Position numbers and translations under genes: made by a program. A stretch of 61,355 nucleotides of DNA from NCBI GenBank assembly GCA_947624965.1, contig CANQMN010000012.1, positions 1 through 61,355 on the forward strand, read 5' to 3'. Every line of letters begins with the position of its first letter. Within the stretch, counting starts at the first letter, position 1. The notes under the pieces are model-generated. The model did not search any database. It was not told the DNA's origin and saw only the letters and a program-made list of their open reading frames with translations. Shown here one piece after another: positions 1 to 61,355 of this stretch. Source of the stretch: an uncultured Clostridia bacterium (GTDB lineage: Bacteria > Bacillota > Clostridia > Christensenellales > Borkfalkiaceae).

Positions 1-704
1 TGTATTATATACGATTTACTTGTACAGGCAACGTGCCATTCATGAGATGTTATATAAAAACACGCATCATGAAGAACATTTTTAGAGGCCTTTACTTCTA
101 TCAACAGGGGAGCTGCATCATTTTTATCAATTTGCGATTGTATATCATATCCTACCAAATTACTTTCAATAGAAATCCACTTTGGGGAAACTCCTGTGCG
201 ATTTTTTTCATATTGAACTGTTCGTCGCTCGCCCTCTCTTCCTATCTTAGCATTTTCTTGGTCTGATCTCCCCCGAATAATTGTTGACAACGTATCCCAC
301 CATTTTAATGCAATCATATCAATATTTTTATTTAGAAGCTCTGCCTCAAAAAAACAAGCTCTTTCGTCATCAGACATGAACAGTGAGGCCTCTTTTCTTC
401 CATAGGGGATTCGGCTACTCCATATGGGGGAGCATTTGAGCACATAATCTTCAAGCATATCGAGTCGATATGCTTCTTCGTTTTTATACAATTGTAAAAT
501 ATGCTCGCCTCGTGGTGTTAAGATAAGTTTTTCTGCTTCAACCTCTACCCAACAACAACGCTGACAGAAATCTGATATATCCTCAATCGCAATGGAATCA
601 ATCTTACAATACGCAAGTTCCCCCAGTGAGATAACTCGATGATTATCAAGCTGCTGTAGTAAAACTATCGCAGAAGTAATCACATTTGCAGAAAGCCTAA
701 TCAT
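1..704 (-). CDS. DUF3883 domain protein, C-terminus cut by window edge
   Basis: Reading the minus strand from an ATG at 704 gives an open frame of at least 234 codons that runs off the left edge. The N-terminal half (to about residue 130) has no recognisable domain and could be a winged-helix or adaptor region. From about residue 160 the pattern GREGER, then PKWISIESNLVGYDI, LLIEVKAS and FYITSHEW matches DUF3883, a PD-(D/E)XK-like fold often found beside helicases and restriction-modification genes. The IEVKAS piece would be the nuclease-like E-x-K. Its ATG overlaps the helicase stop by 8 bases, so it is the last visible gene of the five-gene operon. DNA binding or cleavage is inferred from the family, not proven. 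Confidence 0.72.
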   Translation of the reverse strand, partial: MIRLSANVITSAIVLLQQLDNHRVISLGELAYCKIDSIAIEDISDFCQRCCWVEVEAEKLILTPRGEHILQLYKNEEAYRLDMLEDYVLKCSPIWSSRIPYGRKEASLFMSDDERACFFEAELLNKNIDMIALKWWDTLSTIIRGRSDQENAKIGREGERRTVQYEKNRTGVSPKWISIESNLVGYDIQSQIDKNDAAPLLIEVKASKNVLHDACFYITSHEWHVACTSKSYII

Positions 705-2511
705 CGGAGTCCTCGCTAAAGAAATAGTTGATAATCGTCTGGGCATCACCCGTCGTCAAACAATCTTCATCATCAGCTTCCTCATCGAAAGCCACCTCAT
801 CGATTGAAACAGTCAATGACGCATCATTTAAAGCACGCGCCATCGTATTTACTTTTAATGCTAATCTTTCACGAACAACTTGATCTATGCTATTTTCACA
901 TTCTACAAACTCCACACAAGGATGGGCATCTATAGGAAGCCCTAACCTGTGGATTCGATCTTCCGACTGCATATAATGGGCGGCATTAAAAGATCGGTCA
1001 AGGTAGATTGCATTTTGACAGACCATATGCAAGCTAATTCCTTCCGAGCAGGCTGCGGGATTTGCAACAAGCACCATACAGGAAGGATCATCATGAAAAC
1101 GTTTGATTTTTCCCTCTCTAGTATCACTGTCTGTATCTTCTCCTGCATCAATTCCCCCGTGAATATATTCCGCCCCCAAATCGCTTAACCGCAAAGCAAT
1201 GAGTTCCACATTCCTAACAAAAGATGTCCAAATAATCACTTTCTTGTTTTGTGCCGCAAGTTCTCTTGCGCGTCTGCATACATAATCTATCTTTGGTCCA
1301 TCAGTTTGAAGCAATAAATTTCCGACACGGCGATCAAATGCAAAACTCATATCATCCGCCAGTAGTGAAGGGTTTGATACAAATTCCATCACTTTTATAA
1401 TACATTTCCCAATCCTGCGCAACTCCAAACGAGATATATCGGTCAAAGACGGAATCAACTGTCTACGAACCTCTGATTTAAGTGTTTTATATATTTCACG
1501 CTGAATTCGCGGCATCGGAACAGAAACAACATTATGAGTCAGTTTGGGTATCCCAAGTTGTTCTTTGGTAGTACGGACATATATTGGTTGTATTAAATTT
1601 ATAACATTTAACTCAGTCACATCTTTCGTCGGATAAAGATATAAAAACTGTGGAACTAAATCTTTAGGACTCTGCGGCATAGGAGTACCACTCATAATGA
1701 GCTTGCGTTTGGGTAAATGAGCCAATTCAAGTATCGCATCTGCACGTTTGATGGATTTTCCTCCCTTGATTCGATGACTTTCATCTAGGAACATAAAGAC
1801 ATTTCCCGCAGACAACATTCCGGCGATTGCATCTTTCACTCGATGGAGTTGATCATATGTTATCAACATGAATCTGGGACCAGCTTGTAGCGCAGATTGG
1901 ATTGACGCTTCTCCTCCTTGAAGACGCACGAACTGATACAGGTGTTTGCCTAAACACGCATCCAATTGTTCTTCCCATGCTCCAAATGCGTTCTTGGGCG
2001 CCACCACCAACAATCTATCACTCTCACTCGCATTTATAAAGAAAAACGCCAAAGCCTCTGTCGTTTTGCCTGCTCCGGGGACAGAAAACGTAGCCGCACT
2101 CGGCAATTGTGAGATTTTTATGAGATTCCGTTTTTGATTGTCTGTCAATGGGCGCACAAAACCTACGCTCAACAATTTTTTTGAAATTTCCGATTCGCTT
2201 CGAGGGGCGAGTGACAAAGCCATGCTGTAAGAATTATCATTGGCGTTCTTCAGCATGGCTTTCGCCAAATCAGAAAAAACAACTTTGTACAAATCCCTAC
2301 GCGCAGCGAAAAATTGTCCTATAAACGTTTTTATGGACAAAAAATATCTCCACGGGAAAACGATCCTTTGATCGGTATACGACATCGCTGGTATAGGAAG
2401 GCAATCCCAGAGAAAACGGTATAATTCTCTCCAAGCATGATCATTCGACAGATCGCTTGTTATACAAATTTGCTCTGTACGATTAAGGTATTCAATACGG
2501 ATATCCATCAT
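697..2511 (-). CDS. SNF2-type superfamily 2 DNA helicase/translocase
   Basis: 604 codons from the ATG at 2511, which overlaps the ParB-like stop as ATGA; a longer reading from 2541 is possible but lies inside that gene. Visible motifs: a degenerate Q-like region LTDNQKRNL; Walker A PGAGKT at residues 145-150; DEAH-type motif II LDESH; motif III SGTPMPQ; and the second RecA lobe ending in QSEDRIHRLG (motif VI). This is the SNF2/Swi2 arrangement of ATP-driven double-strand DNA translocases. Residues 1-140 are specific to this protein. In an operon with a methyltransferase, a restriction enzyme and a DUF3883 protein, a role in moving along or remodelling foreign DNA is likely, as for the SNF2 gene of DISARM. 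The partner set here is different from DISARM. Confidence 0.85.
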   Translation of the reverse strand: MMDIRIEYLNRTEQICITSDLSNDHAWRELYRFLWDCLPIPAMSYTDQRIVFPWRYFLSIKTFIGQFFAARRDLYKVVFSDLAKAMLKNANDNSYSMALSLAPRSESEISKKLLSVGFVRPLTDNQKRNLIKISQLPSAATFSVPGAGKTTEALAFFFINASESDRLLVVAPKNAFGAWEEQLDACLGKHLYQFVRLQGGEASIQSALQAGPRFMLITYDQLHRVKDAIAGMLSAGNVFMFLDESHRIKGGKSIKRADAILELAHLPKRKLIMSGTPMPQSPKDLVPQFLYLYPTKDVTELNVINLIQPIYVRTTKEQLGIPKLTHNVVSVPMPRIQREIYKTLKSEVRRQLIPSLTDISRLELRRIGKCIIKVMEFVSNPSLLADDMSFAFDRRVGNLLLQTDGPKIDYVCRRARELAAQNKKVIIWTSFVRNVELIALRLSDLGAEYIHGGIDAGEDTDSDTREGKIKRFHDDPSCMVLVANPAACSEGISLHMVCQNAIYLDRSFNAAHYMQSEDRIHRLGLPIDAHPCVEFVECENSIDQVVRERLALKVNTMARALNDASLTVSIDEVAFDEEADDEDCLTTGDAQTIINYFFSEDSDD

Positions 2512-3791
2512 TTTTTTATCCAATCCCGAAGTGCCACGCATGCTCCGTCGATATTATCAAGTTGTTTTGAGACCCCCTCTTTACTCATTGAATCATCAAG
2601 TCCGGAAATAGCGTTCGTTAAGCATGTCGCCGCCTTACAGATTTGATCGAAAACAAAGCTCTTCTTTTTCTTTTCTTTTTCAAGCTCATCCGAAGTATCC
2701 AAGACATTTTTTACTATCTCGGCAACCGAGACGGGCTCTCCGGCCAAACGGATCCCCGATGCAATTTGCGTATTTAAATCGCCAGAACTTCCACCATCTC
2801 CGCTTGTTAACAGGGAAAGATCATCATCTTTGCTATCATCCACATGAATATTAAAATCTTCTTGGAGCTTTTTTGCAATCGCTGACAAATTGGAAGCAAC
2901 TTTGGGAATTCGCTTATAAAGTCGCTCCCCCAAAACAGGAGATTGGAGCAATGCGTAGACAATCTCTTGAAAAAGCTCTTTGTCTCCAGGGCTGATAATT
3001 TTCTTTCGTTCTATTACTATCTGTTGAAAGGCATACCATTGTTGATCAACCAAAGACCATTGATCAGGTTTCCCAATAGCCTGTAAGTATTGCGATGCAT
3101 ATATATAGCTGTCAATATATGTTCGAATCTCTTCAACTTTTTTATTTTGTCTTCTTGCGATTTCATTGATATCGACACCATCTTCAATCTTTTCAAAATA
3201 GTCTGCCGCAATAGTATGCCACACATACTCCGCCTTCATATCGGAACTAATCTGTAGTGCTACTTCAAGATCATACATCCCCTGAGGGTCGTTATCGGGC
3301 AAAACTGCAATCCTGACTGTTTGAAAGTGCGAATACTTCGTCTTATCGCTGTAATATAATTCACGCCAAGCGCAAAGACGCCTGTTGCCATTAACGACAA
3401 TCCCGTCATTAGAACAAATAAGAGGCTCCGTTTGTTGCAATTTATCGTTATTTTTAAAGGTTTTAAGAAGATTTTCTTTGTCGATCAATTTTTTAAGTAT
3501 TTGATGTTGCGTTTCTTGAGCGACAATAGAAGATGGATCGCTGGTAAAAATATCTCTTGGAATCTCAGTATGCGATGATAACCATTCCTTCTGCAGGCTC
3601 TTCGTCCTAATGTTTTCAATACGATATACAGGAAGCGCAATAGGCACTTCAATGACGGGAAGAGGTCGATATTTCCCGCGATAATAGATATAATGCTTAT
3701 CTAATCTTTGAGGGTCTCTCAATGTCTCAGAAATCTTTAATACCCTCTTCGAGTTCGGATAACCAAAAGAATAAATTTGTTCCCATTTCAT
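2508..3791 (-). CDS. ParB/sulfiredoxin-fold protein in restriction-modification operon
   Basis: 427 codons. The start at 3791 is preferred over the upstream ATGs at 3821 and 3812 because GGAGG lies nine bases before it and the endonuclease stop is one base upstream. Around residues 133-145 the sequence VNGNRRLCAWREL is the signature of the ParB N-terminal (ParB/Srx) fold, which binds CTP in true ParB and is a nuclease or nucleotide-binding site in relatives. A helix-turn-helix-like stretch (DINEIARRQNKKVEEIRTY, near residue 220) follows, as in ParB-like proteins. The C-terminal third is acidic and predicted helical. It is far from any parA or replication origin and sits between the endonuclease and helicase genes, so chromosome partitioning is unlikely. 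A DNA-loading or sensor role is an inference. Confidence 0.7.
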   Translation of the reverse strand: MKWEQIYSFGYPNSKRVLKISETLRDPQRLDKHYIYYRGKYRPLPVIEVPIALPVYRIENIRTKSLQKEWLSSHTEIPRDIFTSDPSSIVAQETQHQILKKLIDKENLLKTFKNNDKLQQTEPLICSNDGIVVNGNRRLCAWRELYYSDKTKYSHFQTVRIAVLPDNDPQGMYDLEVALQISSDMKAEYVWHTIAADYFEKIEDGVDINEIARRQNKKVEEIRTYIDSYIYASQYLQAIGKPDQWSLVDQQWYAFQQIVIERKKIISPGDKELFQEIVYALLQSPVLGERLYKRIPKVASNLSAIAKKLQEDFNIHVDDSKDDDLSLLTSGDGGSSGDLNTQIASGIRLAGEPVSVAEIVKNVLDTSDELEKEKKKKSFVFDQICKAATCLTNAISGLDDSMSKEGVSKQLDNIDGACVALRDWIKK

Positions 3792-3792
3792 T

Positions 3793-4263
3793 TTACTTGT
3801 CCTCCGTTCCATCAAATCCAATTACAACAAGCGGCATAGTTATAACTTGGCTAAAAATAGGAAGTTCTCTAACTAACCGCTCAAAGTTCGCCATATTAGA
3901 TCCAAGTTTAAGGGCTGTTTTACTTTGTGGGATTAATATAATACCTGTAGATATCTTGCCTTTTGTATATAATGTTTGCAATTTGAGAAGATCTGCATAT
4001 ATACGGCCATAATTCCCCGTTTGAAAACACAAACCAACCCCATTCATATAGGAAGAGATTGTAATGCGAGAAGATACATCTAAGCGATATTCGCCCGTCC
4101 AACCTTCTTTTTCCAATCGCTCACGGATTATTTTCTTCAAAACTACAACCGACTTTTTTGATATGACAGGATGAAGCTCATCGACAATCGTCTTCACATT
4201 AAAAATAACACTTTGCGGGACAACCCGCAATCCACTCCTATGATCATGAATTTGCATCTTCAT
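3793..4263 (-). CDS. BglII/BstYI-family type II restriction endonuclease
   Basis: About 156 codons from an ATG at 4263 that has GGAGA seven bases upstream and lies inside the methyltransferase end (20-base overlap). The same frame is open much further upstream, but that part only shadows the methyltransferase. The block LCFQTGNYGRIYADLLKLQ, then GIILIPQ, LGSNMANFERLVREL and ITMPLVVIGF resembles the core of the BglII/BstYI-like endonuclease family, in which an E-x-Q motif chelates metal. The position before FQ is a cysteine here, so the exact catalytic residues need alignment. The expected target would be a short palindrome of the AGATCT or RGATCY type, but this is only a family guess. It is translationally coupled to its methyltransferase. 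Confidence 0.75.
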   Translation of the reverse strand: MKMQIHDHRSGLRVVPQSVIFNVKTIVDELHPVISKKSVVVLKKIIRERLEKEGWTGEYRLDVSSRITISSYMNGVGLCFQTGNYGRIYADLLKLQTLYTKGKISTGIILIPQSKTALKLGSNMANFERLVRELPIFSQVITMPLVVIGFDGTEDK

Positions 4264-5167
4264 TGGTAGTTCTCCATTCCGCTGGAATTTTCGATAAAGC
4301 ACTAATACGGGGATCATAAATCGGCTTGTCATACGGACGATATTCAATCGTCCCATTAAGCGTTTTTTCGAGCCGATCTCTTCCAATCTTGATATAATCT
4401 TCCATAATTTCGCATCCCCAAAAATTTCTTTCATGTAGCAGTGCAGCAACTCCTGAGGAGGCGACACCGGCGAAAGGGTCGAAGACTAAATCCCCAGGTT
4501 TTGTCAATGCGAGGACTAACCGTTCTATCAGGCCAACAGGAAATTGACACGGATGCGAAGTTTTTTCAATGTGATTTCCCTTAACATTTGGGATATCCCA
4601 AACATCTTCGGGATTTTTACCTTTTGGATTTCCAGAGAGTTTCCCTTTGTTCTCTCCCCGATAACTACGCTTGCCCGGATATTTAGCCGGAATCCGAACA
4701 TCATCTAAGTTAAATGTATAATCATCACTTTTGGTATACCAAAGGACAACCTCATAGCGTCCACTAAAACGATTTTTATTATGTAAGCCATGTCCAAAAT
4801 GCCAAATGATACGATTTCGCAAATGCATATTTAATTTTTGGAATATTGGAGCAATGGCAATATCAAGAGGCGTTATGCTTCCGTTCTCAACGTAATTACC
4901 AACTTGCCAGCAAATACTACCCGTATTCTTTAAACGCGAGTATATCTTTTGGATGATTTTCTTCTGCCATAGTATATATTCATTAAGTGGAACTTGTTTC
5001 TCATATTCTTTCCCAATATTGTAAGGAGGAGAAGTAACCACTAAATCAAAAATTGGCTTGCGAGGAAGTGAATCAAGAAATTGTTCTATATCCATCAAGA
5101 ACAATTGACTTTTAGTGCTATCAGGCAAAGCACTCCGCAACACTTGTGATGAGATTTCTATCGACAT
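4244..5167 (-). CDS. Site-specific DNA methyltransferase (TSPPYN type)
   Basis: 307 codons. The catalytic motif IV TSPPYN is at residues 45-50 and the S-adenosylmethionine motif I (LVFDPFAG) follows near residue 235. That order, catalytic motif before cofactor motif, marks a beta-class amino-methyltransferase; TSPPY favours N4-cytosine, though N6-adenine enzymes also use it. It is the first gene of the operon, with GGAGGAAG eight bases before the ATG and a promoter at 5203-5231. It protects host sites from the BglII-type endonuclease encoded immediately downstream. No separate controller (C) protein was found, so early methyltransferase expression probably depends on gene order and coupling. 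Confidence 0.9.
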   Translation of the reverse strand: MSIEISSQVLRSALPDSTKSQLFLMDIEQFLDSLPRKPIFDLVVTSPPYNIGKEYEKQVPLNEYILWQKKIIQKIYSRLKNTGSICWQVGNYVENGSITPLDIAIAPIFQKLNMHLRNRIIWHFGHGLHNKNRFSGRYEVVLWYTKSDDYTFNLDDVRIPAKYPGKRSYRGENKGKLSGNPKGKNPEDVWDIPNVKGNHIEKTSHPCQFPVGLIERLVLALTKPGDLVFDPFAGVASSGVAALLHERNFWGCEIMEDYIKIGRDRLEKTLNGTIEYRPYDKPIYDPRISALSKIPAEWRTTNEDANS

Positions 5168-5202
5168 TTATTTCTTCCTCCAAAATATAGTCGTTAAAAC
5201 AT

Positions 5203-5231
5203 ATTATATCAAAATAAGCTATACTCGTCAA
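5203..5231 (-). promoter_or_regulatory. Sigma-A promoter of the restriction-modification operon
   Basis: On the minus strand TTGACG (5231-5226) and a perfect TATAAT (5208-5203) are separated by exactly 17 bases, 35 bases before the methyltransferase ATG. The rest of the gap 5168-5364 shows only short dyads near 5296-5330 with no assigned role. Confidence 0.85.
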
Positions 5232-5364
5232 CTTTTATGTAGGCGGTGAAAGGTTCAAATTCTCCCACGTTTTGACTTTCAATTAGGCTGTTTACTGAAT
5301 TACATCGTAACACCCTGTAATTGTTTCAAAGTGAAACACTATCTCGTGTCTCGCTTGGGTAATC

Positions 5365-6684
5365 TCAATACTCCGTCAGCAAAAATCCAAGATACAGCGG
5401 AATGGTAAGAATATTATCGGTTTTGCCAATATTGTACTGCCCAAGTTTAATGACGCCAGCGACATGGTATTTTTCAGGGTGAGCCAAAATCGTTTTTGCG
5501 CTCTTAGTGTTACCAGTTGTGGCTTTGACTTCCACGAGGTAACACCCGCCCTTGTATCGCGTCACAAAGTCGATTTCAAGCCCCGAATCCTTGTGATAGT
5601 AGTAAAGTTTTCTGCCCATCTTCACAAAAATATCGGCAATTAAGTTTTCAAAAATCGCTCCCTTGTAACCGTAAAGGTTCCCCTGCAAAATATCGTACTG
5701 CGTGCCATCCTCGAGCATACTCACGAACAGCCCCGTGTCGTTCATGTAGACCTTAAAAATGTCCTGCATCGCATTTCCGTCCAACGGGAGTTCGGGAAGT
5801 TCAAGATTATAACAGCGTGAAACGATCCCCGCGTCCTCGATCCATTGCAGACTGCCCGCAAACTTCGCCGCGGTCGCCCCCTTCTTCACCACGGAATATT
5901 GAAACTTTTTGTTCTCCTTGCTCAATTGTTTGGGTATAGATTGGAAACACTCCCTTATCAGCGGCTTGTTCTTGTCGTCGGCGTACTTCACCATGTCGTC
6001 CTCGTAGGAACGAATGATGTCCCGTTGAAGCGTCAAGACGGCATTCATCTGCTTGGTATCAACGAACTTTTGCACCACTTCGGGCATTCCGCCGACAACT
6101 GCGTATTGCAACATGAGCTCCTGCATTTTATTGTGCAGAGCCTCGGGCACGGGCGTAGCGTTCTCTAAGCACTTTTTTAATGTATGAATGACCTGCTCCC
6201 CTATCCCATTTGCCCACAAGAACTCCTCGAAGTCGAGCGGCTTCATTTCGATGAGCGTTTCCGAACCCACGGGTACGGACTTCGGTTGCTTGCCATAGCC
6301 TTTCACGCCGAGAAGCGAACCCGTGCCGATGACGTCGAACCTGCCGTCCTCTTTGAAAAATTTCAAAGCCGTCCGCGCCTCGGGACAGTCCTGAATTTCG
6401 TCGAGAATGATGATCGTCTCGTGCGGCACAAAGATTGCCTCGTCGCCGAGGAGCGCGGACATCATGATGATGAGGTCGTCCACTTCCAGCGAGCCGTTGA
6501 AAATGGAAACGTAGTTTGGATTTTTGAGGAAATTCAGATAGACGACGTGCTTGTAGTTCTCCTCCGCAAACCTTCTCACCGAAAAGGTCTTGCCGCACTG
6601 CCGTTGCCCCTTGATGATGAGCGGGCTTTTGTTCGGGGTATTTTTCCATTCTTTCAGAACGTTTTCGATCTTTCTTTTTAGCAC
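5365..6684 (-). CDS. AAA-family ATPase with C-terminal DUF4143 domain
   Basis: 439 codons from a GTG start, with GAGG nine bases upstream. Walker A GQRQCGKT is near residues 26-33, Walker B IIILDEIQD near residue 93, and the sensor block IGTGSLLGV follows; this is the AAA_14 type of ATPase. The C-terminal half carries the DUF4143 pattern (GAIFENLIADIF, SGLEIDFVTR, YLVEVKA), a PD-(D/E)XK-like nuclease fold. Such genes are very common and many-copy in gut Clostridia and Bacteroidota; their substrate is unknown. It has its own promoter at 6716-6744 and is separate from the restriction-modification operon. It is more GC-rich than the genes at 1-5167. Confidence 0.88.
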   Translation of the reverse strand: MLKRKIENVLKEWKNTPNKSPLIIKGQRQCGKTFSVRRFAEENYKHVVYLNFLKNPNYVSIFNGSLEVDDLIIMMSALLGDEAIFVPHETIIILDEIQDCPEARTALKFFKEDGRFDVIGTGSLLGVKGYGKQPKSVPVGSETLIEMKPLDFEEFLWANGIGEQVIHTLKKCLENATPVPEALHNKMQELMLQYAVVGGMPEVVQKFVDTKQMNAVLTLQRDIIRSYEDDMVKYADDKNKPLIRECFQSIPKQLSKENKKFQYSVVKKGATAAKFAGSLQWIEDAGIVSRCYNLELPELPLDGNAMQDIFKVYMNDTGLFVSMLEDGTQYDILQGNLYGYKGAIFENLIADIFVKMGRKLYYYHKDSGLEIDFVTRYKGGCYLVEVKATTGNTKSAKTILAHPEKYHVAGVIKLGQYNIGKTDNILTIPLYLGFLLTEY

Positions 6685-6715
6685 AATACCGCACCTCTTT
6701 GCTTTTTACAGTACC

Positions 6716-6744
6716 ATTATACCACGGTGCGAAAACTTTTTCAA
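6716..6744 (-). promoter_or_regulatory. Sigma-A promoter of the AAA/DUF4143 gene
   Basis: TTGAAA (6744-6739) and TATAAT (6721-6716), spacer 17, on the minus strand, about 32 bases before the GTG start. Farther upstream (6745-6894) the DNA is AT-rich with a short dyad at about 6779-6790 and no gene. Confidence 0.8.
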
Positions 6745-6894
6745 TGGAGTTTAGAAAAAATATAAAAACTTTTTCAAACGACTTTTGTCGAAAGATAAAA
6801 TTTTTTCGAGCGAGTTTGAAACGCAATTATATAATCTCTCTTTTATTCCGGCCCTTATGTGCAGTCGCATAATCAAAAGAAATTTCTTGAACCC

Positions 6895-6939
6895 AAAAAA
6901 GCGACAACCTCGAAAACAATTCGAGGTTAGTCGCTTTTT
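6895..6939. terminator. Bidirectional intrinsic terminator
   Basis: A-tract, stem GCGACAACCTCG, 8-9 base loop, stem CGAGGTTAGTCGC, T-tract. One mismatch in the stem. It directly follows the stop of the SpoIIID-like minus-strand gene. Confidence 0.85.
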
Positions 6940-6940
6940 G

Positions 6941-7105
6941 CTATGCCTTATTCCACCACCCACACAAACCGTTCGGTAATGTTCCCTCTGTATGCACGGT
7001 GGATTTGCTCACGCCGAAGTGCGCCGCGCAGGCGCGCACCGTGCAACCCGTCTCCGCGATATACGCCCCGTTCCGCCGCGCGCGCTCCGCGATATATTCC
7101 CACAT
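6941..7105 (-). pseudogene. spoIIID: Truncated SpoIIID-like sporulation regulator
   Basis: From an ATG at 7105 (GGGGG eight bases upstream) the product has 54 residues. Residues 1-38 carry YIAERARRNGAYIAETGCTV and then FGVSKSTVH, an excellent match to the helix-turn-helix start of SpoIIID, the mother-cell sporulation regulator. SpoIIID is normally about 80-90 residues and continues KDVTERL and a basic C-terminal region. Here the frame diverges right after STVH and ends 15 residues later. The neighbouring frame reads NITERF at this point, which suggests a frameshift plus loss of the C-terminus. The terminator at 6895-6939 follows at once. It may still bind DNA, but a decayed gene is more likely. 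Confidence 0.65.
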
Positions 7106-7196
7106 CCGTTTTTCCCCCTTTTTCGACAAAGGATACTTATATCTATGTCGATTATCCGAGGTTTAGTACGGAGCGGGACAATTCGGGCGCGGCGCG

Positions 7197-9638
7197 TCAG
7201 TCGTCCGCTTTGCGGTATTTCATCGCGTAAATTTCCTTTGCCGTCCACTTTGCCGATTTGAGCGGTCTGCCGCGCGTCAGCGTCGTATCGATGGGGACGT
7301 CCTCCGTCGAGATCTCCGTCATCGTGCCGTCCTCCGTTACGACGGCGAGCAGATACGGCACCGTAACATAATCGGCGAAGAAGATCTTTTCCTCTTTAAG
7401 CGTCGCGATCTTCACGCCCTTGCAGTTGCGGTTGAGGGGATCGATCTGCGCCGCGATGACGCGCTTGTATCTGCCCCCCTCGATCGCGATGACGATCTCG
7501 CCCTCGCCGTCGATCTGCGCGGCGAACAAGACCTCGTCGCCCTCCCGCAAGCTGATGCCCTTTACGCCGTTGGACGCCCTGCCGTAGCAGGGGATATCGT
7601 TTTTCTTCGCGTTGAGGCACATGCCGTTCCGCGTTACGAAGAAGAGCGTTACGCCCTCCTCCTCCCAATCGGGGAAGACGGAGAGGAGCGCGTCGTCCGC
7701 GTCCACGCGCATCCCCGTAAAGAAGGGCTTGCCGACGTTAAATTCGCTCCGCGCCGTGCGCTTGACGAGCCCCTTCTTCGTGACGAACAGAAGGTTCCCC
7801 TCCTCCGCGCCCGAGCGGAACACCGCGACGGGGCGCTCCTTTTTATCCGCCTCCTCGAAGAGGTCGGCGAGCTTGTACCCCTCCTCGCCGAATTTTTTGG
7901 CGCAGTCGCCCGCGATGAGGCGGAAGCAGTTGCCCCTGTCCGAGATGAGGACGGCGGGCTCGTCCGAGAGCAGGCGCTCGCTCGCGACGATGACGGCGGA
8001 ACGCCGAGACTTGCCCTCGACGGATTTTTCGGAGAGGTTGAAGTTCTTCTCCGAAAGGCACTTGAACTTTCCGTCCGCCGTGATGCAGAGGAGCGCGGGC
8101 GTCCCCGGTTCGCGCACGTCCGCGCGCTCCGCGTTCGCATCCTCCGCCTTGTACACGAGGATGGACTTCCGCGGCGTTTTGTACTTCTTTTTGATTTCGA
8201 GCAATTCTTCCTTGACGACGCCGTATTGCAGCCGCTGGCTGTTCACGATCGCCGTGAGCTGCTCGATGAGCGCTTTGAGCTCTTTCAGCTCCTCTTCGAG
8301 CTTGTACACTTCGAGCTTGGTGAGCCGCGCGAGGCGCAGATCGAGGATCGCCTGTGCCTGCCGTTCGGAGAGGGAAAACCGCGTGCGGAGCTTATCGCGC
8401 GCATCCGCCGTGGATTCCGCGCCCTTGATGATTTTGATGACCTCGTCGATGTTGCGCACCGCGATGATGAGCCCTTCGAGGATATGGCAGCGCTCCTTCG
8501 CCCGATTCAGATCGAAGCGGGTGCGGCGGAGCACGACGTTGCGCTGGAACTCGACGTAGTAGCGCACGATGTCTATCAGTCCGAGCGTCTTGGGCTTTCC
8601 GTCCGCGATCGCCACCATGTTCATGCCGAAGGTGATTTCGAGATCGGTGTACCGCCAAAGCGCGGCTTCGAGCCGGGCGACGTCGGCGTCGGCGCGCACT
8701 TCGATGACGGCGCGCATGCCGCTGCGGTCGCTCTCGTCCGTAACGCGGAGAATGGGCTCGAATTCCTTCTTCTCCTCTTTGAGTTCGGCGATCTTGCGCA
8801 AGAGGTTCGCCTTGTTCACCTGATAGGGAAGCTCGGTGATGACGAAATTCTTCTTTTTTTCGTTGTCCCCTTCCTCTACGCGCATCTTTGCGCGGAGGGT
8901 GATCTTGCCCTTGCCCGTTCTGTACGCCTGTTCGAGCTCGTTCGCGATGATGTAGCCCCCCGTGGGGAAATCGGGCGCGGGAATATATTTGCACAGTTCG
9001 CCGAGCTTGATGCGGGGGTTGTCGATATAGGCGACGACGCCGTCGATACACTCGCCGAGGTTGTGGGGCGGAATGTTCGTCGCGAGCCCCACCGCGATGC
9101 CGGACGAGCCGTTTACGAGCAGATTGGGGAACCGCCCCGGGAGCATGTCCGGCTCTTTGAGCGAATCGTCGAAGTTGAGCGAGAAGGGAACGGTGTTCTT
9201 GTCGAGATCGCGCAAGAGTTCGAGCGCGATGGGTTCGAGCCGCGCCTCGGTGTAGCGCATCGCCGCGGCGGGGTCGCCGTCCACCGAGCCGAAATTGCCG
9301 TGCCCGTTGACGAGCGTTCTGCCCATGTTGAAATCCTGCGCCATGCGCACCATCGCGTCGTACACCGAACTGTCGCCGTGCGGGTGGTATTTGCCCATGC
9401 AGTCGCCGACGATGCGCGCCGATTTTTTGTGCGGCTTATCGGGCGTGAGCCCCATCTCCGCCATCGTATAGAGAATGCGCCTCTGCACGGGTTTCAACCC
9501 GTCCTCCACGCGGGGGAGCGCCCGGTCGAGAATGACGAACTCCGCATACGGCAGCATCGCCTGCGGAAGTACGTCTTCAAGGGGGGTTACGTATAAGTTT
9601 CCCTTGGGTACGGGCACAGCCGCCTCATTCTTCTTCAT
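7197..9638 (-). CDS. Type IIA DNA topoisomerase subunit A (ParC/GyrA family)
   Basis: 813 codons; the ATG at 9638 has GGAGGAC upstream and lies inside the end of the subunit B gene (14-base overlap). The N-terminal breakage-reunion domain is complete: [35 protein letters not shown], and AMRYTEARL with the active-site tyrosine near residue 130. A coiled-coil gate follows around 370-470. The C-terminal beta-pinwheel includes [13 protein letters not shown] see no canonical GyrA box (QRRGGKG), so topoisomerase IV (decatenation) is the better guess than gyrase. It forms a heterotetramer with the gene immediately upstream. Confidence 0.93.
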
Positions 9639-11700
9639 TGCCGTCCTCCTTCTTCATCTTCACTCTGTCCATGAACGCGTCCTCTTTGTTGAAGTTGGCA
9701 TGACGGTTCAAAAATTCCTTTCTGCCGTCCACGTTGTCGCCCATGAGCGTGGCGATCATCGCGTCGGCGGCGACGGCGTCCTCCACCGTGACCTGCGTGA
9801 GGTTCCGCCGCTCGGGGTCCATCGTCGTCTTCCAGAGCTGTTCGGCGCTCATCTCGCCCAGCCCCTTGTACCGCTGGATGAGATATCCCCGCCCCACCTT
9901 TTCTATTTTCTCCTGCAACTCGGCGTCGTCGTAGGCGTATTCCTCCACGCTCGAATTCGGCTTGTACACCTTGTAGAGGGGCGGCATGCCGATGTAGACG
10001 TGCCCCTCGTTGACAAGCGGGCGCATATAGCGGAAGAAGAAGGTCAAAAGAATACAGCGGATATGGAAGCCGTCCTGATCGGCATCCGAGAGGATGATGA
10101 CCTTGTGGTAGTTGAGCTTATCGAGATTGAAATCGCTCCCGATGCCTGCGCCGAGCGCGGAGATCATCGTGCGGATCTCCTCGTTCGCGAGGACCTGGTC
10201 GAGCCGCTTTTTCTCCACGTTCAGGGGCTTTCCGCGCAGGGGAAGAATGGCTTGGAAGGAGCGGATGCGCGCCTGTTTTGCGGTCCCCCCCGCCGAGTCG
10301 CCCTCCACGATGAAGAGCTCGTTGAGTTCTGGCTTTTTGCCCGTGGAGGCGGCAAGTTTGCCGACAAGGGTGAGATTATCGATGCTGTTCTTGGCGCGGG
10401 CGGTATCCTTTGCCTGCCGCGCCGCGATGCGCACGCGCGCCGCCCCCTGCGCTTTTTTGATGATCTCCTCGAACGCGCGGCGGAATTTTGGATCGGCGGC
10501 GAGCGCTTTGAGCCCCTCCACCGTCACCGCTTCGACGGGAGACTTCGCCTCGGGGTTGCCGAGCTTGGTCTTGGTCTGCCCCTCGAACTGCACGTTCTTC
10601 ATCTTGACGGAGAGAACGGCGGTGAGCCCCTCGCGGAAGTCGTCGCCGAGGAAATTGGGGTCCTTGTCCTTGATGAGTTTGTTGTCCCGCGCGTAGTCGT
10701 TGAGCATGCGCGTGAGCCCCGAGCGGAACCCGACTTCGTGGAAGCCGCCCTCGGGCGTGGGGATGTTGTTGACGAAGGAAAAGAGATTTTCGGCGTATTC
10801 GGAGGAGTGCTGAATGGCGAACTCCACCAAGATGCCGTCCCGCTCGCCGCGGTAATAGAGCGGCTTGTTGTAGAGTTTGGTCTTATCTTTGTTCAAAAAG
10901 GCGGCGAAGTCCGCAATGCCCCCGTCGTAACGGTAGGTAACGGAGTACGGCTCGGTCGCGCCCATGAGGTCGAGTTGCACGTTCCCCTCGGGCGTTTCCT
11001 CCTCCCCGTCGCCCTGCGCGAGGTATTCGTTGCGCGTGATGCGCTCGTCGGTGAGCGTGATGGAGAGCCCCTTGTTGAGGAAGGCGAGCTCGCGGAGCCG
11101 CCGCTGTACCGTTTCCAGCGAGAAATCGACGGTGGAGAACACCGCGTCGTCGGGCATGAAATGCACAAACGTGCCGTGCCGCTTGGTGTGCTGTTTCATA
11201 TCCGTCAAGGGACCCGTGGGAACGCCCGATTCGTACTTGCCCTTCTTTTCGTCGTAGTACGAATGAAAGCCCATCTGCCACGTCTTGCCATCCTTGCAGA
11301 CGCGCACATTGAGCCACTTGGAGAGGGCGTTGGTGACGGATGCCCCCACGCCGTGCAAGCCGCCCGAGAAGGAGTAGTTGTGCTCGTCGAATTTTCCGCC
11401 CGCATGGAGCTGGGTAAAGACGACCTGCACGCCCGAGACCTTGGTCTTGGGGTGGATGTCGGTGGGAATGCCCCGCCCGTTGTCCTCCACGGAGGCGCTG
11501 CCGTCCTTGTAGAGGCGGATATCGATCTTATCCGCAAAGCCGTTCGCGGCTTCGTCGATGGCGTTGTCGACGATCTCCCAGAGAATGTGGTGAAGCCCCC
11601 TTGCGCCCGTCGAGCCGATATACATGCCGGGACGGAGGCGGACCGCCTCCAATCCTTCGAGAATGGTGATGTCGCTCGCGTCGTAATGCTGTTCAGCCAT
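9625..11700 (-). CDS. Type IIA DNA topoisomerase subunit B (ParE/GyrB family)
   Basis: 691 codons from the ATG at 11700, which has GAGG upstream; a start at 11721 would add seven residues. The GHKL ATPase domain shows [22 protein letters not shown] and GGLHGVGAS; the transducer follows; the TOPRIM domain has [10 protein letters not shown] and [12 protein letters not shown]; the C-terminal end has [23 protein letters not shown] hydrolysis by this subunit drives strand passage by the A subunit encoded downstream. The pair is far from any dnaA-like gene, which also suits ParE. The ParE versus GyrB choice needs a tree. Confidence 0.93.
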
Positions 11701-11733
11701 GAATACCTCGTAAGATAACAATATTACAGGGGT

Positions 11734-11762
11734 ATTATACCATATTTTGCGGTCGAGAGCAA
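11734..11762 (-). promoter_or_regulatory. Sigma-A promoter of the topoisomerase pair
   Basis: TTGCTC (11762-11757), 17-base spacer, TATAAT (11739-11734) on the minus strand, 33 bases before the start at 11700. Confidence 0.8.
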
Positions 11763-11820
11763 GTGTTTTAACTATATTTGGAATGTTTCCCCTCTGCGCC
11801 GCACGCGCAGAACAAGAAGA

Positions 11821-11843
11821 TCCCGCCCCGAACGGGGCGGGAC
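11821..11843 (-). terminator. Intrinsic terminator after the EFR1 gene
   Basis: GC-rich hairpin (TCCCGCCCCG / CGGGGCGGGA) just past the EFR1 stop codon, followed on the minus strand by a weak T-rich stretch. Confidence 0.6.
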
Positions 11844-11847
11844 GAAA

Positions 11848-12633
11848 CTATTTGAGAACGGGTCCCTTATACTGCGCCGAAGGGGGCTCCTTGCCGAACA
11901 GGGTGATCGCCTTGCGCGGGCACAGATTGACGCAACGGTAGCACAGCACGCACTTCCCGAGGGGCACGGCTTTTTGCTCCTCCAAGACGAGGTTGCCGAC
12001 GGGGCACTTCCCCACGCATGCGCCGCACCCGACGCAGCGGGCGGCGTCCACTTTGAGTTTTTTCCGCTTCTCCCCCTCCGAGCGGAGAAAATATTTGCGC
12101 TGGCAATACCGCCCGACCGCGTGCGGGAGGAGGCGGAACCCCTTCCGCTTCGCCTTTCCCCGCAGAATGCGCGCGGCAAAGGCGTCCGCCCGCCCGTCTG
12201 CGCGCGCGAGCGTCTTTTCGAGCTCCTTGCCGTTGCGGACGGGGAACGTCTTGCAGTCGCACAAGTTGTTCGGCATGTTGAAATGCTCCGCGCCGACGAC
12301 CTTGCCGCCGTACCGCTCCACCGCGCGCCCGAGGCTCGCCGCCCCGTCGCCCGAGAAAAAGTATTGCGTCTCGGCGATGACTACGCGCTTCCCCGCAAAA
12401 TGCTTTGCGTGCGCACGGACGAATTCCCGCATCGGAATGGGCGGCGCGGAACCGTAGATCGGAAACGCGAGCAGGATAAGATCGCTCTCCCGCATCTGCG
12501 CCGCATAGTCCCCTCCGCGCGCAACGTCGTATGTCCGCACGCGGAACTCCGCCGAGAGTTTGCCGCACAGCCGATCGACGATATAGCGCGTGTTTCCCGT
12601 TCCCGTAAAATAAAACGCTGTGAGGATCTTCAT
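11848..12633 (-). CDS. EFR1-type flavodoxin-ferredoxin fusion
   Basis: 261 codons. Residues 1-150 form a flavodoxin-like domain with the phosphate-binding loop FYFTGTGNTRYI and the LLAFPIYG segment. Residues 190-250 carry two 4Fe-4S motifs, CVGCGACVGKCP and CVLCYRCVNLCP. This domain order matches the EFR1-family ferrodoxin proteins of anaerobes, thought to pass electrons between a flavin and iron-sulfur partners; the partners are unknown. It is a single-gene unit, with a terminator downstream and no obvious operon mate. Confidence 0.88.
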   Translation of the reverse strand: MKILTAFYFTGTGNTRYIVDRLCGKLSAEFRVRTYDVARGGDYAAQMRESDLILLAFPIYGSAPPIPMREFVRAHAKHFAGKRVVIAETQYFFSGDGAASLGRAVERYGGKVVGAEHFNMPNNLCDCKTFPVRNGKELEKTLARADGRADAFAARILRGKAKRKGFRLLPHAVGRYCQRKYFLRSEGEKRKKLKVDAARCVGCGACVGKCPVGNLVLEEQKAVPLGKCVLCYRCVNLCPRKAITLFGKEPPSAQYKGPVLK

Positions 12634-12674
12634 ACTCCGTTATATGAATCGTTCCCCGATTTCGTGCGCAATAA

Positions 12675-12708
12675 ACAAAAACGCCCCCGCAAAGTTGCGG
12701 GAAGCGTC
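12675..12708 (-). terminator. Intrinsic terminator of the zinc-ribbon/lipoprotein operon
   Basis: On the minus strand the hairpin ACGCTTCCCGCAA / TTGCGGGGGCGT is followed by TTTTTG. It lies about 75 bases past the stop at 12781. Confidence 0.75.
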
Positions 12709-12780
12709 CCTTTTGTTGCCCTTCCGAAGGCGTGTTTGCAACGCCGCTTCAATCGGGGGATGCAACCGTGGATCTTGACG

Positions 12781-13137
12781 CTACATATGAAAACCGCACC
12801 GATGGGTCAAGTTATCCAATTCTTTTTGCGCTTCTCTTACTTGCTTCACGGTGCTGTTTTCGTCGTTGATGATTTTCAGCAATTCTTCTTTGCGTTTTTG
12901 TTTCGCTTCCGCTTCTCGCTTACGCTTCTGTTCTTCTTCCGCGCGACGAAGCGCTTCCTGTTTCCGCAGTTCTTCGGCATAGCGGTCTGATTCGGGTGCG
13001 AACAATTCAATATGTCCGCAAGCCTCGCAGGCATACGCGTTTACGTGAAAGTGCCCCTCTGTTGCAAGAATCGTTCCGATCGTTGTGCGCTTAAAATCCG
13101 TTCCGCCGCAATTCGAGCATTTTATCAACGCTTTCAT
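12781..13137 (-). CDS. Zinc-ribbon protein with coiled-coil tail
   Basis: 118 codons. An N-terminal zinc ribbon is clear: CSNCGG at residues 7-12 pairs with CEACGH near 37-42. Residues 50-110 are a charged, Ala/Glu/Lys-rich helix predicted to be a coiled coil. No enzyme motif is present and I do not recognise a named family. It lies 25 bases after the lipoprotein gene on the same strand and shares its promoter and the terminator at 12675-12708, so the two probably work together or under the same RHH control. Confidence 0.7.
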   Translation of the reverse strand: MKALIKCSNCGGTDFKRTTIGTILATEGHFHVNAYACEACGHIELFAPESDRYAEELRKQEALRRAEEEQKRKREAEAKQKRKEELLKIINDENSTVKQVREAQKELDNLTHRCGFHM

Positions 13138-13162
13138 AATTCCTCCCTTCTCGCTTCTTTCC

Positions 13163-13600
13163 TCAAATCAGTATTTTTCCCTGCACGCGAACATAGGAAA
13201 GCAATCCTGTATCATGGGCCATACCACTTGTTATGCTATAACTGAACGTGGCATATCCCGCCGCATTCAATTTTACTTCGTGCTCAATTTCTTCCCCGTT
13301 CTGCCGATAGAACAAACTGCAATTCTCATATATCCCGCTTATGGCGCCCATTATCGTAACTTTATACGACCATATCTGCATTCTTCCACCCCCAAGCACA
13401 GTCGACGAGGTACACACCGTGTCGATGGACAAATAATAGTCGTAGTTGTCCATCGTGAGTTCGATCGATCGCGGTTCATCGTTCCCTTCGGGCGTTTCTC
13501 CCTCGCCGAGATCGCAACCTGTAAACCAGAAAACCATCAAAAATACTGTTAGTGCCGAAAGCAACAGCCACGCGAGTCGCTTTTTCTTTCTGTATTTCAT
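13163..13600 (-). CDS. Small secreted lipoprotein, unknown function
   Basis: 145 codons. A basic start (MKYRKKKR) is followed by a hydrophobic stretch and a lipobox-like FTGC with the cysteine at about residue 29, so the mature protein should be lipid-anchored outside the membrane. The mature part begins with an acidic linker and continues as a beta-rich domain with no recognised family. Its promoter (13628-13656) overlaps a perfect inverted repeat and faces the RHH gene at 13700, suggesting RHH control. The zinc-ribbon gene follows in the same unit. Confidence 0.75.
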   Translation of the reverse strand: MKYRKKKRLAWLLLSALTVFLMVFWFTGCDLGEGETPEGNDEPRSIELTMDNYDYYLSIDTVCTSSTVLGGGRMQIWSYKVTIMGAISGIYENCSLFYRQNGEEIEHEVKLNAAGYATFSYSITSGMAHDTGLLSYVRVQGKILI

Positions 13601-13621
13601 AATCGTTCCGCTCCTAATTTG

Positions 13622-13640
13622 AGTAGTATTTTATACTACT
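13622..13640. promoter_or_regulatory. Operator-like inverted repeat in the RHH/lipoprotein divergon
   Basis: AGTAGTAT, three bases, ATACTACT: perfect 8-bp arms. It covers the -10 box of the lipoprotein promoter (TAAAAT, 13633-13628). A related half, TTATACTATA, lies at 13641-13650. RHH proteins bind such short AT-rich dyads. Confidence 0.65.
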
Positions 13641-13656
13641 TTATACTATATGTCAA
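13628..13656 (-). promoter_or_regulatory. Sigma-A promoter of the lipoprotein operon
   Basis: Perfect TTGACA (13656-13651), 17-base spacer, TAAAAT (13633-13628) on the minus strand, 28 bases before the lipoprotein ATG. A plus-strand TATAAT at 13676-13681 may serve the RHH gene, but its -35 is poor. Confidence 0.85.
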
Positions 13657-13699
13657 GTAAAAATCGGATTTTTGTTATAATTTGCTCAAAGGAGAGCCT

Positions 13700-13852
13700 A
13701 TGAAACCTTTGAAAGAAAAAATCAGCATTACGATCGACAGCGATCTTTTGCCCGAATTGAAAGCCGAGGCAGAAAAAGACGACCGTTCCCTCTCGCAATT
13801 TATCAATCTCATTCTTCGCAAGTATATGAAAGAGAAAAAAGAGGAGTGTTGA
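13700..13852 (+). CDS. Short ribbon-helix-helix (CopG/Arc-type) regulator
   Basis: 50 codons, with AAGGAGAG just before the ATG. It has the beta strand KISITIDSDLL, then helix PELKAEAEKDDRSLSQF and a second helix to the end, the RHH DNA-binding fold used by Arc, CopG and many antitoxins. The TIDSDLL strand supplies base contacts. It is divergent from the lipoprotein gene, with an operator-like dyad between them, and is followed by a strong terminator, so it is a single-gene unit. A toxin partner was looked for and not seen. Confidence 0.75.
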   Translation: MKPLKEKISITIDSDLLPELKAEAEKDDRSLSQFINLILRKYMKEKKEEC

Positions 13853-13876
13853 TTGGGTAGTTACTCTTTCGGTTTT

Positions 13877-13919
13877 CAAATAAAAACAAGCAAGATACCC
13901 TCTTGCTTGTTTTTATTTG
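13877..13919. terminator. Strong bidirectional terminator after RHH gene
   Basis: 19-bp perfect arms (CAAATAAAAACAAGCAAGA and its complement) with a 5-base loop; A- and T-tracts suit both strands, ending the RHH gene and the oxidoreductase gene that runs toward it. Confidence 0.9.
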
Positions 13920-14016
13920 AAATGGAAGTGCGTTTTCAATCAGATCTGCCCCCCTCACGCTTCCGAAAATGACGGAGCGTTTTCAGACAGAGTAAAGGGA
14001 CAATGATCCCTAAAAT

Positions 14017-15300
14017 TCATCTTACGGGGTCGACGTTTACGACCCGACCCGTCTCCATCGCCTCGTCCGCCGCGAACACCGCGAAATGCCCGTTGAGCGA
14101 ATCCCCGATCACCGTGGACGAGACGGAGCGCGGCTCTCCCGCGACGAGATTGACGAAATCTTCGGAGATGCGGCTGTCTCCGCCGCCGTGCCCGTCGTCC
14201 TCGCGAATGCCCGTGATGACCTCTTTCCGCTCGGTGTAGAGCCCCGACTTCGGCTCGTACAGGCGGACGGTAAAGGCGTTGTCCTCGAAAAAGCCGTCTA
14301 TCTCCCCTTTCGACCCCACGATGTGCACCTTCCGTCCGGGGCGGGCGACCGCGCTCACCATGCTGTGCACCGCGACGGTCCCGTCCGAAAAACGCAAAAG
14401 GAGGGACTGCCTGTCTACCACGTCGCCATCCGTCTTCCAAATACATTCGCCGAAGGGCGAGCGGTCGCGCAAGTCCTCGTACCGCTCCGCGAGTGTGATT
14501 TCCCCGTACGGCTTATGGAAGCCCGCGAGAAGGTATTGCGGGAAGAAATTGTTGTCGAGGCTGAGCTTTCGGCAGGAATACATGCACGCGGGCTCCAACG
14601 GGCAATCGACGAGACAGCGCGTTCCCGCCCCCGCGGGCGCGTTCTCGGGAACGAAATATTCCCGCCCGCCGAAGCTCGCCACCGTCTCCGGGACGCTCCC
14701 CGCCATGAACCAGCAGAGCAGATCCAGATCGTGGCAGCATTTCGCGAGCAACATGGAGGAACCGCACGCCGCCCTGTTCCGCCATTTCCCGCGGAGATAG
14801 GAGGCGGAGGCGTGCGCGACGCCCACCATCTCGCTCGTATCGAGGAAGAAGATCTTTCCAATCTCCCCCGAGAGAAGGATCTCTTTGATGCGCAAATAGA
14901 AGGGCGTATACCGCAGCACATGGCAGACCATGAGTTTACAGCCGCATTCGTCCGCGCGGCGTTTGAGCGCGACGAGCTCCTCTCGCGAACTCGTAACGGG
15001 CTTTTCAAGCAGCATGTCGTAGCCGAGCCCGAGAAGGGGCATCGCGGTCGCGACATGCAGACGGTCCATCGTCGCATTGATGACGGCGTCCGCGATCTTG
15101 CCGCGGGCGAGCGCCGTCTCCAAATCCGAAAAGCAGTTCTCGGGCGGAATGGAGAGCGTTTTTCTCGCCTCCTCCCGCCTGTATTCGTCCGGTTCGACGA
15201 TCGCGACGACTTGCATTCTCTCCGGATGTTCGAGCGCGTATCGGGTGTAAGCGCGCCCCCTGTCCCCGTAGCCGAGCACCATTACAGTTACTTTCTTCAT
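14017..15300 (-). CDS. Gfo/Idh/MocA family oxidoreductase
   Basis: 427 codons. The Rossmann NAD(P) loop GYGDRGRAY is at residues 10-18, the conserved EKP (LLEKPVTSS) near 98, and the C-terminal alpha/beta substrate domain follows with a cluster of cysteines (CLVDCPLEPACMYSC) not general in the family. That cluster could bind a metal or an iron-sulfur centre. The family oxidises or reduces sugars, inositols and similar compounds; the substrate cannot be read here. It stands alone, with no sugar transporter beside it. RBS-like GAGGA precedes the ATG. Confidence 0.88.
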   Translation of the reverse strand: MKKVTVMVLGYGDRGRAYTRYALEHPERMQVVAIVEPDEYRREEARKTLSIPPENCFSDLETALARGKIADAVINATMDRLHVATAMPLLGLGYDMLLEKPVTSSREELVALKRRADECGCKLMVCHVLRYTPFYLRIKEILLSGEIGKIFFLDTSEMVGVAHASASYLRGKWRNRAACGSSMLLAKCCHDLDLLCWFMAGSVPETVASFGGREYFVPENAPAGAGTRCLVDCPLEPACMYSCRKLSLDNNFFPQYLLAGFHKPYGEITLAERYEDLRDRSPFGECIWKTDGDVVDRQSLLLRFSDGTVAVHSMVSAVARPGRKVHIVGSKGEIDGFFEDNAFTVRLYEPKSGLYTERKEVITGIREDDGHGGGDSRISEDFVNLVAGEPRSVSSTVIGDSLNGHFAVFAADEAMETGRVVNVDPVR

Positions 15301-15366
15301 GCGGTTCTCCTCGGAATTTTTCTGACGCCATTATAGCACGTTTCGGGAAAAAATCAACCGATCGCG

Positions 15367-15403
15367 GAAAAATCGCCGCCTCGCCGCATGCGGCGAGACG
15401 GCG
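15367..15403 (-). terminator. Intrinsic terminator downstream of tmRNA
   Basis: On the minus strand a long GC hairpin (CGCCG..TCGCCGCA / TGCGGCGA..CGGCG) is followed by ATTTTT. It lies beyond the hairpin at 15412-15462. The stretch 15301-15611 between the oxidoreductase and tmRNA has no gene; it holds these two hairpins. Confidence 0.7.
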
Positions 15404-15411
15404 TTCGTTTT

Positions 15412-15462
15412 TCTCCCAAGCGAAAGGGCGTGGCTTTTTGCCCCGCCCTTTCGCTTGGGAGA
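15412..15462. repeat. 19-bp perfect inverted repeat in tmRNA 3' flank
   Basis: Arms 15412-15430 and 15444-15462 are perfectly complementary, loop 13 bases. On the minus strand A-rich DNA follows rather than a T-tract, so it may shield or process the tmRNA precursor's 3' end, or act as a first terminator. Confidence 0.6.
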
Positions 15463-15611
15463 CTTGTCGGTGAAATCCGCACCCGCTTTCTGCCGCAGAG
15501 ATGCAAGCAAGACAAGGAAAACGAGCATTGCCGACGGGGAGTTTACCGGGCGTAAATGACCCGAGGCAAGCGGAGTTTGACACCGTATTGCGCCGCATAT
15601 GTGCGGCAGTA

Positions 15612-16000
15612 TGGTGGACCTGCGGAGAATTGAACTCCGGTCTTACAAGGTTCAACCGTGGACACTACACGTTTAGTCCGTGGTCGGTCTCGCCGTCGAA
15701 AAGTCCGCGGACAACCTTTCCGATGGCATGCTTCCGAAATTCATCGCTCTGCGGGGGAAGCCAACCGCAAAACGACGTTCCCTACTCGATTGACGCCCTG
15801 CTCCCGCGCCGTAGGCAACGCGGGGAGGACGGAGCGTAAAAAGTTACGCCGCAAGCGCTACGCGGCGAGCCGAAGCCCTGCGCGCGGAAGCGCGTCTGCT
15901 GGATTTTTCGTCAGCAATTAAAATTTTTCCGTTTTTACGGAGCCGAGCCTCCGACGTGCGTCCGACGATATCCGCTTGCAATCGAATCCGAAACAGGCCC
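15612..16000 (-). ncRNA. ssrA: tmRNA (ssrA)
   Basis: 389 bases. The 3' end reads GAGTTCAATTCTCCGCAGGT then CCACCA, a tRNA-like T-arm and acceptor; the acceptor CAGGTCC pairs with the 5' end GGGCCTG at 16000-15994 (one G-U pair). Just inside the 5' end is TTTCGGATTCGAT, typical of tmRNA. The tag frame runs 15915-15844: starts ADEKSSRR, ends VALAA then TAA. tmRNA with SmpB rescues stalled ribosomes and marks the product for proteolysis. The tag is 23 residues and arginine-rich, longer than most. The resume codon is inferred as GCT at 15915-15913; one codon earlier (ATT) is possible. Confidence 0.95.
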
Positions 16001-16024
16001 GAATGCGACGTTCGTCTCTATTAT

Positions 16025-16051
16025 ATTATACCCGCGCCGCAAAATTGTCAA
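16025..16051 (-). promoter_or_regulatory. Promoter of tmRNA
   Basis: TTGACA (16051-16046) and TATAAT (16030-16025) on the minus strand with a 15-base spacer; an overlapping TAATAT (16028-16023) gives 17. The mature 5' end is about 24 bases downstream, consistent with a short leader removed by RNase P. Confidence 0.75.
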
Positions 16052-16120
16052 CCGTTTTCCGCCGAGCCGCGATGGGAAAACGCCGCCCGCCGCGGGAAAA
16101 CCGCGGCGGGCGGTCCCCTT

Positions 16121-16330
16121 TCACCACTCTGTTCTGCCGCACAAAACGTCGATGGAGACGCCGAAAAGATCGGCAAGTTTCCACAGGTATGTGAGCGTCG
16201 GCTCGCCGTCCGCCCGCTCCCATTTGCTGACGCACTGCTGGGTTACCCCCACCGCTTCCGCGAGCTTCCCCTGCGAAAGACCGTGCTCCTTCCTGAACGC
16301 TTTCAAGTTTTCCGAAAATCTGATCTCCAC
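16121..16330 (-). CDS. XRE-family transcriptional regulator
   Basis: 69 codons, essentially one lambda-repressor-type HTH: FSENLKAFRKEHGLSQGKLA then VGVTQQCVSKWERADGEP, with a short tail (LADLFGVSIDVLCG). Proteins of this size are usually autoregulators. The start is read as GTG at 16330 and has no clear ribosome site; GGAG lies within codons 1-2, so the true start is uncertain. It faces the zinc-ribbon gene at 16423, with two ACAA-N6-TTGT dyads between them. Confidence 0.85.
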   Translation of the reverse strand: MEIRFSENLKAFRKEHGLSQGKLAEAVGVTQQCVSKWERADGEPTLTYLWKLADLFGVSIDVLCGRTEW

Positions 16331-16341
16331 AAAAAAAGTTT

Positions 16342-16383
16342 ACAACTATTCTTGTGAAAAATTTGACATACAACAAAAGTTGT
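16342..16383. promoter_or_regulatory. Two ACAA-N6-TTGT operator-like dyads
   Basis: ACAACTATTCTTGT at 16342-16355 and ACAACAAAAGTTGT at 16370-16383, starts 28 bp apart. The second lies in the -35/-10 spacer of the zinc-ribbon promoter. Such dyads are typical XRE repressor sites. Confidence 0.65.
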
Positions 16384-16391
16384 GATATAAT
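16363..16391 (+). promoter_or_regulatory. Consensus promoter of first zinc-ribbon gene
   Basis: Perfect TTGACA (16363-16368) and TATAAT (16386-16391), spacer 17, 31 bases before the ATG. Confidence 0.9.
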
Positions 16392-16422
16392 TCAGACAAC
16401 AATAACTCACGGAGGAGAAACT

Positions 16423-16854
16423 ATGTATTGCAAACACTGTGGAAAAGAACTTTCCGATGAAGCCATCATGTGTCCCGACTGCGGGACGCCGACGGAGAAG
16501 GGTTCCGCCCGTAAACCCGAACGGATCTCGGGGACCCCTCAAAAACGGACCTGCGCCGTAACGGGATTTGTCCTCTCGATCATTTGCTTCGTCGCGACGT
16601 TCGTCCTTGTTACGATCGAAATGTGTTTCGGTCGTTTGGGGACGACCGATACCCTTGCGATCTTGCCGGGGCTTGCGGGGCTTATTTTCAGCATCTTCGG
16701 ATTGGGAGAGGCGAAGAAGAACGGGGACGGCGTCGCGCGCGGACTTGCGATCACGGGCATCGTACTCTCCGCCGTTGCGCTCTTCTATTGCTTCATCATC
16801 TATGCCGTATTTTTGAGCGTCCCCTATAATGATTACTACGATTACTATTATTGA
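16423..16854 (+). CDS. Zinc-ribbon membrane protein (copy 1)
   Basis: 143 codons from the ATG at 16423 (GGAGGA upstream). The N-terminus MYCKHCGKELSDEAIMCPDC is a zinc ribbon (two CxxC pairs). After a linker, three hydrophobic segments follow (about residues 50-70, 80-95 and 105-130), separated by a short charged piece, as in DUF4190-like proteins. It ends in a run of Asp/Tyr residues. The next gene starts with a nearly identical ribbon. Function unknown; control by the divergent XRE protein is likely from the operator positions. Confidence 0.8.
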   Translation: MYCKHCGKELSDEAIMCPDCGTPTEKGSARKPERISGTPQKRTCAVTGFVLSIICFVATFVLVTIEMCFGRLGTTDTLAILPGLAGLIFSIFGLGEAKKNGDGVARGLAITGIVLSAVALFYCFIIYAVFLSVPYNDYYDYYY

Positions 16855-16874
16855 TTTCCGTACTGTATGAGCCC

Positions 16875-16912
16875 CCCCCGCGGACGGTGGACCGTCCGCG
16901 GGGGTCTTTTCT
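16875..16912 (+). terminator. Intrinsic terminator between the zinc-ribbon genes
   Basis: 14-bp perfect stem (CCCCCGCGGACGGT and complement), 2-base loop, followed by TCTTTTCTT. Confidence 0.85.
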
Positions 16913-16937
16913 TACGGAGAAAATTTCAAGGCAATGC

Positions 16938-16966
16938 TTGATTTATTCATTCCGCTATGTTATAAT
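16938..16966 (+). promoter_or_regulatory. Promoter of second zinc-ribbon gene
   Basis: TTGATT (16938-16943), 17-base spacer, TATAAT (16961-16966), 34 bases before the ATG at 17001. Confidence 0.85.
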
Positions 16967-17000
16967 ATCGCCGATACAACAAACTTTCGGAGGAAAAAAT

Positions 17001-17408
17001 ATGTATTGCAGACACTGCGGAAAGGAACTTTCCGATGAAGCCTTGATGTGCCCCGAATGCGGCACGCCCACGGGCGTGAAGCCCGCCCAAAAGCCCGCGG
17101 CGCAGGCGGACGGGCAGCCGTCCCCTCTCGGCGCGATCGCGCTGTTCCTCGCCATCTTCTCGTTCGTGACGGGCATTATATTCGGCGCTTTCTTCTATAC
17201 CTATGCCGCTTCTGTCATCTTGCTCTACATCGTCAGCGCGGCTTCCATTCTGCCCGGGCTCGCCGCTGTTTGCCTCGGGATCGCCGTCCTCTTCCGCCAA
17301 GGGGAGGAGCGGGACCGCATCTTTGCCATCGTCTCCATCGTGCTCGCGGGGATCGTGCTCTTTTTCCTGTTCGTCGCGGGCTGCGTCATTGCGACCGGTT
17401 CCCTTTGA
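17001..17408 (+). CDS. Zinc-ribbon membrane protein (copy 2)
   Basis: 135 codons from the ATG at 17001 with CGGAGG upstream. MYCRHCGKELSDEALMCPEC matches copy 1 in nearly every position, but the membrane part is different: hydrophobic segments near residues 37-60, 66-90 and 105-130. Both genes probably arose by duplication of the ribbon module. It has its own promoter and lacks the ACAA-N6-TTGT dyads of copy 1, so the two are likely regulated differently. Function unknown. Confidence 0.78.
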   Translation: MYCRHCGKELSDEALMCPECGTPTGVKPAQKPAAQADGQPSPLGAIALFLAIFSFVTGIIFGAFFYTYAASVILLYIVSAASILPGLAAVCLGIAVLFRQGEERDRIFAIVSIVLAGIVLFFLFVAGCVIATGSL

Positions 17409-17421
17409 TTTTTCAATAACA

Positions 17422-17460
17422 ATGCGCCCGCGTGCATCGGCACGCGGGCGCATTTTTTTA
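17422..17460 (+). terminator. Intrinsic terminator after zinc-ribbon copy 2
   Basis: Hairpin ATGCGCCCGCGTGC / GCACGCGGGCGCAT with a 4-base loop followed by TTTTTTTA. It also lies just past the recG stop, where the minus-strand T-tract is weaker. Confidence 0.88.
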
Positions 17461-17462
17461 TT

Positions 17463-19466
17463 TCAGTTCAAAACCACGTCTTTGAGGCTCTCGTACTTTT
17501 TCATCGCCGCTTCCCTGATGGTTTCGTAATCCATGCGGCGATCAAGCGCCTCGTCGGCGAGCTTCTTCGCCGTAAAGATGACCTCCGAGGAATAGCGCAA
17601 ATTCTTGATGTCGTTCAGAAATTTTCCGCTCTGGCGGGTGCCGAAGAAGTCGCCGCTGCCGCGCAGTTCGAGGTCCTTCTCGGCGAGTTTGAAGCCGTCC
17701 GTCGTCGTCTTTAAGATGTTCAGCCGTTCGAGCGCCTCCTCGCCCCCGCCGCCGAAGAGGAGGAAGCACCAGCTCTTTTCGCTCCCCCGCCCCACTCTGC
17801 CGCGGAGTTGGTGGAGCTGGGAGAGCCCGAACCGCTCCGCGTTGCAGATGACCATGACGGTGGCGTCCGGGACGTCTACGCCCACTTCGATGACCGTGGT
17901 GGAGACGAGACAATCGTATTCCTTGCGCTTGAACGCCTCCATGACGGCGGTCTTATCCTTCTCCTTCATCTTGCCGTGGAGGAGAGCGAAGCGCACGTCG
18001 GGGAGCTTTCCGCGCAGTTCCTCATAGAGTTCGCAGGCGGAAGTTACCTGCCCCTCGTCGTCCTCGATCTTGGCGCAGACGAAGTACGCCTGCCGCCCCT
18101 TCTTCGTCTCCGCGCGCACGTAGGCGAGCATATCGTCATACTTGCGCTCCGGGACGATCGCCGTCGCGATCTCCTGCCGCTCCTTGGGCTTATCGGGTAT
18201 GACCGTAACGTCCAGATCGCCGTAAAAGATGAGCGAGAGCGTGCGCGGAATGGGCGTTGCGGACATCACCAAAACGTCCGGTCCCTCTCCTTTTTCACTC
18301 AATTTATTGCGTTGCGCCACGCCGAAACGGTGCTGTTCGTCGCACACGCAGAAGGCGAGTTCCCGAAAGCGGACGTCCGCCTGCAACACGGCGTGCGTGC
18401 CGCAGAGAATGTCGATCTCCCCGCGCGCGAGCGCTTCCTTGATCTCCCGTTTCTCCTTGGCGGGAGATCCGCCCGCGAGGTAGGCGACGCGGCGGTCGGG
18501 GAAAATTTTGCGCAGGACGGCGCAGTTCTGGGCGGCGAGCACCTCCGTCGGGGAGAGGTAGACCGCCTGAAATCCGCTCTCCACCGCCATAAAAATGCCC
18601 GCGAGCGCGACCGCCGTCTTGCCACTCCCGACGTCCCCTTGGAGGAGCCTGTTCATGCGGAAGGGCGCGTGCAGATCGTCGTAGACGGCGCGGACCGCCG
18701 CCTGCTGTCCCGCCGTGAACGCAAAGGGAAACCGCCCTTCAAAGCGCGCGACATCCCGTTCGGAGACGGTGTAGCGGCGGCGCCGCTCCTCCTTGCCGTC
18801 CCCCTTGATGAGCTTGAACGCCGCGATGAGCGTGAAGTACTCTTCGAGGGCGATCCGCTCGGACGCTTCCCGCAACGTGCGGACGTCCGGGGGGCAATGA
18901 ACGTGCGAAAACGCCTCCGAAAGGGAGGAAAGCCCGTATTTTTGCTGCAACGCCGCGGGAATGACGGAGACGGGCGGCTCCGCTTTGAGTGCGGCGGCGA
19001 CGCAGTCCCGCACGGCGCGGCGGGTGAGCGCGCCGCGGAGCGGATAGACGGGGACGAGCCCTTTGAGACGGGCGTTTTTTTCGAGGGGCTCGAAGGTGGG
19101 ATTGATCAGGGAGACCTGTCCGAACTTATTCTGCACCCGCCCGTAAAAGAGGTATTCCCCCTCCTTCAATCTCCCCGCGAGATAGGGCATGTTGAACCAC
19201 ACCGCCGTGAACGCGTCGCCGTCCTGTTCGAGGCGGGCGCGCACGAGCTTGACGCGCCCCGTGTAGCGGACGGGCTCCACAAAGACGAGCCGCGCCGCGA
19301 CGAGCGCGGTCTCGTTGTGGAACACCTCCCGCACCGAGACGCGGTGCGTCATATCCAGATAGGCGCGCGGAAAATAGCGGACGAGCGAGGCAACGTCCGT
19401 GATGCCGAGTTTGGAAAATTCCTTGGCGCGCTTCTCCGTAACGCAACGCAGTGCAGTGATTTTCAT
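17463..19466 (-). CDS. recG: ATP-dependent DNA helicase RecG
   Basis: 667 codons, the usual RecG length. The N-terminal wedge/OB region is followed by Walker A LLQGDVGSGKT, motif II CDEQHRFG (DEQH box), motif III VMSATPIPRTL, and the second lobe with VIEVGVDVPDA and QLHQLRGRVGRG; the TRG-type motif is at the end (ELRGSGDFFGTRQSG). RecG remodels stalled replication forks and Holliday junctions. It is separated from the upstream fakA-like gene by a terminator; its own promoter was not obvious in the AT-rich 60 bases before the start. Confidence 0.97.
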   Translation of the reverse strand: MKITALRCVTEKRAKEFSKLGITDVASLVRYFPRAYLDMTHRVSVREVFHNETALVAARLVFVEPVRYTGRVKLVRARLEQDGDAFTAVWFNMPYLAGRLKEGEYLFYGRVQNKFGQVSLINPTFEPLEKNARLKGLVPVYPLRGALTRRAVRDCVAAALKAEPPVSVIPAALQQKYGLSSLSEAFSHVHCPPDVRTLREASERIALEEYFTLIAAFKLIKGDGKEERRRRYTVSERDVARFEGRFPFAFTAGQQAAVRAVYDDLHAPFRMNRLLQGDVGSGKTAVALAGIFMAVESGFQAVYLSPTEVLAAQNCAVLRKIFPDRRVAYLAGGSPAKEKREIKEALARGEIDILCGTHAVLQADVRFRELAFCVCDEQHRFGVAQRNKLSEKGEGPDVLVMSATPIPRTLSLIFYGDLDVTVIPDKPKERQEIATAIVPERKYDDMLAYVRAETKKGRQAYFVCAKIEDDEGQVTSACELYEELRGKLPDVRFALLHGKMKEKDKTAVMEAFKRKEYDCLVSTTVIEVGVDVPDATVMVICNAERFGLSQLHQLRGRVGRGSEKSWCFLLFGGGGEEALERLNILKTTTDGFKLAEKDLELRGSGDFFGTRQSGKFLNDIKNLRYSSEVIFTAKKLADEALDRRMDYETIREAAMKKYESLKDVVLN

Positions 19467-19528
19467 TCTATTGAAATACTCTCAAAAAATATTCAATTTA
19501 TTTATTTCCACGAAGGGCGGGACAAATC

Positions 19529-19558
19529 AAAAAGGCGGGCCGCGCAGCCCGCCTTTTT
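19529..19558 (-). terminator. Intrinsic terminator of the asp23-fakA-like operon
   Basis: AAAAAGGCGGGC, 6-base loop, GCCCGCCTTTTT; symmetric, two bases after the stop codon at 19560. Confidence 0.9.
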
Positions 19559-19559
19559 C

Positions 19560-21212
19560 TCATTCGAGAGAAAGCAGATAGTAGTAGACGGGCTGCCCGC
19601 CGGAGTGGTAATCCACGTCGCAATCGGGGAACGCTTCCCGCACTTTTTCCGCGAGCGCGGCGGCGTCCGCCTCCTCCACGCCCTCGCCGTAATAGAGGGT
19701 GATGACCTCGTGATAGTCCTCTTTGAGTTTATCCAGAAGGGCGAGCACGGTCTCGTCGATGGAGTCGCTTTTGGCGAGAATCTTTTTATCGTCCAGCCCG
19801 ATGATGTCCCCTTCCTTGATGTTGAACCCGTTTACGCTCGTCGTGCGGACGGCGTGGGTAACGCTCCCCGCCTTCACGTTGTCGAGCGAATGGATCATAT
19901 TCGTCTTGTTCTCCTCCGCGCTCGCCTCGGGCGAGAAGGAGAGCGCCGCCGCGAAGCCCTGCGGGACGTTTTTGGTGGGAATGACGTGAATGGTGCGGTT
20001 CTCCACGAGCGCCTTCGCCTGCTCCGCCGCGAGAATGATGTTCTTGTTGTTGGGGAACACGAACACGTTGTCCGCGTTGATCTTCTGCACCGCCGTCGCG
20101 ATGTCGGAGGCGGAGGGGTTCATCGTCTGCCCGCCCTCGATGACGCGGTCCACGAAGAGATCCTTGAAAATATCCGAGATGCCCTTGCCCGTGCAGATGG
20201 CGAGCATGCCCTGATCCTTCTTTTCCGCCTCGCGCTTGGCGCGCAGAGCCCTGTTCTGTTCGAGCATGTTCTCGATCTTCGGTCTGTCCAGCTCGCCGAG
20301 TTCGAGCGCATAGGTGAGCGCGACGCCGGGGCTGTTCGTGTGGACGTGCACCTTCACCATTTCGAGGTCGCCGATGCAGATGACGGAATCGCCGATCGCC
20401 ATGAGATTTTCGCGGAGCTTATCGATATCGGCGAGCGTCGTGCTCTTTTTGAGATTGATGACGAAAAATTCGGTACAGTAGGCGAATTGGATCTCGCCGA
20501 GGTCCATATTGATGATGTCCGAATTGTCGCCGAAGTCGGCATCCATGGACTGCGCGGCGTTGGCGGCTTCCGTTTGCACCTCGGAGACGATCTCGTCCCC
20601 CATGAGCGCGGCTTGGAACCCGCGCATGATCGTCATGAGCCCGACGCCGCCCGAATCGACGACGCCCGCCTTTTTTAAGACGGGGAGAAGATCGGGCGTC
20701 TTGGCGAGCGCCTTGTCCCCTTCCTCGATGACGGCGGGGAGGAACGTTTCAAAATCCTTGTGCCTGCCCGCGTTCTTCACCGCAAATTCGGACATATAGC
20801 GCACGACGGTGAGAATGGTGCCTTCCTTGGGAATGGCGACCGCGTTGTAGGCGACTTTCGTGCCCTGATCGAGCGCTTTTGCGAACGTTTTGGTATCCAC
20901 TTCGGGCTTTCCGTCGCGGAGGACAGAGCAAATGCCGCGGAAAATTTGCGACAAAATGACGCCCGAGTTGCCCCGCGCGCCGCGAAGAGCCCCCTTGGAG
21001 ACGCAATCGCACACCTCGACGAAACTGTTCGAGGCGTTTCCCGAGAGCTCCTTTACCGCCGACTGGATGGTCAGCGACATATTTGTACCCGTATCGCCGT
21101 CGGGCACGGGAAAGACGTTCAACGCGTCCACCTTCGCCCGATTGTTTTCTAACATCTTCGCGCCCACCAGGACCATCTTCCTGAACATGGCGCAATTTAT
21201 CGTTTTTTGCAT
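19560..21212 (-). CDS. fakA: DAK2-domain fatty-acid-kinase-like protein (FakA/YloV)
   Basis: 550 codons. The N-terminal DAK2/DhaL ATP-binding domain shows LNVFPVPDGDTGTNMSLT (Asp residues binding magnesium) and ARGNSGVILSQI. A middle domain near residues 230-330 and a C-terminal domain (about 340-550) follow as in YloV/FakA. With FakB, FakA phosphorylates exogenous fatty acids for phospholipid synthesis in Firmicutes. No fakB lies in the window. It follows asp23 by 41 bases, the standard gene pair in this phylum. Confidence 0.93.
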   Translation of the reverse strand: MQKTINCAMFRKMVLVGAKMLENNRAKVDALNVFPVPDGDTGTNMSLTIQSAVKELSGNASNSFVEVCDCVSKGALRGARGNSGVILSQIFRGICSVLRDGKPEVDTKTFAKALDQGTKVAYNAVAIPKEGTILTVVRYMSEFAVKNAGRHKDFETFLPAVIEEGDKALAKTPDLLPVLKKAGVVDSGGVGLMTIMRGFQAALMGDEIVSEVQTEAANAAQSMDADFGDNSDIINMDLGEIQFAYCTEFFVINLKKSTTLADIDKLRENLMAIGDSVICIGDLEMVKVHVHTNSPGVALTYALELGELDRPKIENMLEQNRALRAKREAEKKDQGMLAICTGKGISDIFKDLFVDRVIEGGQTMNPSASDIATAVQKINADNVFVFPNNKNIILAAEQAKALVENRTIHVIPTKNVPQGFAAALSFSPEASAEENKTNMIHSLDNVKAGSVTHAVRTTSVNGFNIKEGDIIGLDDKKILAKSDSIDETVLALLDKLKEDYHEVITLYYGEGVEEADAAALAEKVREAFPDCDVDYHSGGQPVYYYLLSLE

Positions 21213-21253
21213 GATAACTCCTTAACTTGATGCAAAAACGCGTTGGCGGAGAA

Positions 21254-21604
21254 TTATAATTTGAGCCCCATCACGTTGACGTTCACGGTGTCTACGATCA
21301 TGCCCGTAAACCGTTCAACCTTGTATTTCACCGAGCTTTTCAGCGATTCCGCGACAGCTTCGATGGAAACGCCGTATTTTATAAGGACATAAACGTCGAT
21401 ATAAATACGGTTGCCGGACGTCGTGATCTTGACGCCCTTGCCTCCCGCGTCTTTTTTGAGGAGTTCGGCAAGCGTATCGGTAAAACGGCGCGCGACGGTA
21501 TCGACGATGCCGTAGCTCTCGATCGCAGCCTGAGAAGCCACCTTCGCGATCGCCAGATCGGAGATGGAAATTTTTCCGTATGCGTTGCTCGTGCTTACCG
21601 ACAT
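21254..21604 (-). CDS. Asp23/Gls24 family envelope stress protein
   Basis: 116 codons. The pattern ISDLAIAKVASQAAIESYGI, then KGVKITTSGNRIYIDVYVLI, VAESLKSSVKYKVE and VDTVNVNVMGLKL covers the whole Asp23/Gls24 domain (DUF322). These proteins are cytoplasmic or membrane-associated and linked to envelope stress; the copy next to fakA/yloV is often called YloU. It shares the promoter at 21632-21660 with the downstream kinase-like gene. Confidence 0.92.
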   Translation of the reverse strand: MSVSTSNAYGKISISDLAIAKVASQAAIESYGIVDTVARRFTDTLAELLKKDAGGKGVKITTSGNRIYIDVYVLIKYGVSIEAVAESLKSSVKYKVERFTGMIVDTVNVNVMGLKL

Positions 21605-21631
21605 AACCTTACTCCTGTCCCAAACAAACTT

Positions 21632-21660
21632 ATTTTACCCTATCGGCGCACAATTTGCAA
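21632..21660 (-). promoter_or_regulatory. Promoter of asp23-fakA-like operon
   Basis: TTGCAA (21660-21655), 17-base spacer, TAAAAT (21637-21632) on the minus strand. Confidence 0.75.
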
Positions 21661-21722
21661 GCGATATTCAAAAAAATTTCCATATTCGGTAAAATTTTTT
21701 ACGGGAACGCCCCCGTTTTTAA

Positions 21723-21751
21723 TTGCTTTTTTTTCGGCGAAATGCTATCAT
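21723..21751 (+). promoter_or_regulatory. Promoter of rpmB
   Basis: TTGCTT (21723-21728), 17-base spacer, TATCAT (21746-21751). The 64-base leader to the ATG shows no clear ribosomal-protein-binding structure. Confidence 0.7.
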
Positions 21752-21815
21752 AGTTACGTTGTTTCGGCGCAAGCGCGCCGCACAAACGGAAATGTTACCG
21801 CTCGGAGGTGAAAAT

Positions 21816-22004
21816 ATGTCGAGAGTATGCAGTATTTGCGGGAAGGGCAGAACGTCCGGCAACAATGTGAGCCATTCGCACCGCAAGACGAGAAGAACGT
21901 TTCAGGCGAACGTCCAAAAAGTTACCTATATGAAGGACGGTAAAACGGAGACCGGTTACGTCTGCGCGAGATGTCTGAAAAGCGACAAGGTAGAGAGAGT
22001 TTAA
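21816..22004 (+). CDS. rpmB: 50S ribosomal protein L28
   Basis: 62 codons from the ATG at 21816 with CGGAGGTG upstream; a longer reading from 21723 lies in the promoter. CSICGKG near the start and CARCLKS near the end form the zinc-type CxxC pairs of the C+ form of L28; NNVSHSHRKTRRTFQANVQKV is the family core. Monocistronic, divergent from asp23, with a strong terminator, as is common in Clostridia. Confidence 0.97.
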   Translation: MSRVCSICGKGRTSGNNVSHSHRKTRRTFQANVQKVTYMKDGKTETGYVCARCLKSDKVERV

Positions 22005-22017
22005 CTTGCAAAACGGA

Positions 22018-22049
22018 AGCGCCGCGGCAAATTGCCGCGGCGCTTTTTT
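22018..22049 (+). terminator. Intrinsic terminator of rpmB
   Basis: AGCGCCGCGGCAA / TTGCCGCGGCGCT hairpin with a short loop followed by TTTTTT. Confidence 0.92.
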
Positions 22050-22056
22050 GTACTTT

Positions 22057-23889
22057 TTACCACTTGACGGGCTCGCCGCTTCCGTCGTAATGCCAATAAC
22101 TTCCCTCCTGCTGCGCTTGGCTGTAAAAATACGCCTGCGAGGGATATTTGAAGGAGCCGAACGCCTCGTCCGCGCAGACGACCTCGCTCCACTGCGCCTC
22201 TTCCCCGTGGTAGAACAGGTTCGTGATCTTCGAGATGCCCGAGCCGAACGCATTCGCCCCGATTTCCTTTACTTTACTTCCAATCACGATGGTGGTGAAG
22301 TGCGGCGTCAAATACTCCCACGAGAACGCATTTTCGCCTACTTTGGTCACACAATCGGGAATGATGAGCTTTTCAAACCGCTCGATGTTGGTAAAGGAAG
22401 TCTTTGCGCCCTCGTAGTTGAAGTAGTTCGAGCCCCTTCCGTAGCCGCTGAACAGCGCAAAGTACCGCCCGATCTCGTACGTTTCGCCGTAGGGCGGACT
22501 TGCAGGGAGTTCGGTGAACACGCCTTCGCCCGTATAGGCGCAGAGAATGACCCTGTCGAGTTTCTCGTTGATGTACCAACGGAAGTCCCCCTGCTCCTCG
22601 AACCTACCGCACTCCTCGTCGGAGGAGACCTCCACGACGCCGATGTCGTAATTTTCAAAGACAAAATCGGAGCGGTTGTTGATCTCGATGATGCCCGCCC
22701 ACGTCTTATAGCCCGTGAAGCCCGCAAACGAGCCGCCGGCATCATGATAGCCGCCCGTCACAATGGTTTTCAAACCCGTTCCGATCGTCAGGTGATAGAT
22801 GTTCATCTGTCCGAAGGATTCCTCTCCGATCTCCTCCACGGAATCGGCGAGCACGAGCCTGTCCACCTTTTGGTAGAACCAAAACGCATAGTCCGCGATC
22901 TTCGTCACCCCCTCGGGGATGGTGAGCGTGCCCACGACGGGCTTGCCGCCCGCATAGAGGGTCGCGCCGTACTCAAAGGGCGTCGTGCCGCGATAGGCGC
23001 GGTTTTTCAAACTCACCGAACACCAGTCGGCGATGCTCGGCGTCTCCACCCGCGCAAGTGCGGTGCATTCCATAAATGCCTTCTCTCCGATCTGAATATT
23101 TCCGCCGCCGAACGCGACCGTCTCCAGCGCGGGGCACTGATAGAATGCGCTTTCTCCCACCTGCTTCAACCCGTCGGCAAAGGTGACCTTCCGAAGGTTT
23201 TCGCACGCCCAAAATACATAAGTCCCCCACGTCTCCACGCTCGCGGGCACGGTGAACTCGGTGAGCGAATTGCACTTGGAAAAGCTGCAATAGCCGAGCG
23301 TCTCCAAGCCCTCCGCAAGCGTCACCGTTTGGAGCGAGGACTTCTGGAACGCATATTGCCCGATGCTCTTTACGCTCGCGGGGATAATAATGCTCTCGAT
23401 CTCTTCGCCGAGAAACGCCTTATCGCCGATGGCAACGACTGCCTCGCCCTCGTGGGTCGCGGGGATGGCGATCTCCGTCCCCTCTGCTTCGCCGATGCCG
23501 ATCACAGTATACCCCCCATCGGCAGGCTCATAGGCAAGCCCGTCCGTCGCAGGTTGCGGCAAGCCGCATACCGTACATTCGCCGTTTTCGTAGTTGTGAT
23601 TTTCGTGCGCATGCTTGCAGGTGCTGCAAATGCCGTTTTCGTAATCGTGCGCCGCCCTGTCTTTCTGCTCATTCGTGTCCGTGCAGGTCGCCGCGTGCCA
23701 GTGGAATTCCTCGTCCGATGTCCATGTTGAGGCAAACGTATGCGTGTGCGGAGGCGGGGACGGCGGATCGTTGTCTCCGCCTCCGCCTGTTCCGCCGCCC
23801 GTTCCACCGCCGCCGCAGGCGGCAAGCCCGAATGCCGACGTAACCAAGGTCGCCGAAGTGAGCAGCCCCAACCAAAACTTGTGCTTCAT
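22057..23889 (-). CDS. BspA-like leucine-rich-repeat surface lipoprotein
   Basis: 610 codons. Signal peptide MKHKFWLGLLTSATLVTSA ends in lipobox LAAC (Cys about residue 25), then a Gly/Pro-rich linker. Residues 45-110 hold repeated CxxC-bearing units (DYENGICSTCKH, NYENGECTVCGL), a pattern frequent in Clostridial surface proteins. From about 145 on, LRR_5/BspA repeats recur (IESIIIPASVKSIGQYAF, LQTVTLAEGLETLGYCSF and so on) to residue 350, with further copies near 510-570. Such proteins are cell-surface binders, often of host matrix or mucus. No partner gene is adjacent. Confidence 0.88.
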   Translation of the reverse strand: MKHKFWLGLLTSATLVTSAFGLAACGGGGTGGGTGGGGDNDPPSPPPHTHTFASTWTSDEEFHWHAATCTDTNEQKDRAAHDYENGICSTCKHAHENHNYENGECTVCGLPQPATDGLAYEPADGGYTVIGIGEAEGTEIAIPATHEGEAVVAIGDKAFLGEEIESIIIPASVKSIGQYAFQKSSLQTVTLAEGLETLGYCSFSKCNSLTEFTVPASVETWGTYVFWACENLRKVTFADGLKQVGESAFYQCPALETVAFGGGNIQIGEKAFMECTALARVETPSIADWCSVSLKNRAYRGTTPFEYGATLYAGGKPVVGTLTIPEGVTKIADYAFWFYQKVDRLVLADSVEEIGEESFGQMNIYHLTIGTGLKTIVTGGYHDAGGSFAGFTGYKTWAGIIEINNRSDFVFENYDIGVVEVSSDEECGRFEEQGDFRWYINEKLDRVILCAYTGEGVFTELPASPPYGETYEIGRYFALFSGYGRGSNYFNYEGAKTSFTNIERFEKLIIPDCVTKVGENAFSWEYLTPHFTTIVIGSKVKEIGANAFGSGISKITNLFYHGEEAQWSEVVCADEAFGSFKYPSQAYFYSQAQQEGSYWHYDGSGEPVKW

Positions 23890-23984
23890 TTGTTACCTCC
23901 GAAAATTTTTTTCCGCAGTAAAACCGGGCACAAAAAAAGTGTGCCTTCAACCGAAGACACACTGCGTTGGTATCTCCGATTGTT

Positions 23985-24085
23985 GTCACACAAGTTTTTC
24001 CGAATATTTTGGCATACGGGAAAAAGAGATACACAATGCCCTGGATTGTGTTCCCAATACGCCAAAAATATAAACTTGTGTGACG
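23985..24085. repeat. 101-bp nested inverted element (MITE-like or structured RNA)
   Basis: Outer arms GTCACACAAGTTT (23985-23997) and AAACTTGTGTGAC (24073-24085) are perfect. Inside, ATATTTTGGC pairs with GCCAAAAATAT and ACACAAT with ATTGTGT, so the whole piece can fold into one interrupted hairpin. It lies in the 322-base gap 23890-24211, which has no gene; the remainder holds the LRR gene's leader and a GC-rich hairpin at about 24167-24191 beyond the dipeptidase stop. Confidence 0.65.
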
Positions 24086-24211
24086 CAATCAGTATACCAC
24101 ATCGGAAACCAAATTACAAGTACTTTTGAAAATTATCCCAGCCCGACGCGCATTCCCCTTAACTTGCCCTCCCCCTGCGTCAGGGGGAGGGGTGGGGGCG
24201 GGGGTCCGCCC

Positions 24212-25072
24212 CTATTGTTGCACCCGCCCCAGCACCCTCTTTGCATTCCCAAACGCAATCTTCTCCGCGATGCGCGCGCCGAACGCCCGCTCCAAATCCC
24301 AAAGCAGTTTCGGCATATCGGCGGGGTTTTTTATGTACGCGTTTGCGGGCGCGCCGTCGAAGTCGCTCCCCAGTGCCAGAACCTCCTCGCCGCCCGTCTT
24401 CACAATGTGCCGCGCGTGCGCCAAGATCGCCGAACGCTGTCCCGCCGCGCTGCCGTCCGCCGCGAGAAACTTCTCCACGAAACACAGCCCGACGACGCCC
24501 CCGCTCTCCGCAACGGCACGGACGCCCTCGTCCGAGAGGTTGCGGGGGTGAAAAAACACCTCGCGCGCGTTCGCGTGGCTCGCAACAAACGGCGCGCCCC
24601 ATTTATTGCAGAGCTCGGCGATGTCTCTCACGAGCGCGTCGCTCCCGTGGGAGACGTCCGGCAGGACGCGCCGCTCCGCCATCCGTTCGACGCAGTCCCG
24701 CCCGAACGGGGTGAGCCCCCTTCCGTCGCCGCACGGAAAGCCGAGCGCGTTCGCGAAATTCCACGTAATGCCCATGATCTTCGCGCCGCGGGCGATGAGA
24801 AGGTCGAGCCCGCACAGATCGCGCGCCGTTACGTTCTCCACGGTGAGAAGGGCGCGCACGCCGTCCCCGTTCCCCTCCGCGGGGAGATATCCTTCGGCGC
24901 GGACGAGGGCGTCGAACTTATCGCAGAGGGCGAGCGTCTCGGCGAGATCGGCGCGGGGCGTGTAGGCGGCGAAGCACTGCAAGAGGCATCCGCCCGCCCG
25001 CAAACTTTCCGCGGTGACGGAAGCGGCGCCCTCCTTCGTGAGAGCGTCGCAGTGCAGATCGATGTATTTCAT
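24212..25072 (-). CDS. Membrane dipeptidase (peptidase M19, renal dipeptidase family)
   Basis: 286 codons. IDLHCDALT at the start gives the H-x-D metal pair; DVSHGSD near 140, ASHANAR near 165 and LGSDFDGA near 245 are the remaining family motifs of the zinc-dependent TIM-barrel M19 peptidases, which cleave dipeptides including D-residue ones. There is no signal peptide, so it is probably cytoplasmic. The ATG overlaps the stop of a 22-codon ORF as ATGA, which links it to the thiN-rpe cluster upstream. Confidence 0.9.
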   Translation of the reverse strand: MKYIDLHCDALTKEGAASVTAESLRAGGCLLQCFAAYTPRADLAETLALCDKFDALVRAEGYLPAEGNGDGVRALLTVENVTARDLCGLDLLIARGAKIMGITWNFANALGFPCGDGRGLTPFGRDCVERMAERRVLPDVSHGSDALVRDIAELCNKWGAPFVASHANAREVFFHPRNLSDEGVRAVAESGGVVGLCFVEKFLAADGSAAGQRSAILAHARHIVKTGGEEVLALGSDFDGAPANAYIKNPADMPKLLWDLERAFGARIAEKIAFGNAKRVLGRVQQ

Positions 25073-25137
25073 CTCTTTTTGTAGAACAGCCGAAGGACGA
25101 GCCGCAACGGATAGGGCGGCTTAAAACAGACGATCAT
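25069..25137 (-). CDS. 22-residue translationally coupled micro-ORF
   Basis: ATG at 25137 overlaps the thiN stop as ATGA and has GGAGG four bases upstream; its own TGA overlaps the dipeptidase ATG, again as ATGA. The peptide starts MIVCFKPPYP and ends RLFYKKR, hydrophobic with basic residues, resembling a tiny membrane-associated peptide. It may be a real small protein or only a ribosome bridge that couples thiN to the dipeptidase. No homologue is known to me. Confidence 0.5.
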   Translation of the reverse strand: MIVCFKPPYPLRLVLRLFYKKR

Positions 25138-25766
25138 GTTCCCTCCTCGCTTATTATGACGAGCACATATCCCTTGTTCACCCGAAACGAAAAGTCTCCG
25201 TCGTTTGTCGTGAGATTGGAAATGCCGCGCGTGGAGCCGTAACAAAGCCGCAAGTCCTCCGCCGCGTATTTCAGCCCTTCCAACTTCATGATATGCGCGT
25301 CGCCGCCGAAAGGCAACAGCGAAACGGTTTGCCCCCTCTTGCAGGGAAAACATTGCCCGCCCGCGCCGCAGAGGAAGAACGTCGCGCCGTTGGTTTTGAA
25401 AACCGTCTCCTCCGCGCCCGCCGCTTTCGCCTTATAAAGGAGGTGCAAGTTCCCGAGAAAGTGATCCTCGCGCCCGCCCCCGCCGCCGTAAAAGGCGAGC
25501 GCGGTCGCGCCGAGCTCCAACGCGCGGTCTACGGCGAGTTCGCCGTCCGTCTCGTTCTTCTCGGCGGGAAATTTCGTGCGCGGCGCGGGGGTCGGGACTT
25601 CGTTCAGGGAGTCGAAATCGCCCAAATTCTCGTCGATCCGCACCCTGTCCTTCGCCCACGCGTATGCCCCGTCGCAACAGATGACGTAAGCGCCCTCGGC
25701 AGCGATCTCCCCGCGGTAGGGTTCGCCGTTGAGGAGAATTACGGCGCGCTTTTGCCCGCCGCTCAT
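25134..25766 (-). CDS. thiN: Thiamine pyrophosphokinase
   Basis: 210 codons from the ATG at 25766, which overlaps the rpe stop as ATGA; the longer frame upstream shadows rpe. CCDGAYAWA, LGDFDSLN, and ETDGELAVDRALELGATALAF followed by GGGGGREDHFLGNLHLL are the thiamine pyrophosphokinase catalytic motifs; the C-terminal beta domain has GISNLTTND, the thiamine-binding strand. It makes thiamine diphosphate from thiamine and ATP. The rpe-thiN order is common in Firmicutes. Confidence 0.94.
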   Translation of the reverse strand: MSGGQKRAVILLNGEPYRGEIAAEGAYVICCDGAYAWAKDRVRIDENLGDFDSLNEVPTPAPRTKFPAEKNETDGELAVDRALELGATALAFYGGGGGREDHFLGNLHLLYKAKAAGAEETVFKTNGATFFLCGAGGQCFPCKRGQTVSLLPFGGDAHIMKLEGLKYAAEDLRLCYGSTRGISNLTTNDGDFSFRVNKGYVLVIISEEGT

Positions 25767-26413
25767 CCGCGGAGCCTTCTTATGGTCGCCGCCATGTCGG
25801 GCGCGCGGAACACCGTGCTCCCCGCGACGATGACGTTCGCGCCCGCGGAGATGACATCCTTCACGTTCTCCTCGGTGATGCCGCCGTCCACCTCGATGTC
25901 GAGCGCGGGCGCGCCGTGTTTTATGCAGTAGTTGCGGACAATTTCGATCTTTTTCAGCGTTCCCTCTATGAACTTCTGTCCGCCCCAGCCGGGGTGCACG
26001 CTCATGAGGAGGAGCATATCCGCGCCCGCGTCCACGGCGGGGAAAAGTTTCTCCGCGTCCGTCTCGGGATTGATGACCGCGCTCTTCTTCACCCCGAAGG
26101 AGGAGATCTGCTTGAACAGCGCGGGAATGTCGCACGCCTCGGCGTGCACGGTGATGATGTCCGCGCCCGCCCGCGCGAAATCCTCGATGTGCGTCTCGGG
26201 GTGCAGAACCATGAGGTGGCAATCGAGGGGCAGTTTGGTGTGCGGACGGATGGCTTTCACCATCTGCGCGCCGAAGGTGATGGGCGGAACAAAATTGCCG
26301 TCCATCACGTCGCAATGCACGTAGTCCGCGCCGCACGCCTCCAATTTTTTTACCGCCTCGCCGACCTTTGAAAAGTCGCTCGCGAGAATGCTCGGCGCAA
26401 TTTTGATGTTCAT
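25763..26413 (-). CDS. rpe: Ribulose-phosphate 3-epimerase
   Basis: 216 codons. The start at 26413 (MNIKIAPSILASDF) is preferred because GGGAGG lies just upstream; 26458 would add a non-conserved tail. Metal-site residues are in HCDVMDGNFVPP and DCHLMV; MSVHPGWGGQKF and DIEVDGGI complete the TIM barrel. It interconverts ribulose-5-phosphate and xylulose-5-phosphate in the pentose phosphate pathway. It heads a coupled cluster rpe-thiN-micro-ORF-dipeptidase. The 127 bases before it, down from rlmN, carry an imperfect hairpin at about 26514-26546. Confidence 0.96.
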   Translation of the reverse strand: MNIKIAPSILASDFSKVGEAVKKLEACGADYVHCDVMDGNFVPPITFGAQMVKAIRPHTKLPLDCHLMVLHPETHIEDFARAGADIITVHAEACDIPALFKQISSFGVKKSAVINPETDAEKLFPAVDAGADMLLLMSVHPGWGGQKFIEGTLKKIEIVRNYCIKHGAPALDIEVDGGITEENVKDVISAGANVIVAGSTVFRAPDMAATIRRLRG

Positions 26414-26540
26414 GGTTTTTCCTCCCTTCTTATTTTCCCACAGGAACTTACGGTGCAAGGCGGGCTTACCATCGGCGGCGGACCGCCGAAAGATGTCCCG
26501 CTCGCTCCCCTTCTTGATTTTCTTTTCCGCGAAAAGAAAG

Positions 26541-27572
26541 TCAAGAGAGAAATTTCGCTCTTAACTGACCACAGGCCCCTCCGATGTCGGAGCCGATGCT
26601 GCGGCGGAGCGTCGCGGAAATGCCGCTCTTTTCCAAGACGGCGAGAAAGGCGCGGGCGTCCCGTTCCTCCGCCGCGCAGAGATGCCGCTCCTTTACCGCA
26701 TTCAGGCGGATGAGATTGACGTGGCAGGGCTTCCCCCGCAGGAGTTTCGCAAGCGCGAGCGCGTGCGCCTCGTCGGCGTTCTCCCCCGCGATGAGCGTAT
26801 ATTCAAAGATATACCGCCGCCCCGTCCGCTCGAAATAATAGGCGCACGCCTCGAAAATGTCGGCGATCTTATACCTGTTTGCAATGGGCATCGTGCGGGC
26901 GCGCTCCCCGTCGGTCACCGCGTGGAGCGAAACCGTTAAATTGAGCGGGATGTTTTCCTCCGCGAACCGCCGCATCTCGGGCACCAGTCCGCAGGTGGAG
27001 AGGGAGATGTTGCGCGCGCTCATCGCCAGCCCGCCCTCCCGCGTGAGAAGGCGCAGGAACTTCACGACGTTATCGTAATTGTCGAAGGGCTCGCCGCTTC
27101 CCATGAGCACGACGTTGGTGATCTTGCGCTCCCTGCGCGTTCCGCCCTCCGCGCGGTTGACGGCGAGGACCTGCCCCAAAATTTCCCCAGCCGTGAGATC
27201 GCGGATGCGCCCGCCCAGCGTGGAGGCGCAGAACTTGCACCCCATGCGGCAGCCGACCTGCGTCGAAACGCACTGCGTGTTGCCGTACTTATACCGCATG
27301 AGCACGCCCTCGATGAGGTTTCCGTCCGCGAGCTCGAAGAGAAATTTTTCGGAGCCGTCCCGCGAGACGAACGTCTCCGCAATGCGGACGGGCTCGTCCT
27401 CGAACGCCGCGGTAAGCTGCGCCCGCAGAGCGGGCGGGACGGGAAGTTCGGAGATCTTTTTTCCGTTTGCGAGTCCCTCGAAGATCTGCACGGCGCGGAA
27501 GGGCTTCTCCCCCGCCGCAAGAACGAGCTCGGAGATCTCCTCGGGCGATTTATCCTGCAATACGCTTTTCAT
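26541..27572 (-). CDS. rlmN: Dual-specificity RNA methyltransferase RlmN
   Basis: 343 codons. The radical-SAM triad is in CRMGCKFCAS; GEPFDNYDNV and SLSTCGLVP follow the family; the methyl-carrying cysteine is near the C-terminus (GGACGQL). RlmN methylates A2503 of 23S rRNA and A37 of some tRNAs. Its ATG overlaps the rsmB stop as ATGA, so it is the last gene of the priA-def-fmt-rsmB-rlmN unit. Confidence 0.97.
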   Translation of the reverse strand: MKSVLQDKSPEEISELVLAAGEKPFRAVQIFEGLANGKKISELPVPPALRAQLTAAFEDEPVRIAETFVSRDGSEKFLFELADGNLIEGVLMRYKYGNTQCVSTQVGCRMGCKFCASTLGGRIRDLTAGEILGQVLAVNRAEGGTRRERKITNVVLMGSGEPFDNYDNVVKFLRLLTREGGLAMSARNISLSTCGLVPEMRRFAEENIPLNLTVSLHAVTDGERARTMPIANRYKIADIFEACAYYFERTGRRYIFEYTLIAGENADEAHALALAKLLRGKPCHVNLIRLNAVKERHLCAAEERDARAFLAVLEKSGISATLRRSIGSDIGGACGQLRAKFLS

Positions 27573-28792
27573 AGCCGCCTCATTTTACAGACGTAAAACC
27601 CCGCGCCGAACGCCGTATCGGGCAAAAACTGTACCCCGTATGCCGTTTTTTCGTGTTCGAGGGGGGAAAGAACGGGTTCGGCGGAAAACGCCGCCTCCCC
27701 GCGCAAAAACGCTTGGACTACCCCGTCGTTCTCGCACGGGAGCACGGAGCAGGTGGAATAGTAGAGGCATCCGCCCCGCTTGACATACCGCGCGCAGTTG
27801 TTAAGAACGGCAAGCTGCGTCTCTTTCAGTCCCGCAAGGTCCTCTTCCCGCTTGAAAAGGGAAAGATCGGGATTTTCGGCGAGCGTGCCCAGCCCCGAAC
27901 AGGGCACGTCGCACAGGACGCCGTCGAACGAACTCTCCCATGCGGGATCGAACACGGTAGCGTCCTTTTGCATCGCGTTCACGTTCCCCGCGCCCATGCG
28001 GCGGGCATAGCTTTCGATGAGAGAGACGCGGTGCGGGTGCAGGTCGCACGCCGTAACGCGGGCGCACTTTTCCGCGAGGAGCACAGACTTCCCGCCGGGC
28101 GCGGCGCAGGCGTCGAGCAGGTTCTCGCAGGGCTCCACGGCGTCGCAGATCGCGACGCTCCCCACCGATTGGAAGGTATAGTCCCCGCGGTCGAACCCCT
28201 CCTCCCGCGCGAAATTTTTGAAGATTTTGAGCGCCTTGAACGGCGTGTCGATGTGCTCCCGCCCCAAATATTGTTCCATGTTGCGCGCAAAGCGCACGCT
28301 GACGCCGCGGCTTTTTGCGAGGGCGATGTCCCGCGCCCTGTCGCCGTACGCCGCGCGGAGCATTTTCAGCGCGAACGCGGGATAGTTGCTCTCCACGGCG
28401 AGCCCCGCGTCGCCCGCGGGAAGTTCGACCTTTGCCGCGTCGAAGTTGCGCAAAAAGGCGTTTACAAACCCAGACGCGCCCCCTTTTCCGATCTCTTTGA
28501 GATAGGAGACCGCCGCATCCGTAACGAGCGGGCGCGGCTTTTCTTGAAAGAGAAGATAACAAAGCGCGATTTTGATGATGAGCTTTACCGCCGCCTTGGG
28601 CGGTTTTTCCGCAAACGTATCGATGCAGAGGGAGAGATAGGCATCCCGCTCCAACACGCCGTAGACCGTTTTGACCGTGCCCGCGCGCGTTTTTTCGCCG
28701 AGGCGCGCCTCCGCGAGCGCGATTTTGAGATGCGCGCCGTCGCGGTAGACCCGCGTCAGAACGCGGTAGGGCTCGTCAAACAGGTTGGTCAA
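27569..28792 (-). CDS. rsmB: 16S rRNA (cytosine-967 C5)-methyltransferase RsmB
   Basis: 407 codons. A NusB-like RNA-binding domain covers residues 1-130; the SAM domain has LLDACAAPGGKS, then DVPCSGLGTL (PC motif) and YYSTCSVLPCEND (catalytic TC). The sequence VLPCEND is the family's CS-end motif. It begins 17 bases inside the end of fmt and overlaps rlmN, a gene order typical of Firmicutes. Confidence 0.94.
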   Translation of the reverse strand: MTNLFDEPYRVLTRVYRDGAHLKIALAEARLGEKTRAGTVKTVYGVLERDAYLSLCIDTFAEKPPKAAVKLIIKIALCYLLFQEKPRPLVTDAAVSYLKEIGKGGASGFVNAFLRNFDAAKVELPAGDAGLAVESNYPAFALKMLRAAYGDRARDIALAKSRGVSVRFARNMEQYLGREHIDTPFKALKIFKNFAREEGFDRGDYTFQSVGSVAICDAVEPCENLLDACAAPGGKSVLLAEKCARVTACDLHPHRVSLIESYARRMGAGNVNAMQKDATVFDPAWESSFDGVLCDVPCSGLGTLAENPDLSLFKREEDLAGLKETQLAVLNNCARYVKRGGCLYYSTCSVLPCENDGVVQAFLRGEAAFSAEPVLSPLEHEKTAYGVQFLPDTAFGAGFYVCKMRRL

Positions 28793-29702
28793 AGCGCACC
28801 CCCTTTTGAATTTTTCTTCCGTTGAGAAAGTCGCGCGCGGACATCCTTCTCCCGCCCGCGGGCTGTAATTCGACGATGGAGACGGCGCCCTCGCCGCACT
28901 TCACGACGAGCCCCTCCTTGGCGGAAGCCGCGATCACCGTGCCCGCGGGAGCGTCCACCTCGCAGGGTACTTCCTCCGCGAACCAGAAGTTCAGCGTGAG
29001 CCCTCCCGTACGCGCATAGGCGAAGGGGGCGGGCGAGAGACCGCGGATAAGACAGCTCACCTCGCGCGCGGACTTGGAAAAGTCCACCTCGGTGCGCTCC
29101 ACCTTCTTGCAGGTGAAGCCCTCGCCCTGTTTTCGGAGAACGGCTTTGCCCTGCCCGATGAGGTCGAGCGCCTCGACGATGCGCTCCGCCGCCATGCGCG
29201 AGAGCCGCTCTTCGAGGGTGCCGCAGTCGTCGCTGTCGTAGATGGGCGTCCTTGCGGAGAGCAGCATGTCCCCCGTGTCCAGCCCGAGCTCGGTTTTCAT
29301 GATGGTTATGCCCGTCTCCCGTTCGCCGTCGATGAGGGCGCGGGCGATGGGCGCCGCGCCGCGGTAGGCGGGAAGGAGCGACGCGTGGATATTCCACACG
29401 CCCATGGGGAAGAGATCCAAAACTTCCTGCGTGAGAATTTGCCCGTATGCGCACGTTACCATGAGGTCGGCATGGAGCCCCGCAAGTTCGGAAACCTGAT
29501 CGCGGATGCGCGCAAATTGCAGCACGGGAATGCCGAGGCGCTCCGCCTCCTCCTTGACGGGGGGCGGCGTTAAAACGCCCTTTCTGCCCTGCGGTCTGTC
29601 GGGCTGGGTTATGACGGCGGCGAGGTCCTCCCCGTACGCCTCTTTGATCGCTTGAAGGGGGGGTACCGCAAATTCGGGCGTCCCCGCAAATACGATTTTC
29701 AT
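28776..29702 (-). CDS. fmt: Methionyl-tRNA formyltransferase
   Basis: 308 codons. VFAGTPEFAVPPL at the start, TCAYGQIL, NIHASLLPAYRGAAPI with the catalytic Asn-His, and LDTGDML are the formyltransferase motifs; the C-terminal tRNA-binding domain follows from about residue 205. It formylates initiator Met-tRNA with 10-formyl-tetrahydrofolate. It starts directly after the def stop, and the partner deformylase is encoded just upstream. Confidence 0.97.
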   Translation of the reverse strand: MKIVFAGTPEFAVPPLQAIKEAYGEDLAAVITQPDRPQGRKGVLTPPPVKEEAERLGIPVLQFARIRDQVSELAGLHADLMVTCAYGQILTQEVLDLFPMGVWNIHASLLPAYRGAAPIARALIDGERETGITIMKTELGLDTGDMLLSARTPIYDSDDCGTLEERLSRMAAERIVEALDLIGQGKAVLRKQGEGFTCKKVERTEVDFSKSAREVSCLIRGLSPAPFAYARTGGLTLNFWFAEEVPCEVDAPAGTVIAASAKEGLVVKCGEGAVSIVELQPAGGRRMSARDFLNGRKIQKGVRFDQPV

Positions 29703-30155
29703 TCAGTCCTCCGCGCGGACGTTCGTCGCTTTATCGGTATACAAAATGCCGTCGAGGTGGTCGAGCTCGTGGCAGATGGCGCGGGCGAAAAAGCCGCGCG
29801 CGACGATGGAATATTTGTCGCCCCGCCTGTCCTGAAAGACGATCTTCACCTTGTCGGGACGGCGCACCGTGCCCATTTTTCCCACGACGGAGAGACACCC
29901 TTCGGGTCCCACCTGCTCCCCCTTCTGCCAGACGAACACGGGGTTGACGAACTCGAAATAGCCCTCCTCGACGTCCACGACGACGGCGCGGACGGAAACG
30001 CCCACCTGCGGCGCGGCGAGCCCCGCGCCCTGCGCCTCTTTCAGCGTGTCCCGCATGTCGTCGAGAAGCGCATGGAGCGCGCCGTCGAATGCGGTTACGG
30101 GCGCGCATTTTCGGCGGAGAACGGGGTCTCCTATCTGTAAGATCTCACGGACCAT
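29703..30155 (-). CDS. def: Peptide deformylase
   Basis: 150 codons. All three motifs are present: GAGLAAPQVG (I), EGCLSV (II, metal cysteine) and CHELDHLDG (III, HExxH-type HELDH). It removes the formyl group from nascent proteins in an Fe2+-dependent reaction. It lies 13 bases after priA and is followed immediately by fmt. Confidence 0.97.
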   Translation of the reverse strand: MVREILQIGDPVLRRKCAPVTAFDGALHALLDDMRDTLKEAQGAGLAAPQVGVSVRAVVVDVEEGYFEFVNPVFVWQKGEQVGPEGCLSVVGKMGTVRRPDKVKIVFQDRRGDKYSIVARGFFARAICHELDHLDGILYTDKATNVRAED

Positions 30156-30168
30156 ATTTGCCTCCGAT

Positions 30169-32337
30169 TCAGCTCAAATTGCTCGGGTTTTCTTCCACCC
30201 AAACGAGCGCGTTTTTGTATTTTATCTCTGCGCATACGGCGTAGATGGCTTTGAGCGGCGCGCCGTCCAAAAGCCGCATGAGCACCTGATAGCGGTATTT
30301 TCCCTGAATGCGTTTGACGGGCGCGTGCATCTTGTTGAAGAACAGGAACATCTCCGCATGCGCCGTGTAAATGTCGCGGAGTTTTTCGTAGACCTCTTTG
30401 AGGCATTCCAGCGCGGCGGCGTCCGTCTCGCCCGAGACCATGACGCGGACGACTTTTGCGAAGGGCGGAAAACACGTCGCCTCGCGCATGCCGATCTCCC
30501 GCCGGTAAAACCCCGCGTAATCGTATGCGCACGCGAAACGGAGAATATAGTTTTCGGGGTCGTACGTCTGCAAGACGACTTCGCCCGCCTCGCTTCCCCT
30601 CCCGCTCCTGCCCGCGACCTGCGTGATGAGCTGGAAGGTGCGCTCGCCGCTCCTGTAATCGGGAAAGTGCAGGCTCATATCGGCGTCGAGAATGCCGACG
30701 AGGGTCACAGAGGGAAAATCGTGCCCCTTGGCGACCATCTGCGTGCCGACGAGGATATCCGCCTCGCGGTCGCTGAATTTTTTCAGGATTTTGTAGTGCC
30801 CCTCCTTGCCGCTCGTCGTATCCGCATCCATGCGCAACACGCGCGCCGCGGGATAGAGTTCGGAGAGCTCCCCCACGACCCGCTCCGTGCCCGTTCCGAC
30901 ATAGCGGAGGCGGGTCCCCCCGCAGGCGGGACAGACCGCGGGCATGCGATAGCGCGCCCCGCAGTAGTGGCATTTGAGGCAGTTTTCCCCGCTGTGGTAG
31001 GTGAGCGCGACGTCGCATCGCTCGCATTTGGCGACATAGCCGCAGTCGCGGCAGAGCGCGGTCTGCGCATACCCCCTTCGGTTGAGGAAGAGGATCGCCT
31101 GGTTGCCCTCCGCAAGGCAGGCGGAGAGCCGCTCGCGCAGAAGGGCGGAAAAGGGCGAGGGGTTGCCGCGGCGGACTTCCCGCCGCATGTCCACGATGCG
31201 GACGTTCGGAAGCGGGCGCGCGTTGATGCGGTCGGGGAGCGTGATGAGCTCGAACTCCCCCGCCTCGGCGCGGCGGTACGTCTCCACCGCGGGCGTCGCG
31301 CTGCCCAAAACGAGCTTGCAACCGTTGTAACGGGCGCGCAGGAGCGCGACGTCGAACGTGTTGTAGCGGGGCGGGCTCTCCGAAGAATAGCTTCCGTCGT
31401 GCTCCTCGTCGATGACGATGAGCCCGACGTTCTCCACGGGCGCGAACACCGCCGAGCGCGCGCCGACGGCGATCTTCGCCTCGCCCTCGCGCAGTCTCTG
31501 CCATTCGTCGAACCGCTCCCCCGCGGAGAGCCCGCTGTGCAGAATGGCGACGGAGCTCCCGAAGCGGGAGCGGAGCTGGAAGAGCATCTGCGGCGTGAGC
31601 GAAATTTCGGGCACCAAAAAGAGCGCCGTCTTGCCGAGTTTTTGCTGTTCCGCGATGAGCGTGAGATAAATTTCCGTCTTGCCGCTCCCCGTAACGCCGT
31701 GGAGGAGCGCGACCGTTTTTTCCGTCTCGCGGACGCGGCGGACCGCCTCGCTCTGGGCGGGCGTTAGGACGCGCTCCGTCTTTTCGCCCCGCTCGCCCTC
31801 GTAGGGATCGCGGAAGCGCCGCTTCTTTTCAAAGACGAGAAGTCCCCTCTTTTCGAGCGCGCTTACCGCCGCGCCGAACCGGCTGCGCAGAAGCGGGATC
31901 TCCGTCTCGCCGTTTTCCGATAAAAAGTCGGCGAGGGCGCGCTGCGTTTTGGCGCGGGACGGAATTTCGGCGGGGTCGCCCGCGAGGTTCGCGTACGTTA
32001 TGTATGCCTCGCTCACCTTGCCCGTGCGCATCTCGGCGGGCAAAAAGAGCCGCAACACGAGCGCCATGGGACAGCGATAGCGGGCGGCGAGCTTTTCCGC
32101 GAGGAAGAGGCTCTCCGCGGTGAGCGCGGGCGGACCGTCGTCCGCGCGGTAAATGCTTTTGAGTTTTTCGGCGGGAACATCGCTCTCCCCCTTCACGCGC
32201 ATGACGAAACCCGTCGTCGTATTTTTCCCAAAGGGAACGACGACGCGCGCGCCCGCGCAAATGCCCTCTTTGCAGGCATAATCGAAAATTTTATCGACGT
32301 CGCTGTGCGCAACGTCCACGATGACTTCCGCTATCAT
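30169..32337 (-). CDS. priA: Primosomal replication helicase PriA
   Basis: 722 codons. The DNA-binding N-terminus is followed by Walker A LHGVTGSGKTEIYL, DEEH box (VIDEEHDGSY), GSATPAVE, and a zinc-binding region with eight cysteines (CRDCGYVAKCERC, CLKCHYCGARY, CPACGG) near residues 430-480; the motif LVGTQMVAKGHDF is diagnostic. PriA restarts replication at collapsed forks. The gene starts only about 12 bases past the rpoZ terminator, leaving no space for a standard promoter. Confidence 0.97.
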   Translation of the reverse strand: MIAEVIVDVAHSDVDKIFDYACKEGICAGARVVVPFGKNTTTGFVMRVKGESDVPAEKLKSIYRADDGPPALTAESLFLAEKLAARYRCPMALVLRLFLPAEMRTGKVSEAYITYANLAGDPAEIPSRAKTQRALADFLSENGETEIPLLRSRFGAAVSALEKRGLLVFEKKRRFRDPYEGERGEKTERVLTPAQSEAVRRVRETEKTVALLHGVTGSGKTEIYLTLIAEQQKLGKTALFLVPEISLTPQMLFQLRSRFGSSVAILHSGLSAGERFDEWQRLREGEAKIAVGARSAVFAPVENVGLIVIDEEHDGSYSSESPPRYNTFDVALLRARYNGCKLVLGSATPAVETYRRAEAGEFELITLPDRINARPLPNVRIVDMRREVRRGNPSPFSALLRERLSACLAEGNQAILFLNRRGYAQTALCRDCGYVAKCERCDVALTYHSGENCLKCHYCGARYRMPAVCPACGGTRLRYVGTGTERVVGELSELYPAARVLRMDADTTSGKEGHYKILKKFSDREADILVGTQMVAKGHDFPSVTLVGILDADMSLHFPDYRSGERTFQLITQVAGRSGRGSEAGEVVLQTYDPENYILRFACAYDYAGFYRREIGMREATCFPPFAKVVRVMVSGETDAAALECLKEVYEKLRDIYTAHAEMFLFFNKMHAPVKRIQGKYRYQVLMRLLDGAPLKAIYAVCAEIKYKNALVWVEENPSNLS

Positions 32338-32348
32338 ACGAATCTTTG

Positions 32349-32379
32349 AAAAAAGCCCCTTTTATTGCGGGGCTTTTTT
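32349..32379 (-). terminator. Terminator between rpoZ and priA
   Basis: AAAAAAGCCCC, 9-base loop, GGGGCTTTTTT; it begins at the rpoZ stop and ends about 12 bases before the priA ATG. Confidence 0.88.
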
Positions 32380-32600
32380 CAGTCTCTGGAACTCTTGACC
32401 TTGCCGTTCATGATCTCCTGGCAGGCGAGGACGATCTCCTTCTGCTTGCCGGGAAGCTCCGTTACGCCCGTGGATTGCATCTGTTCGATGATTTGGCGGG
32501 TACGCTTCGCCGCGACAACGCAGAGCTCGTACTTGCTGGCGGGCTCTTCGTCCGTCCCGAGCTTTCTCACGAGAGCGTCTACCGAGGGTTCGTTTATCAT
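32379..32600 (-). CDS. rpoZ: RNA polymerase omega subunit
   Basis: 73 codons. PSVDALVRKL, SKYELCVVAAKRTRQI and KEIVLACQEIMNGKV match omega, the small subunit that chaperones the beta-prime subunit of RNA polymerase. Its ATG overlaps the gmk stop as ATGA, the standard Firmicutes gmk-rpoZ pair. Confidence 0.95.
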   Translation of the reverse strand: MINEPSVDALVRKLGTDEEPASKYELCVVAAKRTRQIIEQMQSTGVTELPGKQKEIVLACQEIMNGKVKSSRD

Positions 32601-33172
32601 CTTTTATCACCTTCCTTGTCGATTTCACTTTTTACGATCTCTTCCAACCGCTGTAAAGCGGTCTCCAAATCGTCGTTGACGACTTCGTAGTCGTAGAGCG
32701 GGAGCTGTTCGAGCTCGTACTTCGCCCGCACGAGCCGCGCTTCCATATCCTCCCCCTTCCCCGCGTCGCGCCCGTACAGCCGCGCTTTGAGCGCTTCGAG
32801 CGAGGGCGGGACGATCATGATGAGCACCGTCCTCCCCGGCAGGAGCCGCTTGGCGTTCAGCCCGCCGACGACGTCGATCTCCAACACGACGGAGCCCTGT
32901 TTGAGTTTGCGCTCCACAAAGGAGCGGGGCGTGCCGTACCACTGCCCGAAATGCTCGTCGTATTCGAGAAAATCGTTCTCGCGGATGCGGGAGGAAAATT
33001 CCCGCTCCGAGACGAAGAAGTACTCCCTGCCGTTTTCCTCCCCGGGACGGGGGGCGCGCGTCGTGCAGGAGACGGAGAGCGTGAGAGAGGGCATGTCGGC
33101 AAGAAGCCGCTTTACGAGCGTTCCCTTGCCCACGCCCGAAGGTCCCGAAACGACGAATAACAGATTGCGCAT
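32597..33172 (-). CDS. gmk: Guanylate kinase
   Basis: 191 codons. P-loop SGPSGVGKGTL, substrate-binding SVSCTTRAPRPGEENG and YFFVSEREF, LEYDEHFGQWYGTP, VLEIDVVGG and the lid region near residue 135 cover the whole family. It makes GDP from GMP and ATP. It follows yicC by three bases and is coupled to rpoZ. Confidence 0.97.
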   Translation of the reverse strand: MRNLLFVVSGPSGVGKGTLVKRLLADMPSLTLSVSCTTRAPRPGEENGREYFFVSEREFSSRIRENDFLEYDEHFGQWYGTPRSFVERKLKQGSVVLEIDVVGGLNAKRLLPGRTVLIMIVPPSLEALKARLYGRDAGKGEDMEARLVRAKYELEQLPLYDYEVVNDDLETALQRLEEIVKSEIDKEGDKR

Positions 33173-33175
33173 AGG

Positions 33176-34048
33176 TTACTCCAAATTCTGGATCTGCTCG
33201 CGGATCTTCTCTATCTCGTTCTTCATGTCCAGCGCGTGCGCCGTGATCGCCGCGTCGTTGGATTTACTGCATATCGTGTTGCATTCGCGGTTGAATTCCT
33301 GAATGAGAAAGTCCAGCTTTCTGCCCACCGTGTCGCACGCGGCGATGTGGCGGAACTCCTCCAAATGGGAGGCGAGGCGGGTGAGCTCCTCGTCGATGTT
33401 GCACTTGTCCGCATAGACCGCCGCCTCGGTGAGGATGCGGCTCTCGTCCGCCTTGCCCGCGAGATATTCGTTGATGCGTTCGGCGAGCCGCTCGCGGTAT
33501 TCCTTTGCGACGAGCGGCGCGCGCGCCGCGATCTTTTCGCGCAGGTCCGCAATGACGTCCGCGCGCATGAGAAGATCGGCTTTCAGCCGTTCCCCCTCCG
33601 CATGGCGCATGCTTTTGAGTGCGCCGAGCGCCTCCGCCGCCGCCTTTTTGAGCGCGGAAACGAGCGTTTCGTCCGCGCCGCCGCCCTCCTCGGGGCGGAG
33701 AATATCCGGCATGCGGAGAAGCAGGGAGATGGACAGATCGTCGCGCACCTCGGGAAACGTTCCGCGGATGGCGCGCGCCGCCTCCACATAGGCGCGGGCG
33801 ACGCCGAGATCGACGGAATACGAACATTCCCGCTCGCGCTTATCGGCAAAGCTCACGAACACGTCCACGTGTCCGCGGGAGACGCTCTCCCGCACGAGCG
33901 TGCGGATGAGCTCCTCGTACGGCGCGAAGATGCGCGGGCACTTGACGGCGATATCCAGAAAGCGGTTGTTGACCGACTTCACTTCCACCGTGAGTTCGAC
34001 GCCGCCCTCGCGATATTCCCCTTTTCCGTACCCCGTCATGCTGTACAT
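33176..34048 (-). CDS. yicC: YicC family endoribonuclease
   Basis: 290 codons. MYSMTGYGKGEY at the start, VEVKSVNNRFLDI, and the C-terminal DUF1732 block CNIDEELTRLASHLEEF with GRKLDFLIQEFNRECNTI are the YicC signature. Members are stress-linked endoribonucleases. It heads the yicC-gmk-rpoZ operon under the promoter at 34079-34107. Confidence 0.95.
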   Translation of the reverse strand: MYSMTGYGKGEYREGGVELTVEVKSVNNRFLDIAVKCPRIFAPYEELIRTLVRESVSRGHVDVFVSFADKRERECSYSVDLGVARAYVEAARAIRGTFPEVRDDLSISLLLRMPDILRPEEGGGADETLVSALKKAAAEALGALKSMRHAEGERLKADLLMRADVIADLREKIAARAPLVAKEYRERLAERINEYLAGKADESRILTEAAVYADKCNIDEELTRLASHLEEFRHIAACDTVGRKLDFLIQEFNRECNTICSKSNDAAITAHALDMKNEIEKIREQIQNLE

Positions 34049-34078
34049 AGCCGTAACTCTCCGAACGTTTGTATCTCT

Positions 34079-34107
34079 ATTATATCACACGCAAACGGAC
34101 ATTTCAA
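34079..34107 (-). promoter_or_regulatory. Promoter of yicC-gmk-rpoZ
   Basis: TTGAAA (34107-34102), 17-base spacer, TATAAT (34084-34079) on the minus strand, 30 bases before the ATG. Confidence 0.82.
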
Positions 34108-34129
34108 GTCAAAATGCGGGAAATTTCTC

Positions 34130-38381
<4,252 letters not shown>

Positions 38382-38389
38382 ACCCGTTT

Positions 38390-38418
38390 ATTATAGCACA
38401 AACGGGAGCAAAGCGCAA
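38390..38418 (-). promoter_or_regulatory. Promoter of pcrA-ligA, close to the start codon
   Basis: TTGCGC (38418-38413), 17-base spacer, TATAAT (38395-38390) on the minus strand; only 8 bases separate the -10 from the ATG at 38381. Confidence 0.68.
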
Positions 38419-38428
38419 GGCTTCGCGC

Positions 38429-38827
38429 TCAATTCCGCGGCGCGTTCTTCCACTCGAATTCGTATTCCCGCTTGAACCGTTCGAGCGCGCGCAGATATTT
38501 TTCGGACAGTTCCAGCGTGTAGCGCTGTTTCTCCGAATAGGTGAGCGTATCGTAATACGCCTTGTCCGTGAGCCGCCCGATGGCGTCCGACACCTCGCCC
38601 TCCTTCAAGAGCATGTCCCGCACTTTGAGGTAGAACTCGTCCGGCGCCTCTCCCTTGATGCGCGTGGAGACCTTCTCGGCAAAGTAGCGTTCCAACTTGT
38701 TCTCGTTGATGCCCTGTTCCTTTGCCTGCGTCTTTTTTGTGCGGAGCTCCGCCTCGCACTCCTTCCAAAATCCGCGCTTCATGCGGATCTTCGCCTCTTT
38801 TGCAAGCGTTTTCAGCGTCCGTTCCAT
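38429..38827 (-). CDS. Conserved-looking helical protein, unknown function
   Basis: 132 codons from the ATG at 38827, which has AAGGAGGCGG upstream; the open frame reaches 39010 but overlaps rpsU there. The product is basic and almost all helical, rich in Lys, Arg and Glu (MERTLKTLAKEAKIRMKRG; TYSEKQRYTLELSEKYLRAL). There is no membrane segment or known motif. It follows rpsU by a terminator hairpin and may be read through from it. Nucleic-acid binding is only a guess from charge. Confidence 0.6.
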   Translation of the reverse strand: MERTLKTLAKEAKIRMKRGFWKECEAELRTKKTQAKEQGINENKLERYFAEKVSTRIKGEAPDEFYLKVRDMLLKEGEVSDAIGRLTDKAYYDTLTYSEKQRYTLELSEKYLRALERFKREYEFEWKNAPRN

Positions 38828-38864
38828 TTTCCGCCTCCTTCGACGGTTTTTCGACAATTTCCGC

Positions 38865-38896
38865 AAAAAAGATCCGTAACTCTCGTTACGGATCTT
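38865..38896 (-). terminator. Terminator after rpsU
   Basis: On the minus strand AAGATCCGTAAC, 4-base loop, GTTACGGATCTT then TTTTT; stem is perfect. Confidence 0.9.
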
Positions 38897-38898
38897 CG

Positions 38899-39075
38899 TT
38901 AGTTTCTGCTTCTCTTTCTTGCCGCTTCCGACTTCTTTTTCTTCTTGACGGAAGGCTTCTCGTAAAATTCCTTCTTGCGAAGGTCGCCGATAATGCCGTC
39001 GCGCGAGCACTTTCTCTTAAAACGCCTGAGCGCGCTTTCGAGATTCTCGTTCTCCCCGACCCTGATCGTGGACAT
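38899..39075 (-). CDS. rpsU: 30S ribosomal protein S21
   Basis: 58 codons from the ATG at 39075 (a start two codons earlier is possible). [20 protein letters not shown] at the start and [20 protein letters not shown] to the end are typical bS21. It sits at the platform of the 30S subunit near the anti-Shine-Dalgarno helix. The terminator follows at once. Confidence 0.95.
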
Positions 39076-39138
39076 ATTCAACCCTCCTTCGCCGAAGCAC
39101 TTGATTCTTGCCTATTATAGCAAACACATCTCGGTTTG

Positions 39139-39966
39139 TCAATTTTTTTCGGGCGGATTTTCCCGTTTTTTTGCGGGTAAGGAATATTTTTCCGCCTTCT
39201 CCGCGAGAAAGCGGTAGGCGCGGAGGAGCTCCTCGGGTGCGCCGTAGTCGCCGCCGTACGCCTCGATGAGCACCGCGCCGTCGAACCCGACGTCCGCGAG
39301 GCGGGCGAACAGTTCGTCGAAATCGGTCGTCCCCCGCCCCGGCAGGCACATCCTGCCGTCCGCGCCGATATCGCTCGCGTGCACGTGGGAGAGGCTCTCC
39401 CCCATCTCCGCGAGGTATTCGCGGTAGTCGTACCCCGAAAGGCGCGCCTGCTTCACGTCCAGCGTGCCGCAGAGCGCGGGACACGCCGCTTTGAGTTCGC
39501 GGAAGATGCCCGGGCGGTTATAGAACGCCCACTCGACGTTTTCCACGCTCAACTGCACCCCGTACCGCTTGCAGAAGGCGGCGATCTTCTCCGTCTCTTC
39601 GGCGACGCGCGGGACGTCCTCGCGGAACGTGCGCTTGATGCGCGCCAGCCCGTGAAAGGTATAGTAGCGCGCGCCGAGGATCTGCGCGCAGGTCATCGTC
39701 TTGTCCAGCCAATAATAGGCGTCCTTTTTGACGCGCGGGTGCGCGGCGAAGAGCTGCGGCTCGTACTGCGTGTTGAGCACGTGCAGCGAGTACGCCTCCA
39801 CGCTCCCCTTGCGCCGCGCGAGCTTGTACGCAAAGACGGGGTGATATTCGCAGAACGACGTGAGAAAGACTTCGGCGCAGTCCACGCCCCATTCCGCAAA
39901 GAGCGGGAGCGCGTCCTCGCATTCCAGCCGCATGAATAGAGACGCCGTGGAAATACCGACCCGCAT
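39139..39966 (-). CDS. Sugar phosphate isomerase/epimerase (xylose-isomerase-like TIM barrel)
   Basis: 275 codons from the ATG at 39966, overlapping the upstream stop as ATGA. MRVGISTASLF, VEVFLTSFCEYHP-like metal-ligand loops, YYTFHGLARI, SVENVEW, CGTLDVKQAR, SHVHASDIGADG and VLIEAYGG are the spaced His/Glu/Asp metal sites of the AP-endonuclease-2/xylose-isomerase family. Substrate unknown. As the third gene of the regulator-egsA-isomerase unit it may act on a sugar or polyol phosphate related to glycerol-1-phosphate. Confidence 0.82.
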   Translation of the reverse strand: MRVGISTASLFMRLECEDALPLFAEWGVDCAEVFLTSFCEYHPVFAYKLARRKGSVEAYSLHVLNTQYEPQLFAAHPRVKKDAYYWLDKTMTCAQILGARYYTFHGLARIKRTFREDVPRVAEETEKIAAFCKRYGVQLSVENVEWAFYNRPGIFRELKAACPALCGTLDVKQARLSGYDYREYLAEMGESLSHVHASDIGADGRMCLPGRGTTDFDELFARLADVGFDGAVLIEAYGGDYGAPEELLRAYRFLAEKAEKYSLPAKKRENPPEKN

Positions 39967-41090
39967 CAGAAAAACCTCTCCGTAATTTCCTCGACCGCGC
40001 CGTCCATCAGCCCCTCCGTGCAGTAGAGGGTGAGCACGGTGTAACGGTCGCGTATCTTCCACGCGTTTTTCAGCATGTCGCGGACGACGTCCCGCCCCAC
40101 GCCGAGCTCCGAAAAGCGGGTGGGACAGCCGAACGCGCCCAACACGGACAGGACCCCGTCCTCGTGCGGGAGCCCCTCCGCGAGCGCGTACGCCTTTTCG
40201 CATCCGCGGAAGGGCGCGCGGTCTTTGAGCGTCCTGTAAAGGTAGAGCGAGACCGCCGTGCCGAGCCCCACCTTTACGCCGTGGAGCGGGATGCGCTCCC
40301 CGCGCCGCAAAAAGTACATTTCGAGAAAGTGCGACATGTGGTGTTCCGCGCCCGAAGCGGGGCGGGAATTTCCCGCGACGACCATCGCGTACCCCGAGAC
40401 GAGGAGCGCCTCCGTGAGCTTTTCCACGCCGCGCCGATCCCCCGCGCACAGCGCGGGAATGCTCTCCTCGCAGGCGGAGAGCGCGCCGTACATGAGCGAC
40501 GCCGCCGCCTCGTTGTATTTCTCCCCCGTGAGGAGGGAGGAGAGCTTCCAATCTTTCAGACAGCACCGCTTCGCGAGGATATCCCCCACGCCCGCGCCCA
40601 ACATGATGCGCGGCGCGGCGGCGAGCACGGAATAATCGAGGAGCACGTCGCGCGCGACCTGCGCGGGGCGGGTGATCTTGAATCCGTTTTCGATGAGCGG
40701 CGTAACGCCCGAGGTGAAACCGTCCATCGAGGGCGCCGTCGCGAACACGCCGCTCGGCTTCCCCGTGAGAAAGCCCGCCCGCTTCGCCACGTCGTTGAGC
40801 GTCCCCGCGCCGACGGCGAGAAGATAATCGTACCCCTCCGCCGCGCGGACCGCCCGTTCCACCGTTTTCTCGTCGGCGACGGGCTCGCTTTCATCGTAGA
40901 CGAAGAGCGAATACCCGCGCGCCGCCCCGAGCGCGGCGATGGGAAGGGGCGCGTATTTTTGCGTGTTGCGATCGGCGATGAGAAGGACGCGTTTGCCGCG
41001 CATCCGTTCGGAAAAGACGGGGAATTTCCCGTCCTCGCCGACCTCCGCATTGACGCCGAAGCGCGCGGAAAGTTGCCCGATCGCCGTCAT
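39966..41090 (-). CDS. egsA: sn-glycerol-1-phosphate dehydrogenase (AraM/EgsA family)
   Basis: 374 codons from the ATG at 41090, which overlaps the regulator's stop as ATGA; the frame continues upstream as a shadow. VGAGTLNDVAKR (NAD loop), TAPSMDGFTSGVTPL, and the metal-site histidines in GAEHHMSHFLEM and PLHGVKVGLG are the iron-containing alcohol dehydrogenase-like signature of glycerol-1-phosphate dehydrogenase. The reaction reduces dihydroxyacetone phosphate to glycerol-1-phosphate, a lipid backbone in archaea; bacterial AraM is linked to arabinose loci or to heptaprenylglyceryl lipids. Confidence 0.9.
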   Translation of the reverse strand: MTAIGQLSARFGVNAEVGEDGKFPVFSERMRGKRVLLIADRNTQKYAPLPIAALGAARGYSLFVYDESEPVADEKTVERAVRAAEGYDYLLAVGAGTLNDVAKRAGFLTGKPSGVFATAPSMDGFTSGVTPLIENGFKITRPAQVARDVLLDYSVLAAAPRIMLGAGVGDILAKRCCLKDWKLSSLLTGEKYNEAAASLMYGALSACEESIPALCAGDRRGVEKLTEALLVSGYAMVVAGNSRPASGAEHHMSHFLEMYFLRRGERIPLHGVKVGLGTAVSLYLYRTLKDRAPFRGCEKAYALAEGLPHEDGVLSVLGAFGCPTRFSELGVGRDVVRDMLKNAWKIRDRYTVLTLYCTEGLMDGAVEEITERFF

Positions 41091-42010
41091 TCCTTTGTTT
41101 TCCCGTAGATGAATTTGCAGACGATGCCCTCGTCGTAATCGCCGAAGCCGCGCCCGAACAGCGTGAACCCGCCGCGGTGTTCGGCGTCCTCGGGGACGGA
41201 GATGCGCAGGCGCGTCTGCCCGCCCGCGGAGAGACCGAGATCGGAGAGTTTGACGGAGGAACTGCGCACGCCGCCGATGAACGAGCCCTCCTCGTTGACG
41301 GAGATGAGGATCTTCTTGCCGTACTGTCCGAGATTTCCGTACCACCACGGGGGATTGCACGTGCCCGGGCGGTCGTTGTATTCCCCCTTGCTCTTATACA
41401 CGCCGAGCGGCTTCCCGTTGACGGAAAAGGCGATGTCGCTGGGATAGTACGCGGCATACCCCGGCGCCTCCGAGGCGATCTCCATCGAAAAGCGCAGTTC
41501 CGCGAGCTCCCCCGAAGAGGCGGACGAGGAGGGAACGAGATATTCCACATACCCCCACGAGAGCCAGAGAATGCCCGCGCGGATGCGCTCGGGATAGGAG
41601 AAACATGCGGGATCGTCGAAGCCGCCGATGATCTTTTCCGCCGTCGCGATGCCGCAGGTCGGGTGCGCCTCGTAATCGACGTAGTGCCCCACGTCGATGT
41701 TCGCGGACTCCGCCCTCCCCTCCGCGGTGGAGCGGTTGGAAAATTCGACGGTGAGCTTGTCCGCCGCGAGACGGCAGATCTTCTGCGTGCCGCGCACGCC
41801 CGAAGAGGTCGTAACCTCGATGAGCCCCGCCTCGCGCAGTTTTTTCACGTGCGCCGTGATGGCGCCGTTGGAGACGCCGAATCGCTTTGCGAAGTACGCG
41901 AGATTGAGCTCCCCTTTTTTGAGCAGTTCGTCCAAAATGCCGAGACGCACTTCCGAATCCAGCGCCTCGTACAAAAGTTTTCCCTGCATGAAATCCTTCA
42001 AATAAATCAT
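41087..42010 (-). CDS. ArsR-type winged-helix regulator with C-terminal sensor domain
   Basis: 307 codons. Residues 8-75 form a winged helix (EALDSEVRLGILDELLKKGE, FGVSNGAITAHVKKLREAGL). Residues 85-305 are a larger beta-rich domain with CGIATAEKIIGGFDDPACF and a jelly-roll-like end (PPWWYGNLGQYGKK, LFGRGFGDYDEGI), not typical of ArsR proteins; it probably senses a sugar or polyol. It is the first gene of the operon with egsA and the isomerase, so it likely controls them. Confidence 0.8.
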   Translation of the reverse strand: MIYLKDFMQGKLLYEALDSEVRLGILDELLKKGELNLAYFAKRFGVSNGAITAHVKKLREAGLIEVTTSSGVRGTQKICRLAADKLTVEFSNRSTAEGRAESANIDVGHYVDYEAHPTCGIATAEKIIGGFDDPACFSYPERIRAGILWLSWGYVEYLVPSSSASSGELAELRFSMEIASEAPGYAAYYPSDIAFSVNGKPLGVYKSKGEYNDRPGTCNPPWWYGNLGQYGKKILISVNEEGSFIGGVRSSSVKLSDLGLSAGGQTRLRISVPEDAEHRGGFTLFGRGFGDYDEGIVCKFIYGKTKE

Positions 42011-42120
42011 AGGGACATTATACCAAGCGCGGCGGATATTGTCAATGTTTCCTTAAATATTTTACAAAAAAGTAAAGAAATTCCCCCGCCCGAGCGGGGC
42101 GAGGGAGAGAAAACGGGCAA

Positions 42121-43836
42121 TTATTTCACGCTTGCGAGAAGCGCTTCCACGTCCTTTTTCGCGGCTTCGAGCGCTTCGGTCGCCGCCGCCTCGTCCTTTG
42201 CCTTCACCGAATAGTAGATTTTCAGCTTGGGCTCGGTGCCGCTCGGGCGCACGCACACGAAACTGCCGCCCGCGAGCTCGTAATACACGCAGTTGCACTT
42301 GGGGATATGAAGCGCCGTCTTTGTGCCGTCCGCCGCCGTGCGGATATCCTTGGAATAGTCGCGCACCGCCTCGACCGCGAAACCGCCGAACTTCTCGACC
42401 TTCACCGTTTTGAGCGCGTCCACGACGGCGTTCATCTCCTTCATCGCGTTGAGCCCCGAATATTGCACGGAGACGTTTTTATCGAGCACGTAGCCGTACG
42501 CGGCGTAAATTTCGTTGAGCCTGCCCCATACCGTCTTGCCGATGTAGGTGTAGTAGCAGACCATCTCGGCGCAGAGCATGGAGGCGACGACGGCGTCCTT
42601 ATCGCGGGCATGGGTGCCGCGAAGATACCCGCAGCTCTCCTCGAAGCCGAACACAAAGGTGTGCGAGCCGTCCGCTTCCCACTCCTTTATTTTCTCGCCG
42701 ATGAACTTGAAGCCGACGGGCGTCTCGAAGAGGGCGACGCCGAACTTTTCGCAGATGGCGCGCGCCATGCCCGTGGAGACGAAACTCTTGACGACGGCGG
42801 CGTTTGCGGGGAGCGCGTTCTCCTCTTTGAGGCGGGTGAGCACATAGTCGAGAAGCAAAATGCCCACTTGGTTGCCCGAGAGCGCGACGAACTCCCCTTC
42901 GTCGTTTTTGAGCGCGACGCCGAGCCTATCGCTATCGGGATCGGTGCCGAACACGACGTCCGCCTTGATCTGATTTGCGAGGGCGATGCCCATGGAGAGC
43001 GTCTCCTTGAATTCGGGATTGGGCACCTTTACGGTAGAGAACTCCGTATCCTTCGTCGTCTGCTCTTCGACGACGGTAACGTTGATGCCGAGCTTCTTTA
43101 AGATGCGCATGACGGGGACATACCCCGAACCGTGCACGGGCGTATAGACGAGCTTCAAGTTTTTGCCGCATTTTTCGACCGCCTCGCGGGAGAGCGTGAG
43201 CCCCGCGAGCGTCTCGATATAGTCGTCGTCCACTTCCTTGGGGACGGGGACGATGAGCGGACTCGTTTCCTCCCCCTCCACGCCGAGATAGTCGGTGATC
43301 TCGTTGATGAACTTGACGACGACCGCCGTCGCCTCGGGGGACATCTGCGCGCCGTCCTCGCCGTACACTTTATAGCCGTTGTATTCCTTGGGGTTGTGGG
43401 AAGCCGTGATCATGACGCCCGCGATCGCATGCAGGCGGCGCACGGCGTACGAGAGCATGGGCACGGGGTGCACGTCGTCGAAGAGGTAGGCTTTGATGCC
43501 GTTCTTCGCGAGGACCGCCGCCGTCTTTTCCGCAAAAAGACGGGAATTTCTGCGCGTATCGTAGGAAATGACGACCCCGCGCGCCTGCTCCTCCGCGGAG
43601 AGCGTCTTGATATACCCCGCGAGCCCCTGCGTCGCCCGCATGACGGTAAAGACGTTCATCATGTTCGTGCCGCATCCGATGATGCCGCGCATGCCCGCGG
43701 TGCCGAATTCCAGTTCCGCCCCGAAGCGGTATTCCTTTTCCTTTTCGTCCGAAGCGATGGCGCGCAGCGAGTTCTTGCAATCCTCGGGCAGTCTCCCGTC
43801 GTGAAGCCAGCTTTCGTAAAGTTCGCGATAACCCAT
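42121..43836 (-). CDS. pgcA: Phosphoglucomutase/phosphomannomutase (PgcA-like)
   Basis: 571 codons. The catalytic phosphoserine loop TASHNPKEYNGYK is near residues 140-150, with FGTAGMRGIIG at the start, the metal loop GTDPDSDRLG near 300, sugar-binding GFEESCGYL near 400 and the phosphate loop RPSGTEPKLKIY at the end. It interconverts hexose-1- and -6-phosphates for cell-wall or glycogen synthesis. No sugar operon is adjacent. Confidence 0.95.
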   Translation of the reverse strand: MGYRELYESWLHDGRLPEDCKNSLRAIASDEKEKEYRFGAELEFGTAGMRGIIGCGTNMMNVFTVMRATQGLAGYIKTLSAEEQARGVVISYDTRRNSRLFAEKTAAVLAKNGIKAYLFDDVHPVPMLSYAVRRLHAIAGVMITASHNPKEYNGYKVYGEDGAQMSPEATAVVVKFINEITDYLGVEGEETSPLIVPVPKEVDDDYIETLAGLTLSREAVEKCGKNLKLVYTPVHGSGYVPVMRILKKLGINVTVVEEQTTKDTEFSTVKVPNPEFKETLSMGIALANQIKADVVFGTDPDSDRLGVALKNDEGEFVALSGNQVGILLLDYVLTRLKEENALPANAAVVKSFVSTGMARAICEKFGVALFETPVGFKFIGEKIKEWEADGSHTFVFGFEESCGYLRGTHARDKDAVVASMLCAEMVCYYTYIGKTVWGRLNEIYAAYGYVLDKNVSVQYSGLNAMKEMNAVVDALKTVKVEKFGGFAVEAVRDYSKDIRTAADGTKTALHIPKCNCVYYELAGGSFVCVRPSGTEPKLKIYYSVKAKDEAAATEALEAAKKDVEALLASVK

Positions 43837-43888
43837 AACTCTCTCCTTGATAAAAGGCGCGCGTCGCCGTGCGCCCGAATTTCGCAGT

Positions 43889-44845
43889 TTATTCCCCGAG
43901 CCCCTCGGGTGCGTCGTCCCCGCCCGCGATCTTGCGGTAGGAGACGAAATACTTCTTGCCGTTGTCCTCGTAATAGTTGACGAACTGCATCGCGAGCAGG
44001 AAGATAAAGCTCAACGGAACGGTGAGCAGGAGCCCGCTCCCCACCGTGAAAAGCGCGACGCACACGTTCACGACGACGATGAGATAGATGGCGACGAGGA
44101 AGCCCGCGAACCGCCGCCCGAAGTTCTTCCGCGCGCCGAAGCTCACGCGCATCGCCTCGCCCAGCCGCTTGCCGTCCGCGATCATGGCGGGCATCCAAGC
44201 GGAGATGAACGTCATTTTGAGCGCCTGCAACGAGACGAGCGCCGTCACCGTGAGGCAGATCGCGATGAGCACGGTAATTATCCCCCACGAGGGCAGGAAG
44301 GAGGGCGCGTAAAAGAAGAAGAACCAGCAGGCGAGCACGGAGAGCACATCGTACACGAACGCGATGGGCACATAGACGATCTCATAGAGCATCGCCCGCA
44401 CGGCGTTGCGGAAATAGGCGGAGGAAAACCGCGTGCGCGCAAAGACACCCATGCGGTCGTTGAGCGTGGAGGCGATCGCAAACACGCACAGCCCGTTCGC
44501 GATGCGGGAGATGAGATAGATGATGCACACGCCGATCACCGAACCGACGATGGAGCCGATGTGCTCGCCGATGAGCAGGACGACCGCCTTCAACGCCGCC
44601 TGAAAATCTACCTGAAAGGACTGCAAACGGGCGGGGTCCCCGCCGAACAGGGCGCGGAAAAATTCCCCGACGAGCGATTTGAGCGTATCCACTTCCGCGC
44701 TCCGCACGATGACGTCCAGCCCCAAACGGAGAATGACGTAGGCGAGGCTGAAAAAGATAACGCCCGTAATGAGGCGGTACAGGAGCTGTTTGAACACGCT
44801 CGAAAAATTATCTGCCGTGATGTAGAAGGCGTTGCGGAATCTCAT
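43889..44845 (-). CDS. Polytopic membrane protein, unknown function (pair, second)
   Basis: 318 codons from the ATG at 44845 (GGGAG upstream), one base beyond the previous stop; the longer open frame shadows that gene. About six hydrophobic segments are visible, for example ITGVIFFSLAYVILRLGL, IGSIVGSVIGVCIIYLI, and FAGFLVAIYLIVVVNVCVAL. The C-terminus is soluble and acidic. No transporter motif is seen. It is coupled to the upstream membrane gene, so the two may form one complex. Confidence 0.72.
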   Translation of the reverse strand: MRFRNAFYITADNFSSVFKQLLYRLITGVIFFSLAYVILRLGLDVIVRSAEVDTLKSLVGEFFRALFGGDPARLQSFQVDFQAALKAVVLLIGEHIGSIVGSVIGVCIIYLISRIANGLCVFAIASTLNDRMGVFARTRFSSAYFRNAVRAMLYEIVYVPIAFVYDVLSVLACWFFFFYAPSFLPSWGIITVLIAICLTVTALVSLQALKMTFISAWMPAMIADGKRLGEAMRVSFGARKNFGRRFAGFLVAIYLIVVVNVCVALFTVGSGLLLTVPLSFIFLLAMQFVNYYEDNGKKYFVSYRKIAGGDDAPEGLGE

Positions 44846-44846
44846 A

Positions 44847-45668
44847 TCATAACTCCCTGTAACTGCGGATGAGGTCCTCCCTGTCCAATTTGTCCGTCTC
44901 GAAATAGACGGTCTCCATGCGGATGCAGAATCCGAGGAAGAGCACGATGTAGACGAGGAAGGCGACGGGCCAGAAGAGATAGGCGTACAAGAAGGACGCG
45001 CCGACCGCAACGACGAACAGCCCGATAAAGGAGAAGGACAGCGCGGCGACCAGCCTCCACCGCACCCCGATGAGCAGGCGGTACGAATAGAGGAAGGAAT
45101 CGTACGCGTTGAACCCCGTGATCTGCTTGCACGGCAACCAGAGATAGAACACCGTGACGAGGTACAAAAGCGCGAGCACGGACGCCGCGAGAATGACGAT
45201 GTAGAGAAGGTAGACGAGCGCCGTCGAATCCAGCGCGGAGATGACGAAAAGCAGCGCGGACAGCACGACCGCCCACGCCTCATAGAGCGCGACGTAGAGC
45301 AGCGTGAGCAGCGTCGCCGTGCCGAGGAGGGAGGGAAGATGGGAAAACGCGCCCGAGAACGTGCGCTTCCCGATGCGCATGTGCTTTTCCACGATGGAGA
45401 GCATGAGCGACATGCAGACGACGACGCTCACGAAGGCGGCGAGACTGAACAGCCCGCCCGCGACGCCGTCGATGCGGATGAAGCCGAACGCGCGCAAAAA
45501 GATGAGAAATCCCGCGCGCGGCTCCCCCGAAAAGAACCCGTGCGTAAGTCCGGAGATCGCGTCGTAATCGAGCGAGAGCGCGAGAAAAGCCGCCGGCGCG
45601 ATGGCGAACGGCAGGAGAAACCAAATGTTTTTGGCGATATATTTCCAATTCCCGAACATGATGCGCAT
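44847..45668 (-). CDS. Polytopic membrane protein, unknown function (pair, first)
   Basis: 273 codons taking the ATG at 45668, which has GGAG six bases upstream; a start at 45731 is less likely. Six hydrophobic segments can be drawn (IWFLLPFAIAPAAFLALSL; VLSALLFVISAL; IVILAASVLALLYLVTVFYL and others). No signal peptide or enzyme motif. It is the first gene of a two-gene unit with 43889-44845; both begin with MRxxFxN-like N-termini, so they may be distant duplicates. Confidence 0.72.
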   Translation of the reverse strand: MRIMFGNWKYIAKNIWFLLPFAIAPAAFLALSLDYDAISGLTHGFFSGEPRAGFLIFLRAFGFIRIDGVAGGLFSLAAFVSVVVCMSLMLSIVEKHMRIGKRTFSGAFSHLPSLLGTATLLTLLYVALYEAWAVVLSALLFVISALDSTALVYLLYIVILAASVLALLYLVTVFYLWLPCKQITGFNAYDSFLYSYRLLIGVRWRLVAALSFSFIGLFVVAVGASFLYAYLFWPVAFLVYIVLFLGFCIRMETVYFETDKLDREDLIRSYREL

Positions 45669-45782
45669 AGTGTTCTCCGTAACGGCTCTATTATATAACA
45701 AAAAGCCGTCCGTGTAAAGGATTTTTTTCAAAAAACCGCGGCGCGCGGAGAAATTCGGGGACGCGCGCCCCGCCCGCTTGCG

Positions 45783-46457
45783 CTAATCGGAGAGCATCAT
45801 CGAAAGCGCCGTCCGATAATTTTCCGCCGCCCTCGCCGCAAAACCCGCGGGCGGATCCTTCTTGTAGAGCACGAACTTCGCGCCGAGCGCCTCCGCGCAG
45901 GGCGCATCCGAAGTGAGGCTGTCCCCCAAATAGGCGGCGCGGGCGGGGGCGTAATCCGCGATCCCCTCCCGCACGAGGGCGCAAAACCGCGCGGACGGTT
46001 TGTTCGCCCCCATCTCTTCGGAGATGAACGCGCCGTCGAGGTAGGGCTTAAAGCCCGCGTCCGCGATGTGGCGGCGCTGGATCGCGGAACCGCCGTTGGT
46101 TACGAGATACACCCTGCCGCGCGCCGAAAGTTCATGCAAAAACGCCGCCGCGCCCTCGTACGGATAGCAGAACCGCAAAAAGTTTTCGTAGTAGGCGCGC
46201 GCGATCTCCCCCACGTCCGCCCGCACGCCGCGCTCGCGGAAGAGGATCTCGAAGCGGCGCGTCTTGATCTCCTCGCGCGCGACGCCGCCCCGTTCCAACA
46301 GCTTCCAAAGCCCGTCGTTGACGGCGTGGAAGCGGTCGTACGCCGCCCCGTCGGCGGGGACGCCGTACTTTGCGAGCGTGAAGAAAAAGTTTTCCCGCTC
46401 CGCGCGGCAAAAATCGAGCAGGGTCTCGTCCAGATCGAGCAGAAAGATGTCCCTCAC
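45783..46457 (-). CDS. HAD-superfamily hydrolase (YjjG-like phosphatase)
   Basis: 224 codons. The nucleophile motif is DLDETLLDF, motif II is VYLVTNGGSA, and the C-terminal acid motif is YLGDSLTSDAP. The helical cap between residues 15 and 85 fits the YjjG type of non-canonical nucleotidase. It starts two bases after the helicase gene at 46459. The expected role is clearing nucleoside monophosphates or other small phosphates. Confidence 0.87.
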   Translation of the reverse strand: MRDIFLLDLDETLLDFCRAERENFFFTLAKYGVPADGAAYDRFHAVNDGLWKLLERGGVAREEIKTRRFEILFRERGVRADVGEIARAYYENFLRFCYPYEGAAAFLHELSARGRVYLVTNGGSAIQRRHIADAGFKPYLDGAFISEEMGANKPSARFCALVREGIADYAPARAAYLGDSLTSDAPCAEALGAKFVLYKKDPPAGFAARAAENYRTALSMMLSD

Positions 46458-46458
46458 G

Positions 46459-48828
46459 TCAGTCCTCCACCACGGCGAGCTCGCGCAGCGCGCGCGTGTA
46501 AGCGATATATTTTTCGTTGTCCGTCATCCCCTTGTCGTAGACGGCGACGGCGGAAAATTCCAGCCCCTTGCTCTCGTACACGGACATGACGTTCACCTTC
46601 CCCTCCGCGAGCGCGCCGCTGTCGCCGAGAAGCCGATATCCCCGCCGCGCGAAGAGAGGAAGGTATTCCTCCCGCGCGATGACGGCTTTCAGCCCCTGCT
46701 TTCCGCGGAAGAAGGCGTTGAGCGAGCGGGCGCGGATGCGGGCGACGGGCGCGCCGCCGAGCCCGATGGGGCGCATCTCCACGTCGATCTGCGCAGTAAC
46801 GAAATCCACGATCTCGTTGGTGTTGCGGTAGTTGCGGTCCAATTCGTACACGGGATAGCCGAGCGCGTCCCACGAGCCGATCCCCCGCCACGGCGTTACG
46901 TTCTGTTTGAGGTCGCCGAACACGTCGAACGCGGCGTCCGCGTGGATGCGCCGAAGAAGGCGGTATTCCCCCGCGGCGAGGTCCTGCCCCTCGTCCACGA
47001 ACACATACCCGTAGCGCGGCGAAAGTTTTCTTCCCGCCGCCGCGAGCACATAGCAGAGGGCGTAGCCGTCCGAGGGATAGATGCCCTTCATTCCGAACTT
47101 CGCCTTGTATTTTTTGATGGTCTCGCGGTAGAGCCAGCGCGAAATATCGACCCCATCCTTGCATTTTCCGAGCTCCGCCGCCCCTTTCGCGCGGCGCACG
47201 ACGGAGAAAAATTCGCGGAAGAGCTCGCTCCCGCCGTTGAGCGCAAGCACCACTTCGCGCGTCTTTGCGATCTCCTCGCGGAGCTCCTCCCGCCGCGCGA
47301 TGCGGTCCGCATAGGTGAACACTTCCCCGTCCCCGCGGCGGAGACGGTAGCGGCGGAGGTCGGCGATCTCCTTCTCCACCGCGGCAAGGAGCGCGGCAAG
47401 GTCGCCGTCCGCCTGCGCGAACACCTCCTCCGAGCGGGCGACGACAAAGGAGGAACAGCGGAAAAATTCCACGAACAGACGGAAAAAGCGATCCGCCGAG
47501 CCCGTCTTGCCGCCGAGCGCAAAGCGGAGAAAGTCCTCCGCCTGCACGAACGAGCTCATGAGCGTGCGGAACGCCTTCGTGAAATAACAGCCGCCGTCCT
47601 TGCGCTCCTTCATCTCGCCGAGCACGGCGCGCCGCACGCGCACGGAGGCGTTCTTGATCTTTCCGTACAGGCGGGCGCGCGTCTCGCAGTCCGCGAGCAG
47701 TTTTTCCGCCACTTCCCTGCACTCGGGCGCGGCGAACAGCCCGTAGAGATCGGAATACAGCTTGTTTATCCGCTTTTCCGCGTCGGCGGGGAAGCGCTCG
47801 GAATACAGATAGGCGAGATATGCGGGGTCCTCTCGCTCCCCGGAGAGCTTGGCGGCGAGCGAGATGCCCTCCTTTTCGAGCACGCGGAAGTAATAATTTT
47901 TGAGGGTGATCGTGCGGACGCGCTGCAATTCGAGCGTCTGCGCAAGTTCGTCGATGAACGCGTTGAAACTGTCCGAAGGGGTGATGACGAGCACGTCGCG
48001 CGGGCGCAGGGACTCGTTATTGTACATGAGATAGCTGAGCCGATGCAAAAGGATCATCGTCTTACCGCTTCCCGCGCACCCTTGCAAAACGAAGCTCTCC
48101 CGCTCGGGACGGGCGATCACGGCGAACTGCCGCTCCTGAATGGTTTCGATGATGTCGCGGACGCGGGCGTCGTCCCTGCGGCTTTTCACGATCTTGCGAA
48201 GATAGGGATCGAATAAGATCTCCTCGTCCCGCCCGCCGATCTCCTCGGGCGTGAGCACGTCCTTCACGGAGAGATATTCGTTTTTGAAGTCCGAAAACTT
48301 CCCGTTTTTCACGGAGAGCGCGCGGCGCAGAACGGCGCGGTAATCGTATTCGTTGATGGAAAAGCGGACGCGGCTCTTCTGGTAGTACCGCACGGCGAGC
48401 GGGGCGCGCCAGTCCACGATTTCGAGGTTGACGTCCCCCTTCTTCCCGATATAGTAGGCGTTGTAGCCCTCCTTCTCGTCCACGACGTCCATGCGGGCGA
48501 AGTAGGGCTCCGTGAAAAAGCGTTTGTAGGCGTTGAGGCGCGCCGTCTCCGCGGCGATCTCCGCGTTCTTTTCGAGCACGGCGCGGTAGTCCTCGGCGGA
48601 ATAATCCTCCTTCTCCTTCAAGGCGGCGACCTCCGCTTTGAGCTGTGCGATGCGCGCCTTGTGGCGGGAGAGGTAGAACAATTTGAGCATGGAGAGCGTG
48701 TCCGCGAGGCGTTCCTCCTCGCAGGCGCGCTGAATGTCTTCGTCCAAGAGCGCGAGATACCACGCCTTATCCGCATTTCTTTTGGGATCCAATTTCTGTT
48801 TGAGCCGCGACAGTGCAGTTTTTTCCAT
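46459..48828 (-). CDS. HelD-like UvrD/Rep-family ATPase
   Basis: 789 codons. An N-terminal coiled-coil region (residues 1-120, LKAEVAALKEKEDYSAEDYR) is followed by the HelD-type segment DWRAPLAVRYYQ, then Walker A GCAGSGKTMIL, and late motifs VFVDEGQDLAAGEY, GDLKQNVTPWRG, LDRNYRNTNEIV and VMSVYESKGLEF. This set, with the inserted block between the two RecA lobes, matches HelD, which frees stalled RNA polymerase. Upstream, 48829-48960 holds no gene, only a CGCCGCATGCGGCG hairpin. Confidence 0.88.
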   Translation of the reverse strand: MEKTALSRLKQKLDPKRNADKAWYLALLDEDIQRACEEERLADTLSMLKLFYLSRHKARIAQLKAEVAALKEKEDYSAEDYRAVLEKNAEIAAETARLNAYKRFFTEPYFARMDVVDEKEGYNAYYIGKKGDVNLEIVDWRAPLAVRYYQKSRVRFSINEYDYRAVLRRALSVKNGKFSDFKNEYLSVKDVLTPEEIGGRDEEILFDPYLRKIVKSRRDDARVRDIIETIQERQFAVIARPERESFVLQGCAGSGKTMILLHRLSYLMYNNESLRPRDVLVITPSDSFNAFIDELAQTLELQRVRTITLKNYYFRVLEKEGISLAAKLSGEREDPAYLAYLYSERFPADAEKRINKLYSDLYGLFAAPECREVAEKLLADCETRARLYGKIKNASVRVRRAVLGEMKERKDGGCYFTKAFRTLMSSFVQAEDFLRFALGGKTGSADRFFRLFVEFFRCSSFVVARSEEVFAQADGDLAALLAAVEKEIADLRRYRLRRGDGEVFTYADRIARREELREEIAKTREVVLALNGGSELFREFFSVVRRAKGAAELGKCKDGVDISRWLYRETIKKYKAKFGMKGIYPSDGYALCYVLAAAGRKLSPRYGYVFVDEGQDLAAGEYRLLRRIHADAAFDVFGDLKQNVTPWRGIGSWDALGYPVYELDRNYRNTNEIVDFVTAQIDVEMRPIGLGGAPVARIRARSLNAFFRGKQGLKAVIAREEYLPLFARRGYRLLGDSGALAEGKVNVMSVYESKGLEFSAVAVYDKGMTDNEKYIAYTRALRELAVVED

Positions 48829-48960
48829 ATTCCCCCGTGTCGCCGCATGCGGCGCGGCGATTCTTTTCTATCATACCACGTTTTTTCAAAAACGGATATG
48901 ATTTTTTGAAAAACAAGCGCGAAAAAACAAAAGCGGGCGTCTCCCCCTTTCGGCGCGCCT

Positions 48961-49218
48961 TTAATCCTCCTCCGCGAGCGGCGCGATCTCTTTGACCGCG
49001 CGGCGGACCGCCGCGGCGTTCAGAAAGTAGATGCGCGTCTGGGCGCGGCGTTCGACGGCGACGAGCCCGCTCTCTTTGAGCACGGCGAGATGATGGGAGA
49101 CCGTGGCGGGCGTGAGCAAAAACCGATCGGAGATCTCCCCCGCCGTATGCGGGCGCGCTTTGAGCAAAAACAGAATTTCCCGCCGCGTCTTATCCGCGAG
49201 CGCTTCCCAAACCCCCAT
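48961..49218 (-). CDS. ArsR/SmtB-family repressor (SdpR-like)
   Basis: 85 codons, a bare winged helix: ALADKTRREILFLLKARPHT, AGEISDRFLLTPATVSHHLA, VLKESGLVAVERR. No metal-binding cysteines are present, which favours the SdpR-type autorepressor subgroup. Its promoter is at 49239-49267. The 192 bases between it and the ABC permease gene contain no other gene, only small AT dyads including TTAGAT-GAAT-ATCTAA at 49395-49410. Confidence 0.88.
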   Translation of the reverse strand: MGVWEALADKTRREILFLLKARPHTAGEISDRFLLTPATVSHHLAVLKESGLVAVERRAQTRIYFLNAAAVRRAVKEIAPLAEED

Positions 49219-49238
49219 CTTTTCGCCTCCTTTTCTCT

Positions 49239-49267
49239 ATTCTATCATGCCGCGGGACTGCCGTCAA
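49239..49267 (-). promoter_or_regulatory. Promoter of the ArsR-type gene
   Basis: TTGACG (49267-49262), 17-base spacer, TAGAAT (49244-49239) on the minus strand, 20 bases before the ATG. The AT-rich dyad TATTTCGATAATTTTCTAAA just upstream (from 49270) could be an operator. Confidence 0.78.
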
Positions 49268-49410
49268 GTGTATTTCGATAATTTTCTAAATACAAAAAAG
49301 GAGGGAGCGCCGCGCGGACAGCGAACGGCTTCCCTCTCCCAAAATAGCGGGGCGTTTGCGCCTCGCACCGCGATATCTTGCGGTTTTTTCTTATTTAGAT
49401 GAATATCTAA

Positions 49411-50325
49411 TTAACGTTCGGCTCCCCCGCGTCCGCGCCTGTGCGGGAGGAACAGGAGCACGTACAGGGCGATGAACGCGGCGGCGAAGAAGGCGAGCAC
49501 CAGATAGCATGTCCATTCGGGCACGGCGCTGCCGAAGAAGTCGAGCGAGCAGTCGAACCCCTCTTTGAGCGCCGCCGCGAATTGCTCGGGCACGCCCTCA
49601 CGGGCGATCGCCTCGATGGCGCCGCCCATGAGGTGCTCGTGCAAAAGCCCCGTTCCGTATGTTCCGGGGAGGCACATGACGATGCCTTTGAGCCATGCCG
49701 CCATGTTCGCAAGCGGCATGTACGCGCCGCACAAAAATCCGTACGCCGAGGAGACGGTCGCCTGCACGGCGGCGATGCCGCCCTGCGAATTCAAAAAGCG
49801 GCAGATGACGGACGAGAGCCCCGTTCCGAACAGCACAAGAAGAGCGACGTCCGCGATCGTGAGGAACACGTCCCCCGCCGAAAGGTGCCACCCCGCGATC
49901 GCCATGTAGACGAACCCCGCGCCGAGTGCGATGAAGCAGACGCACGCCGTCACCAAATAGGTGGAAATAAAGTAGGAGAGCGACAGGATATGGCGTTTGA
50001 GGGGCGAGACGTACAGATCGTTCACCGCGCCCGTCACCTTGTCCTGCACCATGATGAGGTTGGCGGTGAAGGCGATGGTGACCGCGCACACGGCGAGGAG
50101 CGACGAGACGAGCCACCCGCTCGCGATGCTCTCCACGAGCCCGCCCGAGAGCGAGAACCCTCCCTCCTCCACCACCGAGCGGATGCTGTCGCGGTACACG
50201 TTCCCCAAGAAGGCGAGAAAGAGGAAGAGGAGAATGAGCGGCGCGAGCAGCGAGGGAAGAAGCACCCCTTTGTCCTTGAAAAACAACTTACAATTTCTTG
50301 CGACCAAATAGCGTAGCGTCGTCAT
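49411..50325 (-). CDS. ABC-2 type transporter permease
   Basis: 304 codons from the ATG at 50325, overlapping the ATPase stop as ATGA. Six hydrophobic segments are arranged as in ABC-2 permeases: LLPSLLAPLILLFLFLAFL at the start, an extracellular loop, then four more before the C-terminal EWTCYLVLAFFAAAFIALYV. ABC-2 systems usually export drugs, lipids or polysaccharides. The substrate is not shown by the sequence. It works with the ATPase encoded upstream. Confidence 0.88.
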   Translation of the reverse strand: MTTLRYLVARNCKLFFKDKGVLLPSLLAPLILLFLFLAFLGNVYRDSIRSVVEEGGFSLSGGLVESIASGWLVSSLLAVCAVTIAFTANLIMVQDKVTGAVNDLYVSPLKRHILSLSYFISTYLVTACVCFIALGAGFVYMAIAGWHLSAGDVFLTIADVALLVLFGTGLSSVICRFLNSQGGIAAVQATVSSAYGFLCGAYMPLANMAAWLKGIVMCLPGTYGTGLLHEHLMGGAIEAIAREGVPEQFAAALKEGFDCSLDFFGSAVPEWTCYLVLAFFAAAFIALYVLLFLPHRRGRGGAER

Positions 50326-51227
50326 ACCGTCTCTCCTATCTTCTTGCCCGTTACGGCGAGGAACACGTCGTCCATGCCGCCCTTCGTTACTTCGTAGTCG
50401 GTGAAGAGGGCGGGATACTTTAAGATGAGCGCCGTCGCCTCGGCGGTGTCTTTCACGGCGATGCGGAACGCCGCCCCCGCCTTCTCGTAAACGAGCCCGA
50501 CCTTTTTCAGTTCCCCCTCGTCGAGCCCGTAGAGGGTGATGAAGTCGCCCGTATATTGGTTTTTGAGGGAGAGCGGCGTGCCCTCGGCGAGCACCTTCCC
50601 CCCGTCGAGAATGACGACGCGGTCGGCGTCCGCCGCCTCCTCCATGTAGTGCGTCGTCAAAAAGACGGTGAGCCCGCGCGCCTTGCGGAGCGCGTGCACC
50701 ACGCTCCACACCTGTTTCCGCGTCTGCGGGTCCAGCCCCGTCGTCGGTTCGTCCAAGATGAGAATTTTGGGGTCGTGCACGAGGGCGCGCGCGATGTCCA
50801 CGCGCCGCCGCTGCCCGCCCGAAAGTTTGCCCACGGGTCGCTTCAAAAAGCCGCCCAAATCGAACAGCTCGCACAGCGTTTGCAGTTTTTCATCGAATTT
50901 CGCCCCCGTGATACCGTACAGCGCGGCGCGGTATTTGAGGTTGTCCCGCACGGAGAGCGCTCTGTCGAGCACGCACTCCTGAAACACCACGCCGAGATTA
51001 TGCTTCGCCTCGTCGAGATGCCCGTCGATGTCGAGCCCCGCAATTTTGACCTCTCCCCCGTCGCGCGGGATCTGCCCGCACAGCACGGAGATGGTCGTGC
51101 TCTTGCCCGCGCCGTTCACGCCGAGAAAGGCGAAGAACTGCCCCTCCTCGACGGAAAACGACACGTCGTCCACGGCTTTTACGTCGCCGTAATACTTTTT
51201 CAGATGTGAAATTTCAATTGCGTTCAT
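50322..51227 (-). CDS. ABC transporter ATP-binding protein
   Basis: 301 codons. Walker A GVNGAGKSTT, Q-loop FQECVLDRAL, signature LSGGQRRRVDIARAL, Walker B ILILDEPTTGLD, and the switch histidine in LTTHYMEEA are all intact. A C-terminal extension of about 70 residues follows, as in DrrA/antibiotic or lipid exporters. Upstream lies the small membrane gene at 51237, nine bases away, so the three may be one operon. Confidence 0.95.
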   Translation of the reverse strand: MNAIEISHLKKYYGDVKAVDDVSFSVEEGQFFAFLGVNGAGKSTTISVLCGQIPRDGGEVKIAGLDIDGHLDEAKHNLGVVFQECVLDRALSVRDNLKYRAALYGITGAKFDEKLQTLCELFDLGGFLKRPVGKLSGGQRRRVDIARALVHDPKILILDEPTTGLDPQTRKQVWSVVHALRKARGLTVFLTTHYMEEAADADRVVILDGGKVLAEGTPLSLKNQYTGDFITLYGLDEGELKKVGLVYEKAGAAFRIAVKDTAEATALILKYPALFTDYEVTKGGMDDVFLAVTGKKIGETV

Positions 51228-51236
51228 AAAAACTCC

Positions 51237-51665
51237 TCACAGCATCGCAAACCCGTAACCCACAAGGGGCGAAAGAAAAATGATGAGATAGATCAAAGTG
51301 ATATGGGGTTGATATTCGATATAAAACTGCCGAAATGTGAGCCGCCACGGGTGCGGGATCAAAACCCAGCCCACAAGGTCGAACACAATGCAGATCCCCG
51401 CCCATACGGCGCCCGCGATCAACGCCTCAATAGCGGTCGGTGCGGCGAGCCCTCGCATATAGAGCCAACCAAAGAGCGGAAACAGCACGATGTTATAGAG
51501 CGGATGCCACGGCTTGGTCGCCTCATAGCCCTCGCCCATCGAATGACCGTCCATCGGCTTCATGTGCAATACCTTGATATTGAACACGCAGTGCGCGATC
51601 CCCACGCATGTTACGCAAACATAACACACCCAAAACCACAACATACTCATTCCGAAATTCTGCAT
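51237..51665 (-). CDS. Small four-helix membrane protein
   Basis: 142 codons from the ATG at 51665 (AGGGGAAACT upstream); the frame is open to 51743 but lacks a ribosome site there. Four hydrophobic segments: SMLWFWVCYVCVTCVGIAHC, YNIVLFPLFGWLYM, ALIAGAVWAGICIVFDLVGW and ITLIYLIIFLSPLVGYGF, with the loop HPWRLTFRQFYIEYQPH between the last two. I do not recognise a family. It is upstream of the ABC genes and may be an accessory subunit. Confidence 0.65.
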   Translation of the reverse strand: MQNFGMSMLWFWVCYVCVTCVGIAHCVFNIKVLHMKPMDGHSMGEGYEATKPWHPLYNIVLFPLFGWLYMRGLAAPTAIEALIAGAVWAGICIVFDLVGWVLIPHPWRLTFRQFYIEYQPHITLIYLIIFLSPLVGYGFAML

Positions 51666-51754
51666 AGTTTCCCCTAATCGTCTCTCTCCGTCTGCTGTTC
51701 TCATCTGCGTCAATGCGCCATTCCGCCCCGCACACACCGCCACATATATCCCTC

Positions 51755-51809
51755 ATTCACTCGCCTTCTGCCCGCCGCGCATAGCGCGGCGGGCAGAAGG
51801 CGAGTGAAT
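51755..51809. repeat. 26-bp perfect inverted repeat with 3-base loop
   Basis: Arms 51755-51780 and 51784-51809 are fully complementary, GC-rich in the centre (CTTCTGCCCGCCGCGC), loop ATA. It lies between the TetR gene and the small membrane protein on the minus strand. There is no T-tract, so it is either a rho-independent-like stop without U-run or a palindromic repeat. Confidence 0.7.
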
Positions 51810-51825
51810 CTTTCCCTATCTTCCC

Positions 51826-52398
51826 CTACTTCATTTTCTCCCAAAAGCGTTCCCGTTCGGGGAAATAGTACCCGTATAGCGCAAAAAATTCCCGCGAGAA
51901 CGCGTCCTCGATCTCCTTTTCCGTGAGCGCGCCGCTGTCGCCGTATACGGTGAGCGCCAGCCCGAAGGAGAACACCGCCATGTCGGCGTGAAAGGCGCGC
52001 GCCGTCGCCTCGGACATGCGGTACTCTGCCGTCATCTCGCGCACGATGTCCTCAAAGAAGGGGTCGGCAATGGGCTTCCCCCCGAGGAAGAGAAAGCGGA
52101 ACAGCCCCTTTTCATCGCGCGCAAACCGCACGAACCCCATGCCGTACGAGCGGTACCTGCTCGGTCCCCCTCTTTCGAGATATCCGTCGATGTGCGCGCG
52201 GTAGCCCGCCTTCGCCGCTTCCGAGAGGGCGACGCGGAGCGCTTCCATGTTCTCGAAACGGGAATAGACGGGCTGCGTGGAACAGCCGAGCCGCCGCGCG
52301 ACGGCGCGGGCGTTCAACCCATCCTCGCCGCACTCCCGCACGATCTCCGCCGCCGCGCCGAGGATCGCTTCCGCCGTTATATTCTTTGTCCTTACCAT
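51826..52398 (-). CDS. TetR/AcrR family transcriptional repressor
   Basis: 190 codons from the ATG at 52398 (AGGAGCGAAG directly upstream). The HTH is AEAILGAAAEIVRECGEDGL then ARAVARRLGCSTQPVYSRFE (residues 8-50). The C-terminal ligand domain begins near residue 80 (TetR_C_33-like pattern with YGMGFVRFARDE). A 32-bp palindrome covers the DNA between its -10 box and ribosome site, so autorepression is nearly certain. The ABC-2 transporter genes are plausible further targets. Confidence 0.9.
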   Translation of the reverse strand: MVRTKNITAEAILGAAAEIVRECGEDGLNARAVARRLGCSTQPVYSRFENMEALRVALSEAAKAGYRAHIDGYLERGGPSRYRSYGMGFVRFARDEKGLFRFLFLGGKPIADPFFEDIVREMTAEYRMSEATARAFHADMAVFSFGLALTVYGDSGALTEKEIEDAFSREFFALYGYYFPERERFWEKMK

Positions 52399-52410
52399 CT
52401 TCGCTCCTAA

Positions 52411-52442
52411 AAATAACAACCGTTATATAACGGTTGTTATTT
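52411..52442. promoter_or_regulatory. 32-bp perfect palindrome: TetR operator
   Basis: Centred between 52426 and 52427, arms AAATAACAACCGTTAT and complement, no loop. It overlaps the -10 box of the TetR promoter by four bases, and the start codon lies 13 bases further. Confidence 0.88.
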
Positions 52443-52467
52443 TATCATATTCCCGTCGGACTGTCAA
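52439..52467 (-). promoter_or_regulatory. Promoter of the TetR gene
   Basis: Perfect TTGACA (52467-52462), 17-base spacer, TAAAAT (52444-52439) on the minus strand. Confidence 0.88.
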
Positions 52468-52484
52468 GCGTTTACGGAAATTTT

Positions 52485-54960
52485 CTACGTAAACTTTACG
52501 ACACGGCAACATGTGTTATAGGACAGGGAAAGCCACGAAAGACAGTAACATTCGCGGATCCCCGCGGTCCCTTTTAACTTCGAATAGATTTGTTCCCCAT
52601 ACTCGATCGCGCGCGGGATATCCCCCGCATCGTATGCGGCCACGATCGACTCTATCAACAACATTTGGTTTTTTCTCGCAACAATGTCGTATGACCAAAG
52701 TGATCTGTCGTCCGCCTTAATGATTTTTCCGTACAATGACAGAGCTTCGTCCATCTTGCCCTCGGAGGGCAGCATGCGCGCGAACACAAGGTCTCTGAGA
52801 ACGGTCAGCTTTCCGCTTAAGGCGACCTCGGTCAGCTTTCTCATACGCTCCGCACCCTCTTTTAAGTTGTTGAAGTGATCGTTCCATATCAATCCTCCCA
52901 ACGCCTTGATGGAATAAACCGGGTCCTCTTTGGTCAAAGCATACAATTTTTCTCGAAGACGACTACGGAAAGTTCCCGTTCGCCTTTGTAATCGCACACT
53001 GTGCCAAGCATAAAGAGACTTTCAAAATAATTTTCTGTCTTTTCGCAATTTTCGATCTCGGACAAATGTGTGTCAATGATCTCGCCACACTACGCAAGAT
53101 CTCCGACGACAAATCTTTCCTTCGCCCTCAGGTATTCGATGCAACCTGCAAGTCGATCGTTTTCGGAACTATTGGAGACGAGAAAATCGAGCCCGTCCAG
53201 CAGTGCCGTCCATTCATAATAGTATTCGGGATTATTTTGAAGTGTCTCTGCCAAGGCAAACGACCGTTCATAAAAAGCGTGATCTTTACTTAATTGTTCA
53301 AGAAGACGTTTTTTACCGCTCTTTTTGACGATACAGACAAAATTGATGCAGTCATAGTCCTTGAGTTCATCAACCTCGTATACTTTCCATAAATACTCTG
53401 CCGCAAGATCGTACCCATCCTCTTCACACACGAAATATCCGGCTGCGAACTCCTCGTTTCTGATCCATTCGGCAGCGAATCGTTGTAAAAACTGACGCAA
53501 AGATTTCCGATTCTATCGATATTTTTTATCAGCACCGTAGAAAAGCGCTCGAGAAACGACAGTAATTGCGGCTGTCTCCAATTAAGTGCCTTCTTCATGA
53601 GTGCAAGCGGAGGATTTTCCAACGCAACGATCAAAGAAAACGCGGAATAAAATTTATCGGCATATTCCTCCGTCGACACAGTTTGTTTGAACCATTTGAA
53701 ATACATATCGGCGATCTTTCCGGGGAGAACACCGACATCCTTAGGATCTATGATACCCGACCGCAAACCGCCTTTGACGACGGTCGCATATAAAAAAGAC
53801 CCATGTGCAGCTTTTGCAACTTCGGATCCGATATCAGCAGCTTCGGGATATATGGGCATAAGCGCCTTCGAGACAAACTCTTTGATGTCGTCAAAGATGT
53901 TAGGATCTTTCGGATCGACTGTAATTCTGTGCACCGCAGACTTTCCGGCAAGGACAGACATATCTTGTCTCATGGCAAACAGAAATCTCAAGTACTTCGG
54001 AAATAAATCGACTTTTTCGTAAAACAAATTGAATAGTTCGTTTTCTCCTCCGTTTGAAAGACTTTCTATTCCGTCCACGAGCACAATCACATTTTCCATA
54101 TGACCGTCTATGAGATTAAAGGGCTCAACGAGAAGATAATCGAATAATTCCGCATCGCTTAAAGAATCGACGGATACGCAGCTCTTATTTAAAAATGTTC
54201 CAGTCGGGTAGCAAAGGAAGGGATCCTGACGGCAAGCTGGAAACTGATTTCTCCTATGGCATCACCTACGGCATTCGTCCTGCTTCTGTCGCAGAATACA
54301 AGCCCTGCAACTTCGTTTTTGTAATGATAATAATTGGTGCAATAGCAACTTTTGCAAAATCCGGGGAACCCGACTAAAAGACAAAGTCTGCGATCATCGC
54401 CCTCAATCCAATCCAACAGTTTTTCATCCAACCAATTGCGTTTTTGAAAATCTTTCCCCAACTCGAACAGCTCACGCGAAAACTTCGGGGAACAATGTAG
54501 CCGATTTTTAATATTCTGAATTTTGTTTTCGTATTCGATATGCTGTGTAAAGCAAACCTTTTCAAGTTCCTCCATCTTCTGCCCGAACCACGCATCGAAC
54601 CGATCCTGCGGGATCTCCCGCCACTCCGAAAGGTCGAAGAATTGTATTCCGGCGATTGTTGGCGGAACCATACGTTCCACGTCCCGTTCTATCTTAACGG
54701 GTCGGATATTCCTGCGGTTACAGCTCAGGGCGATTGCAAGTTCGTCTAAACAAACTCCCGCCTTTCTCAAACCATACGTAGAAAGGAGTGAGAGAACAAA
54801 ATCGCTATTTATGATCGCTTCGGTAATCTTATCTCGCCAATCGTCTCCGGCGGCGATCCCGTCGTAGTCGATCCATATCATGGCCGATCTTCTTAAGATG
54901 TTCGGCTATTTTCCTTGCCTCGGCCTGAAAATCATGACCGTAACTGATAAAAATTCTCAT
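52485..54960 (-). pseudogene. Degraded TIR-STAND NTPase with C-terminal repeats
   Basis: One ancestral gene of about 820 codons can be read across at least four frames. It starts at the ATG at 54960 (GGGGAAG upstream) with a TIR domain (MRIFISYGHD, AEARKIAEHLKKIGHD). A frame change near 54880 leads to WIDYDGIAAGDDWRDKITEA, VLSLLSTYGLRK and CLDELAIAL, then a weak P-loop GFPGFCKS. A second change in a T5 run near 54200 leads to FLNKSCVSVDSLSD, Walker B VIVLVDGIESL and the rest of a STAND core. A third change near 53505 leads to SLRQFLQRFAAEWI. A TAG interrupts at 53093-53091, and a change in an A5 run near 52945 leads to TPR-like helices (ALSLYGKIIKADDRS, AIEYGEQIYSKLKG). Neighbouring genes are intact. 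Confidence 0.8.
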
Positions 54961-55243
54961 AGTATCTTCCCCATCCGTTCTTAGATTGTTCAAAAAAACG
55001 ATCCGTCGACCATATTATACCATACTGCGACCAAGATGCAAGTAAATGGGGGAAAATCCTCCCCCTGTCCCAAAAACATCCTGCGAATTTATAAGAATGA
55101 TTCATGAATTCCATAAAAAATGTTTTACCCGAACCATTGGGTTCAACTAAAGCCACATTGGTTTGGCTGTTTTGGGGATTTTGCCAATTATTAAATGTAT
55201 GAACTGAATAAAAATTGTTCCGTTCAATTTTCTTTATTCTCAT
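54932..55243 (-). pseudogene. N-terminal fragment of an AAA/SMC-like ATPase
   Basis: 103 codons. MRIKKIERNNF followed by NVALVEPNGSGKTFFMEFMN gives the strand and Walker A (EPNGSGKT) with which AAA15/OLD-like ATPases begin. After about residue 55 the similarity stops and the rest looks random, so only the start of a gene survives. Its end overlaps the TIR start at 54960. A minus-strand promoter at 55315-55342 remains upstream, plus a 28-codon frame (55310-55224) that overlaps its start. Confidence 0.55.
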
Positions 55244-55314
55244 CTAATTTCTTAAAGTTCCTTATTTCATCAATGCTTCTTATACCAACGCGGGCTGGGT
55301 CAAATTTCATTTTA

Positions 55315-55342
55315 ATTATAGCATATTTTATACAGTTTTCAA
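55315..55342 (-). promoter_or_regulatory. Promoter upstream of the ATPase fragment
   Basis: TTGAAA (55342-55337), 16-base spacer, TATAAT (55320-55315) on the minus strand. Between 55343 and 55556 I see no gene; 55390-55455 is similar, in inverted orientation, to 59551-59620. Confidence 0.6.
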
Positions 55343-55556
55343 AGGGTATTTATGCCATTTCGACAAAATTTTCCGATGCTTCTACCCAAAAGGCGGGTTT
55401 CCCGCTTGTTGAGGGACGAAAGTATTTTGTGGCACTTTCTTTATCCTGCTTCCCCATTTCGGCAAATTTGCCACAGGTCAAGCAACTCTTTGTGCCATCA
55501 AATTGGTAAGTTTTTACACATTTGATGGGCGAGAGAAAAAATTTTTTCGATTTGAG

Positions 55557-55840
55557 GTTGCATTTGCCGAAAAAATTCCGCCATACCAAAGTGGGAGAAG
55601 AAAATTCGTGTGAACAATTACGCAAAAATGCTCCCCATACCATAGGAGAGGAGATACCAATGCAGAACAAATGACCTGCCGTAGCAGTCGGGAAACGGCG
55701 ACAAAAAGAAAAACTTTTAAGGAGAAATAATGTCATGAACACATCGTAATAACGGAAGCAAAAGACAACCGCAAAAGCGATCCTGTAGTAAGCAAATGGA
55801 AAGCAAAAGTGGGACGATTTTCGGCAAAAGGTGAAGCAGG
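55557..55840 (+). repeat. 284-bp direct repeat, left copy
   Basis: Matches 59277-59560 at a constant offset of 3720 bases at both ends, with scattered substitutions and small balancing indels. Shared blocks include CCATACCAAAGTGGGAG, TGAACAATTACGCA, ATGCTCCCCAT, CATGAACACATCGTAA-like and AAGCAAAAGTG. No intact reading frame. It lies downstream of the TIR-STAND-HD gene; 55841-55936 shows only AT-rich DNA. Confidence 0.85.
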
Positions 55841-55936
55841 GTTAGATATTCTAAGGGACACAAATGCAAAACACAAAACTCAAGCAAACAGCAAGTTTGA
55901 ATTTTATTTGCCTTAATTACTCGTTGTTTTACGAAA

Positions 55937-58849
55937 TCAAATCTCGCCTATTATATCATAATAGGTTTTAAGAAAATGAGCGAACCGTTCATTTTCACAA
56001 ATCAGTTGCTTCAAAATATTTTTACCCAAGTTCGTCTTGATTGTCAACATCTCCTTAACCCAATTTTTTCTTCTTTCTTCGTCGAAATGGTTCGGGAATT
56101 TATCCACATAAACAAGAAACTGAAAAATCGCTTGGATAGTATCGATATCTTTGGCAATTTTTGCGTTTTCCTCTTCGCGAACATACCATGAATTCCACGC
56201 CTCTATATAGGGCGCCATGGAATCGACTTCATTGTAGGTGCCTTTAAGAAAAATGCTCAACATGACGGAATTTTCTTCTTTGTCGTAATCCGGGTAATTT
56301 ACTTTTTCATATTTCGGGATATCTGAAAGTTTTGTTTCCGCCAAATCGTGGATGAGGAGCATATTCAGAATTTTTGATTTATCGTAATTGCGGATTGACG
56401 GCTCTTTGTCGGGTAAATAAACGAGCCCGATGAACCAACAAGCATACATGTGTTCCACGATGCTTTCCGGATGTTCGATCTCTTGCATGACCCAACCCGC
56501 TCGTTTGACTTCAACCGCAGAAAGAAATTGATTGCACAGCGAACGTTTGGGCGAATATTTTCCTGCTCCGTCCGTGAGATAGGTACGGAAATCTTCCATT
56601 GCCATGGAAAAGAAGTTGAGGATAATATTGTCGTCCGACCCCAAACGGTCGATCGCCGCCTCGACCAATTCGATGCACTGATTGATATACGGAATGAGAT
56701 TGAAAGAAATGAGTTTCCTGTCTATCTCGATACGCACTTGTAAAAGGGAAACAATAGTGAATATCTCCAAAAGCAATGCCGAATGCGTACGGTTCGATTT
56801 TAATTGAGTTCCCACCGCATTGCAGAGAATGCGCAAAGTGCGTTCTCCGATGCGGGGATTATCCTCGTAATCCAATGTGTTTTGATTAGGAATATACCGT
56901 TTGTCTCCGTAATACTCCAAATGGAATCCGCGGTTGATTGCATTGCTCAAATCATTTTCGATCAAGCTGTGAATATATTCTTTCAGGACAGCCTTATCGC
57001 CGCAATAGATCAAACTTACCGAAAGCCCGCGCAGAAGGAAGAGGTCTTGTTTATAATCTTCCTGCGGATAAGGTTTATGGTTATATTTGCTGTCGATGAT
57101 GCGGTTTGTAATATGGTTTTTTGTTTCGATATAATTCAGATTGAGAAGTTTTATGGCCTCGGCGCGATAATTTTGATTTTCGATTCTACCGAGGAAAAAA
57201 GACATCTCGCTCTGACCCATGGGACCCAATTCGCTGTAATGTGTCGCAAGATCCAACAGTATCGCTTCGTAGCGCGGAATATTATGGATTCTTGCCGTTA
57301 TAAAACGGGTAATCTCCTTAGGGAAAATCATATTGAAGAACGAAAAATCTTTGTCATTGTCGTACTTGTCGAGATTATTGAAAAAATTGATCGCAATCAA
57401 ACAGTGAAGATAGATTGTTTCGCGGCAGATCAGCCGCATGGCATGAGCGATTGTTTCGTCCGAGAAATTTATTTCCGAGTGTCCGTAAGCGAATTCATAG
57501 ATTTCGGAAGCGCAGTACGAGATAGACTCCTTGTCGCCGTAAAATTCATCCAACAGCGTTTGCTCGGAAATATCCATGATGTTAATGCTCTTCCCGTCGT
57601 AATTTTCGCAAACGAGACGAATGACGTGCTCATCAATCGTAAGCAGTCCGCTTTGATTCAAAATATTGTATGCCTCGTCGGCATTGTATTGGAGCTCTTT
57701 TATCGTCGAAATATATTCGATACATTTATTCCTGTCGTACAGGCTGATGGGCGTAAGATTCAGATTGATATCGTATTTTCCGCGGGATAGTACGGAGCGG
57801 TTCAAGCGGGCGGCATTGTCCGAAAATACCATATTGATACCGAGAATATTGCAAGCTGAACGAAAACGATCAATATATCGTTTGATATCGTAATCAAGTT
57901 GCGGCTCAATTGTGACGATGTTCATGACCCCGTCGACAATAAAAAGCGGTCTGCGCTCGCTCGGTATAGTAACATTGCCGAAGAGCTGTTCTAAATAGAT
58001 ATTACCAGATTGCTTTCGTTTTGCGATCTCTTCACGGATATTGTCGCAGTGCACATAAACGGGTTCGAAATCATGATCATCATAATTTCTCCGCAGATAA
58101 ACGTATAACAGTTGCAAAACATAGCTTTTTTGCGTTCCAGCTTGTCCGGAAACCCGTATAAGATTTTGCGATGTGCTATTTTTGATCGCAAGATAGAGTT
58201 CATGGATAAAGTCGTTGCAATCGGAGCGAATCGCCTCCGTCGCCATACATTTGAGCCTCTTCGTGATCAATTTGCAATGATGCATAAATTCATTGTCATC
58301 GAAAGATACATAATGTTTCAAGTCATTATGAAGGAACGACAAGGAGATGGAGTCGAACGTGACGACCTCTTTGTTTTTCGAGATGTCTTGTACCGAGACT
58401 GCCATATGTAGATTTGCGTCTGCAACAATTAGAGATTCGTATATTTTTTGAAAACCATCCTTTCCGTAAAAGATATTTCTGTTGGCAAAAAGTGTATTGA
58501 ACTCATAGAGATCCTGTACGGTAATTTTTCCGAAGATATATGCCGAAATGATGCAGTTTTTAGACTTAGCACCATTTTTGCGTAAACCGTCAAATTGGCT
58601 TACTTCATCCGCAACCCACTCCGAAAGCATTTCTTTGTCACATGCAACCAGGATTAAATGTCTGCATGTACGAAGCGCATAATTTATCGCACTATAAAAG
58701 TCGCTATCATGATTTGTTTTTTTATAGAGGAAGCTAGATATCCCATTTTTTTCAAGGAATGTCTGCAATTCTTCTGCTTTCGAATAGGAACTCTTTGATT
58801 CGTCCCCTTGCCCTCCATGATACGAAATGAAAACATCCTTTGTTTCCAT
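55937..58849 (-). CDS. TIR-STAND NTPase-HD hydrolase fusion, candidate antiphage protein
   Basis: 970 codons, GGAGG before the ATG, own promoter. Residues 1-145: TIR domain (DVFISYHGGQGD at 5-16; AINYALRTCRHLILV; SEWVADEVSQF at 76-86, whose WVxxE places Glu82 where TIR NADases have their catalytic Glu). Residues 205-420: STAND/NACHT-like core with P-loop GQAGTQKS (235-242) and Walker B PLFIVDG (Asp306). Residues 430-770: helical, no clear repeats. Residues 780-920: HD domain like YfbR/HDDC2 nucleotidases: KRAGWV, ESIVEH (His800), LLIHDLAE (His834-Asp835, Glu838), LSDI, and a late Asp at about 903. Inference: a sensor-gated immune protein with two possible effectors, NAD+ cleavage and (deoxy)nucleotide hydrolysis. 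Flanking repeats suggest it moved as cargo. Confidence 0.82.
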   Translation of the reverse strand: METKDVFISYHGGQGDESKSSYSKAEELQTFLEKNGISSFLYKKTNHDSDFYSAINYALRTCRHLILVACDKEMLSEWVADEVSQFDGLRKNGAKSKNCIISAYIFGKITVQDLYEFNTLFANRNIFYGKDGFQKIYESLIVADANLHMAVSVQDISKNKEVVTFDSISLSFLHNDLKHYVSFDDNEFMHHCKLITKRLKCMATEAIRSDCNDFIHELYLAIKNSTSQNLIRVSGQAGTQKSYVLQLLYVYLRRNYDDHDFEPVYVHCDNIREEIAKRKQSGNIYLEQLFGNVTIPSERRPLFIVDGVMNIVTIEPQLDYDIKRYIDRFRSACNILGINMVFSDNAARLNRSVLSRGKYDINLNLTPISLYDRNKCIEYISTIKELQYNADEAYNILNQSGLLTIDEHVIRLVCENYDGKSINIMDISEQTLLDEFYGDKESISYCASEIYEFAYGHSEINFSDETIAHAMRLICRETIYLHCLIAINFFNNLDKYDNDKDFSFFNMIFPKEITRFITARIHNIPRYEAILLDLATHYSELGPMGQSEMSFFLGRIENQNYRAEAIKLLNLNYIETKNHITNRIIDSKYNHKPYPQEDYKQDLFLLRGLSVSLIYCGDKAVLKEYIHSLIENDLSNAINRGFHLEYYGDKRYIPNQNTLDYEDNPRIGERTLRILCNAVGTQLKSNRTHSALLLEIFTIVSLLQVRIEIDRKLISFNLIPYINQCIELVEAAIDRLGSDDNIILNFFSMAMEDFRTYLTDGAGKYSPKRSLCNQFLSAVEVKRAGWVMQEIEHPESIVEHMYACWFIGLVYLPDKEPSIRNYDKSKILNMLLIHDLAETKLSDIPKYEKVNYPDYDKEENSVMLSIFLKGTYNEVDSMAPYIEAWNSWYVREEENAKIAKDIDTIQAIFQFLVYVDKFPNHFDEERRKNWVKEMLTIKTNLGKNILKQLICENERFAHFLKTYYDIIGEI

Positions 58850-58883
58850 GCTTTGCGACCTCCAATCCGATAGGATATTAATA

Positions 58884-58912
58884 ATTATATCAGAAAATTT
58901 CGATCATGGCAA
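58884..58912 (-). promoter_or_regulatory. Promoter of the TIR-STAND-HD gene
   Basis: TTGCCA (58912-58907), 17-base spacer, TATAAT (58889-58884) on the minus strand, 35 bases before the ATG. Confidence 0.82.
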
Positions 58913-58952
58913 GTTAATTTGCTTTTACGGAATATAATTACATTCAGTACAG

Positions 58953-59017
58953 TAATAATTCAGGCGTGTTCGAGTGTTAGTATATGGAGAGCAAAATCGG
59001 ACTAATAATTTAGGCGT
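58953..59017 (+). repeat. Pair of 15-bp direct repeats 50 bp apart
   Basis: TAATAATTCAGGCGT at 58953-58967 and TAATAATTTAGGCGT at 59003-59017 (14 of 15 equal), with looser similarity beyond. Role unknown; could be protein-binding or recombination half-sites. No gene is seen in 58850-59276 apart from these and the terminator at 59064-59095. Confidence 0.45.
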
Positions 59018-59063
59018 TCTCGTGGCTTATAATTAGGGACGAAAAAACCAAATAGCAACGATC

Positions 59064-59095
59064 AAGGAAGTTTCGTACAAGAGACTTCCTTTTTC
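59064..59095 (+). terminator. Plus-strand terminator-like hairpin
   Basis: AAGGAAGT, 12-base loop, ACTTCCTT then TTTTC. No plus-strand gene precedes it, so it may be a relic or insulate the region. Confidence 0.6.
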
Positions 59096-59276
59096 GTGTA
59101 AAAAAATCTTTGATGCACACCCCGAATTTCTGTTCGGAAGTGTCCTATATAAGTGTCATAAAAAATATTTTGCGTTTTGGCCCTTCGATTTTGCCCGAAA
59201 ATCGCCCTTTTAAGTGAAGGGGTATCGCATGACAACGCTCTCGGTGCGGAAAATACAAAAAATTTTAAAGTTTTAT

Positions 59277-59560
59277 GTTGCATCTGTCGAAAAAATTCAA
59301 CCATACCAAAGTGGGAGGAAAAAATTCGCGTGAACAATTACGCAGAAATGCTCCCCATGCCATAATAGGAGGTGATGCCAATGCAGAAGAAATGACCTAT
59401 CATTGCGGTCGTTAAACGGTAGCGAAAAGATAAACTTTTAAGAAGAAATAATGTTATGAACACATCGTAAAAAGAAAGCAAAAGACAACCGCCGAGGCGA
59501 TCCTGCGGCAAGCAAACGGAAAGCAAAAGTGAGACGATTTTCGGAAAAAGGTGAAGCAGG
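59277..59560 (+). repeat. 284-bp direct repeat, right copy
   Basis: Second copy of 55557-55840. It ends about 100 bases before the promoter of the small protein at 59735 and runs into GGCAAATT..AAGCGGGAAACCCGCCTT, part of which recurs inverted near 55390-55455. It belongs to the mobile-element tail. Confidence 0.85.
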
Positions 59561-59660
59561 ATAAGGAAAGTGGGCAAATTCCCACTTTCGAGGTTTGGGG
59601 CAAGCGGGAAACCCGCCTTCCCCTCTGTTGCCTGAAAGGAAACTTTCTCGTTTGAATCCC

Positions 59661-59711
59661 TTGACTCTTCGGCTGGAATGGAGTAAAATATATGTATCGT
59701 ATGAATACGAT
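59661..59711 (+). promoter_or_regulatory. Promoter and operator-like dyad of mobile-element module
   Basis: TTGACT (59661-59666), 17-base spacer, TAAAAT (59684-59689), followed by the perfect dyad ATCGTAT-GA-ATACGAT (59696-59711), where a repressor would block early elongation. The small protein encoded 23 bases downstream could bind it. Confidence 0.7.
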
Positions 59712-59734
59712 TGATATATTTTACGGAGGTGATT

Positions 59735-59968
59735 ATGGAAAAGAAGCCGAGAGCGATCAAGGACAAGCGTTATGAGGAGAAGCATAAAACGGAGCGCAAA
59801 GCGAAAAACGCCACTTGGGGAACAAGCGTTCCCCGCGAGAAGGCGGAGCAAATCAACGCCTTTCTCGAAAAGTACGGCTATACCAAAGTCCAACTGATAG
59901 AAGCAGGCTATAAGGCTTTGTTGGACGATGCAGGCGAACATAATCTTTCACTCGGGAAAGATAAATAA
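59735..59968 (+). CDS. Small basic mobile-element protein, RHH-like
   Basis: 77 codons from the ATG at 59735 (CGGAGGTGATT upstream). The first 30 residues are strongly basic (KDKRYEEKHKTERKAKNATW), then GTSVPREKAEQINAFLEKYG and TKVQLIEAGYKALLDD resemble the strand-helix-helix of RHH proteins. Such small proteins are common just upstream of serine recombinases in Clostridial elements. Autoregulation through the dyad at 59696-59711 is inferred. Confidence 0.65.
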   Translation: MEKKPRAIKDKRYEEKHKTERKAKNATWGTSVPREKAEQINAFLEKYGYTKVQLIEAGYKALLDDAGEHNLSLGKDK

Positions 59969-60273
59969 CCTTAATTTCTCGCAAAAAATATCGCAGAGAT
60001 TTTTTGCGAAGAGGAGCAGCAACGGAATGAAGTTGCAATTTGCCGCAAGGTAAATTGCTTAATATGAAGTTTGCTGCGACAAGGACGGCTATGATGACTT
60101 CTTCCCTTCGGAATTGGAGGCGATGAAGAAAACCGAGTAACAAATATAGGGTTCCCGCAAAAAGACGAAGTATTTTTGTGGGAAGAGGAGCGGCAAGTCG
60201 AAAATAACAGCCGCGAAATGAAAATGAGCGGCGGGTGCAAAGACTTTGCCGCGACGAACAAGGAGGATACGCG

Positions 60274-60345
60274 ATGGAAAGAGAACATAGTATTCAGCGC
60301 TATAAGGGCGAGGGATATTCCAAGCGCTCGAATAAGAATACTTGA
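60274..60345 (+). CDS. 23-codon leader ORF before tnpW-like gene
   Basis: ATG with AAGGAGG seven bases upstream; the peptide starts MEREHSIQRYKGEGYSKR and ends with TGA that overlaps the next gene's TTG start (TTGA). Either a genuine small peptide or a device to load ribosomes on the non-ATG start of the TnpW-like gene. The 305 bases before it (59969-60273) hold no intact gene; 60063-60140 reads YEVCCDKDGYDDFFPSELEA without a start, a likely relic. Confidence 0.5.
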   Translation: MEREHSIQRYKGEGYSKRSNKNT

Positions 60346-60506
60346 AGGAAAAACAATTCAGCTATCAAAAGGAAATCGGAAACACGGTCTATACCGTGAT
60401 TGTAAAAGAAAGCAACACAGCAAAAGAAACAATATGGAAAAAGCTCGAAAGAGCGATTATAAGGGACTCGCTCGAAGAATGTCATTCCAAAGGAGAAATT
60501 CTATGA
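60342..60506 (+). CDS. TnpW-like transposon-encoded small protein
   Basis: About 54 codons from a TTG at 60342 that overlaps the leader stop; an in-frame stop at 60333-60335 leaves no ATG. KEKQFSYQKEIGNTVYTVIV then ATAKETIWKKLERAII resembles the TnpW family of Tn4451/Tn4453-type elements, always found just before the large serine recombinase. Function unknown. Its TGA overlaps the recombinase ATG (ATGA). Confidence 0.7.
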   Translation: MKEKQFSYQKEIGNTVYTVIVKESNTAKETIWKKLERAIIRDSLEECHSKGEIL

Positions 60507-61355
60507 AAAGACATTATTCGGCATCAAATAACCAATCTTATCTCGGAGGTGAGAAAATAACTGCCCTTTATGCCGTCTATCGAGGGACGACGAGAACGAG
60601 GGCGACAGCAACAGTATCGTAAATCAAAAGGCAATTCTCGGTAAGTACGCAAGTGAAAAAGGCTTCCCCAATCCCCAATTCTATGTGGACGACGGGTACA
60701 GCGGCACGAACTTCAACCGCCCTGACTTTATGCGGCTTATGGAAGATGTCAATGCGGGGAATGTCGGCACGATCATCGTAAAGGATATGTCGAGGCTCGG
60801 CAGGGACTATCTGAAATTAGGTGTTTATACGGAAATCACGTTTCCCGACGCAGGCGTTCGGTTCATTGCCATCAACGACGGCGTGGACAGCGAGAGCAAC
60901 GTGGATAATGACTTTACTCCCTTCCGCAATATCATCAACGAGTGGTATGCGAAAGACACAAGCAAAAAAATCCGCGCCGTGTTCAAGGCAAAAGGCAATT
61001 CGGGTAAACATCTCTGCACGATCCCGCCCTACGGTTACAAAAGGGACGAAAACGACAAGGAACATTGGGTTGTGGACGAGGAATCCGCGGCGGTCGTCAA
61101 AGAGATTTTCAGACTGTGCATGAATGGTTATGGTCCGACGCAGATTGCAAGGATATTGACGGAACGGGAAATCGACACACCGACAATCCATAACCGCAAA
61201 TGCGGTCTGCCCGCAACTTCGCTTCAAACGGAGTTTCCAGAACTATGGTCTACAAAAACTATTGCGGGCATCCTGTCTAATCCTGCCTACCTCGGTCATA
61301 CGGTAAATTTCCGAACGAAGAAAAAATCGTATAAGAGTAAAAAGCAGCTCGACCT
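60503..61355 (+). pseudogene. Large serine recombinase (TnpX-like), frameshifted, runs off window
   Basis: The ATG at 60503 has AAAGGAGAAATT upstream. The first frame gives a typical N-terminus to ITALY (about residue 23), then fails and stops at 60620. From 60571 the +1-shifted frame gives CRLSRDDENEGDSNSIVNQK with the catalytic serine, DDGYSGTNFNRPDF, VKDMSRLGRDYL, and the recombinase domain IPPYGYKRDEN through to the edge with no stop. The family normally reads ITALYCRLSRDD, so one base (a T at about 60570) is missing. Either the gene is dead or this is a sequencing error; the C-terminal part is outside the window. Confidence 0.8.

Follow-up and report, generated by a model that had tools for sequence, protein, structure and literature searches.

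The window analysed here is a stretch of 61,355 nucleotides from an uncultured Clostridia bacterium (contig CANQMN010000012.1). At 55937..58849 on its minus strand, a single open reading frame of 970 codons joins a TIR domain, a STAND-type NTPase core, a middle segment and an HD domain. A preliminary description made from the sequence had called this gene intact, and the frame is open from end to end with an ATG start; the plus strand of the same interval contains many stops. A ribosome-binding-type GGAGG (58859..58863, minus strand) lies 9 nt upstream of the ATG. Further upstream is a promoter-like TTGCCA-17-TATAAT with a TG preceding the second hexamer (58884..58912, minus strand), identified by consensus match only; the number of promoter-like sites in the region is not above chance (12 versus 9.6 ± 3.0 in shuffles). 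An Rfam scan of 51500-61355 gave no matches. The surroundings of the gene form an AT-rich island (GC 38-47% versus 56-65% at 44-52 kb). Because the domain order of the 970-aa protein is repeated over near-full length in dozens of homologues, we exclude a chance origin of the TIR-STAND-HD order. The family alignment also bears out the numbering given earlier for Glu82, Lys241, His834 and Asp835.

The TIR domain (residues 1-145; 58415..58849, minus strand) was delimited using Pfam and alignments. Its Pfam TIR_2 match spans residues 6-90 and is barely over the cut-off of 28 (28.3 bits, E 2.8e-6); some relatives match more strongly (e.g., P0145, 67.6 bits). Glu82, the catalytic-type TIR glutamate, lies in the sequence WVADE (58604..58606, minus strand). 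The family alignment has E in 43 of 47 letters of this column, with non-TIR rows counted in, and in a profile alignment of 68 TIR-labelled proteins 66 retain the glutamate and the other two have gaps. The match and the retained Glu82 support the earlier assignment of an N-terminal TIR domain with a catalytic-type glutamate, and we predict that this domain is an NADase output.

The STAND/AAA-like nucleotide-binding domain (NBD; residues 205-345, approximate limits; 57815..58237, minus strand) was assigned by family conservation and profile matches. It contains the Walker A motif GQAGTQKS (residues 235-242; 58124..58147, minus strand) and the Walker B motif LFIVDG (residues 302-307; 57929..57946, minus strand), both located in the family alignment. 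Among rows with a residue at the position, Gly235 is conserved in 53 of 54, Gly238 and Lys241 in 54 of 54 each, and the Walker B Asp306 in 53 of 55. No Pfam NTPase family matches the 970-aa protein at E ≤ 1. The relative P0147 exceeds the Pfam NACHT cut-off (E 3.2e-9), and the family profile matches a Cdc6-type chain (E 1.6e-6) and NLRC4 (E 0.0045). The NTPase is thus assigned via the family rather than from the single protein, and the STAND-like core proposed earlier is supported on this basis, with both Walker motifs present and conserved. A post-NBD region (residues 346-479, approximate limits from conservation; 57413..57814, minus strand) follows.

The HD_3 domain and the middle segment

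The C-terminal domain (residues 775-965; 55955..56527, minus strand) is of the YfbR/HDDC2/YGK1 type, as judged by Pfam and by matches to solved structures. Pfam HD_3 matches residues 781-929 with 85.7 bits (E 4.3e-24; cut-off 22.5). Among solved HD structures, the domain matches HDDC2 (E 1.6e-22) and YGK1 (E 4.5e-21), the alignment to YGK1 spanning the entire HD domain with the R-x-G-W motif included; E. coli YfbR is matched with partial coverage (E 0.011). The metal ligands, located by homologue alignment and solved-structure matches, are His800 (ligand 1; 56450..56452), His834-Asp835 (ligands 2 and 3; 56345..56350) and Asp903 (ligand 4; 56141..56143), all on the minus strand. The available text of PMC8177086 gives the metal ligands of YfbR as H33, H68, D69 and D137, attributes deoxyribose selection to R18, W19 and D77, and describes yeast YGK1 as a dNMP phosphatase. 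The motif R783-x-G785-W786 (56492..56503, minus strand) is common to HDDC2 and YGK1, and Asp843 (56321..56323, minus strand) was placed at the YfbR D77 position by its spacing from the HD pair, using the alignment and the same source. From these correspondences we infer that R783, W786 and D843 match the deoxyribose contacts R18, W19 and D77. YfbR has R18 and W19 side by side, unlike R783 and W786 here, and its match does not extend to this pair.

We assessed the conservation of these residues in 173 homologues, duplicates counted. R783, G785 and H800 are conserved in all 173, W786 in 171, and H834, D835, E838, D843 and D903 in all 172 with a residue there (P0110 is gapped). Contig loci were picked using the patterns GFHLEYYG and ESIxEHMY, so the conservation of the motif and of H800 in contig-locus rows is partly built in. 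A C-terminal HD domain with its His, His-Asp and late Asp, as first described, is supported by both the Pfam match and the conservation of all four ligands. Whether the HD residues vary among homologues has a mixed answer: they are conserved in the 173, and one sister lineage, comprising four further sequences (L035, L064, L078 and L082), has Asn in place of Asp903. This lineage retains R783, W786, H800, H834, D835, E838 and D843. Its change was probably a single event, and the Asn may still bind metal.

The middle segment (residues 480-774; 56528..57412, minus strand), defined by profile search and homologue alignment, is paired with the HD domain. When residues 480-765 alone were used as the query, with all 2004 candidates scored, 107 proteins were retrieved and 106 of them carry HD_3 in precomputed Pfam annotations. 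The sole exception, P0034, is a short piece (727 aa; longest contig 2,536 bases). The segment contains an almost invariant motif, NRGFHLEYYGD (residues 639-649; 56903..56935, minus strand; family alignment), which is altered in the D903N lineage: its His is changed, and likewise its Phe where visible. The joint change of motif and HD domain suggests a link between the two. Mean pairwise identity across 55 sequences is 41% for the HD domain, 44% for the motif region and 26% for the NBD; across 33 close relatives the values are 64%, 68% and 40%, with 62% for TIR residues 5-90. The HD domain and the motif region are the best-conserved parts of the protein, whereas a detector of phage proteins would be expected to evolve fast. 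Inter-domain contacts sought by mean-field DCA (177 sequences, effective depth 143, 720 columns) were discarded as noise, the top pairs being scattered.

An HD-only tree was computed from 44 family HDs, some hand-picked and some random, plus 14 others. It places 43 of the 44 family HDs on one side; P0089 groups with stand-alone HDs, and the Bacilli HD proteins L019, L020 and L022 and the poorly filled L040 nest among family HDs. An AU test rejected a strict clade of the family HDs (p 0.004), so we do not infer a single origin for them. The genome from which the window derives also encodes a further HD_3 protein, a stand-alone one, at C8:38791-39252.

Homologues, exchanged N-termini and genomic context

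The homologues belong to a family that appears to be undescribed and whose core of NTPase, middle segment and HD domain is constant. The protein searches that retrieved them require shared words, and two of them scored the best 7995 and the best 7990 candidates. We assigned an N-terminus label to 153 of the 173 homologues: TIR (60), PNP (34), wHTH (22), X2, whose nature is not recognised (13), trypsin-like (10), GNAT-TIR (8), alpha/beta hydrolase (2), and one each of CHAT, EAD1, PRTase-CE and calcineurin. Named isolates are among the carriers, for instance Flagellimonas algicola AsT0115 (L018, TIR class) and Hephaestia caeni DSM 25527 (L025, PNP class). On a tree of the middle segment and HD domain (140 rows), the 11 labels require at least 16 changes, versus a mean of 63.8 when shuffled. 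The wHTH class includes one protein with a Pfam Trans_reg_C match (3.2e-11), the others being labelled by similarity to it. The PRTase-CE N-terminus matches the PADLOC model PRTase_III-A (E 5.3e-46), and the calcineurin N-terminus, from P0144 with the order calcineurin-STAND-HD, matches the PADLOC model "Effector" (E 1.8e-17). An active-site regular expression did not find the standard Ser motif in 9 of the 10 trypsin-like N-termini, so some of the N-terminal "effectors" may be inactive. L013, considered as a case with a separate upstream TIR gene, was dropped due to unreadable bases in its core.

Defence-type neighbours are confined to a few relatives. The Marinicella copy lies ~2 kb from a GajA-GajB pair (PADLOC E 5.5e-295 and 7e-242). 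In Microcystis, a type III methyltransferase (E 3.4e-155) is encoded 3.8 kb from the copy, and a ResIII protein between the two. The Flagellimonas copy is close to HipA_C and DUF4062, and the Sphingomonas copy to a phage integrase. PADLOC matched 179 families on 103 neighbours, and the best 25 of the 179 include 24 Gabija models. Of ten neighbours scanned singly, six had no PADLOC match at 1e-8, and several neighbours have housekeeping Pfam families. No neighbour gene recurs: the 103 neighbours of 16 loci yielded one similar pair (L027/L012, E 6.4e-32).

Carriage is patchy. At E ≤ 1e-30, matches were found in 4 of the 103 genomes from the genus, in 10 of the 398 from the family and in 1 of the 398 that sample the phylum. 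A count of 121 carriers among 396 order genomes was rejected, as the matches listed mostly cover only part of the protein; only G000, G336, G386, G047 and G287 are matched from the NTPase through the HD domain, and G330 as two pieces on two contigs. Searching the class with the L064 protein yielded matches in 12 of 391 genomes (E ≤ 1e-20), and the match extends beyond the TIR part only in G000. In a virus collection we found two loci, both HD only, and neither plasmids (searched with the 970-aa protein and P0054) nor phages (searched with P0054) gave a match over 80% of the query.

Relation to described systems

The preliminary description knew of no named system with the TIR-STAND-HD order. 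None appeared among the matches listed for the papers, and no PADLOC model was found to cover the core. PADLOC returned only ThsB for the 970-aa protein, over 38 residues at E 0.02, too little for the Thoeris ThsB profile, and no model covers the core of nine relatives. No Avs/AVAST model is among the matches listed for the 970-aa protein at E ≤ 1 or for the nine relatives at E ≤ 0.01.

Avs proteins have exchangeable N-terminal effectors, TIR included, and bNACHT and Avs proteins sense phage proteins through helical or repeat C-termini. The family shares with them the effector-NTPase-sensor order, as laid out in the available text of PMC12169576, and differs in ending with an HD domain of the nucleotidase type in which every metal ligand is present. 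It resembles YfbR, HDDC2 and YGK1 in its metal ligands, E838 and D843, and resembles HDDC2 and YGK1 in R-x-G-W; those solved proteins are ~200 aa long, whereas the HD domain here occupies the last fifth of a much longer switch protein of 970 aa.

Clover also places an HD-fold enzyme in phage defence: in the accessible part of PMC12265719, CloA is gated by dTTP, a nucleotide raised by infection. CloA is a dNTPase with an HD domain and a helical bundle and has an NTase partner (same source), whereas here one gene encodes TIR, NTPase and an HD of the HD_3 type, and a Pfam scan of six neighbour ORFs found no NTase partner gene. DS-8 (metallophosphatase-NACHT, DefensePredictor) provides validated defence through one NACHT protein that carries a phosphatase domain, as presented in PMC13092281. 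The calcineurin-STAND-HD order of P0144 may be comparable, and the term "HD domain" is absent from the main text of that paper. Finally, the STAND-GT4 and EAD10 constant-core systems in the main text of PMC8195603 likewise exchange their N-terminal effectors while the C-terminal part stays constant, the constant part there being GT4 or TPR with GreA/B-C and PIN instead of HD. That text proposes an effector role for the GT4 glycosyltransferases of STAND proteins, a number of which have an N-terminal TIR. It mentions HD a single time, as one of the "potential enzymatic effector domains" that NCOA6-clade TRADD-N proteins carry at the C-terminus.

The HD domain as a candidate nucleotide sensor

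We propose, with about even confidence, that the protein is a STAND-type switch, likely an anti-phage receptor, with the HD domain as dNMP sensor and the TIR domain as predicted NAD+-cleaving output. The HD domain is most likely the sensor, and deoxynucleoside monophosphates are its predicted ligands. Sensing falls to the C-terminus and the effector function to the N-terminus in bacterial NACHT/STAND proteins (available text of PMC12169576), and because STAND defence proteins likewise vary the effector around a fixed input, the constant part here would be the input. Retention of the HD domain beside winged-helix or EAD N-termini makes an input role the simplest reason for its presence. The preliminary description had offered two readings, drainage of NAD+ and (deoxy)nucleotides or an HD sensor; the constant HD and swapped N-termini better support the sensor, and the drain is less supported.

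In the resting state, the middle segment and the HD domain would hold the NTPase core closed. A phage that breaks down host DNA or upsets the nucleotide pool would release dNMPs, or a modified dNMP, which would fill the HD pocket next to the NRGFHLEYYGD segment and open the core. The opened protein would multimerise with bound NTP, and the clustered TIR domains would cleave NAD+, stopping the infected cell. By turning over its ligand, the HD domain would provide a threshold and a reset. Relatives would couple this input to different predicted outputs: a phosphorylase, a protease, a lipase-like hydrolase, a PRTase or a DNA-binding domain.

That the catalytic residues are almost perfectly conserved points to a need for hydrolysis, and an effector role would account for this equally well. 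The HD domain could thus be a second, constant effector that strips dNMPs (dTMP/dUMP) and starves phage DNA synthesis, with the middle segment reading the trigger. We consider this rather unlikely, even with catalytic residues conserved in 173 homologues and a possible two-step pathway of nucleotidase and phosphorylase in the 34 PNP-labelled proteins. Nucleotide-depleting HD enzymes do serve defence, as in Clover CloA (PMC12265719, available text), and C-terminal GT4 on STAND and HD on NCOA6-clade TRADD-N are proposed effectors (PMC8195603, main text). Against it, N-termini are exchanged around the fixed HD, including the non-enzymatic wHTH and EAD1, and the stand-alone HD_3 gene in the genome suggests that such activity need not be toxic. 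The D903N lineage also favours a reader over a toxin, because its pocket residues stay while one metal ligand changes. It is less probable still that the HD domain is a timer or brake, clearing a nucleotide signal, inhibitory or activating, that another enzyme makes, with the trigger acting elsewhere: the conserved HD site and the inhibitory nucleotide signals of Clover and others (PMC12265719, available text) fit, but only one similar pair occurs among the 103 neighbours, with no recurrent partner.

Plant receptors with integrated decoys exist, and with this precedent and its C-terminal sensor position the HD domain might be a decoy of a host nucleotidase bound or inhibited by phages, contact with the phage protein tripping the switch. 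We think this improbable, since a surface would suffice for a decoy and a perfect active site would not be required; R783, H800, H834, D835, E838, D843 and D903 are invariant among the 173 whereas the linkers vary. Slightly less credible again is a non-immune STAND regulator of nucleotide metabolism with transcription or NAD+ turnover as its output. The wHTH N-termini of 22 proteins point that way, and this class could be a metabolic regulator instead of an immune protein; however, N-termini of the TIR, PRTase-CE, calcineurin, trypsin-like, CHAT and EAD1 types point to defence or conflict, and the patchy carriage and some defence neighbours also argue against it.

How STAND/NLR receptors recognise infection is an open question in most families. 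If the HD domain is the sensor, infection would be read by an identifiable enzyme whose ligand can be predicted, so the trigger is directly testable. More tentatively, the family may represent widespread unnamed NLR-like receptors in which an active deoxynucleotidase reads phage-freed dNMPs, resets itself and drives about ten interchangeable outputs. If this is true, these receptors would sense a metabolite instead of a protein, nucleotide-pool surveillance would join NLR-type immunity, and a single conserved input module would offer many natural outputs for comparison.

The TIR-STAND-HD gene and its surroundings

The gene reported as intact in the preliminary description is real and complete: 970 codons from an ATG on the minus strand (window 55937-58849), with GGAGG 9 nt upstream of the start and a promoter-like site further before it. 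It is single-copy in its own genome (1.79 Mb, 34 contigs). In a Pfam scan, the protein matched HD_3 at residues 781-929 (E 4.3e-24) and TIR_2 at residues 6-90 (E 2.8e-6, barely above the cut-off), and its NTPase part matched no Pfam family. We assigned the NTPase from Walker A and Walker B columns that are almost invariant in the family alignment, from the relative P0147, which passes the Pfam cut-off for NACHT, and from a family profile (109 sequences) that matched a Cdc6-type chain (1.6e-6) and NLRC4 (0.0045) in a PDB set.

AT-rich sequence surrounds the gene (38-47% GC from 52.5 kb onward versus 56-65% at 44-52 kb). A perfect 26-bp inverted repeat with arms 3 nt apart (51755-51809) occurs near the island edge. 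Direct repeats of ~310 nt (55537-55845 and 59257-59565, 3720 nt apart) flank the gene, possibly marking a cassette; they are 83-86% identical by piece, with shorter pieces on two other contigs of the genome (C16 and C11). A neighbouring TIR and NTPase-like gene (52485-54881, minus strand) appears, by ORF and Pfam analysis, to be broken up across different frames: 54189-54881 (TIR_2, 8.8e-12), 53290-54099 and 52485-52997. It looks as if an older defence gene were decaying beside the intact one. Elsewhere, the genome encodes two TIR_2 genes near each other (C11:37998-38354 and C11:40706-40990) and a stand-alone HD_3 gene (200-aa frame, C8:38791-39252). ARAGORN placed a tmRNA at window 15612-16000 (minus strand) with an odd repetitive tag, ADEKSSRRASARRASARRVALAA.

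A protein family with exchanged N-termini

The distribution of the protein is patchy: at E ≤ 1e-30 it occurs in 4 of 103 genomes in the genus, 10 of 398 in the taxonomic family and 1 of 398 in a phylum sample. The full-length query, with the best 7995 candidates scored, retrieved 52 proteins; the majority carry both TIR and HD and match nearly the entire query. P0050 has a nucleoside-phosphorylase domain where TIR would be; its STAND-HD part retrieved 39 proteins with phosphorylase, trypsin-like, CHAT and TIR N-termini, among others. The middle segment alone (480-765; all 2004 candidates scored) retrieved 107 proteins, and 106 have HD_3 in precomputed Pfam annotations. The exception, P0034, is 727 aa long, and its longest contig measures 2.5 kb. 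Two motif patterns searched across genome contigs gave 28 loci (22 with NTPase, middle and HD, one, L017, with middle and HD, and five with HD only) in Clostridia, Bacteroidota, Proteobacteria, Campylobacterota, Cyanobacteria, Verrucomicrobia and Actinobacteria, as judged from record names. With our own profiles, all three parts occurred together in 170 proteins, middle and HD without an NTPase match in three, NTPase and middle only in P0034, and HD alone in six. Leaving out P0110, the 172 cores represent 170 distinct sequences. Three Bacilli proteins of 340-346 aa (L019:9548-10588, L020:9557-10579 and L022:9557-10579), in similar gene layouts, lack the NTPase and middle segment, and their HD nests within the family on an HD-only tree.

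We labelled the N-terminus in 153 of 173 proteins: TIR (60), nucleoside phosphorylase (34), winged helix (22), an unknown type, X2 (13), trypsin-like (10), GNAT-TIR (8), alpha/beta hydrolase (2), and CHAT, EAD1, PRTase-CE and calcineurin (1 each). The GNAT label is based on one weak below-cut-off match (P0036) and length. For the winged helix, a Pfam match exists in P0120, and 21 further proteins (e.g., L008:9509-12481) are labelled by similarity to it. Several of the 20 unlabelled proteins are short. A FastTree tree of middle and HD (140 rows) requires no fewer than 16 switches among the 11 labels, a rough count given 44 open branches among the 137 inner ones and the meeting of long branches. 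In PADLOC, the PRTase, calcineurin, phosphorylase and trypsin-like N-termini fall among defence effectors, known or candidate; the remaining matches in nine relatives were partial and mostly within the NTPase, and no model spanned the core. P0142, a PRTase-CE domain fused to STAND-HD, was matched by PRTase_III-A models. The winged-helix members suggest a transcriptional or adaptor output. In L083, no N-terminal effector domain is visible in the core gene (1291-4245); the 243-aa gene that ends 12 nt before it (547-1278) encodes a single strongly hydrophobic stretch and perhaps supplies the output in trans, as a two-gene form.

Some relatives have defence-related neighbours. In Marinicella marina, a GajA gene adjoined by GajB is ~2 kb from the relative; in Microcystis, a type III methyltransferase is 3.8 kb away and a ResIII protein is immediately beside the relative. 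A phage integrase occurs near the Sphingomonas relative, and HipA_C and DUF4062 occur near the Flagellimonas one. Antiphage NADase activity has been reported for DUF4062 proteins (PMC13174449); the DUF4062 neighbour here matched no PADLOC model at 1e-8. The other neighbours are ordinary genes, and among 103 neighbours of 16 loci only one pair recurred.

The single parts of the protein are already known. Among the matches listed from open-licence literature (titles and abstract beginnings), none described a STAND protein with a C-terminal HD_3, and the combination, in which HD stays constant while the effectors interchange, appears to be undescribed.

The HD active site

HD and the motif region are more conserved than the NTPase. 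Mean pairwise identity among 55 diverse sequences was 41% for HD (775-930), 44% for the motif region (626-706) and 26% for the NTPase; among 33 close sequences it was 64%, 68% and 40%, respectively, and 62% for TIR (5-90). R783, G785 and H800 are kept in all 173 proteins that have both middle and HD, W786 (F in L024, Y in P0151) and E795 in 171 each, and H834, D835, E838, D843 and D903 in all 172 with a residue there (P0110 is gapped), part of this conservation being by construction in genome-contig rows selected by motif pattern. These residues also align with HDDC2, whose mutants in the PDB depart from wild type at positions matching H834, D835 and D903. In YfbR, the reported metal ligands are H33, H68, D69 and D137, and deoxyribose specificity comes from R18, W19 and D77; substitution of these residues inactivates the enzyme (PMC8177086). 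The D835-D843 spacing equals that of D69-D77; the window protein shares R-x-G-W with HDDC2 and YGK1, whereas YfbR has R18 directly followed by W19, so we only infer their equivalence to R783 and W786. YGK1, reported as a dNMP phosphatase (PMC8177086), aligned with the HD domain end to end (E 4.5e-21). From residue conservation and these correspondences, the domain is predicted to bind dNMPs and probably to cleave them.

The preliminary description had the HD residues in place; they are constant or nearly so in the 173 proteins, but D903 is Asn in a sister lineage of four sequences found by genome searches around the window's taxon (L064, L078, L082 and the fragment L035). There, G785 is Gln or Ser and the His of the middle-segment motif (NRGFHLEYYGD, 639-649) is Thr, with Ala or Glu for the motif's Phe in the three sequences extending that far; R783, W786, H800, H834, D835, E838 and D843 are retained. 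Motif and metal site were altered jointly, probably in a single event. As judged from these substitutions, the lineage speaks against universal catalysis by the family's HD domains and for coupling between motif and pocket.

HD as input or as second effector

Bacterial NACHT proteins, like other STAND proteins, are reported to sense with the C-terminus and act with the N-terminus (PMC12169576). A constant C-terminal HD joined to exchangeable N-termini, non-enzymatic ones included, points to HD as the input. The HD domain would read a dNMP, its predicted ligand, and the TIR domain would then act as the NADase output. Many phages degrade host DNA to dNMP-type compounds.

The preliminary description proposed HD as either a nucleotide drain or a sensor. 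HD as a constant second effector has parallels in C-terminal GT4 and in HD on TRADD-N proteins, for which published proposals suggest an effector role (PMC8195603); we regard it as unlikely and rank it below the receptor. The constant HD, the exchangeable N-termini, the predicted dNMP ligand and the reported precedent of Clover, whose defence HD enzyme can be gated by a nucleotide that increases through phage enzymes (PMC12265719), favour a receptor that reads dNMPs and has a TIR NADase output. We put this forward with middling confidence as what the window protein may be, every step from the ligand onward being conjectural.
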